Positions 1 through 64,000 of a stretch of 64,000 nt of DNA are shown here, one piece after another. Location of the stretch: NCBI RefSeq assembly GCF_035934735.1, contig NZ_CP142396.1, forward strand, positions 1 to 64,000, read 5' to 3'. Numbering within the stretch: position 1 is the stretch's first letter; each line of letters begins with the position of its first letter. Source of the DNA: Sedimentibacter sp. MB31-C6. Its GTDB lineage: Bacteria > Bacillota > Clostridia > Tissierellales > Sedimentibacteraceae. The notes below the pieces were generated by a model that was given only the letters and a program-made list of their open reading frames with translations, made no database searches and had not been told where the DNA came from. A program made the position numbers and the translations under genes.

Positions 1-1098
1 ATGAAACACGCTAAAAGAGTTTTATTCTTTATTTTTTTTATTACAGTATTATTTATAGCTGTTTTTTTTGGTTATGATTTAAAAACCAATCCATATAAAT
101 TTCTAACTAAAAATAATGATTTGGTTGTTGAAGCTGAAGCAAAATATATAATTCCAGGTGGTCAAACTATAGGTGTTGAATTAAAAACAGAAGGTATTTT
201 AGTGGTAGGATTAGCTGATATAGTAAATACTGATAAAGTTTCTACTTCACCAGCAAAATTGGCTGGTATGCAAATTGGAGATAAGATTTTAAGTATTGAT
301 TCTATTAGATTTGAAGATGCAGAAGATATTATAAAATATACTGAAAGTAAAGGAATTAAAGATTATTCAATAACATATGAAAGAGAGGGTAAAATATACA
401 ATTGTAATATTACACCTGTGCAAATATATAAAAGCAATGAAATAAAGTTTGGATTTTGGGCCAGAGATGATATTGCAGGAATTGGTACGGTAACATTTGT
501 AGATCCTGAAACAGGTAGATTTAGTGCAATTGGACATGGAATAGCTGATGCAGATACAGGTAAATTAATAGACATAAAAACAGGAGTAATTTCAAAAGCA
601 AATATAACAAGTATAAAGTTAGGCAAAAAAGGTGAACCGGGTGAAATTATTGGTTATATATTAAGAGACGAAAAAAGTCTTGGAACCGTAGAAAATAACA
701 CAAATTTTGGTGTTTATGGAAATATTAATAAAAATGGTATGAATTATTTTAAAAATGACTTAATTGAAGTTGGATCAAAAGAGGAAATGACTTTAGGTCC
801 AGCAGAAATATATTCCTGCGTTAATAATGAAACTAAAATATATAATATAGAAGTTACTAAAATATTTTATCAAAATAAACCTGATGAAAAAAGTTTTGTG
901 ATAAAAATAGTAGATGATGAACTCTTAGGGTTAACTAATGGTATAATTCAAGGAATGAGTGGTTGTCCTGTGGTTCAAAATAATAAAATTGTTGGAGCTG
1001 TTACACATGTTTTTATGAATGATCCTACAAAGGGATATGGTATATATATAGAGTGGATTTTTAATGAATTTAATAGTAATGAAAAGCTTGAAATATAA
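1..1098 (+). CDS. spoIVB: SpoIVB serine peptidase (sporulation signal)
   Basis: SpoIVB is secreted by the forespore and cleaves SpoIVFA, which triggers pro-sigma-K processing in the mother cell. The 365 aa protein has one N-terminal membrane segment (about residues 8–24), a PDZ domain (about 50–135, beginning near the IPGGQ motif) and an S55 peptidase domain. The catalytic His is visible in SAIGHG (H179) and the catalytic Ser in GMSG (S320). The following GCP replaces the GSP of B. subtilis but is not the nucleophile. The tail AVTHVFMNDPTKGYGIYIEW is typical of the family. It lies directly upstream of spo0A, the conserved order in Firmicutes. The ATG is the first base of the window, so its ribosome binding site and promoter are not visible. 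Identification is secure. Confidence 0.95.
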   Translation: MKHAKRVLFFIFFITVLFIAVFFGYDLKTNPYKFLTKNNDLVVEAEAKYIIPGGQTIGVELKTEGILVVGLADIVNTDKVSTSPAKLAGMQIGDKILSIDSIRFEDAEDIIKYTESKGIKDYSITYEREGKIYNCNITPVQIYKSNEIKFGFWARDDIAGIGTVTFVDPETGRFSAIGHGIADADTGKLIDIKTGVISKANITSIKLGKKGEPGEIIGYILRDEKSLGTVENNTNFGVYGNINKNGMNYFKNDLIEVGSKEEMTLGPAEIYSCVNNETKIYNIEVTKIFYQNKPDEKSFVIKIVDDELLGLTNGIIQGMSGCPVVQNNKIVGAVTHVFMNDPTKGYGIYIEWIFNEFNSNEKLEI

Positions 1099-1309
1099 AA
1101 AAACGCAGTTTTCTTCAAATATCCGTATATTTTTGTATAGCAATAATATATTATTTATAAAGGAAGTTAAAAATAGTTTTTATTTAGAAAAAATACTATT
1201 ATAATAGAATTTTTTAAAGGATTTAAATTATTTTTAGAAAAAAAAAGGGTTTTTTATATTTTAAGCGTATAATATAAGTGAGCAATTAATTTATTATTAG
1301 GGGGAAAAA

Positions 1310-2104
1310 ATGATAAAAAAGGTTAATGTTGTAATTGCGGACGACAATAAAGAGTTTAGACTTATTTTAAAGGATTTCTTGATGAGCAAAAATATGTTTG
1401 ATGTTGTAGAAATGGCAGAAGACGGAATAAAAGCCATTGAGGCTGTAGAGGAATATGAGCCAGATATATTAATATTAGACATTATAATGCCTCATCTAGA
1501 TGGATTGGGGGTGTTAGAAAAACTACACAAAAAGGAATTGAAAAAATATCCGAAAGTAATAGTTTTATCAGCTGTTGGACATGATAAGGTTACACAAAGA
1601 GCAATTAATATGGGAGTAGATTATTATATAGTAAAACCATTTAATTTTGAATCATTCGCAGAAAGATTGATTCAGATATCTGAATTTGAAACATCGAGAG
1701 TTCAAAGTAAAAATCAAGAAATAGCATATAAGGAAAAAGTTAGTGCAGAAGTTAGTTTAGAAGTTAAAATAACTGAAATTTTGCATGAAGTTGGAGTTCC
1801 AGCTCACATTAAAGGTTATCAGTACCTGAGAACATCTATCCTTGATGTAGTTAATAATATTGATTTATTAGGTGCCATAACAAAGGAATTATATCCTATG
1901 ATTGCTAAAGAATATAATACAACATCTAGTAGAGTTGAAAGAGCAATTCGCCATGCTATAGAAGTTGCTTGGACTAGAGGTAAAATTGAAACTATTAACA
2001 ACATATTTGGATATACAATTCACAACAATAAAGGTAAACCAACTAATTCAGAGTTTATAGCAATGATAGCTGATAAACTTAGATTAGAACAAAAGGTATC
2101 TTAA
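1310..2104 (+). CDS. spo0A: Spo0A sporulation master response regulator
   Basis: Spo0A is the phosphorelay-controlled transcription factor that commits cells to sporulation. The 264 aa protein has an N-terminal receiver domain with acidic pocket D11/D12, phospho-acceptor D57 in [12 protein letters not shown], and conserved K109 in YIVKPF. The C-terminal Spo0A DNA-binding domain (about 150–262) contains the recognition-helix region [13 protein letters not shown]. The start follows a GGGGG ribosome binding site, and a TATAAT-like sequence lies at 1268–1273. I found no exact 0A box in the 211 bp upstream. The gene follows spoIVB in the canonical order and is closed by a strong terminator. Length and motifs match the family. 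Confidence 0.98.
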
Positions 2105-2130
2105 ATTCTAATAAATAAAATTATATGCAT

Positions 2131-2166
2131 ACTCCTTGTTTTGACTATAAAACAAGGAGTTTTTAA
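2131..2166 (+). terminator. Intrinsic terminator of spo0A
   Basis: The 12-bp stem ACTCCTTGTTTT/AAAACAAGGAGT closes on a 6-nt loop and is followed by a short T-run. It lies 27 bp after the spo0A stop codon. Confidence 0.9.
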
Positions 2167-2189
2167 AAATAATCAATTTGTTAAATAAC

Positions 2190-2218
2190 TTGACAAAAAC
2201 ATTTATTATTATTACAAT
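2190..2218 (+). promoter_or_regulatory. Sigma-A promoter of nudF
   Basis: A TTGACA -35 element (2190–2195) and a TACAAT -10 element (2213–2218) are separated by exactly 17 bp. They lie just after the spo0A terminator and upstream of the Nudix gene. Confidence 0.8.
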
Positions 2219-2282
2219 TAAGCAGATACTATTAAACTATTGAATAAAATTAAATGGAATTGCATATGGATAGGAGGCAATT

Positions 2283-2807
2283 TTGAATAAAGAAATAACT
2301 GTAAAAAGCGAAAAAATTTTTGAAGGAAAAATACTTAACTTAAGAATTGATACAGTTGAACTAGAAAATCAAAAATATGCAAAAAGAGAAATAGTTGAAC
2401 ATAAGGGAGCCTCTGCTATAATTGCATTAACTGAAAAGAATGAGATAATTTTAGTTCGACAATATAGAAAAGCTGTAGAAGACTTTTTATATGAATTGCC
2501 GGCAGGCATAATCAACTTAGCAGAAGAACCAGAGGAATGTGCAGCACGAGAACTGAGGGAAGAAACAGGTTTTGAAGCTAAAAAAATTACAAAAGTCTTT
2601 GAATTTTATTCTTCACCTGGGTTTTCAAATGAAAAAGTTCATTTGTACATGGCAGAGGATTTAACATATGTATCAACTAAATTTGATGAAGATGAATTTA
2701 TTGAAATATCAACATTTAGTAAAGAAGAAGCAAGGAAAATGTTAGAGACCAATAGTATTACTGATAGCAAGACTTTATTAGGATTATTATATTGGTTAAA
2801 TTCATGA
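2283..2807 (+). CDS. nudF: Nudix hydrolase, ADP-ribose pyrophosphatase type
   Basis: This enzyme hydrolyses ADP-ribose and related nucleoside diphosphates to AMP and a sugar phosphate. The 174 aa protein contains a perfect Nudix box (GX5EX7REUXEEXGU) at residues 75–97. The preceding RQYRKAVEDFLYELPAG is characteristic of the NudF/YqkG group. The start is TTG, supported by AGGAGG 5 nt upstream. The gene has its own near-consensus promoter and sits between spo0A and spoIIM. In B. subtilis nudF is likewise close to spoIIM and xerD. The exact substrate is inferred from the family. Confidence 0.9.
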   Translation: MNKEITVKSEKIFEGKILNLRIDTVELENQKYAKREIVEHKGASAIIALTEKNEIILVRQYRKAVEDFLYELPAGIINLAEEPEECAARELREETGFEAKKITKVFEFYSSPGFSNEKVHLYMAEDLTYVSTKFDEDEFIEISTFSKEEARKMLETNSITDSKTLLGLLYWLNS

Positions 2808-2820
2808 TAGTACGAATTAA

Positions 2821-2870
2821 ATCTCCTGTACAAGCATATTATTAAGTAAAGCTTTCAGGAGGTTTTTTTT
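2821..2870 (+). terminator. Terminator-like hairpin overlapping the spoIIM ribosome binding site
   Basis: CTCCTG (2823–2828) pairs with CAGGAG (2856–2861). The stem can be extended outwards and, through AAGC/GCTT, inwards. It is followed immediately by eight T residues and then the spoIIM ATG. The 3' arm is the spoIIM ribosome binding site (AGGAGG). The structure could terminate nudF transcription, mask spoIIM translation, or do both. Confidence 0.6.
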
Positions 2871-3452
2871 ATGAATAGAACATTAAAGAAGTTAATTTTC
2901 TCAGAAAAAAAAAGATTATTAACTCTTGTTGTTATTTTTGTAATAGCACTTATGCTTTCTGCATTAATTTTTCTTGTAACAGAGCATGATAATTTTGCAA
3001 GTATTAATTATTTAAGCATAAGTAAAATGACGTTAACAGAAATATTTCTAAAAACTTTGAAAAAAAATTTAATTTATTTTATATCTATTATTCTACTTAC
3101 TTGTATTGGAAAAAGTAATATTATTAATGGTTTATTTGGACTAATTTCAATTTACTACGGATTATCAGTTATATATATGATTAGAGCTATGCAATTTAAT
3201 AAAGTCTACTTCATATTTATATTTACTGACTATTTTATTTTCTTCCCACTTCTTTTTTATTTTACATATATTTCAAGCTCTGTATCAAAATATACAAAAA
3301 AAACAAAAAATGTAGAGACTATTTCACATAAATTTGATATAATTATATCTAGTTACATTAAATTATCATTTATATATATAGGGATTATTATTGCATATAG
3401 TTTTAGTTACAGTTATTTTATTTTATTATTAAGTAGATTGTTGGTGAGATAA
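2871..3452 (+). CDS. spoIIM: SpoIIM-like stage II sporulation membrane protein
   Basis: SpoIIM, with SpoIID and SpoIIP, remodels septal peptidoglycan for forespore engulfment. This 193 aa protein is highly hydrophobic, with about five membrane segments and a short basic N-terminus (MNRTLKKL). I assign it mainly from size, topology and position: it lies between nudF and the xerD-like gene, as in many clostridia and in B. subtilis. Its primary sequence is divergent and very rich in Ile, Phe, Tyr and Lys. The stop codon overlaps the next start (TAATG), so the two genes are probably translationally coupled. The start follows AGGAGG by 8 nt, but that site lies inside a hairpin. Confidence 0.7.
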   Translation: MNRTLKKLIFSEKKRLLTLVVIFVIALMLSALIFLVTEHDNFASINYLSISKMTLTEIFLKTLKKNLIYFISIILLTCIGKSNIINGLFGLISIYYGLSVIYMIRAMQFNKVYFIFIFTDYFIFFPLLFYFTYISSSVSKYTKKTKNVETISHKFDIIISSYIKLSFIYIGIIIAYSFSYSYFILLLSRLLVR

Positions 3453-4327
3453 TGAATAATTATATTGAAATTTACAAAAGATATCTAAATTCTAAGAATT
3501 TAAGCGTGAATACTGTGAGTTCATATATCTATGATCTGAAAAGTTTTAACAACTATTTAGAAAATAATTATTATATCGAAATTATTAATACAAAAAAAGC
3601 ACAAATATTAACTTACCTTGTTGATTTACAGAAACAAGGTAAAAGCTCATCAACTATTGCAAGAACAATTTCTGCATTGAAAAATTTTTTTAATTATTTA
3701 AAGATGGAGAAAATTATTATTGAAAATCCTGCTATGAGTATACATAGCCCTAAACAAGTTAAGAAAATACCATCTATTTTGTCCGAGAATGAAATAAACA
3801 TTTTGATGAATCTACCAGATATAAACACTTTTAAAGGAAGTAGAGACAATGCTATATTGGAACTTTTGTATTCATCAGGTATTAAAGTTACAGAATTAAT
3901 AAACATCAATACTAAAGATGTAAATTTAAATGCAGGAATAATTACTATAAAAGGTGCTAAAGAACGTATACTTCCATTAAGCAAATATTCAAAGAAAGCC
4001 ATTATTAATTACATAAACAATTTTAGAAATAATAAATGTAAAGAAGATAATGATTTCTTATTTATTAATATATATGGAGGTTCTATTTCTCGTCAAGGAA
4101 TTTGGAAAACACTGAAATTTTATGAAAAGCAAATGGATTTGAATAAAGAATTATCTCCACAAGTATTGAGAAATTCTTTTGCCGTTCATTTGATTTCCCA
4201 CGGAGCAGATCTTTGCACTGTACAAGATCTACTTGGTTTAACAAGTTTAGGGGCAACACAGAATTATATGCAAAACATAGAATATAAATCACTTGAAGTT
4301 TTTGAAAGAACATTTCCAAGAGCATAG
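3452..4327 (+). CDS. XerD-like tyrosine recombinase with degenerate active site
   Basis: The 291 aa protein has the full XerC/XerD length: a SAM-like N-terminal core-binding domain (1–95) and a C-terminal catalytic fold ending in the typical FPRA. It sits where xerD normally lies, between spoIIM and deoB. Compared with XerD, the first catalytic Arg is Lys (K145 in SSGIKVTEL), the HxxR His is Gln (Q237 in SPQVLRNSF), and the LGH His is Leu (L263 in LLGLTS). The hairpin Lys (KGAKER), R240 and nucleophile Y272 remain. Three independent losses suggest it binds DNA but recombines poorly or not at all, or works with a partner. A fully intact paralogue is encoded at 45.8–46.8 kb. The start overlaps the spoIIM stop by 1 nt. 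Confidence 0.85.
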   Translation: MNNYIEIYKRYLNSKNLSVNTVSSYIYDLKSFNNYLENNYYIEIINTKKAQILTYLVDLQKQGKSSSTIARTISALKNFFNYLKMEKIIIENPAMSIHSPKQVKKIPSILSENEINILMNLPDINTFKGSRDNAILELLYSSGIKVTELININTKDVNLNAGIITIKGAKERILPLSKYSKKAIINYINNFRNNKCKEDNDFLFINIYGGSISRQGIWKTLKFYEKQMDLNKELSPQVLRNSFAVHLISHGADLCTVQDLLGLTSLGATQNYMQNIEYKSLEVFERTFPRA

Positions 4328-4353
4328 ATAAAACATAGATAAGGAGTAGACAA

Positions 4354-5532
4354 ATGATAAAAAGAGTAATTTTAATAGTTTTAGACAGTGTCGGTATAGG
4401 AGAATTGCCAGATGCTGCCCAATATGGTGATATCGGTAGCAATACAGTAAAAAATATTTATAAAAATATAGACGGTTTTGCTTTACCTAATTTAGAAAAA
4501 TTAGGGCTTTTAAATATCGAAGGTCTAAAAGAAATAAAAAAAGCTGATGAATTTGACGCAACAGTTGGCAGATGTAATGAGAAATCAAATGGAAAGGATA
4601 CAACTACGGGTCATTGGGAAATTAGTGGTATAGTATTAGACAAACCATTCCCTACATACCCTAATGGTTTTCCTGATGAAATAATTAAAGAATTTGAAAG
4701 CAAAGTTGGAAGAAAGACAATAGGCAATTATCCAGCTTCTGGCACAGAGATAATTAAAATATTAGGTAAAGAGCATATAGAAACTGGAAAACTTATTGTA
4801 TATACTTCCGCTGATAGTGTATTTCAAATTGCAGCCCATGAAGATATCGTTCCTTTAGATGAGTTATATAAAATTTGCGAAACAGCTCGTCAATTACTTA
4901 AAGAAGAGCACGGTGTCGGAAGAGTTATTGCTAGACCTTTTATAGGAACAGATGGGAACTTTGCCAGAACAAAAAATAGAAAAGATTTTTCCCTAGAACC
5001 TCCAAAGGATACAATGCTTGATTATCTTAAAAAGAATAACAAAGAAGTTTATGCTATAGGAAAAATCGAAGACATTTTTGTAAATAGAGGAATTACGCAA
5101 TCTAATCACACAACAAATAACAATGATGGAATTGAAGCTACTATATCTACAATTAAAAAAGATTTCGAAGGATTAATATTTACAAACCTTGTAGACTTCG
5201 ATATGATTTATGGTCATAGAAACGATAAAGAAGGTTATGCAGAAGCTTTGAAATATTTTGATAATAAATTACCTGAAATAATTAATGCTTTAAATAAGGA
5301 TGATATATTGATAATAACAGCTGATCACGGATGTGATCCAACTACTGATAGTACAGATCATTCAAGAGAATATATACCTTTAATAATATATGGAGATAAA
5401 ATAAAGGATAACAATAATATAGGAACTCTTGATACTTTTGCTTGCATAGGTAAAACTATACTAGACTTTTTTAACATAGAAAATAATTTAGAAGGCTACA
5501 GTATCAAGGGAAATATTTCGGACATTTACTAG
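4354..5532 (+). CDS. deoB: Phosphopentomutase
   Basis: DeoB interconverts ribose (or deoxyribose) 1-phosphate and 5-phosphate in nucleoside salvage. It is a Mn-dependent member of the alkaline phosphatase superfamily. The 392 aa protein shows the metal-binding start (D11 in [11 protein letters not shown]), the phospho-acceptor loop DTTTGHWE (Thr at about 84–85), and the C-terminal metal ligands in [10 protein letters not shown] and [11 protein letters not shown]. Length is normal. AAGGAG precedes the ATG, and the gene follows the xerD-like gene by 26 bp, so it is probably co-transcribed. B. subtilis has the same xerD–deoB order. Confidence 0.97.
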
Positions 5533-5554
5533 GAAATAGACTAATACACTAATA

Positions 5555-5564
5555 TTTCGACAAA
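5555..5564 (-). promoter_or_regulatory. Consensus 0A box upstream of dacF
   Basis: Read on the minus strand this is TTTGTCGAAA, a full match to the Spo0A-binding consensus (TGTCGAA core). It lies 130 bp upstream of dacF in an otherwise plain intergenic region. Spo0A control of dacF is inferred. Confidence 0.5.
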
Positions 5565-5616
5565 ATCTTATATTGTTCAAGCTCAATACAATCTATTGAT
5601 TATTTAACAAAAAAAC

Positions 5617-5645
5617 ACTTATTAAGTAATATTTACTTAATAAGT
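5617..5645. repeat. Perfect 12-bp inverted repeat between deoB and dacF
   Basis: ACTTATTAAGTA and TACTTAATAAGT flank a 5-nt spacer. There is an A-run on the left but no T-run on the right. It could be an operator, or a terminator only for minus-strand transcripts. It lies about 50 bp upstream of the dacF start. Confidence 0.6.
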
Positions 5646-5694
5646 ATATATAAAAAGAATATGGTTATTATAATTCGTAAAAGGAGGTAATTTT

Positions 5695-6855
5695 ATGAAG
5701 AAAAAAATAGCCATATTGTTTTTTTTAGTGGTACATATAATGAGTACCTTGACATTTAATGTGTATGGAGCAGAGGCAGAAAATCTGCAATCTAAATCTG
5801 CAATTTTAATAAATGCAGATGATGGTCAAGTGCTTTTTGAGAAAAATAGCAATGATAAAATGGCCCCTGCAAGTATAACAAAAATAATGCTGTTAGTATT
5901 AATTTCAGAAAAACTGGACAGCGAAGATTTGAAATTAGAGCAGGAAATGACTATATCAGAAAATGCAGCTGGAATGGGTGGGAGTCAGATATACTTAGAA
6001 GCATATGAAGTTCAAACTGTTGAATCTATACTTAAAGCAATATGTATGCGTTCAGCAAATGATGCTTCTGTAGCAATGGCAGAATTCATGTATGGCTCTG
6101 TTGAAGGTTGTGTTAAAGCAATGAATGATAAAGCACAGGAGCTCGGTATGACAAATACAAAATTTATAAATGTAACTGGTTTACCCGAAGAAGAACACTT
6201 AACAACTGCTCATGATATAGCAATAATGACAAAAGAGTTACTGAAATATAATTATGTAAACGAATATTTGCTAACTTGGATGGATTCAGTTTATGTAGGT
6301 AAAGAAAAAGATTCTGAGCAAGTTTTAGTTAATACAAATAGACTTATAAACAATTACGAAGGTCTTATTGGTGGTAAAACTGGTTACACTACAGAAGCTA
6401 AATACTGTCTTTCAGCAGCAGCTAAAAGAAATGATACTACTTTAATCGCAGTAGTCCTTGGCTGCGATAATACAAAAATTAGATTTAACGAAGTCTCCCA
6501 ACTTCTAAATGAAGGTTTTGCTAATTATAAAAATCTATTATTTCATAAAAAAAATGAAATCATTACATCTTCACCTGTTTATTGCGGAAAAGAAGATACA
6601 TTTAATTTAATTAGTAAAGAAAATATTTATTATTTCACTAATAGTGATTGCAAGATGGAAGATTTTAATTTAGAATATATTATAGATGAAAATTTAAAAG
6701 CACCTTTAACAATAGATTCTCCTGTTGGCAAAGCAATACTTACAAAAGACGATCAGATTTTAGGTGAATATGAACTTTACCCAGAAAAAGAAATTGTTAA
6801 AGAAGGATTTTTCAAATTTTATTTTAATAATATAGTAAAAAACATCATTGAGTAA
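5695..6855 (+). CDS. dacF: D-alanyl-D-alanine carboxypeptidase, DacF type
   Basis: This penicillin-binding protein (peptidase S11) removes the terminal D-Ala from peptidoglycan stem peptides. DacF acts in the forespore during cortex synthesis. The 386 aa protein has a signal peptide (about 1–26, VYGAEA), the nucleophile motif SITK (S60, K63), SAN (120–122) and KTG (228–230), followed by a C-terminal beta-rich domain and a possible amphipathic anchor. AGGAGG precedes the ATG. An exact 0A box and a 12-bp palindrome lie upstream. A GTATA–N14–GGTTATTATA sequence (5644–5672) is a weak sigma-F-like candidate. In many relatives spoIIA follows dacF; here scpA follows. Confidence 0.92.
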   Translation: MKKKIAILFFLVVHIMSTLTFNVYGAEAENLQSKSAILINADDGQVLFEKNSNDKMAPASITKIMLLVLISEKLDSEDLKLEQEMTISENAAGMGGSQIYLEAYEVQTVESILKAICMRSANDASVAMAEFMYGSVEGCVKAMNDKAQELGMTNTKFINVTGLPEEEHLTTAHDIAIMTKELLKYNYVNEYLLTWMDSVYVGKEKDSEQVLVNTNRLINNYEGLIGGKTGYTTEAKYCLSAAAKRNDTTLIAVVLGCDNTKIRFNEVSQLLNEGFANYKNLLFHKKNEIITSSPVYCGKEDTFNLISKENIYYFTNSDCKMEDFNLEYIIDENLKAPLTIDSPVGKAILTKDDQILGEYELYPEKEIVKEGFFKFYFNNIVKNIIE

Positions 6856-6884
6856 GGTTAAAATATTAAAACAGAGGTATTAAA

Positions 6885-7604
6885 ATGGATTATTCCGTTA
6901 ATTTAAACATGTTCCAAGGTCCTTTTGATCTTTTGTTTCATTTGATTGAAAAAAAAGAAATTGATTTATACGATATACCTATATCAGAAATAACTGAACA
7001 ATATTTAATTTTTCTTGACCAAATGAGACAATTCAATATGAATATAACAAGTGAATTCATTCTAATGGCATCTACCCTTATCGAAATAAAGTCAAAAATG
7101 TTACTGCCTCAAAAAGAGAAAAATGAAGATCCTAGATTAGAACTTGTTAATAAATTATTGGAATATAAAATATTTAAAGAAGTAACAGAAAAATTAAAGG
7201 AATATGAAAGTGAAAGTAGCTATTATTTTTCTAAACCAAAGGAAGAAATGGCAATTTCCTCTGATGTGAAAATTGAACAACTTTCATTAAATGAAATTAA
7301 TATATACGAGTTATATAATATTTATATTTCTTTAATTAAAAATCAAAACTTAAAGATTGAACATGAAAGTAATTTTAAAATATATCGTGAAAATTATAGT
7401 GTTAAAGATTGTATAGAAGAATTAACAAACATTATTAAAAAAAATGGTCGTGTTTCATTGTTCAATACTTTTAAGAATAAAGGTATTATTACAAGAGAAT
7501 ATGTAATAACATCCTTTTTAGCAGTATTAGAACTTTCAAATAAACAAGGAATTAAGGTATATCAAAATGATACCTATAGTGATATATTGTTAATTGCTAC
7601 TTAG
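6885..7604 (+). CDS. scpA: Segregation and condensation protein A
   Basis: ScpA is the kleisin subunit of the Smc–ScpAB condensin that compacts and segregates the chromosome. The 239 aa protein starts with the diagnostic FQGPFDLLFHLIEKKEIDLY. An N-terminal helical region binds the Smc neck, a charged middle region follows, and the C-terminal winged helix (about 165–239) contacts the Smc head. Motifs and length match the family. AGAGG precedes the ATG, and scpB follows after 12 bp in the usual operon. It is 29 bp downstream of dacF. Confidence 0.95.
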   Translation: MDYSVNLNMFQGPFDLLFHLIEKKEIDLYDIPISEITEQYLIFLDQMRQFNMNITSEFILMASTLIEIKSKMLLPQKEKNEDPRLELVNKLLEYKIFKEVTEKLKEYESESSYYFSKPKEEMAISSDVKIEQLSLNEINIYELYNIYISLIKNQNLKIEHESNFKIYRENYSVKDCIEELTNIIKKNGRVSLFNTFKNKGIITREYVITSFLAVLELSNKQGIKVYQNDTYSDILLIAT

Positions 7605-7616
7605 AGAGGAAATGTT

Positions 7617-8147
7617 ATGAATTTAAAAAGTGTGATTGAAAGCTTACTATTTGCATGGGGTGAACCATTAAATATTAATGAAATGTCTAGAATATTAAAT
7701 TCTAAAACTCATGAAATAACCAAAATAATAGATGAAATGATAAATGAATATCATATCGATAAAAATAGAGGATTAATCATTAAAAGGTTCGGCAATTCTT
7801 ATCAGCTAATCACTAAAAAGGAAAATTTTGAATATATACAAAATTTGCTGCAGACAACGGTTAATAAGAGTTTGTCTACTGCCGCAATGGAGACCTTGTC
7901 GATAATTGCATATAAACAACCAGTTACAAAGGTTGAAATTGAACTTATTAGAGGCGTAAAATGCAGTCAAGTTATAAAGGGCCTCTTAGATAAAAATCTT
8001 ATTAAAGAAGTTGGAAGATTAGATAAACCAGGAAGACCTACAATATACGCTACAACAGATGATTTCTTAAAGCACTTTGGTTTAAAATCGATTGAAGAGC
8101 TTCCTGCCTTAAAAGTTGAATTTGAAGGAGATAAAGAAGCAACATAA
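7617..8147 (+). CDS. scpB: Segregation and condensation protein B
   Basis: ScpB dimers bind the central part of ScpA and regulate the Smc condensin. The 176 aa protein has two tandem winged-helix domains: residues 1–85 (SVIESLLFAWGEPLN at the start) and 86–165 (ETLSIIAYKQPVTKVEIELIRG, then GRPTIYATTDDFLKHFGL). These motifs are diagnostic. The gene overlaps a strong terminator hairpin at its own stop codon, suggesting that the dacF–scpA–scpB transcript ends here. The ATG is preceded by GAGAGGA. Confidence 0.95.
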   Translation: MNLKSVIESLLFAWGEPLNINEMSRILNSKTHEITKIIDEMINEYHIDKNRGLIIKRFGNSYQLITKKENFEYIQNLLQTTVNKSLSTAAMETLSIIAYKQPVTKVEIELIRGVKCSQVIKGLLDKNLIKEVGRLDKPGRPTIYATTDDFLKHFGLKSIEELPALKVEFEGDKEAT

Positions 8148-8168
8148 AACTATGTTGCTTTTATTTTA
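8137..8168 (+). terminator. Terminator overlapping the scpB stop codon
   Basis: A perfect 10-bp stem AAGCAACATA/TATGTTGCTT with a 4-nt loop is followed by TTATTTTAT. The scpB stop lies in the stem and loop. The most likely ATG of the next reading frame (8152) lies in the 3' arm. Confidence 0.8.
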
Positions 8169-8556
8169 TAAAATGGGAATATTGATTTCTATTATAATAT
8201 TAATCGGGGGATTGTTTTTTATTTATTTTAATATAAAAATTAATTTTAAAGCTTTTACCACATATTCATATATATGTATTTCTATTGATATAGTAATTCT
8301 TAAAAGGAAAATAAATTTTAAGAAAAAGTTATTTTATAATATTCTTATTAGAAAATTATTTAAAAATGAAAAAAAAGATACTATAGAAAGATACAAAAAC
8401 TATATGAATTATTTGAAATACTCAAAATACATTTATAAAATGTTCATAATCAAAAATATATATATTTATACAGAATGTTTAGATGATTATAATTCTTTTG
8501 TAATTGAATTTGATATTGTAAATAATATTTTGAAAAGATCTTTACTTAATGGATAA
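8152..8556 (+). pseudogene. Small membrane protein, probably truncated (DUF2953/YtfI position)
   Basis: This frame encodes about 134 aa: one hydrophobic segment (about residues 8–30) followed by a Lys/Ile/Tyr-rich basic stretch with no motif I recognise. In B. subtilis the gene before ytfJ is ytfI (DUF2953, about 200 aa), so by position this may be its remnant. The stop codon lies in the first copy of a tandem palindromic repeat, suggesting the C-terminus was lost on repeat insertion. Alternative starts are TTG 8116 (overlapping scpB) and ATG 8173. None has a well-spaced ribosome binding site, and ATG 8152 lies inside the scpB terminator. It may not be expressed. Confidence 0.45.
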
Positions 8557-8645
8557 TTCGGGACGCATACAATGCGTCCCCTACAATATGATGGGTAAGA
8601 TAATTCGGGACGCATACAATGCGTCCCCTACAATATGATGGGTAA
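8552..8645. repeat. Two tandem 47-bp palindromic repeat units
   Basis: Units 8552–8598 and 8599–8645 are identical by eye. Each contains a 9-bp inverted repeat, GGGACGCAT and ATGCGTCCC around ACA, followed by CCTACA and a tail ending GATGGGTAA. The same palindrome occurs inverted at 30221–30241. It is GC-richer than its surroundings and looks like a dispersed REP/MITE-type element. The stop codon of the upstream frame (TAA, 8554–8556) is inside the first unit. Confidence 0.9.
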
Positions 8646-8646
8646 A

Positions 8647-8675
8647 GTTATAATTATGTTCATTTGGGGCATACT
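8647..8675 (+). promoter_or_regulatory. Possible forespore promoter of gerW/ytfJ
   Basis: GTTATA (8647–8652) and CATACT (8670–8675), 17 bp apart, resemble a sigma-G/sigma-F promoter. They lie about 36 bp upstream of a sporulation gene. The match is weak and based only on inspection. Confidence 0.3.
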
Positions 8676-8711
8676 GTACTTAATTAAAATAAATATTAGG
8701 AAGGACATTTT

Positions 8712-9101
8712 ATGAGTAACGATATTCAAAGTATAATAAAAACAACACTTGACAATATTAATAACTTAACAGAAAATGAAAAGCTTATTAGCAGTAAAAT
8801 TACATATGATGATACAAATTATCTTGCTATTTCAAAACTAAATATGAATTTTGTAATTGGAGGAAGCGACATTGATAAAAAATTTCGTTCCGTTGATCTT
8901 AAACCTTTTGCAGGGGCCGCTTATGTGAATCTACAACTAAACCCTCAAATACTAATTTATGAAACTAAAGAAGATGACATAAGGACCATCAATATTAATA
9001 ACGAAACTACTGCTGGCGACTTGACGTCGTCTATATTGAACATAATGTCATTCATAAAAGAAGTAAGGGAGAAAAGAGATTGTGAAACAAAAGAGTATTA
9101 A
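8712..9101 (+). CDS. ytfJ: GerW family sporulation protein (YtfJ-like)
   Basis: The 129 aa protein matches the GerW/YtfJ pattern: N-terminal IQSIIKTTLDNINNL, a central ISKLNMNFVIGGSD segment, then PFAGAAYVNLQLNPQILI corresponding to the Gly-rich GGGVSITPIAFLIV stretch of B. subtilis YtfJ. YtfJ is a forespore-made protein linked to spore germination; its biochemical role is not known to me. The context scpB–(ytfI-like)–ytfJ–dac supports the call. AGGAAGGA precedes the ATG. The 3' end overlaps the next gene by 20 nt, implying coupling. The Gly-rich loop is shorter than in B. subtilis. Confidence 0.8.
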   Translation: MSNDIQSIIKTTLDNINNLTENEKLISSKITYDDTNYLAISKLNMNFVIGGSDIDKKFRSVDLKPFAGAAYVNLQLNPQILIYETKEDDIRTININNETTAGDLTSSILNIMSFIKEVREKRDCETKEY

Positions 9102-10122
9102 AATATTTGTAACTTCATTTATATTGTTTTTTTTATCAAGTAAATTTATTATTGCAGAAGGAGTACCTGATATATGGGCACAATCATTTATAGCTATAGA
9201 TGCTGATTCAGGTAGAATTATTGTATCTAACAATGCAAATAAAAGGCTTCCTATGGCTAGTACCACGAAGATTATGACAACAATATTATCGATAGATAAC
9301 ATAAATAATGTAAATGAAAAATTTGAAATACCTGAGTCTTGTGTTGGTATTGAAGGTTCGAGTATATATTTAAAGCCTAAGCAAATAGTTTCTTTTATAG
9401 ATTTATTATATGGAACAATGTTGCGCTCTGGTAATGATGCAGCTTTAGCATTAGCTACAATAACTGGAAAAAATGATGCAGAAAATTTTATAGACATGAT
9501 GAATGCTAAAGCCAAAGAATTAGGTGCATATAATACAAACTTTGTCAATCCAAATGGTCTCCATGATGACAATCATTATACAACAGCATACGATTTAGCA
9601 ATAATAAGTCAATATGCTATGAAAAGTGATTTATTCAAAGAGATATCATCAGCAAAAAAATATAAAGCAAATAGTTTAAATACAATTTTATATAATAAAA
9701 ACAAGGTTGTTCATCAGTATAAATATGGCAATGGTATAAAGATAGGTTATACAAGAGCAGCTGGCAGGTGCTTAGTGGCTTCTGCAGAAAAAAATGATAC
9801 AGAAATAATTGTAGTTCTTTTAAATGATAATAGCTGGTTTAATGACAGCTATAAAATATTTGATTGGGCTTTTGAAAATTATAATAATTATAGCATAGTT
9901 GAGAAAGGACAATATGTAGGAAGTACTAATGAAGGAAAACCTGTTTTTACAGACAGTAATTTTAGCTATTTATTAACTGAAGAAGAAAAAACACAAATTA
10001 AATTTAAATCAAATATAACAACACCACATATTATAAATGGTAATAAAACAATTAATTATGGAACATATAACATATATTTAGGAAATGATTTAATTCATAC
10101 TGGAAATTTGATTAGTAATTAA
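9082..10122 (+). CDS. D-alanyl-D-alanine carboxypeptidase family protein with altered KTG
   Basis: This is a peptidase S11 family penicillin-binding protein of 346 aa with a signal peptide (about 1–26), nucleophile motif STTK (S60, K63) and SGN (116–118). The third catalytic motif, normally KTG, reads KIG (K220-I221-G222) within GIKIGYTRAAGRC. This should affect substrate or beta-lactam binding. The start is GTG after AGGGAGA and overlaps ytfJ by 20 nt. Position after ytfJ suggests a sporulation role (DacB/DacF-like cortex modification). It is a paralogue of the protein at 5695–6855. Family is certain; activity is uncertain. Confidence 0.88.
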   Translation: MKQKSIKIFVTSFILFFLSSKFIIAEGVPDIWAQSFIAIDADSGRIIVSNNANKRLPMASTTKIMTTILSIDNINNVNEKFEIPESCVGIEGSSIYLKPKQIVSFIDLLYGTMLRSGNDAALALATITGKNDAENFIDMMNAKAKELGAYNTNFVNPNGLHDDNHYTTAYDLAIISQYAMKSDLFKEISSAKKYKANSLNTILYNKNKVVHQYKYGNGIKIGYTRAAGRCLVASAEKNDTEIIVVLLNDNSWFNDSYKIFDWAFENYNNYSIVEKGQYVGSTNEGKPVFTDSNFSYLLTEEEKTQIKFKSNITTPHIINGNKTINYGTYNIYLGNDLIHTGNLISN

Positions 10123-10132
10123 CTAATACGTT

Positions 10133-10172
10133 CATAGAAAAGATTTGTGCTACTGCACAAATCTTTTCTATG
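10133..10172. terminator. Long perfect hairpin after the carboxypeptidase gene
   Basis: An 18-bp perfect stem (arms 10133–10150 and 10155–10172) has a TACT loop, and TCTTTT lies inside the 3' arm. It is probably the terminator of the ytfJ–carboxypeptidase unit, though it lacks a clean T-tail. Confidence 0.8.
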
Positions 10173-10264
10173 ATTATCCATCCTTCATTACTCGATTGAT
10201 TATATATTTACAATTAATAGAAAATGAAATATAATAGAAGTAAGAAAGTTAACAGGTAGGTATT

Positions 10265-10972
10265 ATGGGAAAAATAAGACTGCAAAAATTTATAGCAAAC
10301 TGTGGTGTTACATCTAGAAGAAAAGCAGAAGATTTAATTGTAAATGGGAAAGTTAAAGTAAATGGTGTAATTATTACAGAGCTTGGAACAAAAATCAACT
10401 CAACAAAAGACATAGTTACAGTAAATAATGATATAATTATGGAAAATAATAATTTCATTTATATTAAATTATACAAGCCTGAAGGCTATATAACTACTGT
10501 AAAAGATCAATTTGCCAGAAAAACAGTTATTGACTTAATTTCAATTAATGAAAGAATATATCCAATAGGTAGATTAGATTATAACACATCTGGTCTATTG
10601 TTATTAACAAATGATGGGGACTTTGCAAACAAACTTATGCATCCTAAATTTCATATAAATAAGACATATGAAGCAGAGGTAAAAGGATTAATCAAAAAAG
10701 AAACAATTGAAAAATTAAAAACTGGTGTTACTATTGATGGATATAAGACAGCACCTGCAATGGTTAAAGTTATAGGAAACTCACATAATAAATCGAATGT
10801 TCAAATCATCATTCACGAAGGTAAAAATAGACAGGTTAGAAAAATGTTCAATGCTGTAGGACATAACGTTATTTCATTAAAAAGAACAGCTTTTGGTAAA
10901 ATTAACCTTGATAATTTATTACCAGGTAAATGGGAATATTTAAGTAATGATGAAATTAACTCCTTCGGATAA
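10265..10972 (+). CDS. rluB: RsuA/RluB family ribosomal RNA pseudouridine synthase
   Basis: The enzyme converts a specific rRNA uridine to pseudouridine. The 235 aa protein has an N-terminal S4 RNA-binding domain (RLQKFIANCGVTSRRKAEDLI, residues 4–60) and a catalytic domain with the RsuA-type motif GRLDYNTSGLLLLTNDG holding the catalytic Asp. GKNRQVRKMFNAVGHNV completes the fold. In many Firmicutes rluB lies near scpAB, so 23S rRNA modification is likely, but RsuA specificity cannot be excluded from sequence alone. An AGGTAGG-like site precedes the ATG. Confidence 0.9.
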   Translation: MGKIRLQKFIANCGVTSRRKAEDLIVNGKVKVNGVIITELGTKINSTKDIVTVNNDIIMENNNFIYIKLYKPEGYITTVKDQFARKTVIDLISINERIYPIGRLDYNTSGLLLLTNDGDFANKLMHPKFHINKTYEAEVKGLIKKETIEKLKTGVTIDGYKTAPAMVKVIGNSHNKSNVQIIIHEGKNRQVRKMFNAVGHNVISLKRTAFGKINLDNLLPGKWEYLSNDEINSFG

Positions 10973-11004
10973 AAATTAGAAATCAAATAATAAGGAGGTT
11001 TCGT

Positions 11005-11580
11005 ATGGAAAAAAATAAGTACGGCAAAATCGTTGATTTTGTTCATATGCTCATAAATACAAGTTATGGTGGCAAGAAAAATCTTCAACTTGTTGATGCA
11101 ACCTGTGGTAATGGATTCGATACTTTGTTTTTAAGTAAAATTGCTGGAACAACTGGTCATGTGACTGCATTCGATATACAGAATCAAGCAATAGAAAGAA
11201 CACAATCCTTATTAGAATCTAGTATAGATTATATTAATTATAAAATAATTAAAGATTCCCACGAAAAAATAAATATATATATAAAAGATAAAATTGATAT
11301 TGCAATATTTAATCTAGGTTATCTACCTTTTTCTGATAAAAAAATTACTACTAATCCAGATATAACATGCTTAGCTATTAAAAATTTACTTCCACTGTTA
11401 AATAATGACGGACGAATCTTTATAACTACATACATATATCATGACAATGGTCAAGAAATAAATGAAATCAATTCTTTTTTAAAAAAATTAAATAAATCAA
11501 ATTACAATGTAATCAACGTGAAACTCATTAATAAAGAAAACTATCCTCCTGAATTATTTATAATAGAGAAAAATGCATGA
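11005..11580 (+). CDS. mnmM: MnmM (YtqB-like) tRNA wobble-uridine methyltransferase
   Basis: This 191 aa class I SAM-dependent methyltransferase has motif I LVDATCGNGFDTLFLS (about 29–44), the acidic SAM-binding residue in TAFDIQNQA, and the family signature NLGYLPFSDKKITT. These match YtqB/PF06962, annotated as a putative rRNA methylase. The family has been identified as MnmM, which methylates aminomethyl(thio)uridine at tRNA position 34. AAGGAGG precedes the ATG, and a terminator follows directly. Family assignment is strong. The substrate is taken from the B. subtilis and S. aureus homologues. Confidence 0.85.
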   Translation: MEKNKYGKIVDFVHMLINTSYGGKKNLQLVDATCGNGFDTLFLSKIAGTTGHVTAFDIQNQAIERTQSLLESSIDYINYKIIKDSHEKINIYIKDKIDIAIFNLGYLPFSDKKITTNPDITCLAIKNLLPLLNNDGRIFITTYIYHDNGQEINEINSFLKKLNKSNYNVINVKLINKENYPPELFIIEKNA

Positions 11581-11609
11581 TAGAAATATTACATATCATG
11601 CATTTTTTT
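11569..11609 (+). terminator. Intrinsic terminator of mnmM
   Basis: The stem formed by AAATGCATGAT and ATCATGCATTT around a 13-nt loop is followed by a 7-T run. The stop codon lies within the 5' arm. Confidence 0.85.
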
Positions 11610-11710
11610 ATGATATTTATATAATATACAGCTTTGAAAACGTTTTATTACCAAAAAACTGCAGTTAATGAAGTTTATCTTGCATAGTGAAAAATATTTT
11701 GAAATTATTC

Positions 11711-11738
11711 TTGCAAAAAAAAATATCTGCTGTATAAT
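11711..11738 (+). promoter_or_regulatory. Sigma-A promoter of the kor operon
   Basis: TTGCAA (11711–11716) and TATAAT (11733–11738) are 16 bp apart and end 35 bp upstream of the ferredoxin-subunit start. Confidence 0.75.
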
Positions 11739-11773
11739 GAACTTGTTAAAACAAATATTTTTGGAGGGTATAT

Positions 11774-11980
11774 ATGGCTAATAATAAAAGTCTTGTTCAA
11801 AACAAAGACTGGTGCAAGGGATGCGGTGTTTGTGTTGGTTTTTGTCCTAAACAAGTACTTAAGATTGAAAACGAAAAAGCAGTTATCGCTTATCCGGATG
11901 CCTGCATTTATTGTGGACAATGTGAATTAAGATGTCCTGACAATGCAATTTATATAATAGGGGGTAATAAAGATGAGTAG
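11774..11980 (+). CDS. korD: 2-oxoacid:ferredoxin oxidoreductase, ferredoxin-like delta subunit
   Basis: The 68 aa protein carries two [4Fe-4S] motifs, CKGCGVCVGFCP and CIYCGQCELRCP, typical of the delta subunit of four-subunit 2-oxoacid:ferredoxin oxidoreductases. It passes electrons from the thiamine-diphosphate centre to external ferredoxin. The ATG follows GGAGGG, with a clear promoter upstream. Its end overlaps korA by 8 nt, so subunits are probably made in balance. It opens a korDABC operon. Confidence 0.92.
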   Translation: MANNKSLVQNKDWCKGCGVCVGFCPKQVLKIENEKAVIAYPDACIYCGQCELRCPDNAIYIIGGNKDE

Positions 11981-13112
11981 CGAAAAAGGATATAAATTAC
12001 TACAAGGTAATGAAGCTTGCGTTGAAGGAGCTTTAGCTGCAGGAATGAAATTTTTTGCTGGATATCCAATTACACCTTCTACTGAGGTTATGGAATTATC
12101 TGCGCAAAAATTACCTCAATACGGTGGAAAATTCATTCAAATGGAAGATGAAATTGCAAGTATGGCAGCTATAATTGGTGCTTCTTTAACTGGATTAAAA
12201 TCTATGACAGCAACAAGCGGTCCCGGATTTTCTTTGAAACAAGAAAATTTTGGATATGCTGTTATGTCTGAAGTACCATGTGTTGTAGTAAATGTTCAGA
12301 GAGGTGGTCCAAGTACAGGCCTTCCTACTTCTCCAGCCCAAGGTGAGATTATGCAAGCAAAGTGGGGTACTCATGGAGACCATCCTGTTATTGCATTAAC
12401 TCCTGGTTCAGTACAAGAAACTTATGAAATGACAATTGAAGCTTTTAATTTAGCTGAAAAATATAGAACACCAGTTATAATGTTAATGGACGAAACAATT
12501 GGACATATGAGAGAAAAATTAATATTTAAAGACCCTTCTGATATAAAAATAGAAAATAGGAAAAAACCAAATTGTAAACCAGAAGAGTATTTAGCTTATA
12601 AAGCTGATGAGGATATGATTCCTCCAATGGCAAATTTTGGTGAAGGATACAGATATCATGTAACAGGTCTTACACATGATGAAACAGGATTTCCAACTAA
12701 TAATAACGAAATATCAGGTGAACTTATTAAACGACTTTCTAATAAAGTTAATAATAACATTGATGATATTGCTTATTATGAAGAATATAAATTAGAAGAT
12801 GCAGAAATTGTAGTTATAGCATTTGGCGGAGTTTCAAGATCTGCTAAAAGTGCAATAGATGAAATGAGAAGTCAAGGTATGAAAATTGGTTTATTTAGAC
12901 CAATAACTATATGGCCTTTCCTTGAAACGCAAATAAATTCAGTTGCTGATAAAGCTAAAGAAATTTATGTTGCTGAAATGAACTTAGGTCAATACTTCTA
13001 TGAAGTTGATAGAGTAGCCGGAAAAAAATGTCCGGTTAAAAAAATCAACAAAGTTAATGGAGAATTAATCACTCCTAAAGAAATAATAGATGCAGTTAAA
13101 GGAGGTAAATAA
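11973..13112 (+). CDS. korA: 2-oxoacid:ferredoxin oxidoreductase, alpha subunit
   Basis: KorA and KorB form the catalytic core that decarboxylates a 2-oxoacid to its CoA thioester and reduces ferredoxin. The 379 aa protein has the alpha-subunit signature FAGYPITPSTEVMEL near the N-terminus, MEDEIASMAAIIGAS, the TATSGPGFSLKQEN motif, and a C-terminal domain with FGGVSRSAK. It most resembles the KorA (2-oxoglutarate) group, but branched-chain or other 2-oxoacids are possible. GGGGG precedes the ATG inside korD. Confidence 0.92.
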   Translation: MSSEKGYKLLQGNEACVEGALAAGMKFFAGYPITPSTEVMELSAQKLPQYGGKFIQMEDEIASMAAIIGASLTGLKSMTATSGPGFSLKQENFGYAVMSEVPCVVVNVQRGGPSTGLPTSPAQGEIMQAKWGTHGDHPVIALTPGSVQETYEMTIEAFNLAEKYRTPVIMLMDETIGHMREKLIFKDPSDIKIENRKKPNCKPEEYLAYKADEDMIPPMANFGEGYRYHVTGLTHDETGFPTNNNEISGELIKRLSNKVNNNIDDIAYYEEYKLEDAEIVVIAFGGVSRSAKSAIDEMRSQGMKIGLFRPITIWPFLETQINSVADKAKEIYVAEMNLGQYFYEVDRVAGKKCPVKKINKVNGELITPKEIIDAVKGGK

Positions 13113-13114
13113 TA

Positions 13115-13936
13115 ATGAATACTAATTGCAGCGATATAACACAAAATTATTACCGAGTAGATAAATTACCTCACATCTGGTGCCCTGGATGCGGCCACGG
13201 CACATTGGTGAATACTGTTGTCAGAGCAATAGACAAGCTTGGATTAAATAAAGATGAAGTTGTAATTGTTTCAGGTATAGGATGTTCTTCAAGAGCTCCA
13301 GGCTATCTAGATTTTAATACTTTACACACAACACATGGAAGAGCATTAGCATTTGCTACTGGTATTAAACATGCTAATCCAAAACTACATGTTATTGTAA
13401 TAATGGGTGATGGAGATAGTTCTGCTATAGGAGGAAACCACTTAATTCACGCAGCTAGAAGAAACATTGATATTACCACTATAGTATTTAATAATAATAT
13501 TTATGGTATGACTGGAGGACAGTATTCTCCAACAACACCATATGGTGATTTTGCTACTACAGCTCCGTATGGAAATATTGATAAACCTTTTGATCTTTGC
13601 AATCTAGCTAAAGGTGCTGGTGCTACTTATGTAGGAAGAGGAACAGCTTATCATGCACCATTAATGCAAAAACTTATTGAAAACGGCCTACAGAATAAAG
13701 GTTTTTCATTTATAGAAGGTATAAGTCTATGCCCAACTTATTATGGAAGAAAGAATAAAAAGGGTGACGTAGTAAATATGCACAACTTCTTAAAAGATAA
13801 TTGTGTAGATAAAAAAGTGGTAGACAAAGTTCCTGAAAAAGGTGAAAATAAAATAATTATCGGTGAGCTTTATAAAGAACCTAAACCAGAATACACAGAA
13901 AGTTACAAGGTAATTATTGACAAATTTCAAGAATAA
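13115..13936 (+). CDS. korB: 2-oxoacid:ferredoxin oxidoreductase, beta subunit (TPP-binding)
   Basis: The beta subunit binds thiamine diphosphate. The 273 aa protein has WCPGCGHG near the N-terminus, the TPP/Mg motif GDGDSSAIGGNHLIHAARRN, and NNNIYGMTGGQYSPTT. These are diagnostic for Kor/Vor-type beta subunits. It follows korA by 2 bp with AGGAGG overlapping the korA end. Substrate preference cannot be fixed from sequence. The thiamine salvage genes at 49–54 kb would supply its cofactor. Confidence 0.93.
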   Translation: MNTNCSDITQNYYRVDKLPHIWCPGCGHGTLVNTVVRAIDKLGLNKDEVVIVSGIGCSSRAPGYLDFNTLHTTHGRALAFATGIKHANPKLHVIVIMGDGDSSAIGGNHLIHAARRNIDITTIVFNNNIYGMTGGQYSPTTPYGDFATTAPYGNIDKPFDLCNLAKGAGATYVGRGTAYHAPLMQKLIENGLQNKGFSFIEGISLCPTYYGRKNKKGDVVNMHNFLKDNCVDKKVVDKVPEKGENKIIIGELYKEPKPEYTESYKVIIDKFQE

Positions 13937-13951
13937 AAAGGAGAAATTAAT

Positions 13952-14491
13952 ATGTTTCAAAAAATAGAAATGAGATTAAGTGGCTCCGGCGGTCAAGGTG
14001 TTATACTTGCTGCAATTATATTTGCAGATGCTGCTATTGAAGATGGGTTTAATGCTATACAAACACAGTCATATGGACCTGAGGCAAGAGGAGGCGCAAG
14101 CAAAGCAGAAGTTATTATCAGTAATGAAGAAATAAAATATCCAAAAGTAATGAAAGCTAATATATTATTATCATTAACTCAAAAATCTTATGATAAATAT
14201 GTTGCATCTTTAGACAAAAATGGTATACTAGTAGTTGATGAAAGCATTAATGTTGATGAAAATGTTCCATATAAAATATATAAACTTCCAATATTAGACA
14301 TTGCTCAAAATAAAATTGGAAATCATATGGTTGCAAACATTGTATCAGTAGGGGTACTGTATTCATTATTAGGTGAAAATACTATTAGCATGGAAACTAT
14401 GAAACAATCTATTATTAATAGGGTTCCACCTGTAACAGTTGATAAAAACATTAAAGCTTTCGAAGAGGGTATAAAACTTATTCGAGGATAA
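13952..14491 (+). CDS. korC: 2-oxoacid:ferredoxin oxidoreductase, gamma subunit
   Basis: The 179 aa gamma subunit shows RLSGSGGQGVILAA at the start, then QSYGPEARGGASKAEVIIS and NMVSVG-type segments (here NIVSVGVLYSLLG), all typical of the POR/KOR gamma domain. It completes the korDABC operon, 15 bp after korB with AAAAGGAG upstream. No terminator was seen between it and the RpiR-family regulator 56 bp downstream, so that gene may be partly co-transcribed. Confidence 0.92.
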   Translation: MFQKIEMRLSGSGGQGVILAAIIFADAAIEDGFNAIQTQSYGPEARGGASKAEVIISNEEIKYPKVMKANILLSLTQKSYDKYVASLDKNGILVVDESINVDENVPYKIYKLPILDIAQNKIGNHMVANIVSVGVLYSLLGENTISMETMKQSIINRVPPVTVDKNIKAFEEGIKLIRG

Positions 14492-14547
14492 TTTAAATAA
14501 ACCTATTCTTGGATAATCGGGAATAAAACTTATTTAAGGATGATTTA

Positions 14548-15414
14548 ATGAATAATAATACTGATTTAATTAACTTAATAAAAAGCAACTATTACAAATT
14601 CAGTAAAGGCCAGAAACAAATAGCACAATTTATTATTGATCATTATGATAAGGCTGCCTTTATGACAGCTGCTAAAATAGGCGAGACAGTTGATGTAAGT
14701 GAATCAACTGTTGTCCGATTTGCGGTCTCAATAGGATATTCTGGGTTTCCAGAACTTCAAAAAGCATTGCAGGTATTAATTAAAAATAAGTTAACAACCG
14801 TCCAAAGAATAGGTCTTGAAGAAGATTCAGGCAACGATACTGATAAACAACAAAAAAAAATTATTAAAAACGAACTTACAAATATGCGTAATTTATTAGA
14901 TAATCTAGATACTGATGCTATTGATAAAGCTGTTGATATTATTTTAAATGCAAACAAGGTATACATACTTGGTCTTAGAACATCCTTTACCTTAGCTAAT
15001 TATCTTGGATTTTACTTAGATGTAATCCTTGATAATGTTAAGGTACTAAATAACAGTGGTGTAAATTCTCTATATGAAGAAATTATAAGAATTAAGGAAT
15101 CTGATGTTTTAATTGTTATAAGTTACCCTAGATATTCAAAAAATACTCTAGAAGCAACTGAATTTGTTAAGGAGCATAATGCTAAGATAATTGCAATAAC
15201 AGATACTGAATCATCACCTCTTTATCCTATATCAGATGTATCCATATTAGCTAAAAGTAGCATGGTTTCATTTATAGATTCATTAGTAGTTCCAATGTGC
15301 ATACTAAATAATTTAATAATTAGTATAGGAATGCAAGAAAAGGATGAAATTGTAGAATATTACAAAAAGTTGGAACAATTATGGGACAATCATAGTATAT
15401 ACCAACATGATTAA
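14548..15414 (+). CDS. MurR/RpiR family transcriptional regulator
   Basis: The 288 aa protein has an N-terminal RpiR helix-turn-helix domain (about 1–77, with the AKIGETVDVSESTVVRFAVSIGYSG type recognition region) and a C-terminal SIS domain (about 110–260, LISYPRYSKNT-like SIS core: VLIVISYPRYSKNTLE). Such regulators usually sense phosphosugars. It follows the kor operon on the same strand and may regulate it or be its readthrough partner. A terminator follows. No sugar gene is nearby, so the ligand is unknown. Confidence 0.88.
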   Translation: MNNNTDLINLIKSNYYKFSKGQKQIAQFIIDHYDKAAFMTAAKIGETVDVSESTVVRFAVSIGYSGFPELQKALQVLIKNKLTTVQRIGLEEDSGNDTDKQQKKIIKNELTNMRNLLDNLDTDAIDKAVDIILNANKVYILGLRTSFTLANYLGFYLDVILDNVKVLNNSGVNSLYEEIIRIKESDVLIVISYPRYSKNTLEATEFVKEHNAKIIAITDTESSPLYPISDVSILAKSSMVSFIDSLVVPMCILNNLIISIGMQEKDEIVEYYKKLEQLWDNHSIYQHD

Positions 15415-15421
15415 ATAATAT

Positions 15422-15454
15422 AAAAAGGACAGATTTCAATATCTATCCTTTTTT
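15422..15454 (+). terminator. Terminator after the RpiR regulator
   Basis: A 13-bp stem with one mismatch (AAAAAGGACAGAT/ATCTATCCTTTTT) closes on a 6-nt loop and ends in a T-run. Confidence 0.8.
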
Positions 15455-15566
15455 GTATTTAATTTTTCAATATATGAATTTAAAAATATTTTTGTTGTTA
15501 TATTTTTGAATTTGTAATATAATAATAAAGTATTTATGGAATAATATGAAAGGAACATCAAGAATA

Positions 15567-16223
15567 ATGATTATTGCAATAGATGGACCTTCTGGAGCTG
15601 GCAAAAGTACTGTTGCAAAGCTTGTAAGCAAAAAACTAGGTTTTGAATATATAGATACTGGAGCCATGTATAGAGCGTTGGCTTATAAAGCTTGTAAAAA
15701 TAATGTTGAAATTAATGAAAAGAATTCAGAAAAATTAGTTAATAATACTAATATTGATTATTTTAATAATAGTATTTACTTAGATGGAGATAATGTTGAT
15801 AATTACATAAGGGATGAAAATATATCCAAAGCTGCTTCTAAAATTTCAGCTCTTGAAAATGTTCGTATAAAAATGGTAACCCTTCAGAGAAATATAGCCA
15901 AAAATAAAAGTGTAATTTTAGATGGACGAGATATAGGCACCCATGTTTTTCCTAATGCTAATTATAAATTTTTTATAACTGCTTCAGTTGAAGAAAGAGC
16001 CAAAAGACGATATAATCAATTAAAGAGTGAAAATTTTAATGTTGATTATGATAATATTTTAGCTGATATATTTAAAAGAGATGAAAATGATACTAATAGA
16101 GAAATTTCTCCACTTAGAATAGCTGATGACGCAATTATAATAGACACTACTGATATGAAAATTGAAGATGTTGTAAATTATATCATCAATTTCATTGGAG
16201 GAAATACATGTTATATAAAATAA
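15567..16223 (+). CDS. cmk: Cytidylate kinase
   Basis: Cmk phosphorylates CMP and dCMP. The protein (218 aa from this start) begins IIAIDGPSGAGKST with its P-loop. It has FEYIDTGAMYRALAYKA, the LDGRDIGTHVFPNA motif, and KRRYNQL with the DxNDTNREISPLRIADDA C-terminal signature. I chose ATG 15567 because it gives the usual family N-terminus and has AAAGGA about 12 nt upstream. The longer ATG at 15546 would add 7 residues and has no visible ribosome binding site. It starts a cmk–plsC–ispH/rpsA operon, and the order is conserved in clostridia. Confidence 0.95.
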   Translation: MIIAIDGPSGAGKSTVAKLVSKKLGFEYIDTGAMYRALAYKACKNNVEINEKNSEKLVNNTNIDYFNNSIYLDGDNVDNYIRDENISKAASKISALENVRIKMVTLQRNIAKNKSVILDGRDIGTHVFPNANYKFFITASVEERAKRRYNQLKSENFNVDYDNILADIFKRDENDTNREISPLRIADDAIIIDTTDMKIEDVVNYIINFIGGNTCYIK

Positions 16224-16813
16224 TAGTAGTATTACTTAAAATTTTGGTTCATATTATATTCAATTTGAAAATTTATAATTCTGATAAAATTAACAATATA
16301 GAAGGAAGAATTATAGTTTGTAGCAATCATATTTCAATAATTGACCCAGTAATTTTAGCTATATCTTTAAGACGACAAGTTCATTTTATGGGTAAAAAAG
16401 AATTATTTGAAAATAGGTTGTTATCATATATATTTAAAAAGTTAGGAGCATTTCCAGTAGATAGAGAAGGAGTTTCATTTTCAGCAATAAAGAATTCTCT
16501 TAATGTTTTAAAGAACGATGGAATATTAGGAATATATCCTGAAGGAACGAGGGTTTCAGAAGGTTATAACGAAAGTAATGCAAAACCTGGAATAGCGATG
16601 ATAGCCAATAAATCTAAATCTAAGATAATCCCTGTATATATTAAAGGACCTTATAAATTCAGAGGTAAAATTGAATTATATTTTGGAAATCCAAAGGATT
16701 ACTTTAATAATACAACAGAAAAAGTAAATTCTGAAAAATATGCTGAAATAGGTAAAGAAATATTAAAGGATATTTATAAATTAGAAAAGACAGGTAAAAC
16801 AAATGTATATTGA
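16208..16813 (+). CDS. plsC: 1-acyl-sn-glycerol-3-phosphate acyltransferase
   Basis: PlsC adds the second acyl chain to lysophosphatidic acid at the membrane. The 201 aa protein has one N-terminal hydrophobic segment, the catalytic HX4D motif in CSNHISIIDPV, FPVDREG, and YPEGTR. The start follows TGGAGGA and overlaps cmk by 16 nt. Its end overlaps ispH/rpsA by 11 nt, so the three genes are translationally coupled. The length is typical of short Firmicute PlsC proteins. Confidence 0.93.
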   Translation: MLYKIIVVLLKILVHIIFNLKIYNSDKINNIEGRIIVCSNHISIIDPVILAISLRRQVHFMGKKELFENRLLSYIFKKLGAFPVDREGVSFSAIKNSLNVLKNDGILGIYPEGTRVSEGYNESNAKPGIAMIANKSKSKIIPVYIKGPYKFRGKIELYFGNPKDYFNNTTEKVNSEKYAEIGKEILKDIYKLEKTGKTNVY

Positions 16814-19124
16814 AAAATCAAAGTACACAGGTTTTTGCTCTGGAGTAAAGGTAGCTATTGAAAAAGCAAAAAAAACACTAGATAATGAAAAAAAGCTTTA
16901 CAGTCTTGGTGAAATCATACATAATAAGGATGTAGTTAATGATTTAGAAAATAAAGGATTAAAGGTTATAGAAAAACCTCCAAAACTAAATGATGCCAAA
17001 CTATTAATAAGATCTCATGGAGTTGGCAAGAATATTATTGATATATTAAATGAAAACAATATTGAAATAATTGATGCTACCTGTGTAAAAGTGAAAAAAA
17101 TACATAAAATAGTTGAAGAATTCAAAAACAATCATTACAATATAATAATTGTTGGAGATAAAAACCACCCTGAAGTAATAGGTATATTAGGTTGGTGTAA
17201 TAATGAGGCGGCGATTATTGACAGCTCAGAAGAATTATTAAATTTAAATATTAATCCTTTAGAAAAGTATTGTCTTGTGTCTCAAACAACATTCAATACA
17301 AACATATTTAAAGATATATTAAATACTATTAAAATGAATAATTTTACGAACATTGTTACTTTCAATACTATTTGTGATGCAACAAAAAAAAGACAAGAAG
17401 CTTGCTTAGAACTAGCAGCAAAAAGTGACGTAATGTTAATTATTGGAGGAAAAAATAGTTCAAATACAAAGAAACTATATGAATTAAGCAAAAAAGCTTG
17501 TATAAATACATTTCATATTGAAAATTATAGGGAAATTCCTTATAAATATATTGATAAAAATACTAAGGTGGGAGTATCAGCAGGAGCATCAACTCCTGAC
17601 TGGATAATTGAGGAGGTTATTAAAATGTTGGAAAACCTAAATACTAATGAACAGAATGAAAAAGAAGAACAAAGTGTAAATGATGAACAAATTGGAACAA
17701 TGCATGAATTGTTCGAGAATTATGGCGGAGTTTCAAATATCAGAACTGGCCAAACAGTAAAAGGTACTGTAATTTATGTAAGTCCTGAAGCCATATCTGT
17801 GAACATAAATTATAAATCTGATGGAATTATTACAAGAGAAAATTATTCTATTAATGAAATAGAAGATTTAACTCAAGAAATAAAAGAAGGAGATGAAATA
17901 GAAGCTTTAGTTATCAAAATGTCAGATCAAGATGGCAATGTTGTTTTAACTAGAAGGCCTATTGAAGAACGTAAAGTTTGGGAAGAGTTAGAAAAATTCA
18001 GAATTGAAAATACTATACTTGATACAACAATTATCGAAGCATCTCAATATGGAATTTATGGAAAAGTTAAAGGAATAAAAGGATTTATTCCAAGAAATCA
18101 AATTTCTATAAATAGAAATGTAGATCCATCAGAATATGTTGGCAAAAACCTAAAGGTTGTTGTTTTAGAAACTAAAAATAATAAAAGAGGAAGAAAACAA
18201 AACCAATTAATACTATCTTCTAAATATATAGAAAAAATTGAGAAAGAAGAAAGAGATAAAAAAGTATGGGAAAACATCCAGGAAGGTGAAGTATACGAAG
18301 GAACAGTTAAAAATATTCAAGATTATGGTGCTTTTGTAGAAATAAATGGCATTGATGGATTACTTCACATTACTGAGATTGCATGGACAAGAATTAAACA
18401 TCCTTCTGATGTTTTAAAAACAGGAGATAAAATCAACGTTAAAGTTAAAAGCGTAGACAAGGAAAACAAAAGATTATCTTTAAGTTACAAGGCAACAGTA
18501 AAAAGCCCATGGTCTTCATTCCTTGATAAATATAAAAAAGGTGATGTAGTTGATGGAAAAGTAACAAGAATAGTGGATTTCGGTGCTTTTGTAATGGTAG
18601 ATGATATTGAATGCTTGTTGCATATAAAAGATTTAGATTGGGCTAGAACTGAAAAAGTAACTGACGTGCTTAATGAAGGTCAAGATGTAACAGCAAAAAT
18701 ATTAAATATATCTAAGAAAGACAAAAAAATAAGTCTTGGGTTAAAGCAACTTGTTGAGCATCCTTTTGATCAATATGCTAAAAATTTAAAAAAGGACGAT
18801 ATAATACAGGTTGAAGTAACACGTATTTTATTAGACGGAGTACATGTAAAAGTAAACGAAAATATAGACTCCTTTATGCCTATAAATAAAGTATCTAATG
18901 AAAAATTAAGAACACCTGCTCAAGTTGTAAAAGTTGGTGAAATAAAAGATGCTAAAATATTAGGCATTGACATGAAAAATAAAAAACTTAACTTAACATT
19001 TATATTAGAAGACAAGAGTGATGAATTTTCAAATAATGATACCCCTGTATCTTATAAATCTGAAGAAACAAACTTTACAATTGGAGAATCCATAGGTAAT
19101 GCTCTTGAAGACTTGTTAAAGTAA
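16803..19124 (+). CDS. ispH: IspH–ribosomal protein S1 fusion
   Basis: The N-terminal part (about 1–280) is IspH/LytB, the [4Fe-4S] enzyme that reduces HMBPP to IPP and DMAPP in the last step of the MEP isoprenoid pathway. The three cluster cysteines are C12, C94 and C191, and substrate His residues lie at H40, H72 and H122. The C-terminal part (about 305–755) has five S1-like RNA-binding repeats, including GTVKNIQDYGAFVEINGIDG and VTRIVDFGAFVMV. Such bifunctional IspH/RpsA proteins are known in clostridia. A Glu/Asn-rich linker (about 283–300) joins the halves. The start overlaps plsC, and a terminator follows. Confidence 0.95.
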   Translation: MYIEKSKYTGFCSGVKVAIEKAKKTLDNEKKLYSLGEIIHNKDVVNDLENKGLKVIEKPPKLNDAKLLIRSHGVGKNIIDILNENNIEIIDATCVKVKKIHKIVEEFKNNHYNIIIVGDKNHPEVIGILGWCNNEAAIIDSSEELLNLNINPLEKYCLVSQTTFNTNIFKDILNTIKMNNFTNIVTFNTICDATKKRQEACLELAAKSDVMLIIGGKNSSNTKKLYELSKKACINTFHIENYREIPYKYIDKNTKVGVSAGASTPDWIIEEVIKMLENLNTNEQNEKEEQSVNDEQIGTMHELFENYGGVSNIRTGQTVKGTVIYVSPEAISVNINYKSDGIITRENYSINEIEDLTQEIKEGDEIEALVIKMSDQDGNVVLTRRPIEERKVWEELEKFRIENTILDTTIIEASQYGIYGKVKGIKGFIPRNQISINRNVDPSEYVGKNLKVVVLETKNNKRGRKQNQLILSSKYIEKIEKEERDKKVWENIQEGEVYEGTVKNIQDYGAFVEINGIDGLLHITEIAWTRIKHPSDVLKTGDKINVKVKSVDKENKRLSLSYKATVKSPWSSFLDKYKKGDVVDGKVTRIVDFGAFVMVDDIECLLHIKDLDWARTEKVTDVLNEGQDVTAKILNISKKDKKISLGLKQLVEHPFDQYAKNLKKDDIIQVEVTRILLDGVHVKVNENIDSFMPINKVSNEKLRTPAQVVKVGEIKDAKILGIDMKNKKLNLTFILEDKSDEFSNNDTPVSYKSEETNFTIGESIGNALEDLLK

Positions 19125-19145
19125 TAATAAATATTAAATCCTATG

Positions 19146-19174
19146 AAGTTAGATCCTATGATCTAACTTTTTTT
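19146..19174 (+). terminator. Terminator of the cmk–plsC–ispH/rpsA operon
   Basis: A perfect 10-bp stem AAGTTAGATC/GATCTAACTT with CTAT loop is followed by a T-run. Confidence 0.92.
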
Positions 19175-19202
19175 CCATCAAAATAAATTTAGGAGGTTAC
19201 TT

Positions 19203-20243
19203 GTGATAAAAGAATTTTTACTTGATTTATGTTCAAATCAATTTGTTTCTGGAAATGAATATATTAACGGAAATATATTAATAGATAATTTTCAACCATA
19301 TACAGATTCCTATGAAAAGGACAAAATAGGAAGCTATATATTCAAATCAAATGGAACTAATAATAAAAAAATAATGCTCTCAGCCCATATTGATGAAATT
19401 GGATTAATGGTAACAGGAATTCTAGATGATGGATTTTTAAGATTTACATCAGTTGGGGGCATAAATCCTGCTTCATTAGTATCTCAAGAAGTTATTGTTT
19501 ACGGTAATAGTGAAGTTTATGGAGTAATAGGAATTAAACCACCTCATATAACCTCGGATGAAGAAAGAAAAAAGCCATTGCAAATAAAAGATTTATTCAT
19601 TGATACAGGTTATTCTAAGGAAAAATTACAAGAACTTGTTTCAGTGGGAGATTTTGCAGTCATTAAAAGAGACCCAATTGCCTTACAAGGAAGTAGAATT
19701 TCTGCTAAAGCTTTTGATGATAGGGCATGTGTTGCTGTAATGCTTGAAGTTGCAAAAGAACTTAAAAAAATTTCTCATAAAAGTAATATATACTATACAG
19801 CTTCAGCTCAAGAAGAAACTGGCTGTAGGGGAGCAACAACAGCTAGCTATAAAATTAATCCCGATATAGGTATAGTATTAGATGTTGGATTTGGTTCAAC
19901 ACCAGATCTTCCACCTGAAACAGCAGACCTTGGTAAGGGACCTGTTGTAGCGTATGGAGGTAGATTGAATTCTAAACTAACAAAAAAATTCATTGAAGTT
20001 TGTAAGAAATACAATTATAAAATTCAATATGAAGTAGCTCCAGCAGCAACAGGCACTGACACAGAATCATTACAAATTAACAGAGAAGGCATTCCTTGTA
20101 TCCTTTTGTCAATTCCTCTGAGATATATGCATACATCCGTTGAAACAATTGATTTTAAAGATGTAGAAAATACAGGAAAAGCAATTGCTCGTTTCATAAA
20201 TGAAATTGATAATTCTGATTTGGAGGAAATATTATGTTTTTAA
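19203..20243 (+). CDS. M42 family metallo-aminopeptidase (first of three)
   Basis: M42 enzymes are cytosolic dodecameric tetrahedral aminopeptidases with two metal ions that finish peptide breakdown. The 346 aa protein shows the metal and catalytic motifs SAHIDEIG, AFDDRACVAV, AQEETGCRGA, LDVGFGSTPD, TGTDTESLQ and the final ligand in RYMHTSVE. It starts with GTG after AGGAGG. The middle region includes the KPPHITSDEERKK segment typical of the family. Its end overlaps the next M42 gene by 10 nt. Substrate preference cannot be read directly. Confidence 0.93.
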   Translation: MIKEFLLDLCSNQFVSGNEYINGNILIDNFQPYTDSYEKDKIGSYIFKSNGTNNKKIMLSAHIDEIGLMVTGILDDGFLRFTSVGGINPASLVSQEVIVYGNSEVYGVIGIKPPHITSDEERKKPLQIKDLFIDTGYSKEKLQELVSVGDFAVIKRDPIALQGSRISAKAFDDRACVAVMLEVAKELKKISHKSNIYYTASAQEETGCRGATTASYKINPDIGIVLDVGFGSTPDLPPETADLGKGPVVAYGGRLNSKLTKKFIEVCKKYNYKIQYEVAPAATGTDTESLQINREGIPCILLSIPLRYMHTSVETIDFKDVENTGKAIARFINEIDNSDLEEILCF

Positions 20244-21235
20244 AAGAATTAACACAACTTTCCGGCGTATCAGGAAATGAATATGAAGTTAGGAACTTTA
20301 TAAAAAATAAATTAGATGAAATAAACTGTGAATATTATATAGATAAAATAGGTAATTTAATAGCACACAATAAAGGTAGAAAAAACAAAACAATTATGAT
20401 TTCAGCCCATATGGATGAAGTAGGTTTAATAGTATCAAATATCGATAAAGATGGTTTTATTAAATTTCAAACTGTAGGTGGCATTGACCCTAGAGTTTTA
20501 AATTCTAAGATAGTAGAAATTGGTGATAAAAAAATACCTGGTGTAATTGGTTCAAAGGCAGTACATCTAATGACTAAAGAAGAAAGAGGTAAAACAATAC
20601 CAATCGATAAACTATACATTGATATCGGTTCTGAATCAAAATCAGAAACAGAAAAATTAGTAAACATTGGAGATTATGTTTCCTTTAAAAGTGATTATGT
20701 TGAATTTGGTGATAATTTAATAAAGGCAAAAGCGTTAGATGACAGAGCCGGTTGCAACGCAATTTTAGAACTTTTAAGCATGAAACTTAATATAGATTTT
20801 TATGGTGTGTTTACTGTAATGGAAGAAGTAGGTTGCAGAGGAGCATATACTGCTGCTTATGCTTTAGAGCCAGATTTAGGCATTATTATTGAAGGAACAA
20901 TTTGTGCAGATATGCCTGAAATAGAAGACAGCTCTAAATCAACAACTATTGGTAAAGGGGCAGCATTATCAATTATGGATAAATCTACAGTATACGATAT
21001 AGATTTCGTTAGATACGTTGCTAAATTAGCAGAATATAATAATATTTCATACCAATATAGAAAATCTACTTCTGGTGGAAATGATGCAGGAGCCATACAC
21101 AAAACTAAAAACGGTGCAAAAACAGTAGCAATTTCAGTTCCTTGTAGATATATTCACTCACATGTAAATGTTGCTAGTAAAGAAGATTATAAAAGTGTTA
21201 TAGAACTAACAAAAGCTGTTTTATTAGATCAATAA
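20234..21235 (+). CDS. M42 family metallo-aminopeptidase (second of three)
   Basis: This 333 aa paralogue carries SAHMDEVG, KALDDRAGCNA, VMEEVGCRGAYTAA, a Glu-type metal ligand in IIEGTICADMPE, SGGNDAGAIH and CRYIHSHV. TGGAGGA in the end of the preceding gene serves as the ribosome binding site. The different ligand sequence at the fourth metal motif (EGT rather than DVG) suggests a distinct subfamily and specificity from its neighbours. The tandem arrangement points to cooperative degradation of different peptides. Confidence 0.93.
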   Translation: MFLKELTQLSGVSGNEYEVRNFIKNKLDEINCEYYIDKIGNLIAHNKGRKNKTIMISAHMDEVGLIVSNIDKDGFIKFQTVGGIDPRVLNSKIVEIGDKKIPGVIGSKAVHLMTKEERGKTIPIDKLYIDIGSESKSETEKLVNIGDYVSFKSDYVEFGDNLIKAKALDDRAGCNAILELLSMKLNIDFYGVFTVMEEVGCRGAYTAAYALEPDLGIIIEGTICADMPEIEDSSKSTTIGKGAALSIMDKSTVYDIDFVRYVAKLAEYNNISYQYRKSTSGGNDAGAIHKTKNGAKTVAISVPCRYIHSHVNVASKEDYKSVIELTKAVLLDQ

Positions 21236-21258
21236 ATAAGGAAAGAAAGGGGAATAAA

Positions 21259-22242
21259 ATGAAATTTAATAGTGATTTAATTAAAAATCTATCTGATTGT
21301 TTTTCACCATCGGGCAGAGAACAAAATGTACGTGAATTAATTATAAATGAAATAAAAGATTATGTAGATGATTTTAATATAGATTCTCTTGGCAACCTAA
21401 TTGCTAGAAAAAAAGGAGCTGGTAAAAAAATAATGTTTTCAGCTCATATGGATCAAATAGGATTGATTATAACCCATGTAGATGAAAAAGGCTTTTTAAG
21501 TTTTTCAAATGTTGGTGGACTTCAAGCAAAAGAATTATTAGGTCATCGAGTGATATTTAACAATGGTCTTGAAGGGGTAATCTGTTCTGAGGAAGTAAAA
21601 GATAAAGATAAACTTACGATGAGTAAATTATATATTGATGTAGCTTCAACATCCAGTGATTTTGTAAAAAAGAATTTCCAAATAGGGGATATGTGTGTTT
21701 TTAAAACAGACTTCTACGAAAATGAAGATTGTATAATATGCAAAGCAGCTGATGACAGAATAGGATGTTATATTTTAATTGAAGCAATTAAAAACCATCC
21801 ATCAACTGATAATGATATATATTATGTATTTTCTGTACAAGAAGAAGTTGGAACAAGAGGTGCTAAAACAGCTGGATACAGTATTAATCCTGATTTAGCA
21901 ATAGCCCTTGATATAACAGCAACAGGCGACTCCCTAGATAAAACAAAAATGGATGTTAAATTAAATGGAGGAGCAGCTATTAAATTAATGGATAAGTCTC
22001 TTATAACACATCCAGAAGTTAAAGACTTGCTCACAAATTTAGCAAAAAATAATAATATTAAATATCAATATGAAGTTTTGGAATTTGGTGGAACAGATGC
22101 TGGTGCAATCCACTTAACAAGAGAAGGTGTCCCTAGCGGAGTAATTTCTATTCCAACTAGAAATCTACATACATCAGGAGAAATATTCAACAAAAATGAT
22201 GTAATTGAATGTATTAAGTTAGTAATAGCAGTAGTGAAATAA
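21259..22242 (+). CDS. M42 family metallo-aminopeptidase (third of three)
   Basis: The 327 aa third paralogue has SAHMDQIG, KAADDRIGCY, VQEEVGTRGAKTAG, ALDITATGD, GGTDAGAIHLTREG and TRNLHTSGE. All active-site positions appear intact. It lies 23 bp after the second gene with AAAGGGG upstream, and a bidirectional terminator follows. The peptide-related OPT and PepD genes lie directly beyond on the opposite strand, so the region works as a peptide-utilisation cluster. Confidence 0.93.
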   Translation: MKFNSDLIKNLSDCFSPSGREQNVRELIINEIKDYVDDFNIDSLGNLIARKKGAGKKIMFSAHMDQIGLIITHVDEKGFLSFSNVGGLQAKELLGHRVIFNNGLEGVICSEEVKDKDKLTMSKLYIDVASTSSDFVKKNFQIGDMCVFKTDFYENEDCIICKAADDRIGCYILIEAIKNHPSTDNDIYYVFSVQEEVGTRGAKTAGYSINPDLAIALDITATGDSLDKTKMDVKLNGGAAIKLMDKSLITHPEVKDLLTNLAKNNNIKYQYEVLEFGGTDAGAIHLTREGVPSGVISIPTRNLHTSGEIFNKNDVIECIKLVIAVVK

Positions 22243-22260
22243 ACATTACCAACAAAAAAA

Positions 22261-22299
22261 TAGACTCTTAAGCTATGTATCACTTAAGAGTCTATTTTT
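22261..22299. terminator. Bidirectional terminator between convergent peptidase and PqqD-like genes
   Basis: A perfect 12-bp stem TAGACTCTTAAG/CTTAAGAGTCTA has a T-run on the right and an A-run on the left, so it can stop transcription from both sides. Confidence 0.92.
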
Positions 22300-22319
22300 G
22301 AATCATTATTACTTAAAAT

Positions 22320-22694
22320 TTATACTTCGTATTCTTTAAACTTAATCCAGCCTCGTTTAGATAGATATTTTAAATATGTTATCAATCTATACATTTCATT
22401 ATTGACATCTTCTTTATATTTTTCTGACATAAGTTTTGCAATATCATAAATAGTTCGTTCACCATCTATATACTTCCATACTGTTGAACATCGTTCATCT
22501 AAATTTAAATTAGTAATAGATTTTCTATTTACCATCCAAGCTAAAAATTTTTTAATTGGATCTATAGTTTTTAAACATAAAACAACTTTACCATCTTCCT
22601 CTTTCCAGTCATTAAGTTTAATTTCTGGCACAAATAATGCAAAATTATGTTTTGTATCTATATCTTTATAAAACACCTCTTGATTCTTCATCAT
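22320..22694 (-). CDS. PqqD-like peptide-chaperone-fold protein (orphan)
   Basis: The 124 aa protein has a C-terminal PqqD-type winged fold (about 60–120): LDERCSTVWKYIDGERTIYDIA, then YLKYLSKRGWIKF. PqqD domains normally hand precursor peptides to radical SAM enzymes. No radical SAM maturase or precursor peptide is visible here. The gene lies downstream of an OPT peptide transporter on the same strand (28 bp gap), suggesting a function tied to peptide uptake. The N-terminal 55 residues are not recognised. AAGGATG precedes the start; a second Met is adjacent. Fold assignment is good, function unknown. Confidence 0.7.
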   Translation of the reverse strand: MMKNQEVFYKDIDTKHNFALFVPEIKLNDWKEEDGKVVLCLKTIDPIKKFLAWMVNRKSITNLNLDERCSTVWKYIDGERTIYDIAKLMSEKYKEDVNNEMYRLITYLKYLSKRGWIKFKEYEV

Positions 22695-22722
22695 AAATCA
22701 TCCTTACTATTTAATTGAAAAT

Positions 22723-24651
22723 CTAAGCATTTTTGTTTCTTTTAATTGAGAACAAATAAATCCATAATCCTAACAAAATAAACATTATAAACGAAAACAA
22801 ATCACTCTGTGTTATATTTGTTAAAAATCCTTTACCAAATGCAATATTTATATTAGATGCAACCAAAGCTGCTACAATTATTCCCATTAAAGCATCACCA
22901 GCAACTAACCCTGATGCTAAAAGTGTTCCTTTTTCAACAACCTCATCTCTTCGCTTTTTATCTTTGCCAAATCTTCTTTCAGCAATTTCTCGTATTATTC
23001 CACCAACTAAAATGGCAGCATTAAGAGTTATAGGAAGATAAATCCCTAAAGCAACAGGCAATATTGAAATTCTAGCCATCTCACAGAATATTGCAATAGC
23101 GGCGCCTATAATTATTAATGTCCAAGGAAGTTGAGCAGTCATTATTCCTTCAACAATCATTTTCATTAAAGTTGCCTGAGGTGCAGCTACTTCTGCAGTT
23201 CCTATTCCATAAGCAGATTCAAGCATGTTAATTACAAAAGCAGCAAATGCTCCAGCTATTGAAAGAGCAATAAACATACCTAGCTGAACATTCTTAGGAG
23301 TACCTCCAATTATAAATGTAGTTTTTAAACTTTGTGCAGTTCCACCTGCCACTGCTATAGCTACACAAACAACTCCACCTATTGTAATACATTTAGTCAT
23401 ATATTCCTGTGAGACACCACCAGTTATTTTAATTATTGTAGTAACAAAAAGCATAGTTGCTATAGTCATACCAGATACTGGATTATTAGATGCTCCTATT
23501 ATACCAACCATTCTTGCAGATACAACAGCAAAGAAAAAACTAAATACAACTGCCATTAGCCCACCTAATATTCCTCCATTTATTATTGGTAAAAGCCATG
23601 TTAATCCAAAGCCAAATGCTGCTGCTAATATAACCCATAAAAGAGGTGCTTCTAAATCGATCCTGCTTACTTTTTTATTTTCACCAGTTCCAATCCCACT
23701 AATAGCTTGTTTAAAGCTTGTTACAATTGTAGGAATAGATTTAGCTAGGGAAATAAAACCTCCCATTGCAACTGCTCCAGCACCAATATATTTAATATAA
23801 TCGGCCCAAATTTCAGTAGCACTCATTTCAGATATAATTTTTGTTGCGGGGAATAATGGATCAGTCAAGCCTACTCCTAAAAATTTAATTAATGGAATAA
23901 GAGCAAACCATGCTATTACAGAACCACCAAACATAAGTAATGACGCTTTAGTGCCTACAATAAAACCAACACCTAAAAGTGATGCTAATGTATCAAATCC
24001 CATCATTGTTCCTTGATAGTTTTTAATAATATAAGTAGCTTGCTCTCCCCATAATGCAAATCCACCTGAAAATAACTTGTATCCAGCTCCTACACCAAGA
24101 CCTGTCATTACAGTTTTAAATCCCTGACCACCTTCACTACCAGTAACAAGAACTTCAGCTGCAGCCATACTTTCTGGGTATACTAAATTACCATGTTCTT
24201 CGACTATCAAATATCTTCTTAAAGGAGTAATGAAAAATACTCCCATAAGTCCACCTATAATGGTTACTGTAATAACTGTAAAAATACTCAATTGTAATCC
24301 CCATAAAATTAATGCTGGCAAAATAAATATAACTCCTCCAGCAAGAGATTCTCCCATAGCAGCTAACGATGCAACTACGTTGGCTTCTAATATATTGTTT
24401 CTTTTAAACATGCCCTTTAATACCCCGGTTGCTATTATTGCACCAGGTATACCTGCTGAAATTGTCAACCCAACCTTTAAACCAAGGTATGTATTAGCTG
24501 CTGCAAAAAGACAAGCTAGTATAATACCTAGTATAATAGAATAACCTGTTGTTTCTGGCATTGCCATTGAAGTTGGTACAAAGGGAACATAATCTTCACC
24601 TCTTATATCACCATAAGCTGTTGATGATAACTTTTTTCCTTCTTTACTCAT
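22723..24651 (-). CDS. OPT family oligopeptide transporter
   Basis: The 642 aa protein is almost entirely membrane-spanning (about 14–16 segments). It shows OPT-family features: AANTYLGLKVGLTISAGIPGAIIATGVLK near the N-terminus, and conserved NPVSGMTIATML and AGDALMGIIVA segments. OPT proteins import peptides with the proton gradient. AGGAGT precedes the ATG. It is co-directional with PepD upstream and the PqqD-like gene downstream, forming a peptide uptake and hydrolysis unit. The N-terminal ~35 residues are hydrophilic and cytoplasmic. Confidence 0.92.
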   Translation of the reverse strand: MSKEGKKLSSTAYGDIRGEDYVPFVPTSMAMPETTGYSIILGIILACLFAAANTYLGLKVGLTISAGIPGAIIATGVLKGMFKRNNILEANVVASLAAMGESLAGGVIFILPALILWGLQLSIFTVITVTIIGGLMGVFFITPLRRYLIVEEHGNLVYPESMAAAEVLVTGSEGGQGFKTVMTGLGVGAGYKLFSGGFALWGEQATYIIKNYQGTMMGFDTLASLLGVGFIVGTKASLLMFGGSVIAWFALIPLIKFLGVGLTDPLFPATKIISEMSATEIWADYIKYIGAGAVAMGGFISLAKSIPTIVTSFKQAISGIGTGENKKVSRIDLEAPLLWVILAAAFGFGLTWLLPIINGGILGGLMAVVFSFFFAVVSARMVGIIGASNNPVSGMTIATMLFVTTIIKITGGVSQEYMTKCITIGGVVCVAIAVAGGTAQSLKTTFIIGGTPKNVQLGMFIALSIAGAFAAFVINMLESAYGIGTAEVAAPQATLMKMIVEGIMTAQLPWTLIIIGAAIAIFCEMARISILPVALGIYLPITLNAAILVGGIIREIAERRFGKDKKRRDEVVEKGTLLASGLVAGDALMGIIVAALVASNINIAFGKGFLTNITQSDLFSFIMFILLGLWIYLFSIKRNKNA

Positions 24652-24690
24652 AATTCAACTCCTATTGTCAAGTTTTCTTGTATTATTTTA

Positions 24691-26133
24691 CTATTTCATA
24701 TTTTTCATTAATTTTATTATAAATTCCCATAGATTTTGAACGGAAGTTATGCTAATATGTTCATCGGGAGTATGAACATCATATAAATTTGGTCCAAAAC
24801 TAATCATATCAACATCAGGCATTTTTTCCTTTAAAAGACCACATTCTAAACCTGCATGAATAGCATCTATTTTTGGTTCTTGTCCTTTAATCTCTTTATA
24901 TGTTTCTACACAAAGGTCTCTTAATTTTGAATTCGGTTCAAATTGCCATTCTGGATAGTCAGAATCATTTATTAATTCGGCTCCAATTAATTTAGATAAT
25001 GTTTCTATTCTATCCAATATTTCAACTTTTAATGTTTTAACAGAACTTCGAACGGCAGATTCAAAAGTTACTTTATCTTCATTAAATATAATAACGCCTA
25101 AATTTAAACTACTTTCAACCAATCCTTCTATATCTTTACTCATTGTTTGAATACCATTAGGCATTAAGTTTAAAAAATTGATTATTTTAACAGTAATTTC
25201 AGTTGTTAAATGTTTTTCTACTTTAACTTCTGTGATTTCTAATTTGACATCTGGATCTTGTACCCTTAATTCCTTTTTAAATATATCAATAGTATTATTA
25301 GCAATTAATTTTAATTTTTCTATGTTTGTATTTTCTGTAGATAAAATAACTTCAGATTCCCTTGGAATAGCATTGTTTTTAGCGCCGCCACTAATATAAG
25401 CAATGTTAAAATCAATTTCTTTATTAATTGAGTTTAGTAATCTTCCCATAAGTTTATTAGAATTTCCTCTTTGCTTTATTATTTCCATTCCAGAGTGTCC
25501 GCCTCGTAATCCTTTTATTTCTAATTTTAACGCAGAATTACTTGTATTTTCCCACTTATTTTTAATATGGACATAATTAGTAGCTCCTCCGGCACAGCTT
25601 ACAAAAAATACTCCTTCTTCCTCAGCATCAATATTTAATAATGCTTTACCATTTAAATGTTTCGGGTCTACAGCATTAGCACCATACATTCCTGTTTCTT
25701 CACCAGTTGTAACTAATATTTCTAAAGGTGGATGTGGTATATCATTAGAATCAAGTAATGCTAAACCAAAAGCTACAGCAATTCCATTATCTGCACCTAA
25801 TGTTGTGCCATTAGCATATATATAATCATCTGTGATTCTAAGTTTTAATGGATCCTTTAAAAAATCATGATTAATATCTTTATTTTTTTCACAAACCATA
25901 TCCATATGTCCTTGTATAATAACAGGAGATAACCCTTCATAATTTGAGCTAGCTGTTTTTCTAATTATTACATTTAACTCACTATCTTGTATAACCTCTA
26001 AATTTCTTTCTTTAGCAAAATTCACCAAGAAGTCACTTAAAGCTTTTTCATTACCTGAACCATGAGGTATTTTAGTAATATCTTCAAAAAACTTGAAAAC
26101 TTTTTTTGGCTCTAAATTTTCTAAAACTGCCAT
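24691..26133 (-). CDS. pepD: Aminoacyl-histidine dipeptidase (PepD, M20 family)
   Basis: PepD is a cytosolic zinc dipeptidase of the M20 family. From this start it has 480 aa, the normal family length. Motifs seen are KIPHGSGNEKALSDFL, the metal-binding IIQGHMDMVCEKN, TTLGADNGIAVA, the catalytic TTGEETGMYGA, LLNIDAEEEG, a lid domain, and the C-terminal DAIHAGLECGLL. An in-frame ATG 30 codons upstream gives a Cys/Asn/Lys-rich extension unlike the family, and AAGGTG lies before the chosen ATG. The OPT gene follows after 39 bp. Confidence 0.93.
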   Translation of the reverse strand: MAVLENLEPKKVFKFFEDITKIPHGSGNEKALSDFLVNFAKERNLEVIQDSELNVIIRKTASSNYEGLSPVIIQGHMDMVCEKNKDINHDFLKDPLKLRITDDYIYANGTTLGADNGIAVAFGLALLDSNDIPHPPLEILVTTGEETGMYGANAVDPKHLNGKALLNIDAEEEGVFFVSCAGGATNYVHIKNKWENTSNSALKLEIKGLRGGHSGMEIIKQRGNSNKLMGRLLNSINKEIDFNIAYISGGAKNNAIPRESEVILSTENTNIEKLKLIANNTIDIFKKELRVQDPDVKLEITEVKVEKHLTTEITVKIINFLNLMPNGIQTMSKDIEGLVESSLNLGVIIFNEDKVTFESAVRSSVKTLKVEILDRIETLSKLIGAELINDSDYPEWQFEPNSKLRDLCVETYKEIKGQEPKIDAIHAGLECGLLKEKMPDVDMISFGPNLYDVHTPDEHISITSVQNLWEFIIKLMKNMK

Positions 26134-26336
26134 TTTGTTAACACACCTTTCAGTCTTAATATTGTTTAGTTTATTTAAATAAACTTTATACTTAATATTC
26201 CTACAATTAAAGCAATTATTCACTTAGAAGAAAGCCGAAGTTACTACAAGTAAATCTCCAGCATTTATAATGGTATTCTTTGCAATAAAGCAATGAAAAA
26301 GAATTACCTACAATGCAAATAGTACATAGATATTCA

Positions 26337-26365
26337 TTGTAACGATTACTTATTTATAGTATAAT
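26337..26365 (+). promoter_or_regulatory. Probable promoter of the E1-like gene
   Basis: TTGTAA (26337–26342) and TATAAT (26360–26365), 17 bp apart, lie about 60 bp upstream of the TTG start. The rest of the 26134–26425 divergent spacer holds no other recognised element. Confidence 0.55.
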
Positions 26366-26425
26366 AATAAATAGACAATACAAATAAAAAGATAAGTTAC
26401 TTGATATAAATTAGGAGGTGGTTAA

Positions 26426-27115
26426 TTGTTTGATAATTTAAGATACTCTAGAAATAGGGAACTTATAAGTACAACAGAACAAGAAAAGTTAGCAAACTTT
26501 ACAGTTGCTGTTGTTGGTCTAGGTGGTTTAGGCGGACATATATCAGAACAACTATCACGTCTCGGTATCGGAAAACTTATTTTAGTAGATGCAGATAAAG
26601 TAGATGATAGCAATTTGAATAGACAAATATTTGCAACTGAAAAGAATATTGGTCAATTCAAAGCAGAGGCTGCAAAAGCGCGTTTAACAAACATTAATTC
26701 AAATGTTGAATATAATTGCCGTGTAGAATACTTTGATGAAACAAATGCAGAAAAAATACTTTCTGGAGTAGATATAGTAGTAGATGCTGTAGACAATATA
26801 TCATCTAGATTTTTATTACAAAAAGTTTGTAAAAATCTAAAGATACCATTTGTACATGGCTCCATTGGAGGCTGGTATGGCCAAGTAAGTTTTATACTGC
26901 CTGGCGATGATACTCTTAACCTTATATATCCAGATGATAATGTTGTTGGCGTAGAAAATAATTTAGGTAATCCAGCGTTTACACCTGCATTAATAGCTTC
27001 TATAGAAGTAGCAGAAGTTTTAAAATATTTACTAAATAAAGGGGAACTTTTACATAATAAAATGCTATTTGTAGATTTACTTCAACATGACTATATGATA
27101 ATTAAATTAAAATAA
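26426..27115 (+). CDS. ThiF/MoeB/HesA family E1-like adenylyltransferase
   Basis: The 229 aa protein has the nucleotide-binding motif AVVGLGGLGGHISEQLSRLGIG, the DxDxVxxSNLNRQ motif (DADKVDDSNLNRQIF), and DAVDNISSRFLLQK, all typical of E1 enzymes that adenylate C-terminal Gly-Gly proteins. It lacks the CxxC zinc pairs of MoeB and has only two cysteines, so sulfur transfer by a catalytic Cys is uncertain. No ThiS/MoaD partner is adjacent. The start is TTG, 7 nt after AGGAGG. A role in thiazole or cofactor synthesis is possible but unproven. Confidence 0.8.
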   Translation: MFDNLRYSRNRELISTTEQEKLANFTVAVVGLGGLGGHISEQLSRLGIGKLILVDADKVDDSNLNRQIFATEKNIGQFKAEAAKARLTNINSNVEYNCRVEYFDETNAEKILSGVDIVVDAVDNISSRFLLQKVCKNLKIPFVHGSIGGWYGQVSFILPGDDTLNLIYPDDNVVGVENNLGNPAFTPALIASIEVAEVLKYLLNKGELLHNKMLFVDLLQHDYMIIKLK

Positions 27116-27243
27116 GCTTTTATAAGACATACGATAAAACAATGAGATAATAAGTATAATTTAATAATTATTTCCTAAATAAGAATAATATCACAAATTA
27201 TAGAAATAATATAATTTGTGATATTATTTAATTTGGAGGTAAT

Positions 27244-28164
27244 ATGAAAGTAGGAATTCCACAGGGGTTGCTGTATTATAAATACCATCCCTTTTTAATT
27301 ACGTTTTTTAGTGAATTAGGTGCTGAAATAATTACATCAGTTAATACAAATAAAGAAGTTTTAGATGCAGGAGTTAAATATTGTGTAGATGAAGCATGTT
27401 TGCCTATAAAAATATTTCATGGTCATATTTCTTTTTTAAAGGATAAATGTGATATCATTGTTATTCCTAGATTGATGCAACTCCACAAAAATGAATATAT
27501 ATGTCCGAAATTTTGTGGTTTACCTGAAATGGTCTTAAATAGTATTCCAAATATGCCCAAAACAATAACAGCGCCGATTTATGCTTCATCAAAAAGAAAG
27601 TTATATTATTGGGCAAAAAGTTCTGGTAAACTTTTCACAAAAAACAATTTAAAAATTAAAGGTGCTTTTATGAAAGCATTAGACAAACAGGAAAAACATA
27701 AAACAGGTATAAATGATAAAAAATACGAATTGAAAGTTGCATTATCAGGTCATCCATATAATATTTATGACAATTATGTAAATATGAATGTAATTAAAAA
27801 ACTTAACAACTTAGGTGTAGGCGTTATAACAGAAGAATATATGGATACTAATTTAATAAACACTGAAGCAAAAAATCTATATAAAAAACCATTTTGGACT
27901 TTTGCTAGAAATAATTATGGTTTTACTGTTAATGCATCTAAAAATAAAGAGGTAGGTGGAATTGTATATATTTCTTCTTTTAATTGTGGAATAGATTCCG
28001 TAATTGTTGAATTAATAAAAGACAGAATTTGTGATTTCCCTTTTTTAATTCTTAAAATTGATGAACAAACTGGAGAAGCTGGAATCAACACTAGGTTAGA
28101 AGCTTTTGTTGACATGCTCGAAAGGAGATATGAAATTGAAAGTAACATTTCCACAAATGGGTAA
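27244..28164 (+). CDS. Acyl-CoA dehydratase activase-related protein (DUF2229), part 1
   Basis: The 306 aa protein begins with the DUF2229 signature MKVGIPQGLLYYKYHPF and has CVDEACLPIKIFHGH, PRLMQLHKNEYICPKFCGLPEM and a C-terminal CGIDSVIVELIKDRI…KIDEQTGEAGINTRLEAFVDM. Such proteins accompany BadF/HgdC-type ATPases that activate 2-hydroxyacyl-CoA dehydratases. In many bacteria these modules are fused into one protein of about 1,400 residues. Here they are three overlapping genes. GGAGG precedes the ATG; the end overlaps the next gene by about 35 nt. Confidence 0.85.
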   Translation: MKVGIPQGLLYYKYHPFLITFFSELGAEIITSVNTNKEVLDAGVKYCVDEACLPIKIFHGHISFLKDKCDIIVIPRLMQLHKNEYICPKFCGLPEMVLNSIPNMPKTITAPIYASSKRKLYYWAKSSGKLFTKNNLKIKGAFMKALDKQEKHKTGINDKKYELKVALSGHPYNIYDNYVNMNVIKKLNNLGVGVITEEYMDTNLINTEAKNLYKKPFWTFARNNYGFTVNASKNKEVGGIVYISSFNCGIDSVIVELIKDRICDFPFLILKIDEQTGEAGINTRLEAFVDMLERRYEIESNISTNG

Positions 28165-29233
28165 TATTTATTTAGCGGCTAAAGTCTTATGTGAGGGTTT
28201 AGGAATAGAATATGTTATTCCACCCCAGAATAGCAGAAATGCTTTAAATATTGGTTCACTTCATTCTCCTGAGGAAATGTGTTTACCTTTCAAGATTATG
28301 ATTGGCAATTATATTCAAGCTATAAAACAAGGAGCAGATACTGTTATACTAACTGGTAGCTGTGGACCATGTAGATTTGGTGAATATTGTGAATTACAGA
28401 TGAACTTATTAAAAAAACTAGGGTATAATTTGGAGTTCATAGTAATAGATATGCCTAAAGATATTGGAATAAAAGAATTGTATAAAAGGATTACAAGATT
28501 CTCTTTAAATAGCAAAAAATCTAAATATAAAAAAACAAAAGCATTATTAGATGCGATTAAAGTAATGAATTTAATGGATGATATTGAAGCTTCAGCACAT
28601 AATTTAGCAGGTTATGAAAAAATAAAAGGAAATTGTAAATCTTTATTAAATAATTGCAAAACAGATGCTTTAAAATGTAAAAGCCCTTTAGAAATGATTA
28701 ATCTATTAATAGATTATAAACATAAAATAAATCACATTTCTATTGATATTAATAAAAATCCTTTAAAGGTAGCAATAATAGGAGAGATTTATACTGTTAT
28801 TGAACCTTTTTCTAATTTATGTATTGAAGATAAGCTTATGGATTATGGTGTTTCTACAAAAAGAAAACTTACTCCAAGTTGGTGGATTAAAAATACTGCT
28901 TTAAGTCCAACTAAACTTAATTCTATAGATATCAAAAAAGGATCTAAAGAATATCTGCCACTTTACATAGGCGGCCATGCTAGAGAATGTATTGGTGAAG
29001 CTGTTTTAGCTTACGAAGATAACTTTGATGGTGCTATTCAAATATTTCCAATGGGATGCATGCCTGAAATAGTATCTAAATCAATTTTACCAACAATATC
29101 AAAGGATAAAGACTTTCCAATTATGTCCTTAGTTGTTGATGAAATGACAGGAGAAGCAGGTTATATCACTAGAATTGAAGCTTTTATAGATTTACTAGAA
29201 AGGAGACAGAAAGATGTATTACTTAGGTGTTGA
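28130..29233 (+). CDS. Acyl-CoA dehydratase activase-related protein, part 2
   Basis: The protein (367 aa from this ATG) starts KVTFPQMGNIYLAAKVL and carries LHSPEEMCLPFKIMIGNYIQA, LTGSCGPCRFGEYCELQ and a C-terminal GGHARECIGEAVL…VDEMTGEAGYITRIEAFIDLL, matching the second half of large dehydratase activases. Conserved cysteines (CGPC, C in GCMPEIV) could bind an iron–sulfur cluster. ATG 28130 is only 2 nt from GGAG, so the in-frame TTG at 28136, giving MKVTF, may be the true start. It overlaps both neighbours by 20–35 nt, so the set is coupled. Confidence 0.85.
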   Translation: MKLKVTFPQMGNIYLAAKVLCEGLGIEYVIPPQNSRNALNIGSLHSPEEMCLPFKIMIGNYIQAIKQGADTVILTGSCGPCRFGEYCELQMNLLKKLGYNLEFIVIDMPKDIGIKELYKRITRFSLNSKKSKYKKTKALLDAIKVMNLMDDIEASAHNLAGYEKIKGNCKSLLNNCKTDALKCKSPLEMINLLIDYKHKINHISIDINKNPLKVAIIGEIYTVIEPFSNLCIEDKLMDYGVSTKRKLTPSWWIKNTALSPTKLNSIDIKKGSKEYLPLYIGGHARECIGEAVLAYEDNFDGAIQIFPMGCMPEIVSKSILPTISKDKDFPIMSLVVDEMTGEAGYITRIEAFIDLLERRQKDVLLRC

Positions 29234-30191
29234 TGTAGGTTCGGTAAGTACTGATCTGGTTATATTAGATAATTCTATGAATGTTATTGAAAAAATTTAT
29301 TTAAGAACTAGGGGGAACCCAATAAATGCTATTCAAGAAGGTTTTAAAATTTTAAAAAATAAATATAAAGGAATTGAAATTAAGGGAGCTGGAACTACTG
29401 GAAGTGGAAGGCAAATAGCTTCAACTATTATAGGAGCTGATACAGTAAAAAATGAAATTACTGCTCATGCAGTTGCTGCTTTAGATAAAAACAAAAATGT
29501 AAGAACCATAATAGAAATTGGCGGTCAAGATTCTAAAATAATTGTAATAAAAAACGGAGTAGTTTCTGATTTTGCAATGAACACTGTATGCGCTGCCGGA
29601 ACAGGCTCATTTTTAGATAGGCAAGCTGAAAGATTGGAAATACCAATAGAAGAGTTCGGCGACTATGCTCTTAAAGCTAACACTTCAGTACGAATTGCAG
29701 GTCGTTGTGCAGTATTTGCTGAATCAGATATGATTCATAAGCAACAGCTTGGATATAATAAATGTGAAATTATTAGAGGACTTTGTGATGCTTTAGTAAG
29801 AAATTACCTTAACAATATTGGTAAGGGAAAGGAAATTCAACCTATAGTATTTTTTCAAGGCGGTGTTGCTGCAAATAAAGGAATGAAAGATGCCTTTGAA
29901 AATGCTTTAGGTTTTGAAGTATATGTTCCTGACAACTATGGTATGATGGGAGCAATTGGGGCAGCAATCATCGCAAAATCATATTCAGAAAAAGCTAAAA
30001 AAACAAAATTTAAAGGATTTGAAATATCAGATAGTGATATTAAGTCAAAAAGTCATGAATGTGAGGGTTGCTCTAATAAATGTGAAGTTGTTAAAATTTA
30101 CGAAAATAATAATATTATAGGATATTTTGGAGATAGATGTGGCAAATGGAGTAATAAATTAATTAAAATTAATGAAAATTTATTAGCTTAG
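29214..30191 (+). CDS. BadF/BadG/BcrA/BcrD-type ATPase, 2-hydroxyacyl-CoA dehydratase activator
   Basis: This ATP-driven [4Fe-4S] activator injects a low-potential electron into 2-hydroxyacyl-CoA dehydratases. The 325 aa protein has the ASKHA phosphate-1 motif YYLGVDVGSVSTDLVI, GAGTTGSGRQ, EIGGQDSKII, the cluster-binding NTVCAAGTGSFLDRQ and AGRCAVFAESDMIH cysteines, and FFQGGVAANKGM. A Cys-rich tail (CEGCSNKCEVV, DRCGKWS) is extra to the short activators. It overlaps the preceding gene by 20 nt. No dehydratase subunits are in this window, so its target is elsewhere. Confidence 0.9.
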   Translation: MYYLGVDVGSVSTDLVILDNSMNVIEKIYLRTRGNPINAIQEGFKILKNKYKGIEIKGAGTTGSGRQIASTIIGADTVKNEITAHAVAALDKNKNVRTIIEIGGQDSKIIVIKNGVVSDFAMNTVCAAGTGSFLDRQAERLEIPIEEFGDYALKANTSVRIAGRCAVFAESDMIHKQQLGYNKCEIIRGLCDALVRNYLNNIGKGKEIQPIVFFQGGVAANKGMKDAFENALGFEVYVPDNYGMMGAIGAAIIAKSYSEKAKKTKFKGFEISDSDIKSKSHECEGCSNKCEVVKIYENNNIIGYFGDRCGKWSNKLIKINENLLA

Positions 30192-30215
30192 TTCTTATAT
30201 CCTAATCCAATATTC

Positions 30216-30269
30216 TGTAGGGGACGCATTGTATGCGTCCCGCGATTTGCAGTCAATGCAAACCCTACA
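30216..30269. repeat. Miniature composite palindromic element
   Basis: Terminal inverted repeats TGTAGGG (30216–30222) and CCCTACA (30263–30269) enclose two palindromes: GGGACGCAT/ATGCGTCCC around TGT (30221–30241) and TTTGCA/TGCAAA around GTCAA. The first palindrome is the inverse of the tandem repeat at 8552–8645. The minus-strand stop codon of spoVAF (30265–30267) is created by the right terminal repeat. It is MITE-like with no coding capacity. Confidence 0.85.
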
Positions 30270-31707
30270 ACTTTCCTCTTATTTTTGGTACTGGCATTCG
30301 GAACAATATATGTGATAAAGGTTTCCATTCAAATGGAAACAATGGCCATGTATACTTTTTAGCATTTTTAAAGGAACTCGTATTGTAAGTAATAATAAAA
30401 ATTACTAATAATCCTATAAAAAATCCTATGCCATTAAACAGTCCTGTTAATACAAGTAGAAATAGCCTGAAAATTCGTATTGCCATTGCGAATTCCAAAC
30501 TAGGTGTTGCAAAAGTTCCAATTCCTACAAGCGCCATATAAAGTACAGTCTCCGATACAAAAAAACCAACTGTGACTGCAAGTTCACTTAATATTAATCC
30601 TCCAATTATACCTAAAGAAGTAGTTAATGCACTAGGTGTATGTATAGAGGAAAGTCGCAGTAAATCAAATCCAAACTCAAGTAAAATAAACTGAACAAAT
30701 AAAGGAATAGTACCAGATTCCTTTGGCCCAATAAAATTTAAAAAGTAGGGGATATACTGAGGATTATTAACTAATAAAAGCCATAGCGGAAGAAGTATAA
30801 AGGCTGAAATCATTCCTAAAAAGCGTATCCAACGCAAATAAGTACCTACTGCGATATTTTGATAATAATCTTCAGCATGTTGAGTAAAATGAAACATTGT
30901 AACAGGCAATAACATAACACTTGGAGATGTATCAACTATAATCGCAATATGACCTTCCATTAAGTGAGATGCTACAACATCTGGTCGTTCCGTAAATTTA
31001 GCTTGGGGAAGGGGATTATACCAGTGTTTTTTTATTATAAGTTCTTCTAAGGTTTTTTCAGCCATTACTAATGCACCTACATCAACACCATCTATTTTAT
31101 CCTGAATTTCTTTTAGAAGTTTTTCATCTACCATATCTTTAATATAAGCAATAACAACATCTGATTGAGATCTTTTACCAACACTTTTTATTTCAAATAT
31201 TAGATTAGGATCTCTTAATCTTCTACGAATTAAAGCTGTATTGAATATTATCGTTTCTACTAAACCGTCGCGGGAACCTCTAGTAACCTTTTCTAATTCA
31301 GGCTCCGAAGAACTACGTACAGGATAAGATCTGGAATCAATAATTAATCCTTCATCTTCACCATCAATTATAAGCGCTGAAGCTCCAGATAACACAGCCG
31401 ATTCCATTTGTTTTATATTTGTAAAGGTTTCTACTTCGATATATCCTATTTTTTGTTTTAGTAATAATGTTATTATATTTTTTTTATCAATATCTTCTAA
31501 TTGCAAAGGTTGGAGTTCTTCTAAAATATAAAGCATAATATCATCCTTTGCAAAGCCGTCTATAAAAACTAAATACGCTTCTCTTTGCCCAATAATTAAT
31601 TCTCTTCCTATAATATCAAAACTTTTCTTTATAGGAAGTCTTTGTTGAATAATATCTTTATTCTTTTTAAGGGATTTGTTTAATTTGATATTCTCAAAAG
31701 TATCCAT
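30265..31707 (-). CDS. spoVAF: SpoVAF/GerA family spore germination protein
   Basis: The 480 aa protein matches SpoVAF, a GerA-family membrane protein of the spore inner membrane. The N-terminal soluble domain (about 1–270) includes GREAYLVFIDGFAKDD-like sequence (GQREAYLVFIDGFAK), SGASALIIDG, RSSSEPELEKVTRGSRDGLVE and LRDPNL. Five to six C-terminal membrane segments follow. ATG 31707 is 5 nt from AGGAG; the GTG two codons upstream would abut it. In B. subtilis spoVAF ends the spoVA operon; here it stands alone, convergent to the activase genes. The stop codon comes from an adjacent repeat. Confidence 0.85.
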   Translation of the reverse strand: MDTFENIKLNKSLKKNKDIIQQRLPIKKSFDIIGRELIIGQREAYLVFIDGFAKDDIMLYILEELQPLQLEDIDKKNIITLLLKQKIGYIEVETFTNIKQMESAVLSGASALIIDGEDEGLIIDSRSYPVRSSSEPELEKVTRGSRDGLVETIIFNTALIRRRLRDPNLIFEIKSVGKRSQSDVVIAYIKDMVDEKLLKEIQDKIDGVDVGALVMAEKTLEELIIKKHWYNPLPQAKFTERPDVVASHLMEGHIAIIVDTSPSVMLLPVTMFHFTQHAEDYYQNIAVGTYLRWIRFLGMISAFILLPLWLLLVNNPQYIPYFLNFIGPKESGTIPLFVQFILLEFGFDLLRLSSIHTPSALTTSLGIIGGLILSELAVTVGFFVSETVLYMALVGIGTFATPSLEFAMAIRIFRLFLLVLTGLFNGIGFFIGLLVIFIITYNTSSFKNAKKYTWPLFPFEWKPLSHILFRMPVPKIRGKL

Positions 31708-31764
31708 GTTCACTCCTATAAGTTAATTATTTATAGACTTCCCATTTATACTTTTTGTTATACT

Positions 31765-31796
31765 AAAAAAGACTGTTTACTTTTAAGTAAACAGTC
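31765..31796 (-). terminator. Terminator of prfC
   Basis: A 12-bp stem GACTGTTTACTT/AAGTAAACAGTC closes on 2 nt, with a 6-T run on the minus strand. It lies just after the prfC stop. Confidence 0.9.
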
Positions 31797-31803
31797 GCTT
31801 TAA

Positions 31804-33387
31804 TTATTCAACAATTACATCATTAACATTAAGTGCTTCTACCAATTCAATGTCTTCATAACGATCTTGAAAACTCCTCAAGGCATATTGATTTGTAAAA
31901 AGCAATACCGGTCTTTCATAATGATCAAAAACAAGCATACATCTAGAATTTTGATATTTTTTAAGACTATCAGAATCTTTTGTTTTAACCCATCTTGCAA
32001 CAGTAAAATCTATATTTTCCATTCTAATTTCTGTATTATATTCATTTACTAAACGATATTCAAATACTTCGAACTGGAGAACACCTACAGCACCTAAAAT
32101 GACTTCATTATATTGGTTTTTATATACTTGAATAGCACCTTCTTGAGCAAGTTGTTCTACACCTTTTTGAAAGTTTTTTCCCTTAAGAGAATTTTTTGCA
32201 CTTACACGGCTAAATAATTCTGGAGGAAAAGTAGGTAAGGGTTCAAAGTTAATTATTTCTTTTCCTTCCATTAAAGTATCTCCAATTTGGAAGTTACCAG
32301 TATCATAAATACCTATTACATCTCCAGCATAAGCTATATCTACCGTTTCTCGTTCATTTGCCATTAAATGTGTTGATTGACTTAATTTCATTTGCTTTCC
32401 TGTTCTAGCTAAAGTTACATTCATACCCCTTGTAAATGTTCCTGAACATATTCTCATAAATGCTAATCTGTCTCTATGATTTGGATTCATATTGGCTTGG
32501 ATTTTGAAAATAAATCCAGTGAAAACATCATCTGTAGGAGTTACTACACCAGTTGTAGTTTTTCTTGTAGTTGGTGGAGGAGACATGCTTAGAAAATGAT
32601 TTAAAAATTCTGTTACACCAAAGTCTGCTAGTGCAGATCCAAAAAAAACTGGTGATAATTTACCTTTTTTTATTTCCTCTATATTAAATTCATTTCCAGC
32701 ACCATCTAAAAGATCCATTGCATCTCTTAAAACTTCTAAATTACCTGGATTTAAAATACCATCAAGTTTAGTTGAATGAACCCCATCATCGTCTAGCTTA
32801 ATTTCTAATTTTTTTCTGAATAAATAAACTGTATTATTTAATCGGTCATAAACACCTTCAAATTCCTTGCCAGCACCTATAGGCCAAGTAACTGCAACCG
32901 ATGGAAGTCCTAAAACATCCTCAAGTTCCTGTGTTAAATCAAGGGGATCCATTCCATGTCGATCTAACTTATTAATAAATGTGAAAATTGGAATACCTCG
33001 CATACTGCATACTTGAAATAACTTTTTAGTTTGAGCCTCTATACCTTTAGCAGCATCAATTACCATTACAGCACTATCTACTGATGTTAAAATACGATAA
33101 GTATCTTCACCAAAGTCATTATGACCTGGTGTATCCATAATTGAAATTACTTTATCATTATATTCAAATTGCATTACAGAAGAGGTTACAGAAATACCAC
33201 GTTGTTTTTCTATTTCCATCCAATCAGACTTTGCATATTTAGAATTTTTTCTTGCCCTAACACTTCCAGCTTCACGAATAGCGCCACCATGCAATAAAAG
33301 TTTTTCTGTTAATGTTGTTTTACCTGCATCCGGGTGAGATATGATACCAAAGATGCGTCGTTTATTTATCTGCTCTTTATTTGTCAT
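31804..33387 (-). CDS. prfC: Peptide chain release factor 3
   Basis: RF3 is the GTPase that releases RF1/RF2 from the ribosome after termination. The 527 aa protein has the translational GTPase motifs G1 SHPDAGKTTLTEKL, G2/switch I around QRGISVTSSVMQF, G3 DTPGHNDFGEDTYR and G4 NKLDR. The RF3-specific C-terminal region (LAQEGAIQVYKNQYNEVILGAVGVLQFEVF) follows. Length is standard. AAAGGAA precedes the ATG. It is monocistronic, divergent from miaB and closed by a terminator. Confidence 0.96.
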   Translation of the reverse strand: MTNKEQINKRRIFGIISHPDAGKTTLTEKLLLHGGAIREAGSVRARKNSKYAKSDWMEIEKQRGISVTSSVMQFEYNDKVISIMDTPGHNDFGEDTYRILTSVDSAVMVIDAAKGIEAQTKKLFQVCSMRGIPIFTFINKLDRHGMDPLDLTQELEDVLGLPSVAVTWPIGAGKEFEGVYDRLNNTVYLFRKKLEIKLDDDGVHSTKLDGILNPGNLEVLRDAMDLLDGAGNEFNIEEIKKGKLSPVFFGSALADFGVTEFLNHFLSMSPPPTTRKTTTGVVTPTDDVFTGFIFKIQANMNPNHRDRLAFMRICSGTFTRGMNVTLARTGKQMKLSQSTHLMANERETVDIAYAGDVIGIYDTGNFQIGDTLMEGKEIINFEPLPTFPPELFSRVSAKNSLKGKNFQKGVEQLAQEGAIQVYKNQYNEVILGAVGVLQFEVFEYRLVNEYNTEIRMENIDFTVARWVKTKDSDSLKKYQNSRCMLVFDHYERPVLLFTNQYALRSFQDRYEDIELVEALNVNDVIVE

Positions 33388-33708
33388 GAAATTTCCTTTC
33401 TCGTTTATTATCTTCTAGTTTTTCTACCTTTCGTATTTTACATCATTTATGTGAAAATATAAAGTATAAAATATAATTTTTTCAGAAGTTGAATAGAACG
33501 TAATATATCTATCTTACCTTATAACTCAATAATTGTTACTTTCTTATAGTTTATAGTTAAACTAACGTTGTAAAATTAAGCATTTTTATATTGAACTAAT
33601 CTTTATTAAGTGATATAATATTTTGAATATAACAAGGTAAAATAATGTCTTACGCCACTATACGTGGCAAGTACTAATAAAATGTTTTAAATAGAAAGTT
33701 GGAGACTA
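33388..33708. other. Divergent intergenic region prfC/miaB
   Basis: This 321-bp AT-rich spacer contains the miaB promoter (33591–33619) and a small hairpin, GCCAC/GTGGC around TATAC (33654–33668), located between that promoter and the miaB start. The prfC promoter was not clear. No reading frame or RNA gene was recognised. Confidence 0.6.
33591..33619 (+). promoter_or_regulatory. Promoter of the miaB–mutSL–miaA–hfq operon
   Basis: TTGAAC (33591–33596) and TATAAT (33614–33619) are 17 bp apart. The predicted transcript has a 5' leader of about 80 nt containing a GCCAC/GTGGC hairpin. Confidence 0.7.
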
Positions 33709-35145
33709 ATGAGCAATAAAAAAGATATAATCAATATAAACAAAGATACAAATTTAACAAGCGAAAAAGTTATTAAATTAAAAAATAATAACGAGCAATA
33801 TTTTATATTAAATGGGAAAAGGAAAACTTATCATATATTAACTTATGGATGTCAAATGAACGAACATGATTCAGAGAAAATTGCTGGAATGTTATCATCA
33901 ATAGGATATGATGAAACTTCTGATGAACACAATGCTGATTTAGTGATTTTTAATACATGTCTTATTAGAGAAAATGCAGAATTAAAAGTGTTTGGGAAAT
34001 TAGGTGAAGTAAAGGGATTAAAAAGAAATAAACCTGATATGATTGTAGCAGTATGTGGATGTATGATGCAAAAAGAAGAAATTAGAGATAAGGTTCTAAA
34101 ATCATTTTCTTTTGTAGATATTATCTTTGGTACAAATACAATTCATGAACTACCGAATTTAATTTATAATGTTGAAGTAAATAAAAAGAAAAGTGTAGAT
34201 ATAATTGATAATTCAGACCTTATTTTTGAAGATATGCCTAAATCAAGAAAGTTTAATTATAAGGCATTAGTTAATATAACTTATGGATGCAATAATTTTT
34301 GTACTTATTGTGTAGTTCCATACGTAAGAGGAAGAGAAAAAAGCAGAGAACCAATTGAAATAATTAATGAAGTTAATGCCCTTGCACAAGAAGGCTGTAA
34401 AGAAATTACTTTATTAGGTCAAAATGTTAACTCTTATGGTAATAATTTAGAGAATAAGTTTACATTTGCTAAGTTATTATATGAATTAAATAAAATAACT
34501 GGTATAGAACGCATTCGATTTATGACGTCCCATCCAAAGGATTTAACGGATGATTTAGTTATGGCAATTAAAGATTGTGACAAAGTATGTAACCATGTAC
34601 ACTTACCTATACAAGCAGGAAGTAATGATGTTTTGAAAAGAATGAATCGTAAATATACTAAAGAGCATTATCTTGAACTTGTTAAAAAGTTAAAGTCTGC
34701 AGTACCTGATATTGCAATTACAACTGATATAATCGTTGGTTTCCCAGGGGAAACAGAAGAAGACTTTCAAGAAACTTTAGATGTAGTCAAAAAGGCAGAA
34801 TATGATTCAGCTTTTACATTCTTATATTCAATGAGAGAAGGAACCAAGGCTGCATTGATGGAAGATCAAATACCTGATGATATTAAACATAATAGATTTG
34901 ACAGATTATTAGAAGTATTATACCCAATAGTTCTAGCAAAGAACGAAGGATGCATTGGTAAAGTATATCCAGTTTTAGTTGAATCAATAAGTAAAACTAG
35001 TGATAACTTCTTAACTGGTAGAACAGAGCATTTTAGACTTGTACATTTTAAAGGTAGCGAAGATTTAATTGGTCAAATGGTAAATATAAAAATCACTAGT
35101 GCAAAAACATTCCATATGGAAGGGGATATAGTAAAAGATAAATAA
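33709..35145 (+). CDS. miaB: tRNA-2-methylthio-N6-dimethylallyladenosine synthase MiaB
   Basis: MiaB is a radical SAM methylthiotransferase that converts i6A37 to ms2i6A37 in tRNA. The 478 aa protein has an N-terminal UPF0004 domain with cluster cysteines (TYGCQMNEHDSE, NTCLIRENAE, CGCMMQ), the radical SAM motif CNNFCTYCVVPYVRGRE, TLLGQNVNSYG, and a C-terminal TRAM domain (about 410–475). The Asn/Lys-rich ~45-residue N-terminal extension is common in clostridia. GTTGGAG precedes the ATG. MiaA, which makes its substrate, is in the same operon. Confidence 0.96.
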   Translation: MSNKKDIININKDTNLTSEKVIKLKNNNEQYFILNGKRKTYHILTYGCQMNEHDSEKIAGMLSSIGYDETSDEHNADLVIFNTCLIRENAELKVFGKLGEVKGLKRNKPDMIVAVCGCMMQKEEIRDKVLKSFSFVDIIFGTNTIHELPNLIYNVEVNKKKSVDIIDNSDLIFEDMPKSRKFNYKALVNITYGCNNFCTYCVVPYVRGREKSREPIEIINEVNALAQEGCKEITLLGQNVNSYGNNLENKFTFAKLLYELNKITGIERIRFMTSHPKDLTDDLVMAIKDCDKVCNHVHLPIQAGSNDVLKRMNRKYTKEHYLELVKKLKSAVPDIAITTDIIVGFPGETEEDFQETLDVVKKAEYDSAFTFLYSMREGTKAALMEDQIPDDIKHNRFDRLLEVLYPIVLAKNEGCIGKVYPVLVESISKTSDNFLTGRTEHFRLVHFKGSEDLIGQMVNIKITSAKTFHMEGDIVKDK

Positions 35146-35179
35146 ACTATATCCAGCCATTAAAAAAAGGAGTTGTATT

Positions 35180-37801
35180 ATGGCAAAATATACACCTATG
35201 ATGGAACAATATCTAGGAATAAAAGAACAATACAAAGATTGTATACTGCTCTATAGACTTGGAGATTTTTATGAAATGTTTTTTGAAGATGCACTTATAG
35301 CGTCTAGAGTTTTAGAAATTGCCCTTACAGGGCGTGATTGTGGACAAGAAGAAAGGGCTCCTATGTGTGGAGTACCACATCATGCAGTAAATAATTATAT
35401 ACCAAAGCTTATAGAAAATGGCTACAAAGTAGCAATATGTGAGCAAGTTGAGGATCCAGCTACTGCGAAGGGTATAGTGAAAAGGGATGTAGTTAGAGTC
35501 GTAACACCTGGAACTGTAATTGAACAAAGTATGCTTGATGAAAAAACTAACAACTATTTATGTTGTATATATATTGCGGAAGGCTTTGGCATATCATATG
35601 TGGATGTATCAACTGGAGATTTATATGTAACAGAAAATATATCATTAAGTGACTATGCTGTTAATAGTAATAAGAGATATGAACTATTAAATGGAGAAAT
35701 CAATAAAGTAAATCCTTCTGAAATTATTTCAAACAAACTTACAGGTGATGAAATTATTGACTCAAGAATTTCAATTACTGATATTTTAAAGTTTACAGAA
35801 TATAAAAATATTATATTAAATCACTTTAATGTGGTATCATTAGATTCCTTTGGAATATCTGATAATATAAATGCTATAATTTCATTAGGCATGCTAATTG
35901 ATTATTTAAATCAAACACAAAAAACTTCATTGGAGCATATAAATAAGCTTCATTTTTATAATACTGGTGAATACCTTCATTTAGATTCTAGTACTAGAAA
36001 AAACCTTGAACTAATTGAAACTATTAGAGGTAAAAAGGGTCAAGGAACGTTATATCATGTATTAGATAATACTATGACTGCAATGGGTGGAAGGAAATTA
36101 AAAAAATGGATTGAAGAACCTCTGAAGAATATTACTAACATAAATAATAGGTTAGATTCTGTTGAAGAGTTATTTAATAATGTTATGGCATCAAACAACA
36201 TAAAAGAGTACCTGAAAAATGTTTATGACATTGAACGATTAATTAGTAGGATAGTTTATGGTAATTGTAATGGTAGAGATTTAGTTGCATTAAAGCAGTC
36301 AGTTTCAAATTTACCTGATTTAAAAACAGAAATATCAGAATTAAAATCAAAAATGTTTTCTAATATATGTGATAACTTCGATACATTAAGAGATATCTAT
36401 GACATAATCGATAAATCTATAGTTGATGAACCTCCTATTTCAATAAAGGAAGGTGGAATTATTAAAAGAAACTATAATGTTGAACTTGATGAAATAATAG
36501 AAATATCAATTAATGGCAAAAATTGGATTTCACAACTTCAAAATGAGGAAAGAGAAAAAACAGGTATTAAAAACTTAAAAATTGGATATACAAAAGTATT
36601 TGGCTATTATCTAGAAGTTACTAAATCTTATTTAAAAAGCGTACCCGATAATTATATTAGAAAACAAACACTAGCTAATTGTGAACGATATGTAACTCCT
36701 GAACTAAAAGAAATGGAAGCTAAAATTTTAAATGCAGATGAACAGGTAATGAAACTTGAATATGATTTATTTCTAGAAGTAAGACAATATATAAAAAGTC
36801 AAGTTACTAAAATACAAGAAACAGCCCATAATATAGCAATTATTGATGTACTCAATTCTCTTGCAATTGCTGCTGTTAAAAATGACTATACAAGACCGGT
36901 AATGAATAATAACGGATATATGAATATTGTTGATGGAAGGCATCCTGTTATAGAAAGAATAATTAAAAACGAACTGTTTGTTCCAAATGACACATATATA
37001 GACAATAAAGAACATAGAATGTCAATTATAACCGGACCAAATATGGCGGGTAAATCCACATATATGAGACAAGTTGCATTAATAGCTCTCCTTGCTCATA
37101 TTGGAAGTTTTGTTCCAGCAAAATCTGCTGAAATATGCATTTTAGATAAAATTTTTACTCGTGTTGGAGCTTCTGATGATTTATCTCAAGGTCAAAGTAC
37201 CTTTATGGTTGAAATGAGCGAAGTTTCAAATATTCTTAACAATGCTACTGAAAACAGCCTTTTGATTTTAGATGAAATTGGTAGAGGTACAAGTACCTAT
37301 GATGGCCTTAGTATAGCTTGGAGTGTTGTAGAATATATAACTAAAAAAATTAAGGCAAAAACATTGTTTGCTACTCATTATCATGAATTATCAGAACTTG
37401 AAAGCAAATTAAAAAGTGTAAAAAACTATAGAATATTAATTAAGGAAACTGATGATAAAATAATTTTTTTACGTAAAATAACTGAAGGTAGTGTTGATAG
37501 AAGTTATGGAATTCAAGTTGCAAATTTAGCCGGACTTCCAGAAGAAGTAGTTTTTAGAGCTAAGGAAATTTTGAAACAATTAGGCGAAAGTGACATAACA
37601 AAACCTTTTGCCAAAAATAAAAAAGAAAGAGTATCTGATAAATTTCAAGTTTCCATGTTTGCAGAAAACCCTATAGTGAGTAATAATGAGGAATACAAAG
37701 ATTTTGCTGAAATTATTAAAAATATAGATGTAAATAACTTAACACCAATCAAAGCATTAACTTTATTAAACGATATAATAGAAAAAGCAAAGCATATTTA
37801 A
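35180..37801 (+). CDS. mutS: DNA mismatch repair protein MutS
   Basis: MutS recognises mismatches. The 873 aa protein starts with TPMMEQYLGIKEQYKDCILLYRLGDFYEMFFEDA, which includes the mismatch-contacting F-x-E (FYE). Connector, lever and clamp regions follow, then the ATPase with Walker A GPNMAGKST, DLSQGQSTFMVEMSE, and Walker B LLILDEIGRGTSTYDG, and a final helix-turn-helix. AAGGAG precedes the ATG. It lies 34 bp after miaB and 15 bp before mutL in the common clostridial miaB–mutS–mutL–miaA–hfq order. Confidence 0.97.
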   Translation: MAKYTPMMEQYLGIKEQYKDCILLYRLGDFYEMFFEDALIASRVLEIALTGRDCGQEERAPMCGVPHHAVNNYIPKLIENGYKVAICEQVEDPATAKGIVKRDVVRVVTPGTVIEQSMLDEKTNNYLCCIYIAEGFGISYVDVSTGDLYVTENISLSDYAVNSNKRYELLNGEINKVNPSEIISNKLTGDEIIDSRISITDILKFTEYKNIILNHFNVVSLDSFGISDNINAIISLGMLIDYLNQTQKTSLEHINKLHFYNTGEYLHLDSSTRKNLELIETIRGKKGQGTLYHVLDNTMTAMGGRKLKKWIEEPLKNITNINNRLDSVEELFNNVMASNNIKEYLKNVYDIERLISRIVYGNCNGRDLVALKQSVSNLPDLKTEISELKSKMFSNICDNFDTLRDIYDIIDKSIVDEPPISIKEGGIIKRNYNVELDEIIEISINGKNWISQLQNEEREKTGIKNLKIGYTKVFGYYLEVTKSYLKSVPDNYIRKQTLANCERYVTPELKEMEAKILNADEQVMKLEYDLFLEVRQYIKSQVTKIQETAHNIAIIDVLNSLAIAAVKNDYTRPVMNNNGYMNIVDGRHPVIERIIKNELFVPNDTYIDNKEHRMSIITGPNMAGKSTYMRQVALIALLAHIGSFVPAKSAEICILDKIFTRVGASDDLSQGQSTFMVEMSEVSNILNNATENSLLILDEIGRGTSTYDGLSIAWSVVEYITKKIKAKTLFATHYHELSELESKLKSVKNYRILIKETDDKIIFLRKITEGSVDRSYGIQVANLAGLPEEVVFRAKEILKQLGESDITKPFAKNKKERVSDKFQVSMFAENPIVSNNEEYKDFAEIIKNIDVNNLTPIKALTLLNDIIEKAKHI

Positions 37802-37816
37802 TAAGAAGGTATTAAA

Positions 37817-39742
37817 ATGGCTAAAATACATTTGTTAGACAATGATACAATCAATAAAATAGCAGCAGGAGAAGTAATAGAAAATCCTAAATCAATAGTC
37901 AAAGAACTTATTGAAAATTCCATTGATGCAGAAGCTGATGAAATAATTGTTGAAATAAAAAAAGGCGGAAAAGGCTTAATACGAATATCAGATAATGGTA
38001 AAGGAATAGACAAAAACGAAATAGAAGAAGCTTTTAAAAGACACTGCACTAGTAAAATTAAATCTTCTGACGACTTAAATTACTTGTTTACTCTAGGTTT
38101 TAGAGGAGAAGCTTTAGCAAGTATTGCTGCCGTTTCTCATGTTAATGTAATTTCTAGAACTAATAATGATACATATGGTATAAAGCTTGAAATTAAGGGT
38201 GGAGAAGTTATAGTTAAAGAAGATATTGGATGTCCTGTGGGAACAACAATAACTGTTACAGAACTTTTTTATAATGTTCCTGCTAGAAAAAAATTTTTAA
38301 AAAGCGATGCATCTGAAAGTAGCCATATTAATGAAATAGTAACTTCCTTAGCTCTAAGCAAAGAAAATATATCATTTAAGTATATTAATAATAGCAATGT
38401 TGCTTTTAAAACACCGAAAACAAATAATTTCATAAATACTATTTCTAGTCTCTATGATAAAGAACTTTATAATTCATTATTAAACGTAAATTACAAAAAT
38501 GATATAATTGAAATTACAGGATATACAACGAACTTAAATTATTACAGAGGTAATAGAAAACATCAGCTAATATTTGTAAATGGTAGATATATTAAGCACA
38601 AAAGAATTAACTACTTTATAGAAGCAGCTTATAATACTTTGCTGCCTAAAAACAAATATCCTGCATGTTTTTTAAAACTTGAAGTTGAACCCGCATTAAT
38701 AGATGTAAATGTTCATCCTGCTAAAACAGAACTACGGTTTCAAAATGAAGAACTTATTTTAAATGAAGTTAAAAAATCAATATATAAGGCTCTTAACTCT
38801 GCTAATATAATTAAAGAAATTAAAAAAGAAACTTTCCATGAAAAATCTAAAAAAACAAATGTAAATAATTCTATTTTTGATAATAAAAGTGTTGAAAATA
38901 CTTTACATATAAATTATGATGATTTAAACAATATAGATAATATTAAATTTACAGAAGTTAACTACAAAGTAGATAATGATATTAAAAATAAAAATATATT
39001 TGAAGAAGCCATTGAAGATTCAATAAAGAAAGATGAAAATTATAAAACACTTGAAGATAATTGTATATCAGAAGGTGAAGGTGATACCCAAATATATTTG
39101 TCAACAAAGGATAAAGATAATAAAAAACAACAAATACTTATTGAAGAAAATATAATTGAAAAAATACCAGAACTTTCAATTATCGGTGTAATAATGGACA
39201 CATATATAATATGCGAAAATAAAACAAAAAAAGAAATGTATATGATAGATCAACATGCTGCACATGAAAGAATAAATTACGAAAAATTTTTATATCAATT
39301 TCAAAATAGTGAAATTTTAAAACAAGAACTAATTGTTCCAGAAGTTATAAATTTATCCTATGAAGATTTTTCTATAGCAGCAGACAATGAAAATATTTTT
39401 GAAAACTTAGGTATTTCTTTTGAAAAATTTGGTATTAATGCTATACTGATAAGTAATATACCTGTTATTTTTAGTAATACTAATATAAAGGAATTATTTT
39501 ATACGATTCTTGATTCTATAAAAGGAATTAGTAAATCAAATATACAAATTGATAAAATTATAAAGAATGCATGCGTACAATCAGTAAAATCAGGAGATAA
39601 ATTACATACTCTTGAAATTAAAAAATTAATTGAAAATTTAAGAAATACTGATAATCCTTACACGTGTCCACATGGTAGGCCTGTTATAATTAAAATGTCA
39701 AAATATGAAATTGAAAGAATGTTTGAAAGAATTCAAAGTTAA
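37817..39742 (+). CDS. mutL: DNA mismatch repair protein MutL (endonuclease type)
   Basis: MutL couples MutS recognition to strand incision. The 641 aa protein has the GHKL ATPase N-terminus (IAAGEVIENPKSIVKELIENS, RISDNGKGID, LGFRGEALASIAAVS, VGTTITVTELFYNVPARKKFL). A divergent Asn/Lys/Glu-rich linker spans about 330–440. The C-terminal domain has the metal-binding endonuclease motif DQHAAHERINYE plus ACVQSVKSGD and CPHGRPVII. The endonuclease motif fits a methyl-independent system. AGAAGG precedes the ATG. It is co-transcribed with mutS. Confidence 0.96.
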   Translation: MAKIHLLDNDTINKIAAGEVIENPKSIVKELIENSIDAEADEIIVEIKKGGKGLIRISDNGKGIDKNEIEEAFKRHCTSKIKSSDDLNYLFTLGFRGEALASIAAVSHVNVISRTNNDTYGIKLEIKGGEVIVKEDIGCPVGTTITVTELFYNVPARKKFLKSDASESSHINEIVTSLALSKENISFKYINNSNVAFKTPKTNNFINTISSLYDKELYNSLLNVNYKNDIIEITGYTTNLNYYRGNRKHQLIFVNGRYIKHKRINYFIEAAYNTLLPKNKYPACFLKLEVEPALIDVNVHPAKTELRFQNEELILNEVKKSIYKALNSANIIKEIKKETFHEKSKKTNVNNSIFDNKSVENTLHINYDDLNNIDNIKFTEVNYKVDNDIKNKNIFEEAIEDSIKKDENYKTLEDNCISEGEGDTQIYLSTKDKDNKKQQILIEENIIEKIPELSIIGVIMDTYIICENKTKKEMYMIDQHAAHERINYEKFLYQFQNSEILKQELIVPEVINLSYEDFSIAADNENIFENLGISFEKFGINAILISNIPVIFSNTNIKELFYTILDSIKGISKSNIQIDKIIKNACVQSVKSGDKLHTLEIKKLIENLRNTDNPYTCPHGRPVIIKMSKYEIERMFERIQS

Positions 39743-39760
39743 TGAATAAAGGATTAATAA

Positions 39761-40705
39761 ATGAATAATAAAATAATTGTTATAGTCGGTCCTACAGCGG
39801 TAGGAAAAACCTATGTTTCAATAGAATTAGCAAAAAAATTAAAAACAGAAATAATATCGGCAGATTCAATGCAAGTATATAGAGGAATGAATATAGGAAC
39901 TGCAAAAATCATAGAAGAAGAAAAACAAGGAATAGTTCATCATATGATAGATATAATTAATCCTGATGAAAACTATTCAGTTTCAGATTTTAAATTCGAA
40001 TCAGAAAGAATAATCGACAATGTTCTTTCAAAAAATAAAACTCCAATTATAGTAGGGGGGAGCGGTTTATATGTTAATTCATTAATATATGATTTAGATT
40101 TTGGAAATGCAAAATCTGACACGAAAATAAGAGATTACTATACGTCATTTTATTATGAGCATGGTAAGGAAGCTTTATATAATAAGTTAAAAGACGTAGA
40201 TCCTGAGTCTGCAGAAAAAATACATAAAAATAATGTAAAACGAGTAATGCGGGCGTTAGAAGTACATGATATTACAGGTAAGAAATTCTCTGAAATAAAT
40301 ACTGATATAAGAAAATATAGCGAAAAGTATGAACATCTTTTAATTGGATTAAGTATGGATAGAAAAATCCTATACGAAAGGATAAATCAACGAGTAGAAA
40401 AAATGTTATCTGATGGTCTAATACAAGAAGTAAAAACACTTTTAGATAAGGGCTATCATAAGAATCTAGTTTCAATGCAAGGAATAGGATATAAAGAAAT
40501 TATTGATTATTTAGAAGGTGAAACCAACCTTGAAGAAGCTGTGAAAATATTAAAACGAAATACAAGGAGATTTGCCAAAAGGCAATTTACCTGGTTTTTA
40601 AAAGATCCAAACGTTAAGTGGTTTCAAATTGGTGATGTTAATGAAATCGATAATATAATTGAAGAGATATTCGAATATACAACTATAAAGAAAAAAATAA
40701 AATAA
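39761..40705 (+). CDS. miaA: tRNA dimethylallyltransferase MiaA
   Basis: MiaA transfers a dimethylallyl group from DMAPP to A37 of UNN-reading tRNAs, making the substrate of MiaB. The 314 aa protein has the P-loop IVGPTAVGKTYVSIELAK, IISADSMQVYRGMNIGTAK, the PIIVGGSGLYVNSLIYD motif, and RNTRRFAKRQFTWFL. Its DMAPP comes from the MEP pathway that ends in IspH, also encoded in this window. It lies 18 bp after mutL and 13 bp before hfq. Confidence 0.96.
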   Translation: MNNKIIVIVGPTAVGKTYVSIELAKKLKTEIISADSMQVYRGMNIGTAKIIEEEKQGIVHHMIDIINPDENYSVSDFKFESERIIDNVLSKNKTPIIVGGSGLYVNSLIYDLDFGNAKSDTKIRDYYTSFYYEHGKEALYNKLKDVDPESAEKIHKNNVKRVMRALEVHDITGKKFSEINTDIRKYSEKYEHLLIGLSMDRKILYERINQRVEKMLSDGLIQEVKTLLDKGYHKNLVSMQGIGYKEIIDYLEGETNLEEAVKILKRNTRRFAKRQFTWFLKDPNVKWFQIGDVNEIDNIIEEIFEYTTIKKKIK

Positions 40706-40718
40706 GAAAGGAATTAAA

Positions 40719-40970
40719 ATGAACCCAATTAATTTACAAGATTCTTTTTTAAATAATGTGAGGCGCGGAAAAACAACAATAACTCTATTCTTAAATAATG
40801 GATACAAACTTACTGGTACTGTAATGGGTTTTGATAATTATGTTATAATGATTGAAACAGACAAAGGTCAACAGCTTGTTTATAAACACGCAATAACATC
40901 AATTTTACCATATAAAAAAGTGAAAATATTCAACAATGAAACTAATGAAACTATAGAAGAAGAAAAATAG
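40719..40970 (+). CDS. hfq: RNA chaperone Hfq
   Basis: Hfq forms a hexameric ring that binds small RNAs and A-rich RNA. The 83 aa protein has Sm1 (QDSFLNNVRRGKTTITLFLNNGYKLTGTVMGFDNYVIMIE region, about 7–45) and Sm2 ending in the diagnostic LVYKHAITSILP (YKHA). The C-terminal tail is short, as in other Firmicutes. AAGGAAT precedes the ATG. It follows miaA, the same neighbour as in proteobacteria and clostridia. Confidence 0.96.
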   Translation: MNPINLQDSFLNNVRRGKTTITLFLNNGYKLTGTVMGFDNYVIMIETDKGQQLVYKHAITSILPYKKVKIFNNETNETIEEEK

Positions 40971-40978
40971 GAGAATAT

Positions 40979-42280
40979 ATGTTAACAGAAGATATATTAT
41001 GTAAACAATTCGGTATAAGTAAAGATGTATTTAACTATGTCGCAAATATTGAAAAAAATATTAAAGATAAATACTTTAAAAAAATCGAACTGGTACGAGA
41101 GTATAATCAATATAAAGTTATAAATGCAATGCAAGAACATAATTTAGATTATACTAATTTTTATTGGAATACAGGTTACGGTTATGACGATATTGGAAGA
41201 GAAAAAACAGAGAAAATATTTGCTTCGGTATTTAATACAGAAGATGCATTAGTAAGACCTTCTATAGCATCAGGAACGCATGCTTTATATTTAACACTTT
41301 CATCCATATTACAATATGATGATGAAGTAATAGCAATATCAGGCAAGCCATATGATACGCTCCTTACTGTATTAGGAGAAGAAGGTAACGAGCCAGGTAA
41401 TCTAAAGGAAAGTGGAATTAAATATAAGGAGATACCATTATATAATAGTGAAATTGATTGGGAAAGAGCAATCAAAGAAATTACCATGAAAACTAAACTA
41501 CTTATGATTCAAAGGTCAACAGGTTATAGTTTTAGGTCAGCATTAACTTTGACAAAAATAAAAACTGCTATTGATAAAATACGAGAAGTTTATCCAAATA
41601 TATACATAATGGTTGACAATTGTTATGGTGAATTTATTGATGATATCGAACCTTCAGATGTAGGTGCTGATGTAATTGTAGGATCACTTATTAAGAATCC
41701 CGGAGGAGGAATAGCTCTTTCTGGTGGTTATGTGGCTGGTAAAAAGGAAATAATAAATCGTGTAGCTAACCGCTTAACTGCGCCTGGAGTTGGAAAAGAA
41801 ATTGGACTTACATATGGTACTACAAGAAATACTCTACAAGGATTGTTCTTTGCACCACATATAGTCAGTGAAGCTCTGAAAGGAGCCATACTCTTTGGAG
41901 GTGTTTTTAGTTCATTAGGATACGAAGTTACCCCAACTTTAGATGATGAAAGAAGCGATATAATTCAAGCGATTAAATTCAATAACAAAGATATGGTTGT
42001 TAAAATTTGTGAAGCAATTCAAAGTTCTTCTCCTGTAGATGCTCATGTAGCACCAATGCCATGGGAAATGCCAGGATATACAAACCAAGTAATTATGGCT
42101 TCAGGAGCTTTTATATCAGGATCATCAATAGAATTAAGTGCAGATGCTCCTATGAGAGCTCCATATATTGCATATATTCAGGGCGGATTGTTCTACGACC
42201 ATGCTAAATTAGGAGTAATGCTGTCTCTACAAAAATTGCTAGACTTTGATGACATTAAAAATAAAATTCATCTAAAATAA
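40979..42280 (+). CDS. ynbB: Methionine gamma-lyase family / YnbB-like PLP enzyme
   Basis: The 433 aa protein belongs to the family annotated as aluminium resistance protein or methionine gamma-lyase family (PF06838), a fold-type I PLP enzyme. Visible features are NTGYGYDDIGREKTEKIFASVF, SGTHALYLTLSSIL in the cofactor-binding region, MVDNCYGEFIDDIEPSDVGAD and the likely PLP lysine in GSLIKNPGGGIALSGGY. The true substrate is not established; C–S lyase activity is a family-level guess. It lies 8 bp after hfq and ends at a bidirectional terminator. In B. subtilis ynbB is also in the hfq neighbourhood. Confidence 0.88.
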   Translation: MLTEDILCKQFGISKDVFNYVANIEKNIKDKYFKKIELVREYNQYKVINAMQEHNLDYTNFYWNTGYGYDDIGREKTEKIFASVFNTEDALVRPSIASGTHALYLTLSSILQYDDEVIAISGKPYDTLLTVLGEEGNEPGNLKESGIKYKEIPLYNSEIDWERAIKEITMKTKLLMIQRSTGYSFRSALTLTKIKTAIDKIREVYPNIYIMVDNCYGEFIDDIEPSDVGADVIVGSLIKNPGGGIALSGGYVAGKKEIINRVANRLTAPGVGKEIGLTYGTTRNTLQGLFFAPHIVSEALKGAILFGGVFSSLGYEVTPTLDDERSDIIQAIKFNNKDMVVKICEAIQSSSPVDAHVAPMPWEMPGYTNQVIMASGAFISGSSIELSADAPMRAPYIAYIQGGLFYDHAKLGVMLSLQKLLDFDDIKNKIHLK

Positions 42281-42328
42281 ACTTATTATTAACTTACAAA
42301 AATATTAGCTTAATATATAATATAATTT

Positions 42329-42375
42329 AAAATAGGTAGTTATCTGATTCATCCTCAGCCAACTACCTATTTTTT
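42329..42375. terminator. Bidirectional terminator between ynbB and lexA
   Basis: A perfect 13-bp stem AAAATAGGTAGTT/AACTACCTATTTT with a 19-nt loop, T-rich at its right end and A-rich on the left, lies between convergent genes. Confidence 0.88.
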
Positions 42376-42402
42376 ATATTAAAAATATTTAATTTAATTC
42401 TA

Positions 42403-43026
42403 TTAATATTTTCTAACTACAGCTTTTACAACTCCTAATATGTATGGTTCTTTAATTAAAATTGGGTCCATTGAGCTATTTTGAGGTTGTAACCTAATAT
42501 GATCCTTTTCTTTATAAAACGTCTTAACTGTAGCTTCATCTCCAATTAACGCTACAACTATATCACCATTATCTGCAGTGTTTTGAGAATTTACAATCAC
42601 ATAATCACCATTTAGAATTCCAGCTTCAATCATACTTTCGCCTTTAACTTTTAATACATAGGAATCATTATTACCTACAAAATCAATAGAAATAGGAAGA
42701 GTATCATCAATATTCTCAACTGCAAGAATAGGTGATCCTGCAGTAACTGTTCCTATAATAGGAACATTAACAATTTCTTTTTTAGGCATATTGCAACATA
42801 TGTCATCAACATCTATTAATTCGAGAGCTCTTCTTTTATTTGTTCCTTTTTTAATATATCCTTTTTTTTCTAAAGTATTTAAGTGAGCATGTACTGAAGA
42901 AGTAGAACTTAAACCAACAGCCTTACATATTTCTCTTATAGATGGAGGATAGCCCCTAAAAGTTAATTCATCCTTTATGTATTCTAATATCTTTACTTGC
43001 TTATCGCTTAAGCCTTCACAATTCAT
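42403..43026 (-). CDS. lexA: LexA SOS repressor
   Basis: LexA represses DNA-damage genes and self-cleaves when stimulated by RecA filaments. The 207 aa protein has an N-terminal winged helix (GYPPSIREICKAVGLSSTSSVHAHL), the scissile Ala-Gly bond in VTAGSP (A96–G97), and the Ser/Lys dyad S131 (GESM) and K168 (EATVKTF). ATG 43026 follows GAGGTGG; a longer in-frame ATG would add 18 non-conserved residues overlapping the promoter. Its own promoter contains a LexA-type palindrome. The divergent partner is yneA, as in B. subtilis. Confidence 0.96.
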   Translation of the reverse strand: MNCEGLSDKQVKILEYIKDELTFRGYPPSIREICKAVGLSSTSSVHAHLNTLEKKGYIKKGTNKRRALELIDVDDICCNMPKKEIVNVPIIGTVTAGSPILAVENIDDTLPISIDFVGNNDSYVLKVKGESMIEAGILNGDYVIVNSQNTADNGDIVVALIGDEATVKTFYKEKDHIRLQPQNSSMDPILIKEPYILGVVKAVVRKY

Positions 43027-43066
43027 TCGTCCACCTCTTTTGTTTTCCTTCATTTTAACACATTTA

Positions 43067-43095
43067 TATACAAAAATCAAACATTTGTTTGTAAA
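43067..43095 (-). promoter_or_regulatory. lexA promoter with LexA-type palindrome
   Basis: On the minus strand TTTACA (43090–43095) and TGTATA (43067–43072) are 17 bp apart. The spacer holds the perfect 14-bp palindrome CAAACATTTGTTTG (43078–43091), a variant of the GAAC–N4–GTTC SOS box. This suggests autorepression. Confidence 0.65.
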
Positions 43096-43111
43096 AATTG
43101 TAAAATATGTA

Positions 43112-43140
43112 TTGACTTCGAACTAATGTTCTGTTACAAT
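43112..43140 (+). promoter_or_regulatory. yneA promoter with SOS box
   Basis: TTGACT (43112–43117) and TACAAT (43135–43140) are 17 bp apart. CGAACTAATGTTCT (43119–43132), a GAAC–N4–GTTC LexA box, fills the spacer. A half-site ATGTTCG lies further on, at 43154–43160. Confidence 0.8.
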
Positions 43141-43170
43141 TATTATAGAAAATATGTTCGAGGTGGTAAT

Positions 43171-43473
43171 ATGATTATAATGAATAAGTATAAAGTAAAT
43201 AATATGAAAAAATTCAAAAGATTTATGTTCATAACAATATTATTAATTAGTATATTGGCCTTTACATTTATTATGACTTTAAATGCATATTCTAAAGATA
43301 TACCTCAATTTGATTATGTAAATGTAAAAGAAGGGGACACCTTATGGTCTATTGCATCACTTTATACCGACAATAGAGAAATAAGAGAAATAATATATGA
43401 AATTTCAATTGTAAACGATATACATAATGCTTCAATATACCCAGGCGATATAATTAAAATTCCCTTACATTAA
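43171..43473 (+). CDS. yneA: YneA-like SOS cell-division suppressor (LysM)
   Basis: The 100 aa protein has one N-terminal membrane segment (about residues 13–38) and a C-terminal extracytoplasmic LysM-like domain (VNVKEGDTLWSIASLYTDNREIRE…IYPGDIIKIPL). It is encoded divergently from lexA under a LexA box, the arrangement of B. subtilis yneA, which delays cell division during SOS. The start ATG 43171 follows GAGGTGG. Longer in-frame starts at 43126 would begin inside the promoter. Function is inferred from synteny, topology and regulation. Confidence 0.82.
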   Translation: MIIMNKYKVNNMKKFKRFMFITILLISILAFTFIMTLNAYSKDIPQFDYVNVKEGDTLWSIASLYTDNREIREIIYEISIVNDIHNASIYPGDIIKIPLH

Positions 43474-43505
43474 TATATCATATATAATAACTAATCGAGT
43501 TTTTC

Positions 43506-43534
43506 TTGACATTTTAATTAATGGCTAATATAAT
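43506..43534 (+). promoter_or_regulatory. Perfect consensus sigma-A promoter
   Basis: TTGACA (43506–43511) and TATAAT (43529–43534) with a 17-bp spacer. It is the only fully consensus promoter seen in the window, yet no substantial gene lies before the next terminator. Confidence 0.85.
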
Positions 43535-43566
43535 AATATCAAGGTAGATTTTAAATAGGAGATTTT

Positions 43567-43593
43567 ATGTTAGAGAGTGTATCAATCCAATAG
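43567..43593 (+). CDS. Possible 8-residue leader peptide
   Basis: ATG to TAG encodes MLESVSIQ. AGGAG lies 5 nt upstream, and a consensus promoter starts about 30 nt before. The position ahead of a hairpin and terminator resembles attenuator leader peptides. No regulatory amino-acid run is visible. Confidence 0.4.
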   Translation: MLESVSIQ

Positions 43594-43784
43594 ATTAATT
43601 TAATAGTAAATGAGCAAAGTAGTTTAAACACAAGTGATGTTAAAAAAACATCCTTGTTTTCATTCGCTTATTTATCATGTCTATGGAAGATACACGCACT
43701 AATATTATATATGACAATTATTTTATTGTATATATAATTAATTTTCTTATATATTCTGGAAAATATAGAAAATATAGAAAATAT

Positions 43785-43811
43785 AGCTGTGGATATCCGC
43801 AGCTTTTTTTT
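43785..43811 (+). terminator. Intrinsic terminator upstream of the MutS2-like gene
   Basis: AGCTGTGGAT pairs with ATCCGCAGCT (one G·U) and is followed by eight T. It lies 72 bp before the MutS2-like start and could attenuate it. Confidence 0.88.
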
Positions 43812-43882
43812 GTGCGACAAATATATTATAAATCTACCTTTTATTCTTTCATAGTTTAGTTTATTAAAAAGAAAGGGAAAAA

Positions 43883-45769
43883 ATGAACAATAATACTTTT
43901 GAAAAATTACAATATGAAGAATTGAAAAATAACGTAAAAGAATTTTGTGTAAGCACTTTAGGCAAAAACTTGATTAACAAACTAAAACCTTCTTCAAATA
44001 TCCAAACTGTGAAAAAAAGACTCATAGAAACAACAGAAGGAAGAAGAATTGTAGAAAGCTTCAATGTGCCATTACAAGGAATTGTTAACATTGATAATAT
44101 AGTTGCAAATTTAAATAAAGGTGCTATACTAACTCCAGAAGCATTAAATAATGTATCTGACTTTTTAAGAGGTTGCAGAAAAGTAAAACTATTTATGGAA
44201 GATAAGAAATTCTATGCTCCTACATTAATGAGTTACAGTTATTCTTTAAAGGAATTAACTAGTATTGAAGATGAAATTAATACTTGTATACACAATAATT
44301 CTGTAGATTCTAATGCAACAAAAACACTAAAAAAAATAAGAAAACATATTGAAAATACTGAAATTAAAATAGAAGAAAAGCTAGAGAGTTTTTTAAAATC
44401 AGATAAAAATAAAAAATATATTCAGGAATTTTTTATAACAAATAGAAATGGAAGATTTACAATTCCTATTAAATCGTCTTATAAAAATCAAGTAGATGGA
44501 ATGATTGTAGATACTTCTTCTACTGGCTCAACAGTTTTCATCGAGCCTTCAATTATTAGTAAATATACATCAGAATTATTACAACTTAAGGCTCAAGAAT
44601 CTGATGAGGAATATCAAATTTTATCATTTTTAACTGGATTAGTTAAGGATTATATAGACGAAATAACAAGAAATATAGAAGTAATTGGTATATATGATAT
44701 GATATTTGCTAAAGCAAAATACAGTATCGAAATTCAAGGAATTTCGCCAATTATAAATGATTATGGCTATATTAATATTATTAACGGTCGTCATCCATTA
44801 CTTAAAGGCAATATTATACCTTTAAACTTTTCCATTGGAAAAGTTTATAGAACACTTATTATTACTGGCCCTAACGCAGGTGGAAAAACAGTTGTGCTGA
44901 AAGCTGTTGGTTTATTAACATTAGCAGTGCAATCAGGCTTTCACATACCATGTGATGAAGGTTCAAACATATCTATATTTAATAGTATTTTTGCTGATAT
45001 TGGAGATGATCAAAGTATTGAAAATGCGTTAAGTACATTTTCATCTCACGTTAAAAACTTAGCTGAAATCATTAATAAAACAAATAAATCAACCCTTTTG
45101 CTTTTCGATGAAATAGGTAGTGGAACTGAGCCTAACGAAGGTGCAGCTTTAGCAATATCTATGCTAGAAGAAGTATATCACAAAGGAGCAATTACTGTTG
45201 CAACAACACACTATGGCGAAATTAAGAACTACACTTTGAATCATACTGATTTTGAAAATGCAGCGATGCTTTTTGATAATGAAACATTAGAGCCTTTATA
45301 CAAATTACAAATTGGAAAATCAGGGAAAAGCAATGCTTTGTGGATTGCAGATAAAATGGGAATAAACAACAATGTAATTAAAAGAGCTAAAAGTTATATT
45401 GATACTAAAGTTTATGATTATAGTATTGTTGATAAAGGTAAAGTTAGAATTGAAAAATATATTTCTAATAATGATATTTCATTTACCTATGAAATAGGAG
45501 ATAGAGTATATTTATCTGAATATAAAGACTATGGTTTAATATATAAATCAAAAAATGAATTTAACAACGTTACTGTTCTTTATAATGATGACTTCATAGA
45601 AGTTAATATAAAACAAATTAAATTACAATATAAAGCCAAGGATTTATATCCTTCAGATTATGATTTAAATACTCTTTTTACAAGTTTTGAAGATAGAAAA
45701 TTGGAAAAAGATATTGCTAGAGGATCCAAAAAAGCTCTGAAAAAACTTATGAAAAAGGAAAGTAAATAA
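43883..45769 (+). CDS. MutS2-like ATPase lacking the Smr nuclease domain
   Basis: The 628 aa protein has MutS2-type domains: an N-terminal helical clamp region (FEKLQYEELKNNVKEFCVSTLGK), GRFTIPIKSSYKNQVDGMIVDTSSTGSTVFIEP, and the ABC-type ATPase with Walker A TGPNAGGKTVVLK and Walker B LLLFDEIGSGTEPNEGAAL, then TTHYGEIK. Standard MutS2 is about 780 residues with a C-terminal KOW and Smr domain, which cleaves or splits collided ribosomes. Here the protein ends in a Lys-rich tail with no Smr motif. It is therefore a short MutS2 relative. AAAGGGA precedes the ATG. Confidence 0.88.
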   Translation: MNNNTFEKLQYEELKNNVKEFCVSTLGKNLINKLKPSSNIQTVKKRLIETTEGRRIVESFNVPLQGIVNIDNIVANLNKGAILTPEALNNVSDFLRGCRKVKLFMEDKKFYAPTLMSYSYSLKELTSIEDEINTCIHNNSVDSNATKTLKKIRKHIENTEIKIEEKLESFLKSDKNKKYIQEFFITNRNGRFTIPIKSSYKNQVDGMIVDTSSTGSTVFIEPSIISKYTSELLQLKAQESDEEYQILSFLTGLVKDYIDEITRNIEVIGIYDMIFAKAKYSIEIQGISPIINDYGYINIINGRHPLLKGNIIPLNFSIGKVYRTLIITGPNAGGKTVVLKAVGLLTLAVQSGFHIPCDEGSNISIFNSIFADIGDDQSIENALSTFSSHVKNLAEIINKTNKSTLLLFDEIGSGTEPNEGAALAISMLEEVYHKGAITVATTHYGEIKNYTLNHTDFENAAMLFDNETLEPLYKLQIGKSGKSNALWIADKMGINNNVIKRAKSYIDTKVYDYSIVDKGKVRIEKYISNNDISFTYEIGDRVYLSEYKDYGLIYKSKNEFNNVTVLYNDDFIEVNIKQIKLQYKAKDLYPSDYDLNTLFTSFEDRKLEKDIARGSKKALKKLMKKESK

Positions 45770-45774
45770 TTGAA

Positions 45775-45813
45775 AAGCCAAGCTCTTACATTATTAATAC
45801 TAGAGCTTGGCTT
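45775..45813. terminator. Bidirectional terminator between mutS2-like and recombinase genes
   Basis: A perfect 11-bp stem AGCCAAGCTCT/AGAGCTTGGCT with a 15-nt loop lies between convergent genes. The T-tails are weak on both sides. Confidence 0.75.
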
Positions 45814-45824
45814 AATAAATACTT

Positions 45825-46787
45825 TTAAATATCATTTAAAGGATTATGTTTAACAGCTTCACGTAATTGTTTTTTATCTATATGCGTATAAATTTGTGTA
45901 GTAGATACACTTTCATGACCAAGTAATTCCTGAAGTGCTCTAATATCTACATTACCATACTGATACATCAAAGTTGCAGCAGTGTGGCGCAATTTGTGAG
46001 GAGAGTAGTGCTTGCCAGATAAACCGGCTTCATTTAAGTATTTACAAACCATGTGTTGAACACCTCTTTGAGTGAATCTAGTTTTACGATTACTTAAAAA
46101 TAGCGCGTTTTCATGGCCAGGCTTTGAATCCGGTTTTACAGCAAGATAATCTTCAATGGCTTTTACACAGGCATCATTCAAGTAAATTGTTCTTTCCTTG
46201 TTACCTTTACCTACAACAGTTAATGTATCACCTTTGATTTTATCTATATCAATACTTATTAGCTCTGATAATCGAAGCCCACAATTTAAAAATAATGTAA
46301 TTATTGCAAAATCACGTTTTTCATTAGCCCCATTAATAGATGTAAGTATATCCTTTGATTCATCTAAAGACAAAGCTACAGGTAAACGACTGTTTTTTTT
46401 TGGAGTTTCTAAGTCAATGGCAGGATTTTCAGAAATTAACCTAACAATGGAATATAAATATTTAAAAAAAGAGCGAAGGCATGCAATTTTTCTAGCCTTA
46501 GTTCTATTAGAATTATTCCTTTCTCTGTCCATAAAAGCGATAAAAGCATGAAGGTCCATAATTTTAATTTTTTTTAAAATATCTAAAGTAACTAAGTTAA
46601 TATCTATATCATCAAAAACGTCAATCTTAGAACTTAATTTATATCTTACTACTATAAATCTATAAAAGGTTCTTAGGTCAAGGAAGTATTCACTGACCGT
46701 TTTTTCTGATCTGCCTTTAATAGATAACATATATTCTAAAAAATCACTCATTGGAGGAGGGCATAGGTCATTATAATTCGTATACAT
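45825..46787 (-). CDS. Intact XerC/XerD-type tyrosine recombinase
   Basis: The 320 aa protein has an N-terminal core-binding SAM-like domain (about 10–115) and a catalytic domain with every active-site residue: R172 (GLRLSEL), the Lys in GKGNKER (about K194–K197), H264 and R267 (SPHKLRH), H291 (LLGHES) and nucleophile Y300 (TTQIYTH). ATG 46787 follows AAGGAGA; an upstream ATG would add 11 residues. No excisionase, phage genes or att duplications are visible, so a housekeeping Xer role is more likely than mobility. This may replace the degenerate XerD-like protein at 3.5–4.3 kb. Confidence 0.92.
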   Translation of the reverse strand: MYTNYNDLCPPPMSDFLEYMLSIKGRSEKTVSEYFLDLRTFYRFIVVRYKLSSKIDVFDDIDINLVTLDILKKIKIMDLHAFIAFMDRERNNSNRTKARKIACLRSFFKYLYSIVRLISENPAIDLETPKKNSRLPVALSLDESKDILTSINGANEKRDFAIITLFLNCGLRLSELISIDIDKIKGDTLTVVGKGNKERTIYLNDACVKAIEDYLAVKPDSKPGHENALFLSNRKTRFTQRGVQHMVCKYLNEAGLSGKHYSPHKLRHTAATLMYQYGNVDIRALQELLGHESVSTTQIYTHIDKKQLREAVKHNPLNDI

Positions 46788-46967
46788 AATATTCTCCTTG
46801 GATAAATTAAATTGTCGCAAAATCTTTATAATTAAATTATATACAAAAATGGGAAGAAAGACAAGCCTTCAAAAAAATAAAAATCAAAGTCTTTGTTTTT
46901 ATTTTTGTTAAAATTATTAAACTTTCTGATATAGTACTAGAAATATCCAAATAGTTTTGATACTAAT

Positions 46968-47127
46968 GGTATAAATGGTCAATTAATGAAATAACTTTCG
47001 TTAAAACGCATTTTAAAGCCTCGTTTTTTTTATCTGATTTTCTATTTAATGTCATTAAAAACTAAAGGTATAAATAGTCGTTTGATAAAATAACTTTCGT
47101 TAAAACGCATTTTAAGGCGTCGTTTTT
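46968..47127. repeat. Two direct repeats of about 60 bp
   Basis: Copies start at 46968 and 47067 (99-bp offset). Both contain GGTATAAAT, then an identical core of at least 26 bp (46991–47016 and 47090–47115, containing AACTTTCGTTAAAACGCA) and a CGTTTTT end. Each copy can fold AAAACG with CGTTTT, so they resemble paired terminators or binding sites. Confidence 0.8.
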
Positions 47128-47372
47128 ACAAAGACTAGCAATTAGCCATAGAAAACTAAACCTATATAATTAATGTGTGAAAATATATATTTTATATAAT
47201 TAATTGCATAATATAATTATAAATCAATATAAATTAATCTATAAAATAAATTAAACCATCTAAGACAAATTAATTTATATCATCACAAAACCTGTTTTTA
47301 TATTAAAATGACTAAAGTTAACAAAATAGTGAAATTTGAACTATTTTAAGGGCTCTTCTCTCAAATTAATGG

Positions 47373-47408
47373 TTTTATGTCGCAAAATAGATATTTTGCG
47401 ACATAAAA
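47373..47408. repeat. Perfect 17-bp palindrome with dif-like geometry
   Basis: Arms 47373–47389 and 47392–47408 are perfect inverted repeats separated by GA. The inner part reads as 11-bp arms ATGTCGCAAAA and TTTTGCGACAT around a 6-bp centre TAGATA, the arm–core–arm spacing of Xer dif sites. The arm motif TGTCGCAAAAT recurs at 46813–46823, just upstream of the recombinase start. It has no T-tail and so is a poor terminator. Confidence 0.75.
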
Positions 47409-47493
47409 ATTTTATATTTATAGAGAGATTTTAACATCTCCCTTTCAATTTAATAGCTTTTTTATTTATATTTAATAAGCTTACTGCTTCATA

Positions 47494-47748
47494 TTAAAAT
47501 TCTTTATTCTTATATATTGATAATGAAATCAAAACTGATATTGAAAATAATACTAAAGCAAATACGGGAGATAAATATATTATTAATTTAAGAATTTCTG
47601 CATCAAAAGATGGCATTTCAAGTCCTAATTTAGACAATATCACTATGATTCCTGTTGGAGCAAACAAAACTATCATCATTAAAATACGCCCTTTTTCCAC
47701 TCCAAATTTAAATAGGATTGATATTTTCCTTAATCGAATACATTTCAT
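47494..47748 (-). pseudogene. ABC-2 permease C-terminal fragment
   Basis: An 84-codon frame encodes FKFGVEKGRILMMIVLFAPTG followed by a second hydrophobic segment and a SIYKNKEF tail. This resembles the end of ABC-2 type permeases of GntR-linked exporters. The start shown is not native; the N-terminal membrane half is missing. It overlaps the ATPase fragment in another frame, consistent with a deletion joining the two genes. Confidence 0.65.
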
Positions 47749-47953
47749 TTTTATTATCTTTATCTAAAATTGTAATTATTCCTTCGTCTCGATTTATTAA
47801 ATCTAGAATAAGTTTTATAGTTGTACTTTTGCCAGCTCCATTTTCTCCAATAAAACCCATTATGCATCCTTTAGGCATGCCAATATTAACATTGTCTAAC
47901 TTAAAATCTTTATATTTCTTTGTTACATTTTCTAATTTCAATGCATATTCCAT
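47708..47953 (-). pseudogene. ABC transporter ATP-binding protein, N-terminal fragment
   Basis: An 81-codon frame encodes the start of an ABC ATPase: ALKLENVTKKYKDFKLDNV, then Walker A FIGENGAGKSTTIKLIL. It stops soon after, with no Q-loop, signature or Walker B. Normal members are about 280–300 residues. The fragment runs straight into the permease remnant. The intact GntR regulator is 3 bp upstream. It is a broken exporter. Confidence 0.85.
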
Positions 47954-47956
47954 AAG

Positions 47957-48331
47957 TTACTCTCCTTCATAAAATAAAGTCAACATTTCTATTAATTCGT
48001 CTAGCTTTATCCCACAATTATAAGATAATTTAATAATTTCCTGCATATGATTTTCAATTTCCTTCAGCTGTTGCTCTTTAATTAAATCAATATTCCGGCT
48101 TGCAACAAAACTTCCTTTTCCGGTAAAGGAAACGGTAAATCCCTCTCTTTCAAGTTCTTCATATGCTCGTTTTGTTGTAATCACACTGATTCGCAGCTCT
48201 TTTGCCAAAAGCCTCATTGAAGGCAGCGCATCTCCTTCATTTAATTCGCCCGAAATAATAAGTGACTTTATCTGTGAAACAATCTGTTCATAAATAGGTT
48301 GACCGCTTGAATTACTAATTATTATATTCAT
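47957..48331 (-). CDS. GntR family regulator (YtrA type)
   Basis: The 124 aa protein has a GntR winged-helix domain (QPIYEQIVSQIKSLIISGELNEGDALPSMRLLAKELRISVITTKRAYEELEREGF) and a short C-terminal helical tail, as in the YtrA subfamily that controls adjacent ABC exporters. The first ATG at 48343 lacks a ribosome binding site, while ATG 48331 follows GGTGG, so I use the latter. A 12-bp inverted repeat just upstream is the likely operator. Its target transporter is a deleted remnant, leaving an orphan regulator. Confidence 0.9.
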   Translation of the reverse strand: MNIIISNSSGQPIYEQIVSQIKSLIISGELNEGDALPSMRLLAKELRISVITTKRAYEELEREGFTVSFTGKGSFVASRNIDLIKEQQLKEIENHMQEIIKLSYNCGIKLDELIEMLTLFYEGE

Positions 48332-48671
48332 CTTTACCACCATCTATAATGTATATATTCATTATACACATTATAGATGCTTTGTCAATAAAAAATTCTA
48401 TAATAGGTGAAATAATTTCTATATTGTTTAAATAAATCATAATTGTTTAAATAAATCATAAAAAAAGGCGTTACGCTGATTTCTCAATGCAACAACCCTG
48501 TTTTGTTAATTATCATATCAACTAGATAATGCGCTTATTTAAACTATATTCATACTTCTTTACCCTTGTCATTTTATATTATTCATCTCATATTCTACAG
48601 TTACCAAAGCTTGAACAGAGTATGAATTGTTTACTTCATCAGAAAAATCAAATGTAAGATTTTATGCCTAA
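48332..48671. other. Intergenic region gntR/flavin-binding gene
   Basis: Apart from the GntR operator this 340-bp stretch contains a 19-bp direct repeat, ATTGTTTAAATAAATCATA type, around 48420–48461. I see no gene, terminator or RNA element in the rest. Confidence 0.5.
48341..48379. promoter_or_regulatory. Probable GntR operator
   Basis: CATCTATAATGT (48341–48352) and ACATTATAGATG (48368–48379) form a perfect 12-bp inverted repeat around a 15-bp centre, directly upstream of the gntR gene. Autoregulation is inferred. Confidence 0.7.
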
Positions 48672-49160
48672 CTAATTATTTTTATTTACAAGTTCTATAG
48701 CCTCTTTGCCGGTCATATGTTCAATTTTAATTTCAATTAAACAAACTCTGTTCCATTCTTTAGTAATTTCTAGTTGTCCCTCTTTAATATAATCCGGTGA
48801 ATATTTTTCTACTAAACTCTCTAGGGCTTGTCGTCTATCTGAATCCTCTGTAAGAATCCTTGCCCTACCAAATATAGAAACACTTCTAAAATGAGTAGTA
48901 AATGTTTCTTGAATTACATCATCTTTCTCTATTACTGAAAAAGTCACTTTATCATTTTTTACTATACTATCAATTTTATGTCCTTGTTTTGCACTATGTA
49001 TATATATCTTACCATCTTTATAAGTATAACTTACAGGAACAGTATATGGATAACCGTCATCACCTATTACTCCTAGCACACCAGATGTACATGACTTTAG
49101 AATATCTACAGTCTTTTCTTCCGCTAACAATTGTTTTTTTCTTCTCATTTCTCTAAACAT
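48672..49160 (-). CDS. Pyridoxamine 5'-phosphate oxidase-fold protein (NimA-like)
   Basis: The 162 aa protein has the FMN-binding split-barrel pattern: EEKTVDILKSCTSGVLGVIGDDGYPYTVPVSYTY, KIYIHSAKQGHKIDSI, then VSIFGRARILTED. This matches the nitroimidazole-resistance (Nim)/PPOX-like group. The physiological substrate is not known. ATG 49160 follows GAGGAG; a longer in-frame start 33 codons upstream lacks family similarity. It is isolated between the GntR and thiamine genes. Confidence 0.85.
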   Translation of the reverse strand: MFREMRRKKQLLAEEKTVDILKSCTSGVLGVIGDDGYPYTVPVSYTYKDGKIYIHSAKQGHKIDSIVKNDKVTFSVIEKDDVIQETFTTHFRSVSIFGRARILTEDSDRRQALESLVEKYSPDYIKEGQLEITKEWNRVCLIEIKIEHMTGKEAIELVNKNN

Positions 49161-49485
49161 AATAATTTCTCCTCTCTTAATGGTAGCAGGTTCTATTCTC
49201 TCCCGAATCAATGTACCCACACTATAATTGTAACTTATTTCCACATTTAATGCAATCATGTAATTTTCTTCCGAGCCATAAAATCCATACCTCTTTATAA
49301 TTACTGTTGCAATTGATATTTCCGGTAATATATAAACTTAGAAGCTGAAGAAGCGTAGCGACTGAAGCTTTAAAAATTTGCTCGGCGTCTTACTTATTTA
49401 TACTATATAATGCAATCAGACACTGTGGACTTTTTATTGTATCCCTATAGCTTGACTATTTGCTAGGAGTCCTACATACACACAA
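49161..49485. other. Intergenic region of 325 bp
   Basis: The stretch between the flavin-binding gene and thiD has no convincing frame or RNA structure. It has one GC-richer patch (about 49338–49388) with AAGCT/AGCTT ends. No clear thiD terminator was found. Confidence 0.4.
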
Positions 49486-50265
49486 CTAAAGATTCCAACA
49501 ATGATTTAAAGGTCCTCTTCCCTTTCCTATATTTAATCCTGCTTTTAAAGCACCTGTAATATACTCTTTTGAATTTTGTATACTTGTCTTAATATCATAA
49601 CCCTCAGCCAAGTTACAAGCAATTGCTGATGAAAGTGTACATCCTGTTCCATGAGTGTTTTGACTTTCTATTCTTGTTTGTTCGTACCACATAAACTTTC
49701 CATTACAATATAACAAATCATCACTGCTGAAAGTTAAATGCCCTCCTTTAATAAGAATATAACCTGAATAACTTTCTGATATTTTAACTGCAGCTCTCTG
49801 CATGTCTTCCTTGCTCTGAATTTCAAAACCACATAGCACCTGAGCTTCTTGAATATTTGGCGTTATTACAGTCGCCAGAGGTATTAATTTGTTTATAAGC
49901 ATTTCAATTGAATCATCCTTGCAAAGTTTACTTCCACTTGTAGCTACCATTACCGGATCAAGAACTATTTTTTTTGCTTTGTATTGAATAAGCTTATCGG
50001 CGATAACTGATATTATTTCTTTATTTGAAACCATACCTATTTTAACTGCATCAGGATATATATCAGTAAAAATCGTATCCATTTGCTTTGATACAAATTC
50101 TGGCGAAGATTCAAATACACCATATACTCCGGTTGTATTTTGAGCAGTCAATGCTGTTATAACACTCATACCGTAAACTTTGTGACTATTCATAGTTTTT
50201 AAATCTGCTTGGATACCTGCTCCGCCACTTGAGTCAGATCCGGCTATTGTTAATACCTTTTTCAT
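49486..50265 (-). CDS. thiD: Hydroxymethylpyrimidine (phosphate) kinase
   Basis: ThiD phosphorylates HMP and HMP-P to HMP-PP for thiamine synthesis. The 259 aa protein has the ribokinase-like signature TIAGSDSSGGAGIQADLKT, VLDPVMVATSG, and the anion-hole motif NTHGTGCTLSSAIACNLA. GAAGGTG precedes the ATG. It is the last gene of a thiM–thiE–thiD operon preceded by a TPP riboswitch. Confidence 0.95.
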   Translation of the reverse strand: MKKVLTIAGSDSSGGAGIQADLKTMNSHKVYGMSVITALTAQNTTGVYGVFESSPEFVSKQMDTIFTDIYPDAVKIGMVSNKEIISVIADKLIQYKAKKIVLDPVMVATSGSKLCKDDSIEMLINKLIPLATVITPNIQEAQVLCGFEIQSKEDMQRAAVKISESYSGYILIKGGHLTFSSDDLLYCNGKFMWYEQTRIESQNTHGTGCTLSSAIACNLAEGYDIKTSIQNSKEYITGALKAGLNIGKGRGPLNHCWNL

Positions 50266-50275
50266 TTTTTCACCT

Positions 50276-50914
50276 TCATTCTATTATTTTCTTTGTTAAT
50301 TTTATAAGTTCAGATGCAGCATTTCTAATATTGTCCTGTGCAAAGATTGCTGATATCACAGATATACCAGATATATCTGTACCTGTTAGTTCAAGTACAT
50401 TATCTTTTGTTATTCCTCCAATTGCAACAACAGGTACATTAACTGATTTACATATGTTCCTCAGTGTTTCAATTGAAACACTATCAGCATCAAGTTTTGT
50501 TGATGTATTAAAAACTGCTCCAACACCAATGTAATCCGCTCCGTTTTGTTCAGCCTTAACCGCCTCTGCCACTGTTTTCGCTGAAAGGCCAATTATTTTG
50601 TCATAACCTAATTTTTGCCTTGCTGTTATAATTTCTTCATCACTTTGTCCTATATGCACACCGTCTGCATTAACTAAAACTGCTATATCTACATTGTCAT
50701 TTATGACAAATGGAATATTATATTTGTCAGTTACTTTCTTCACTTCTTTGGCTGTTTTTAAAAATTCTTCTAAACATAAGTTTTTTTCTCTTAATTGAAT
50801 GAACGTTACTCCTCCTAATATTGCCTCTTCCACTATTTCAGGAAGTGTCTTACCATTTAACCATGTCCTATCTGTAATTGCATATAGAACTAATGATTTA
50901 TTATTTAATTTCAA
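50276..50914 (-). CDS. thiE: Thiamine phosphate synthase
   Basis: ThiE joins HMP-PP and thiazole phosphate to form thiamine phosphate. The protein (212 aa) has LYAITDRTW, FIQLREKNL, the phosphate loop GADGVHIGQSDEE, GLSAKTVAEA, and VPVVAIGGITKDNV. The TTG at 50914 is chosen because GAAGGTG lies 6 nt upstream; the GTG at 50923 would sit inside that site. It overlaps thiM by 14 nt. Confidence 0.94.
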   Translation of the reverse strand: MKLNNKSLVLYAITDRTWLNGKTLPEIVEEAILGGVTFIQLREKNLCLEEFLKTAKEVKKVTDKYNIPFVINDNVDIAVLVNADGVHIGQSDEEIITARQKLGYDKIIGLSAKTVAEAVKAEQNGADYIGVGAVFNTSTKLDADSVSIETLRNICKSVNVPVVAIGGITKDNVLELTGTDISGISVISAIFAQDNIRNAASELIKLTKKIIE

Positions 50915-51728
50915 GTTTTGCACCTTCTTTCAGTATTTGAACATCTAGTTTACTAATATAATCTATTAAATGAGCCTTTAATAAAGATGTTCCATCGTCA
51001 TTCTTTTTCATTTTTTCATAAGCAAGTTCACCACATAGTCCCATGGAACATACTGCAGCTGCTGTGGCTTCTAAAAAATTGCTCTTGTTGGCTCCGCAAT
51101 AAGCACCAACTATAGAAGAAAGCATACATCCTGTTCCGGATATTTTACTCATCAAAGGATGTCCGTTTCTAATCAAATATGTTTTTGAACCATCTGTAAC
51201 AATATCTATGGCACCAGTAACAGCTACGATTACAGAAAGTTTTTTCGCTAAAGATTTAATATATTTTACTGCTCCTTCTATATTGTCTTCGTTTAATGAG
51301 TCATCTTCATTTGCATCCACACCTCTTGTTTTATTTATGTTAGCCTTTCCTACTGTTTTTATTTCTGACATATTACCTCTTATAACAGTAAATTTCACTT
51401 CTTCTAATAGCTTAAAGGTGGTTTCTGTTCTAAGCTTAGATGCACCTGCTCCCACTGGATCAAGTATAACGGGAATACTTAGCTCATTTGCTTTTTTCCC
51501 AGCCTTAATCATAGACTCAACAGTCCTTGAATTTAATGTTCCTATGTTAATAACCAATGCATTGCATATTGATGTAATTTCTTCAACTTCTTCTATATCA
51601 TCAGCCATGATGGGAGAACCTCCGCAAGCTAACAATATATTTGCACAATCGTTAACTGTAACATAATTTGTAATATTGTGAACCAAAGGTGTGTTGTTTT
51701 TAACATTTTTTAAAACTTCTGAAAACAT
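50901..51728 (-). CDS. thiM: Hydroxyethylthiazole kinase
   Basis: ThiM salvages hydroxyethylthiazole by phosphorylation. The protein (275 aa) has PLVHNITNYVTVNDCANILLACGGSPIMADD, VILDPVGAGAS and the catalytic GTGCMLSS. ATG 51728 follows CAGGAGA; the longer frame would run into the riboswitch terminator and is rejected. With thiE, thiD, thiW and cytX, the locus is built for salvage of thiamine precursors, with no de novo thiC or thiG here. Confidence 0.95.
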   Translation of the reverse strand: MFSEVLKNVKNNTPLVHNITNYVTVNDCANILLACGGSPIMADDIEEVEEITSICNALVINIGTLNSRTVESMIKAGKKANELSIPVILDPVGAGASKLRTETTFKLLEEVKFTVIRGNMSEIKTVGKANINKTRGVDANEDDSLNEDNIEGAVKYIKSLAKKLSVIVAVTGAIDIVTDGSKTYLIRNGHPLMSKISGTGCMLSSIVGAYCGANKSNFLEATAAAVCSMGLCGELAYEKMKKNDDGTSLLKAHLIDYISKLDVQILKEGAKLEIK

Positions 51729-51758
51729 ATTAAATCTCCTGCTTATTAGATTTAAACT

Positions 51759-51792
51759 AAAAATGGGATTTACCAACATGTGGTATATCCCA
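51759..51792 (-). terminator. Riboswitch terminator of the thiMED operon
   Basis: TGGGATATACCA and TGGTAAATCCCA (read on the minus strand, one mismatch) form a stem ending in five T. It follows the TPP aptamer and can switch transcription off. Confidence 0.85.
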
Positions 51793-51803
51793 TTCACTTT
51801 CAT

Positions 51804-51886
51804 AAACAGTTCCCTCCGTTGGCATTATCCAAATCAGGTACGGTCGAAACTTACAGTTTCCTCTCAGCCTATTCATAAGCTCCCAA
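51804..51886 (-). ncRNA. TPP riboswitch upstream of thiM
   Basis: On the minus strand the element reads GGGAGC, GGCTGAGAGGAAAC, a P3 arm, then ACCTGATTTGGATAATGCC and GGAGGGAA, which are the conserved TPP (THI box) elements. A terminator stem lies directly downstream, so TPP binding should stop transcription of thiMED. It is about 90 percent identical by eye to the riboswitch at 53840–53921. Confidence 0.95.
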
Positions 51887-51907
51887 TATTTAGTTTATCT
51901 AAATATA

Positions 51908-52441
51908 TCACTGTTTATTATTCATGTCAAGTTCGTTTACCAACGACTTTATACTATCAAACATCTTTATTTTCTTTAATGTTTTTATAAGCAACAATCC
52001 AAGCATTGCTCCCATGAAAGATGATGGAAGAAATAATGGAATATAAGTAAAAATCGAACTTTTCGGTAATCCATAAAATAATCTCATAAATGGATACGAA
52101 ATAATAGCACTAATTATTCCAGTACCTATTACCTCTCCTAATACTGCCCAATATAATTTTTGAAATCTTTTGTACAGTAGGCCTGAAAAGTAAGCTCCCA
52201 CTATAGCTCCGATAACCGCCAATATAGGTCGTCCATTTAGTATCATTCTCAATATTCCAATTATCAGTGCACATACAAAACTCCAAGCTGGTCCCAGAAA
52301 TACAGCAGCTATTACATTTATAAAATGTTGAAAAGGTGCCATTCCAGGAATCCATACAAAAGTATTTAGTACATAACCCATACATGCCAGCAATGCTGTA
52401 AAAATTTTTTTTTTTAAAATAATACTTTTACTTTTTATCAT
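51908..52441 (-). CDS. thiW: ThiW, energy-coupling-factor substrate component for thiazole
   Basis: ThiW is the predicted S component of an ECF transporter for hydroxyethylthiazole. The 177 aa protein has about five to six membrane segments and family sequences FVWIPGMAPFQHFINVIAAVFLGP, RMILNGRPILAVIGAIVGAY and PFMRLFYG. AAAGGAGAT precedes ATG 52441. It lies between cytX and the thiMED riboswitch, so thiazole uptake and phosphorylation are encoded together. The ECF energising module is not in this window. Confidence 0.9.
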   Translation of the reverse strand: MIKSKSIILKKKIFTALLACMGYVLNTFVWIPGMAPFQHFINVIAAVFLGPAWSFVCALIIGILRMILNGRPILAVIGAIVGAYFSGLLYKRFQKLYWAVLGEVIGTGIISAIISYPFMRLFYGLPKSSIFTYIPLFLPSSFMGAMLGLLLIKTLKKIKMFDSIKSLVNELDMNNKQ

Positions 52442-52482
52442 TTTATCTCCTTTTTTGTTATTTTTATTAGATAGGATTATAG

Positions 52483-52540
52483 AAAAAGGCACGAAAAGAA
52501 GATTACACCCTCGGTGGTGTACCCCTTTTTATGCCTTTAA
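52483..52540 (-). terminator. Structured terminator after cytX
   Basis: On the minus strand AAAGGCA pairs with TGCCTTT around an inner stem TACACC/GGTGTA, and the outer stem runs into five T. It separates cytX from thiW, so thiW may need readthrough or its own promoter. Confidence 0.7.
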
Positions 52541-52587
52541 CATAAAACATTTCATCTTGTTACTGTAAAATTGTTTTGTTCAGAAAA

Positions 52588-53775
52588 TTATACGTTGAAA
52601 CTTGGTGACTTTATTTTATTTATTATCACACATAAAATTAATGTAATAACTATTACTGGAACTGTACTTCCAATAATAATATCCATGTTTAACAACATTC
52701 TATATATGGCAAATCCTATAAGCCAAATAATAAAGTTTTTCTTATTCACGGACTTTTTCAGATTATCTTTTTTTAGAATATAGTAATCTGCAATCAACAC
52801 TGCAATCATAGGAGAAAACACTGAGCCTATTAACAATAAGAAGTTTTCAAATTGTTCCACAGGCAATAAAATTGCAGTTACAGTGCCAACAATACACACC
52901 AGTATAGACATGTATTTTTCAGATAGTTTATTGTTAATTGTTTTTAAACTTACTCCTGCAGAATAAACATCTAAAAAAGTGGTTGTAACTGTTGAAAACA
53001 GTATTATTAGTACTCCAAGAATTCCAAATCCTGCCTTATACATGATAATAGCAATATCACTTTCACCAGTAAAAATCGCTGCTCCTAAACCGATAGTATA
53101 CATAAATACACTTCCAAAAAAATATGTAATTACACTTACTTTTGTTGCGATTAATGGATGCTTTGCATCCTTGGTATAATCCGAGATCAAAGGTAACCAA
53201 GAAAGAGGCATTGCTATAGACAGTTCTATTGCTGCACCTAAACTCAATTGCCCATTAATATGTGTTAATGGACCTCCTTTAAAAACTGTGAAACCTAATA
53301 AAATTGTTAAAATAAACAATCCTCCCACGGCAACAACATTAACCTTCTCCAAATTTTTAGGACCAATAATCACCCATGCAAGAATTACTGCTCCAATTAT
53401 ACTGCATAACAACAAATTAGTATGCGTATCAATAGTTGTGTTTAGCATAATACTCATTGCTCTTGCACCTTGTATTATCATTACTGAAGTCCATCCCATA
53501 AGCTGTAGAACATTAAGCAGTGCAAAAAAATTTCTTCCTCGATTCCCAAATGATAATCCAACTGATTCCATTGAAGATTTTCCACTTTTAGCACCTATCA
53601 TTCCAGCAAAAAACAGAAGAACACACCCTATAATGTGGCCAACTAGTATAGCAATAAACCCTTTTGCAAAACCAAGAGATGAAAATAATGTTCCTGTAAA
53701 AATTTCCGCAATGGATACTGATGCACCAAACCACAATAAACCATTGCTAAATGTTGATGTTTTGTAACTTTCCAT
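52588..53775 (-). CDS. cytX: CytX, predicted hydroxymethylpyrimidine permease
   Basis: The 395 aa protein has about 12 membrane segments and NCS1 (cytosine permease-like) features: WFGASVSIAEIFTGTLFSSLGF, GFLLILVGHIIGC-like (GFIAILVGHIIGCVLLF), SYRFGNRGRN-like (LSFGNRGRN), and MPLSWLPLISDYTKD. TPP-riboswitch control supports transport of the thiamine precursor HMP rather than cytosine. AAAGGAT precedes ATG 53775; the longer frame overlaps the riboswitch terminator. Confidence 0.92.
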   Translation of the reverse strand: MESYKTSTFSNGLLWFGASVSIAEIFTGTLFSSLGFAKGFIAILVGHIIGCVLLFFAGMIGAKSGKSSMESVGLSFGNRGRNFFALLNVLQLMGWTSVMIIQGARAMSIMLNTTIDTHTNLLLCSIIGAVILAWVIIGPKNLEKVNVVAVGGLFILTILLGFTVFKGGPLTHINGQLSLGAAIELSIAMPLSWLPLISDYTKDAKHPLIATKVSVITYFFGSVFMYTIGLGAAIFTGESDIAIIMYKAGFGILGVLIILFSTVTTTFLDVYSAGVSLKTINNKLSEKYMSILVCIVGTVTAILLPVEQFENFLLLIGSVFSPMIAVLIADYYILKKDNLKKSVNKKNFIIWLIGFAIYRMLLNMDIIIGSTVPVIVITLILCVIINKIKSPSFNV

Positions 53776-53793
53776 ATTTCTATCCTTTCTAAT

Positions 53794-53828
53794 AAAAATG
53801 GGATATACCAACAATGTGGTATATCCCA
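53794..53828 (-). terminator. Riboswitch terminator of cytX
   Basis: A perfect 12-bp stem TGGGATATACCA/TGGTATATCCCA with a 6-nt loop ends in a 5-T run on the minus strand, directly after the TPP aptamer. Confidence 0.92.
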
Positions 53829-53839
53829 TTCACTTTCAT

Positions 53840-53921
53840 AAACAGTTTCCCTACGTTGGCATTATCCAAATCAGGTACGGTCGAAACTTACAGTTTCCTC
53901 TCAGCCTTTAAAAGCTCCCGA
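53840..53921 (-). ncRNA. TPP riboswitch upstream of cytX
   Basis: The minus strand shows GGGAGC, GGCTGAGAGGAAAC, ACCTGATTTGGATAATGCC and GTAGGGAA, the full THI-box consensus, followed by a perfect terminator. Excess TPP should terminate cytX transcription. The sequence, including the terminator and linker, is nearly identical to the element before thiM. Confidence 0.96.
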
Positions 53922-54084
53922 ATTATTTAGTTCTGTTAATTTAATATATCATTGATTCTTTTTTGTGTCAAGTAATATGTATTGTAAAGTAGTATTTTGT
54001 CAAATTTAATCTATTTCCAAAGTAATATTTCCAACTAATATGTAGACTCACTTTAGTATTATAAGAAAGAAATAGATATTTTTA

Positions 54085-55335
54085 CTACTTATTTGGATTT
54101 TCCATTATACCTATGAATAGTGGTATTCCTGTTGTAACATCTACTATTCCATATAAAAATGGCCTATCAAAGACAACCTTTGAAAGTTCTGCAGGCATTG
54201 ATGTAGTTTCCATTTCTACTGATGTTACCGCAGATGCTTCAGTTCCTTTTTCATCAACCTTTATAAATGTTTTATGTTTTACTTCACTGATAAATAAATC
54301 TTTTGTTAAATCTTCTTTCATCAGAGAAAAATCTGCATTACTATAATCAAAAGGAATTTCCATTCCTAAATTAACCAACTCATTTACCAAACTGTCTTCA
54401 TAGCTGCTTTCAAATTTTGGTAATGATAGTTCTATATTTTTTATTTTTTTGCTGTTTATCAATTTTATAAAATCTAAAGCTGACAGACTGTTTATCATTT
54501 CTTTAGGAGTTTGATCTTCTTTTGGCAATAATCCAACAAAAGCAAACTGTTCATCTAAGTATGGCAATACAACTCCAGTTATGCCATTGCTTTCTACACA
54601 ATCTATATTCCCTCTTCTATTCATGAAATCTGTTTCAACTTTACCAGTTGGTGCATTAAAAGTCTTCTTGAATGTTTTACTGTTTGCAAATTGTTCTTTC
54701 CAGTCTCCTTTAAAATAAATAGCGTTAATTAGATACATCATTGTGTTCTCATCTATTTCTCCAACTATTTTATCAATAGTATCATTCGTTGCTTCTTTAA
54801 CCCAATTATTAATCTCATCAGATGCATTCCTATCACTAAAATCTAAACTTTTTACATATGCAGAATAATAATCCGCATTGGTTTGCAAAAATTTTTTATT
54901 TGCTTTAAAACCTTCTCTATACCAAATTGAATTATCAATTGAAAGCTCAGCAATTCTATTATCTGACATTAATGAAACCATCCAGTCACTTAATCCTAAA
55001 TTTAATTCTTCAATTGTAATGTCTTCTACTTTTAAAGCATCTAGCATTTGCTCTTTAGTATCACCATTAGCTCCATTTAATGTCATAGCTAATGCAAAAT
55101 AAATAGATGGTGCAGAAATCATTATATTACCTTCATTGTTGGAGCTTTCTTTAAAGAAGTTCCAAGTAAAATTCAAAATAGCTTGGTTTAATTTTTCTTC
55201 CATTTGCTCTGGTATCCTATCTTCATTGTTGGATACAATTCCCTTCATTAAATCATTAGAAACATTTAAGCATCCTGTTAAAATCATTGTTGATATGAGC
55301 AATAAACATATTAGTAATCTAATTTTACTTTTCAT
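54085..55335 (-). CDS. Serpin family serine protease inhibitor, lipoprotein
   Basis: Serpins trap serine proteases by a large conformational change. The 416 aa protein has a lipoprotein signal peptide with lipobox LTGC (Cys about 22), the full serpin fold, and the hinge and reactive loop KGTEASAVTSVEME followed by FDRPFLYGIVD and GIPLFIGIMENP. Counting from the hinge Glu (E362 as P17) puts P1 near T378–S379, so trypsin-like targets are unlikely. The loop's C-terminal side looks about three residues longer than in antitrypsin. It should be surface-anchored and guard against external or self-derived proteases. Confidence 0.93.
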   Translation of the reverse strand: MKSKIRLLICLLLISTMILTGCLNVSNDLMKGIVSNNEDRIPEQMEEKLNQAILNFTWNFFKESSNNEGNIMISAPSIYFALAMTLNGANGDTKEQMLDALKVEDITIEELNLGLSDWMVSLMSDNRIAELSIDNSIWYREGFKANKKFLQTNADYYSAYVKSLDFSDRNASDEINNWVKEATNDTIDKIVGEIDENTMMYLINAIYFKGDWKEQFANSKTFKKTFNAPTGKVETDFMNRRGNIDCVESNGITGVVLPYLDEQFAFVGLLPKEDQTPKEMINSLSALDFIKLINSKKIKNIELSLPKFESSYEDSLVNELVNLGMEIPFDYSNADFSLMKEDLTKDLFISEVKHKTFIKVDEKGTEASAVTSVEMETTSMPAELSKVVFDRPFLYGIVDVTTGIPLFIGIMENPNK

Positions 55336-55412
55336 GCAAAAAACCTCCCTTTAATATTTTAGACGATTTCCATACAGCAATGTTCCTAACTATTAAATAT
55401 ATAGATAAGTTG

Positions 55413-57854
55413 TTACTTAAGCATCTGATTATTTTTGAAAAAATCCTCCCAAGGATCTGGACCACTAATCCTTAAAAGCGCATCATTCATATTGATACCG
55501 TCAGGGGCAACTTTATTAAGCTCATCCCATCTAATGGGCATTGTTACTTTGGCTCCTTTTCTAGCTCTTAGAGAATAGGGAGCAATACTAGTAGCTCCTC
55601 TGGCATTCCGAATCCAGTCGATGAATATTTTGTTTGTACGCTTAGATTTTCTAACATTACTTGTATATCGCTCTGGCCACTTATGCTCCATTACTTCTGC
55701 AACTTGCTTTGCAAAGTCATGAAATTTTTTCCAAGTGACCGACGGTTTTAATGGTACAACTATATGATACCCTTTGCCACCACTAGTCTTAAGGTATGAA
55801 TTAAGTGAAAGTTCATCAAGAATACTCTTTATATCCTCTACGCCTTTACGTACCCTGCTTAAATCCATTCCTTCATCTGGATCCAAGTCAAATACCATCA
55901 TATCTGGTCTTTCAAGCTGATCAACACGGCTTCCCCAAGTATGAAACTCCAGTGTACCCATTTGTGCTTCAGATATAAGACCTAATATATTCTCAATATA
56001 AAAGTAATCTTCTGCCTCTTTATTACTGTTAATAAGAGGTATTGTAATTATACCTTTGCTGCCTAAACCTGGATGTTTTTTATAAAAGCAATTCTGTGAC
56101 ACGCCTTTAGGACAACGAACAATACTTAATACCCTATGACCCACATAGGGAAGCATTCGTTCTGAAACCTTTGAATAATAACGAATTACATCTTCTTTCG
56201 TAATCTCAAGGTCATTAAATATTATCTTATTAGGACTTGATATTTTCACCCCTTCAATAACAAGGTCCTTTGAATTAATTTTAACAGGTTTTTTAACTTC
56301 TTGTATAGTTGATTGAAGCTCTATCTTACCCACAGCTTTTTCTCTTTTTATTTCTTTAGGATTCTTATCAATACGTAAACCTTTAAAGCTTGCTTGCCTT
56401 AATAAATTTTCCTTAGTCCATTCGGCAAACTTAATTTCAGCAACTATTTTAGGCTCAAGCCATGTAATGTTTTCGTTGGATTTAGATTTAGGAATAAGTA
56501 CAAAAGGAGATTCAGTTTTTTTTAAGTTCTCAAATTTATCTTCAAGTATTTTCATGTCAGATTCGCTAATACCAGTTCCTGCACGTCCTGCATATACTAA
56601 TTTATCTCCCTCATACACACCAAGGAGAAGTGAACTTACCCCCTTAGTTCTTTTATCAGAAAGCGAATAACCTCCGATAACAAATTCCTGCCTTTTGTCG
56701 CATTTAAGCTTTATCCAATCGCCATTCCTTGTTCCACTATAAATTGAATTAGCTTTTTTTCCTACTATACCTTCCATGCTTGCTTCACAGGCTGCAGTAA
56801 AACTTTCATTTCCGTATCCATTGACATAACGGCTGTAGTATAAATTTTTTGGAGCATCTCTCATCAAATATTCTAACTTTTCTTTTCTAGCAATTAAAGG
56901 ATGGTTTCGTAAATCCACTCCATTTAACGCAAGAAGATCAAATATAATATATGTAAGATTTTTTACTTTTTTACTTTTAAAATAGTTCTGTAATGCCTGA
57001 AAATCCGTTTTACCGTCTTCATCAGTGATAACTATTTCCCCATCTAGAACCATAGCCCTTCCTTTGGCCAAGTCAATGAGAGCTGAAGCAATATCATAAA
57101 AATGCTTTGTATAATCATTTCCGTTTCTAGTTATTAACCTTGCACTGTTCTCTTCCACAAATGACACAATTCTGTAGCCATCATATTTCAATTCATAGAG
57201 CCAGTCCTCTTCCTTGGGAACCGACTTAACTAATTTAGCTAACTGAACCTCAACATTGTTAAAGGGATTTTTAGTAATTTTTTCATCTTCGTCTTTTTCA
57301 ATTTCAATCATAGTTCGTCCGGTCCTTATACTAGTAATAAATTGGGATATTCCGTCATCATTTTTTACATGCTCATCTTTTTCCTTTAATAGAAGCCAAT
57401 TATTCTTAGTTTCACCAGCTTTAATTTTTAATCGAATTAAAGCCCATCTACCCTTTAACCGTCTTCCTTTTAGGCCAAACTTTAGCATTCCATCACTGAT
57501 ACCTTCTTCCACATTACAATGAGGTTCCCAAAAACCCTCATCCCAGAGCATAACTACCCCTCCACCATATTGCCCTTTTGGTATAGTACCTTCAAAATTT
57601 CTGTATTCTAAAGGGTGGTCCTCTACTTGAACAGCCAACCTTTTATCATAACTATTATAAGAGGGGCCTTTGGGTACCGCCCAGCTTAAAAGAACACCTT
57701 TCCATTCCAGTCGAAAATCAAAGTGATCTCTACTAGCTAAATGATGCTGAACAACAAATCTTAAAAATTCCTCCGAATCTTTTATCTTACCTACAGGCTC
57801 TAAAGTCCTTCCAAAATTTCTTTTTTGGTTATATTCGTCTAATTGTACATTCAT
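55413..57854 (-). CDS. ligD: LigD: 3'-phosphoesterase–ligase–polymerase for end joining
   Basis: LigD processes and seals double-strand breaks with Ku. The 813 aa protein has an N-terminal phosphoesterase domain (about 20–150, HHLASRDHFDFRLEWKG), an ATP-dependent ligase with adenylated K223 in LKYDG (about 200–500), and a C-terminal AEP polymerase/primase (about 535–805) with FDLDPDEG and TSGGKGYHIVVPL. This is the three-domain order of Pseudomonas LigD; B. subtilis LigD lacks the phosphoesterase. It lies 4 bp after ku on the same strand. Confidence 0.96.
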   Translation of the reverse strand: MNVQLDEYNQKRNFGRTLEPVGKIKDSEEFLRFVVQHHLASRDHFDFRLEWKGVLLSWAVPKGPSYNSYDKRLAVQVEDHPLEYRNFEGTIPKGQYGGGVVMLWDEGFWEPHCNVEEGISDGMLKFGLKGRRLKGRWALIRLKIKAGETKNNWLLLKEKDEHVKNDDGISQFITSIRTGRTMIEIEKDEDEKITKNPFNNVEVQLAKLVKSVPKEEDWLYELKYDGYRIVSFVEENSARLITRNGNDYTKHFYDIASALIDLAKGRAMVLDGEIVITDEDGKTDFQALQNYFKSKKVKNLTYIIFDLLALNGVDLRNHPLIARKEKLEYLMRDAPKNLYYSRYVNGYGNESFTAACEASMEGIVGKKANSIYSGTRNGDWIKLKCDKRQEFVIGGYSLSDKRTKGVSSLLLGVYEGDKLVYAGRAGTGISESDMKILEDKFENLKKTESPFVLIPKSKSNENITWLEPKIVAEIKFAEWTKENLLRQASFKGLRIDKNPKEIKREKAVGKIELQSTIQEVKKPVKINSKDLVIEGVKISSPNKIIFNDLEITKEDVIRYYSKVSERMLPYVGHRVLSIVRCPKGVSQNCFYKKHPGLGSKGIITIPLINSNKEAEDYFYIENILGLISEAQMGTLEFHTWGSRVDQLERPDMMVFDLDPDEGMDLSRVRKGVEDIKSILDELSLNSYLKTSGGKGYHIVVPLKPSVTWKKFHDFAKQVAEVMEHKWPERYTSNVRKSKRTNKIFIDWIRNARGATSIAPYSLRARKGAKVTMPIRWDELNKVAPDGINMNDALLRISGPDPWEDFFKNNQMLK

Positions 57855-57858
57855 AAGA

Positions 57859-58632
57859 TTACGCCGATTCCTTGTCTTTCTTAGCTTTTTCTACGCTAGC
57901 TTTTAGTGCCTCCATAAGGTCAATGACTTTACCAGGACTTTCGCTTTCAACAGCCACAACCTCTTTTCCAGAAACTTTTGTCTCTATTAGTTGACGAAGT
58001 CTTGTCTGGTATTCATCTTTATACAAAGAAGGATCAAATGGCGTATCCATGGAGTTAATTAGCGTTTTTGCCATATTCAACTCCTGCTCTGATACTTCAG
58101 GCTTAGTATATTGTTTTTGAAGATCCTTAACTTCATCAGCAAAGAACATAGTAGAAATAAGTATACCTTCTTCTCGAGGAATTATTGCCATAAGCGTGTC
58201 CTTCGTTCCCATAACTGTCTTACCTATAGCTATTTTTTGTTCTGCCATAAGTGCAGACCTTAACAACTCAAAGGCCTTTTCTCCTCCTGTCTCAGGAGCT
58301 GCCTGATAGGTCTTTTCATAGTAAACAGGAGAAATCTGATTTAATTGAGCAAAGTGAAGAATTTGAATTGATTTTTCTTTTTCAGTCTTTATTTTTTCAA
58401 TTTCTTCATTTGTAATTACAACATACTTGTCCTTATCATACTCATATCCTTTTACTATATCATTAGAATTAATTTCCTTGCCGCAGTGGCCACATGTTTT
58501 CTTGTATCTAATACGACTATTGTCTTCTTTATGCAACTGATTGAAGCGAATGTCATTGTCCTGTGTTGCAGTGTACATGGCAATAGGGATTGCAACCATA
58601 CCAAATGTTATAACCGATTTACGTGATATCAT
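57859..58632 (-). CDS. ku: Ku DNA end-binding protein
   Basis: Bacterial Ku is a homodimeric ring that binds DNA ends and recruits LigD. The 257 aa protein begins with KSVITFGMVAIPIAMYTA, has CGHCGKEI zinc-like cysteines, VKGYEYDKDKYVVITNEEI, and a short Lys-rich C-terminal tail (SVEKAKKDKE). GGAGGTG precedes the ATG. The ku–ligD pair is often expressed in the forespore in Bacillus; I found no convincing sigma-G promoter here. Confidence 0.96.
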   Translation of the reverse strand: MISRKSVITFGMVAIPIAMYTATQDNDIRFNQLHKEDNSRIRYKKTCGHCGKEINSNDIVKGYEYDKDKYVVITNEEIEKIKTEKEKSIQILHFAQLNQISPVYYEKTYQAAPETGGEKAFELLRSALMAEQKIAIGKTVMGTKDTLMAIIPREEGILISTMFFADEVKDLQKQYTKPEVSEQELNMAKTLINSMDTPFDPSLYKDEYQTRLRQLIETKVSGKEVVAVESESPGKVIDLMEALKASVEKAKKDKESA

Positions 58633-58822
58633 ATTGAAACACCTCCAAGGATATTGTTTCCAAATTAGGTCTATGTATTCCTACCCATTTTTAAATATTT
58701 GTAATATAGTTTTTAAAATATATTATATATATATCAAAATACCTTAATTCGAAGCCATAAATTTTTGTATATTAAATCTTCATAAGGCAAAGATAAATAA
58801 AAAAGTTATTTATGAGGTTAAT

Positions 58823-59953
58823 ATGAAAGCATTAGTATATGAAGGAATACAAGAAGTAAATGTTAAGAATGTAGATGACCCAAAAATTGAAAATCATGAT
58901 GATATAATTGTTAAAGTAACATCAACGGCTATATGTGGTTCTGATTTACATCTTGTTCATGGATTAATTCCCAACATGCCAAAGGGATTTGTGTTAGGAC
59001 ATGAAACAATGGGAATTGTAGAAGAAGCAGGAAAAGATGTTCACAAAGTAAAAAAAGGAGATAGAGTTATTGTTCCATTTCCAGTAGCTTGTGGACATTG
59101 TTGGTATTGTCAACATGATTTGTATAGTCAATGTGATAATTCAAATGATTATGGGGAAATTGGAGGTATATTTGGCTACAGTAATACTCTTGGAGGATAT
59201 GCTGGTGGTCAAGCAGAATACTTAAGAGTCCCCTACGCTAATGTAGGGCCTACAAAAATACCTAATCAACTAAGTGATGAACAGGCATTATTTTTAACCG
59301 ATATCCTTCCAACATCTTATTGGGGTGTCGATATTGGTGGTGTTAAATCTGGTGATACTGTTGTTATTTTAGGTTGTGGTCCAGTAGGTCTTTTAACTAT
59401 AAAATGGGCAGCATTCAGAGATGCGAAGCGTATAATCGCCGTTGACAGAGTTGGATATCGATTAAAACATGCCGAAGATAATTACAATGTTGAAGTTATT
59501 AATTTTGAAGACTATGATAATACTGGAGAATATATAAAAGAAATAACTAATGGAGGTGCTGATGTTGTAATTGATTGTGTAGGATTAGATGGAAAGATGT
59601 CAACTTTTGAAAAAATTGAAACAGCTTTAAAGTTACAAGGCGGTTCAAAGTCTGCTATAGAAATAGCAACTCAAGCTGTTCGAAAAGGAGGTACCGTCGT
59701 ACTTGTAGGAGTGTATGGCCTACGATACAATAATTTTCCATTAGGTGACTTCTTCTCTAGAAATATAACTTTAAAAATGGGCCAATGCCCTGCCCAAGCT
59801 TATATAGATACAATTTTAAAATATATAGAAGAAGAAAAATTTGATGCTACTGATATAATAACACATAAATTATCTTTAGACAAAGGTAAGCATGCTTATG
59901 AAATATTTGATAAAAAGAAGGATGAATGTATAAAAGTAATTCTTAAACCATGA
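58823..59953 (+). CDS. Zinc-dependent alcohol dehydrogenase
   Basis: This 376 aa medium-chain dehydrogenase has catalytic zinc ligands in AICGSDLHLVHG and GHETMG, a structural zinc loop CGHCWYCQHDLYSQC, and an NAD-binding fold with VVILGCGPVGLL and DR after it. It resembles the subgroup of formaldehyde dehydrogenase-like or threonine-type enzymes that have a long insert (EIGGIFGYSNTLGGYAGGQAEYLRVPY). The substrate is not determined. It is monocistronic, with a GAGGTT ribosome binding site and a convergent terminator. Confidence 0.9.
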   Translation: MKALVYEGIQEVNVKNVDDPKIENHDDIIVKVTSTAICGSDLHLVHGLIPNMPKGFVLGHETMGIVEEAGKDVHKVKKGDRVIVPFPVACGHCWYCQHDLYSQCDNSNDYGEIGGIFGYSNTLGGYAGGQAEYLRVPYANVGPTKIPNQLSDEQALFLTDILPTSYWGVDIGGVKSGDTVVILGCGPVGLLTIKWAAFRDAKRIIAVDRVGYRLKHAEDNYNVEVINFEDYDNTGEYIKEITNGGADVVIDCVGLDGKMSTFEKIETALKLQGGSKSAIEIATQAVRKGGTVVLVGVYGLRYNNFPLGDFFSRNITLKMGQCPAQAYIDTILKYIEEEKFDATDIITHKLSLDKGKHAYEIFDKKKDECIKVILKP

Positions 59954-59996
59954 TTTATAGTCCACCTTCTATATACCCAAATAAAATAAAACTATC

Positions 59997-60036
59997 AAAA
60001 AAGAGATTCTGCATAAAAAGCAAGTCTCTCTTTTAT
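59997..60036. terminator. Terminator between convergent adh and purB
   Basis: An imperfect stem around AGAGATTCTGC and GCAAGTCTCT has an A-run on the left and CTTTTAT on the right, and could serve both strands. Confidence 0.6.
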
Positions 60037-60053
60037 AGAACCTATAAATAATT

Positions 60054-61487
60054 CTATACTCTTAACTCTACATCAACACCTAGCATATCCTTATTTTCTT
60101 CAAGAATTGGTTTAATTGTTTCATTATAAAATTCTACAACCTGTTGAGGTGCTCTTCCTACATAGTTACTAGGATTAATTGTTTCTTCAATTTCTTCTAT
60201 TGACATGTTGATTATTTTGCTCTTAGACATTCTATCGATTAAATCATTTTGTCTACCGAATTTTTTCACTTGCTCTGCAGATTGCATAGATAATACTCTT
60301 ATTTCCTCATGAAGTTCCTGTCTGTTACCACCACGTTTTACTGCTTCCATAATAATATTTTCTGTAGCCATAAAAGGAAGTTCTTCATTAATATGTTTTT
60401 GTATCACTTTATCATTTACAACTAATCCTGAAAATACATTAATTGCAATTCCAAGAATAGCATCCGCTGCCAAGAATCCCTGAGGTATGCTTAACCTTTT
60501 AATAGCTGAATCGTCTAGTGTTCTTTCTAACCACTGAGTTGCAGTAGTATTGGCCATATTAGCTTCATTTGACATAATAAATCTAGATAACGACGCTATT
60601 CTTTCACTTCTCATAGGATTTCTTTTATATGCCATTGCAGAAGAGCCTATTTGACTTTTTTCAAATGGTTCTTCAATTTCTTTTTGACTTTGTAATATTC
60701 TAATATCATTAGTAATTTTATGTAAACTTTGTGCAATACCGCTTAAAGTAGACAACACATAATAATCAATTTTTCTAGTATATGTCTGACCAGTCAATTT
60801 AAAAGCATCTTTAAAACCCATTTTTTCGACTACAAGTTTTTCTAACTTATTAACCTTTTCTCCATCGTTATTAAAAAGACTCATAAAACTTGCCTGAGTG
60901 CCTGTAGTACCCTTAACTCCTCTTAATTTCACCATATCAATTACATGAGTAATTTCTTCATAATCAATATACAAATCCTGTAACCACAAACTTGCTCTTT
61001 TTCCTACAGTAGTAAGTTGTGCTGGCTGATAATGAGTATATCCCAAAGTTGGCATATCTTTATATTCTAAACAAAATTCTGATAAGACACTAATTAAATT
61101 TACAAGTTTCTTCTTAATTAAAAAAAGTGCTTTTTTCATTAAAATAGCATCAGTATTATCAACAACATACATGCTGGTTGCTCCAAGATGAATTATCGGC
61201 ATCGCTTTTGGACAAGCAATTCCATATGTATGCACGTGAGCCATTACATCATGTCTAAATTCTTTTTCTTTTCTTGCAGCAAGTTCAAAATCTATATTAT
61301 AAATATTAGCTTTCATTTCTTCAATTTGTTCATCCGTTATATTTAAGCCAAGTTCCTTTTCGCCTTCTGCTAAAGCAACCCATAACTTTCTCCATGTGGA
61401 AAATTTGCTTTCATCTGAAAATAAATAACTCATTTCTTTACTTGCATACCTTGATATTAATGGATTTTCATATGTATCTCTTGGCAT
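60054..61487 (-). CDS. purB: Adenylosuccinate lyase
   Basis: PurB cleaves SAICAR and adenylosuccinate in purine synthesis. The 477 aa protein has the fumarase/aspartase superfamily signature GSSAMAYKRNPMRSERI with the catalytic Ser loop, GATSMYVVDNTDA, and TLGYTHYQPAQLTTVGKRA. The length fits the longer PurB type of clostridia and eukaryotes. AGGAGGT precedes the ATG. It stands alone between adh and rny. Confidence 0.95.
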   Translation of the reverse strand: MPRDTYENPLISRYASKEMSYLFSDESKFSTWRKLWVALAEGEKELGLNITDEQIEEMKANIYNIDFELAARKEKEFRHDVMAHVHTYGIACPKAMPIIHLGATSMYVVDNTDAILMKKALFLIKKKLVNLISVLSEFCLEYKDMPTLGYTHYQPAQLTTVGKRASLWLQDLYIDYEEITHVIDMVKLRGVKGTTGTQASFMSLFNNDGEKVNKLEKLVVEKMGFKDAFKLTGQTYTRKIDYYVLSTLSGIAQSLHKITNDIRILQSQKEIEEPFEKSQIGSSAMAYKRNPMRSERIASLSRFIMSNEANMANTTATQWLERTLDDSAIKRLSIPQGFLAADAILGIAINVFSGLVVNDKVIQKHINEELPFMATENIIMEAVKRGGNRQELHEEIRVLSMQSAEQVKKFGRQNDLIDRMSKSKIINMSIEEIEETINPSNYVGRAPQQVVEFYNETIKPILEENKDMLGVDVELRV

Positions 61488-61594
61488 TTTATACCTCCTA
61501 ATATTTAAATTCTTTTAATCAAAAATTCTAACGAAAAATTTAACTCTTCTTTTGTGCAACAATTGTTCAACTACTTTTATTGTATCTCTATATT

Positions 61595-61625
61595 AAAAAG
61601 AAGTAAACAATAAATTGTTTACTTC
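61595..61625 (-). terminator. Terminator of rny
   Basis: A perfect 11-bp stem GAAGTAAACAA/TTGTTTACTTC closes on TAAA, with five T following on the minus strand. Confidence 0.88.
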
Positions 61626-61634
61626 CGTATATTT

Positions 61635-63170
61635 CTACTTTGCATATTCTATTGCTCTAGTTTCTCTAATAACATTTACTTTAATCTGTCCTGGATATTC
61701 CATTTCATCTTCAATTTTCTTAACTATATCTTTAGCAGTAATAATAATACTTGAATCAGTCGTTACTTCAGGTTTTACCATAATTCTAATTTCTCTTCCT
61801 GCTTGTATTGCAAAAGATTTTTCTACACCATCAAATGAATTTGATATTTCTTCTAATTTTTCTAATCGTTTTATATATGTTTCAAGAGTTTCTCTTCTTG
61901 CACCTGGTCTTGCAGCAGATATCGCATCAGCAGCTTGAATTAAAACTGCTTCAACAGTTTGAGGTTCAACATCTCCATGATGTGCAGCAATCGCATGCAA
62001 TATAGCTTTATTTTCTTTATATTTTCTAGCTAAATCTTCACCAATAGTAACGTGAGGACCTTCAACTTCATGATCCACAGCTTTACCTATATCATGTAAT
62101 AATCCAGCTCTTTTTGCTATCTTTACGTCAGCTCCAAGTTCAGCAGCCATTATTCCTGCAAGATAAGAAACTTCTATAGAATGTTTCAATACATTTTGAC
62201 CATAGCTTGTTCTAAATTTTAACCTGCCTAATAATTTTATAAGTTCAGGGTGAAGTCCATGTACACCAGTGTCAAGTGTTGCTTGTTCTCCTTCATCTTT
62301 AATCTGCTGTTCTATTTCTTTTTTTGCTTTTTCAACCATTTCTTCAATTCTAGCTGGGTGAATTCTTCCATCTGATATTAATTTTTCTAGTGCCAATCTG
62401 GCAACTTCTCTTCTAATAGGATCAAATCCCGATATTACTACAGCTTCTGGGGTATCATCTATTATTATATCTATACCTGTAAGTTGTTCAAGAGCTCTGA
62501 TATTTCTACCTTCTCTTCCTATTATCCTACCTTTCATTTCATCATTAGGTAAGTCGACTACAGATACAGTTGTTTCCGCTACATGATCTGCAGAACATTT
62601 TTGGATAGCATATGTAATAATTTCACGTGCTTTTCTCTCTGCAGTTTCTTTTGCTTCTCTTTCAATGTCTTTAACAGCGATTGCAGCTTCTTGTTCAGCA
62701 TCTTTTTTAATGTTACTAATTAATAAGTTTTTTGCTTCTTCTGTTGATAATCCAGAAATTCTCTCAAGTTCTTGAATTTGCCTGTCATGTATAGCTGCTA
62801 GCTTACTTTGCTTTGTTTCAATTTCTTTTAATTTTTTTTGAAGCATTTCTTCTTTTTTTTCGACAAGCATACTTTTTGAATCAAGCATTTCTTCTTTTTT
62901 GATTAATCTTTTTTCTGATCTTTGTAATTCAGTTCTTCTTTCTTTGTTTTCTCTTTCATATTCATTTCTTATTTTGTGAGCTTCATCTTTTGCTTCAACA
63001 AGATATTCCTTCTTTTTTGTCTCAGCTTCTTTTTTTGCTTCGTCAATTATCCTTTTAGCTTCAGTTTCAGCACTACCTATTTTACTTTCTGATATACTTT
63101 TACGCATAAAAAAGCCTAATACTATACCTATAATTATACAGATAACGCCTACTATTATTTCAACGAACAA
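61635..63170 (-). CDS. rny: Ribonuclease Y
   Basis: RNase Y is the membrane-anchored endoribonuclease that starts mRNA decay in Firmicutes. From this TTG the protein has 511 aa, the normal length: an N-terminal membrane segment, a long Lys/Glu coiled coil (about 30–190), a KH domain ([19 protein letters not shown]) and the HD domain ([18 protein letters not shown]). TTG 63170 is 6 nt from GGGAGGTG. An upstream ATG in frame would add 21 residues covering that site. A near-consensus 0A box lies about 70 bp upstream. Confidence 0.95.
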
Positions 63171-63237
63171 TTCAGCACCTCCCAATATTAAATTTTCAAG
63201 CTGCGAAATATATACATTTTCATCACATTTCACTTAT

Positions 63238-63247
63238 ATTGTCGAAA
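63238..63247 (+). promoter_or_regulatory. Near-consensus 0A box upstream of rny
   Basis: ATTGTCGAAA matches the Spo0A-box consensus TTTGTCGAAA at nine of ten positions. A single box with no mapped promoter is weak evidence. Confidence 0.35.
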
Positions 63248-63487
63248 TAATTTGAAAATGTTTATCTTTAAAAAGATATATTTAAAAATAGTAATGTTAT
63301 TTCTTAATACTTGAATATAATATATTTTATAATTTTTTAACAACTCTGTCAAGGAGCAATGTCTATTTGTGCACTAATTTCTTAAATTTTAATTAATTTT
63401 TTTCATAAAAATTTCTTTTTTTTAAAATAAGTGGCTAAAAAATACTATAGTTAACATAGATATAATTATGTTAACTATATTAGAAAA

Positions 63488-63512
63488 TAAAAAAAGGCAT
63501 ATAAAATGCCTT
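63488..63512 (-). terminator. Terminator of recA
   Basis: AAGGCAT/ATGCCTT stem with a 5-nt loop, followed on the minus strand by six T, lies 13 bp after the recA stop. Confidence 0.85.
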
Positions 63513-63525
63513 AACTATGTTTATT

Positions 63526-64000
63526 TTATTTTTCTGTTTTATCCTTAGTTTTTATGATTGAATTGTCTTCTATAAATTCGTATTTTTCTCTTATCTTTAA
63601 TTCTATTTCATTCATTAATTCTGGATTAGATAATAAAAATTCTTTTGAATTTTCCCTTCCTTGTCCTATTCTGTTTCCTTCATAAGAATACCAAGCTCCA
63701 GCTTTATTTACAATATCAGCTTCAACTCCTATATCCAGAATGCAACCTTCTTTCGATATTCCCTTTCCATAAATTATGTCAAACTCAGCTTGTTTAAATG
63801 GTGGAGCTACTTTGTTTTTAACTATTTTTACTCTAGTTCTGTTACCATAAACTTGATCTCCCTTTTTTAAAGATTCTATTCTTCTAACATCTAATCTCAT
63901 TGAAGAATAAAACTTAAGTGCCCTTCCTCCAGTTGTTGTTTCAGGACTTCCAAACATAACCCCAACTTTTTCACGTAATTGGTTAATAAAAATTGCAACT
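63526..64000 (-). CDS. recA: Recombinase A, C-terminal part (runs off the window)
   Basis: About 158 codons of the RecA C-terminus are visible; the gene continues beyond the window edge. The sequence [28 protein letters not shown] is the RecA L2-region signature, followed by [16 protein letters not shown] and [22 protein letters not shown]. The tail is short and Lys-rich. An internal Met at 63957 is not the start. RecA triggers LexA cleavage, and lexA is also in this window. Confidence 0.97.

Follow-up and report, generated by a model that had tools for sequence, protein, structure and literature searches.

The window analysed here is a stretch of 64,000 nucleotides from Sedimentibacter, and all positions below refer to it unless a contig is named. 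The gene at nt 3452–4327 (+ strand) encodes a 291-aa Xer protein that lacks three catalytic residues. It is adjoined by deoB, the downstream neighbour typical of the xerD locus (nt 4354–5532, + strand; NF003766, 559.7 bits; TIGR01696, 518.9 bits). Spo0A, identified by TIGR02875, is encoded nearby, and the SMC complex subunit genes scpA and scpB (nt 6885–8147, + strand; NF000995, TIGR00281) are found 2.6 kb downstream of xerD. The initial annotation had taken both flanking genes, spoIIM and deoB, as those expected for xerD. This holds for deoB, whereas the membrane ORF of 193 aa found where spoIIM is expected (nt 2871–3452) had no match in Pfam and NCBIfam searches, so that its name is given by position only.

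A second contig of the assembly (locus L198, G000:C2:1-13652) matches the end-start junction of contig C1 at 100% identity, as a circular permutation. It duplicates C1:3000938-3009901 plus 1-4690, hence xerD is present twice. This copy corresponds either to an assembly duplicate or, less likely, to an excised circle.

Residue positions in the xerD-locus protein were set by alignment to E. coli XerD (1a0p) and relatives. The match to the XerD model TIGR02225 covers the full length but remains below the cut-off (275.9 versus 329.6 bits). The catalytic R-K-H-R-H-Y set is incomplete: the first Arg (ArgI) is Lys145 (codon at nt 3884–3886), the His of the HxxR motif is Gln237 (nt 4160–4162) and the His of the LGH motif is Leu263 (nt 4238–4240). 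The second Arg (ArgII, Arg240, nt 4169–4171), the nucleophile Tyr272 (nt 4265–4267) and the C-terminal FPRA are retained (all codons on the + strand). The alignment thus agrees with the initial annotation, which had listed the same three replacements in a protein of full XerD length keeping Y272 and the FPRA end. The catalytic Lys is also doubtful, because the beta2-beta3 loop lacks two residues compared with E. coli XerD and the Lys position varies among relatives (Glu, Ala, Ser, Asn or Lys).

In an AlphaFold2 model of the protein (mean pLDDT 88.8, pTM 0.63), the two-domain helix/strand order is complete, and among solved folds XerA, an archaeal Xer and XerD come closest. Residues invariant throughout the family include K61, K64, S65, T68 and R71 in the core-binding helix, and R214, Q215, W218, K219 and K222, a pattern which would fit DNA binding. 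In Tn1549 Int, a related enzyme, replacement of ArgI by Lys (R225K) gives the mutant routinely used as the inactive form (PMC5871717). Loss of activity is therefore likely in the Sedimentibacter XerD, which probably no longer cuts DNA.

The window encodes another tyrosine recombinase, XerC-like and 320 aa long, at nt 45825–46787 (- strand), starting at an ATG with an AAGGAG ribosome site; the ORF is readable from a TTG at nt 46820. All six catalytic residues (R, K, H, R, H, Y) are present, and they are invariant in all orthologues from the order whose sequence extends over them, so the earlier description of an intact recombinase at 45.8 kb stands. The protein is below the cut-off of the XerC (TIGR02224, 230 versus 335.15 bits), XerS (NF003462, 152.8 versus 267 bits) and archaeal XerA (NF040815, 200.2 versus 220 bits) models, the last being the one whose cut-off it approaches most closely; its best PDB match is XerA (5hxy). 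The gene was found in 57 of 61 genomes of the order, absent only where completeness was 88% or less, and in 97 of 147 genomes of the class Clostridia. MutS2 is encoded at nt 43883–45769; its 628 aa match only positions 1–515 of the 790 of the model, the C-terminal part being missing or diverged.

Age of the replacements and selection on xerD

An xerD orthologue was found in 23 of 25 Sedimentibacter genomes; the other two (G017 and G019) were not counted as absences, deoB being missing or cut at the contig end. In each of the 23 full orthologues at least one of the three residues is gone, and in 22 of them all three are. Written in the order ArgI, His, ArgII, His/Trp, Tyr, the states are KQRLY (18 genomes), NQRLY (2), NMRLY (2) and RQRHY (1). 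Outside Sedimentibacter, the state is KQRHY in two other genera of the family and KQRQY in family f3. Among the 25 family members, position 145 is Lys (AAA or AAG) in 20, Asn (AAT) in four and Arg (AGA) in one; position 237 is Gln in 23 and Met in two; position 263 is Leu in 22 and His in three (G009 and the two other genera). Arg240 and Tyr272 are found in 25 out of 25, and the PR end is present in all. Since the replacements recur across the orthologues of the genus, chance or sequencing error can be excluded.

The same replacements were found in the type strains S. hydroxybenzoicus, S. saalensis and S. acidaminivorans by an alignment-based scan of contigs, whose patterns were built on the degenerate motif and which therefore gives a biased sample. 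An earlier contig scan with a single Sedimentibacter XerD protein as the query gave no matches.

A maximum-likelihood XerD tree, which carries a long-branch warning, places the Lys and Gln replacements on the stem of families f1 and f3 (support 100/98); R148K and H244Q are common to the whole family and to a sister family. In the same tree the Leu arises inside Sedimentibacter, after G009. The XerD of this genome (L009) is the one with Arg at ArgI and His at LGH, and it has either reverted or kept an early state.

One alternative is that XerD is still an active recombinase whose active site has been rewired, with Lys in place of Arg and Gln in place of His. The nucleophile Tyr and ArgII are indeed invariant in the family, and the HxxR His is commonly Gln or Asn among clostridial XerDs. 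However, three changes occur together, one of them being the ArgI to Lys change that inactivates Tn1549 Int; Met at the His position and Asn at ArgI, both seen within the genus, fit a loss of constraint; and the search near the terminus revealed no further dif. We consider continued activity very unlikely.

The dN/dS ratio of xerD in the closest pairs was 0.04–0.18, which indicates purifying selection; for the XerC-like gene it was 0.01–0.05. The reading frame of xerD is open in all 23 genomes of the genus in which the locus is assembled, and in the family Leu263 is encoded by five different codons (CTT, CTC, CTG, CTA and TTA). These observations bear on the possibility that XerD has no current function and is slowly heading for loss. 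Such a decay could account for xerD evolving faster than the XerC-like gene (dN ratio about 1.6) and for its being truncated or missing in several families (genomes G041, G048, G030 and G060; G029, G037, G040, G046, G054 and G059). It agrees poorly with the low dN/dS, the open frames and a Leu263 kept through five codons, and we give it little credence. The earlier proposal of an early stage of loss is not borne out: the replacements are old and genus-wide, with Lys and Gln on the f1 and f3 stem, and the gene is under purifying selection. Sedimentibacter xerD is old, under selection and apparently free of catalytic constraint. A retained non-catalytic role, one of the earlier suggestions, is likely.

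The palindrome at the replication terminus

Upstream of the XerC-like gene, at nt 47377–47404, lies a 28-bp palindrome, ATGTCGCAAAATAGATATTTTGCGACAT, which we propose as the dif site of the XerC-like recombinase. It consists of ATGTCGCAAAAT-AGAT-ATTTTGCGACAT, with perfectly symmetric arms around a non-palindromic centre, and can be read as 12-4-12 or as 11-6-11, the latter being the size of dif. It is unique genome-wide at up to three mismatches, and the reversed control gave 0 matches.

The GC skew, determined on 20 sampled stretches and the window, switches from + to - at nt 46000–48000, and dnaA is located at C1:1389550, which puts the palindrome at 0.446 of the chromosome from dnaA. The replication terminus is therefore inside the window, with the XerC-like gene exactly there. 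In 16 of 16 genomes assembled as one contig, the XerC-like gene or the palindrome is 0.40–0.50 of the chromosome away from dnaA.

The palindrome was detected in 51 of 61 genomes of the order, near the XerC-like gene wherever both are on one contig. Palindromes with at least 11 of 12 pairs were found in 41 of 57 upstream stretches from the order, versus 21 of 1140 mononucleotide shuffles. In the class Clostridia sample, such a palindrome is present in most of the best 29 loci. The two arms vary between lineages as pairs, in 18 versions (ATGTCGCAAAAT, ATGTCGCTAAAT, TAGTCACAAAAT, ATTATACAAAAT, ATTACGCGAAAT, ACTTCGCTAAAT and others). None of the 74 sites has a self-complementary central tetramer (19 distinct centres in all, against a background of 8%), a result that is suggestive only, related genomes being non-independent.

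The palindrome also occurs where XerD does not. In genomes G040, G054 and G059 no XerD-grade match was obtained and no xerD adjoins deoB, yet the XerC-like gene and the palindrome are present, and the truncated XerDs of G041 and G048 co-occur with a palindrome.

The distance from the palindrome to the XerC-like start is 26–150 bp in most genomes of the order and 470–900 bp in Sedimentibacter. Just upstream of the Sedimentibacter start, after a TATAAT-like -10 element, there is a half-site, TGTCGCAAAAT (nt 46813–46823, + strand), which is kept in the genus. At this place in the XerC-like promoter, the palindrome is complete in a sister genus (G026). The full site may have been copied or moved upstream, half of it being left at the Sedimentibacter promoter, and autoregulation is possible.

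These arrangements raise the question of whether the palindrome is a mere operator for autorepression of the XerC-like gene, dif being elsewhere. In most genomes it does overlap the promoter region of that gene, and the half-site stands at the promoter in Sedimentibacter. Against a mere operator, the full Sedimentibacter site, 470–900 bp from the gene, is still symmetric and unique, and each of the 74 sites has an asymmetric centre, which a directional crossover site requires; geometry and terminus position both fit dif. An operator function alone is quite unlikely.

A search for the canonical dif (TNNNNNAATNTANATTATGTNAA) gave many chance matches, only one of them conserved, and no second dif near the terminus. 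The conserved match, at nt 40983, was rejected, being the coding start (MLTEDILCK) of the gene that follows an hfq-like ORF. One Xer protein with the full set of catalytic residues is genetically linked to a unique, dif-sized site at the terminus, and we read the palindrome and the XerC-like gene as a putative one-recombinase dif system of the XerS/difSL or XerH/difH type.

A possible role for XerD

Our proposed explanation is the following. The gene at nt 3452–4327 would be a vertically inherited XerD turned pseudo-recombinase, which folds and probably binds DNA but would not break and join it. Chromosome dimers would be resolved by the XerC-like protein alone, acting as a homotetramer on the symmetric dif that adjoins the XerC-like gene in the terminus region. 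XerD could have lost catalysis because dimers would be resolved by this one other recombinase. Selection would keep XerD for a task in which sequence-specific DNA binding is needed and cleavage is dispensable. To this explanation as a whole, pseudo-recombinase XerD, single XerC-like/dif system and non-catalytic DNA-binding role, we assign a probability of roughly 60%; within it, we infer the loss of XerD activity and recombination at the palindrome from the residues lost and from the properties of the site.

The degenerate XerD could alternatively be an allosteric or structural partner, bound on dif together with the XerC-like protein and activating it as the sole cutter, XerC-first Holliday junctions being resolved by replication. 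Mutual activation is known for the two Xer proteins of E. coli, and retention of Arg240, Tyr272 and the PR end in every XerD of the family speaks for a partner. Against this, the symmetry of the site extends to both arms throughout the order and the sampled class genomes, the site is present in genomes without XerD, and the XerC-like protein has every residue for both exchanges. A recombinase with its own symmetric terminus site, found also where XerD is missing, needs no second type of subunit. For this reason the suggestion that XerD is a partner of the recombinase at 45.8 kb was not favoured, and we regard it as unlikely; there may still be a regulatory contact between the two proteins.

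If XerD is a retained DNA binder, its likeliest task would be to mark the terminus for the unloading of SMC-ScpAB, as XerD does in B. subtilis, where unloading reportedly needs neither a catalytic residue, XerC nor dif. The unloading of SMC at the terminus by B. subtilis XerD was described by Karaboja 2021, as cited in passages of PMC10945525, PMC12322038 and PMC8242196. The distance of 2.6 kb between xerD and scpA-scpB reflects an old gene order and points only weakly to such a role. Taken on its own, SMC unloading by the Sedimentibacter XerD is a tentative proposal, to which we give somewhat less than an even chance.

XerD in the class Clostridia and related Xer systems

In the class Clostridia, 41 of 90 XerDs have a substitution at one or more of the five residues. 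Erosion was not correlated with detection of the XerC-like gene in these genomes (28 of 62 with the gene, versus 13 of 28 without), and presence of XerD did not depend detectably on presence of the XerC-like gene (p = 0.21). Erosion alone is therefore no proof that XerD was released by a one-recombinase system. About half of the clostridial XerDs have the full residue set, though most sampled sites are symmetric.

XerD presence was tied to the spore marker SpoIVA (83 of 93 versus 28 of 54; odds ratio 7.7, p = 8e-7, a test that ignores kinship; loci L317-L406). Spore formers were about equally frequent among eroded (37 of 42) and intact (46 of 49) XerDs.

We think it probable that much of the class uses one XerC-like recombinase with a perfectly symmetric dif that adjoins the recombinase gene at the terminus, and not resolution by XerC plus XerD. 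For XerD, so released, loss of catalytic residues or of the entire gene would have occurred many times, and the protein would survive mostly in spore formers as a non-catalytic DNA binder. If true, a large and medically important class joins the bacteria and archaea with a single recombinase, its dif being distinct in its perfect symmetry. Clostridial XerDs would then offer a natural separation of function, being kept by selection without recombination, and would make it possible to test directly if SMC unloading or a sporulation-tied task maintains them.

According to reviews and surveys (PMC5357621, PMC3025954, PMC8138268), XerCD is present in nearly all bacteria, including Firmicutes, single systems being listed only for streptococci and lactococci (XerS), epsilon-proteobacteria (XerH) and archaea (XerA); no passage on a single-recombinase system in Clostridia was found in them. 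With a model seeded on B. subtilis, a dif site was predicted in most Firmicutes (Kono 2011), and some of these predictions may correspond to the present palindromes. As here, XerS is a single recombinase genetically linked to its site (PMC5357621), but difSL is atypical, with 31 bp, whereas the Sedimentibacter site has 28 bp and is symmetric. XerH likewise acts as the one recombinase at its own resolution site; the arms of native difH differ in binding and cleavage (PMC5241119), whereas those of the Clostridia palindrome are nearly always identical. Archaeal XerA is also a single recombinase and, by model cut-off and PDB match, the closest to the XerC-like protein. The latter nevertheless differs from XerA in being below its cut-off and bacterial, with a site beside the gene and at the terminus.

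As for XerD, the Sedimentibacter protein resembles B. subtilis RipX/XerD, encoded at the spo/deoB locus, in its deoB locus, full length, fold and orthology (TIGR02225), and differs from it by the three replaced catalytic residues and a score below the TIGR02225 cut-off. The streptococcal XerD-like protein (NF002685, PRK02436) is a Xer protein encoded beside scpA-scpB in hosts that use XerS alone, and it is not known to recombine. The Sedimentibacter XerD scores 67 bits against NF002685, versus a cut-off of 178, and has 291 aa, versus 245 residues in the model. The two proteins are likely of separate origin.
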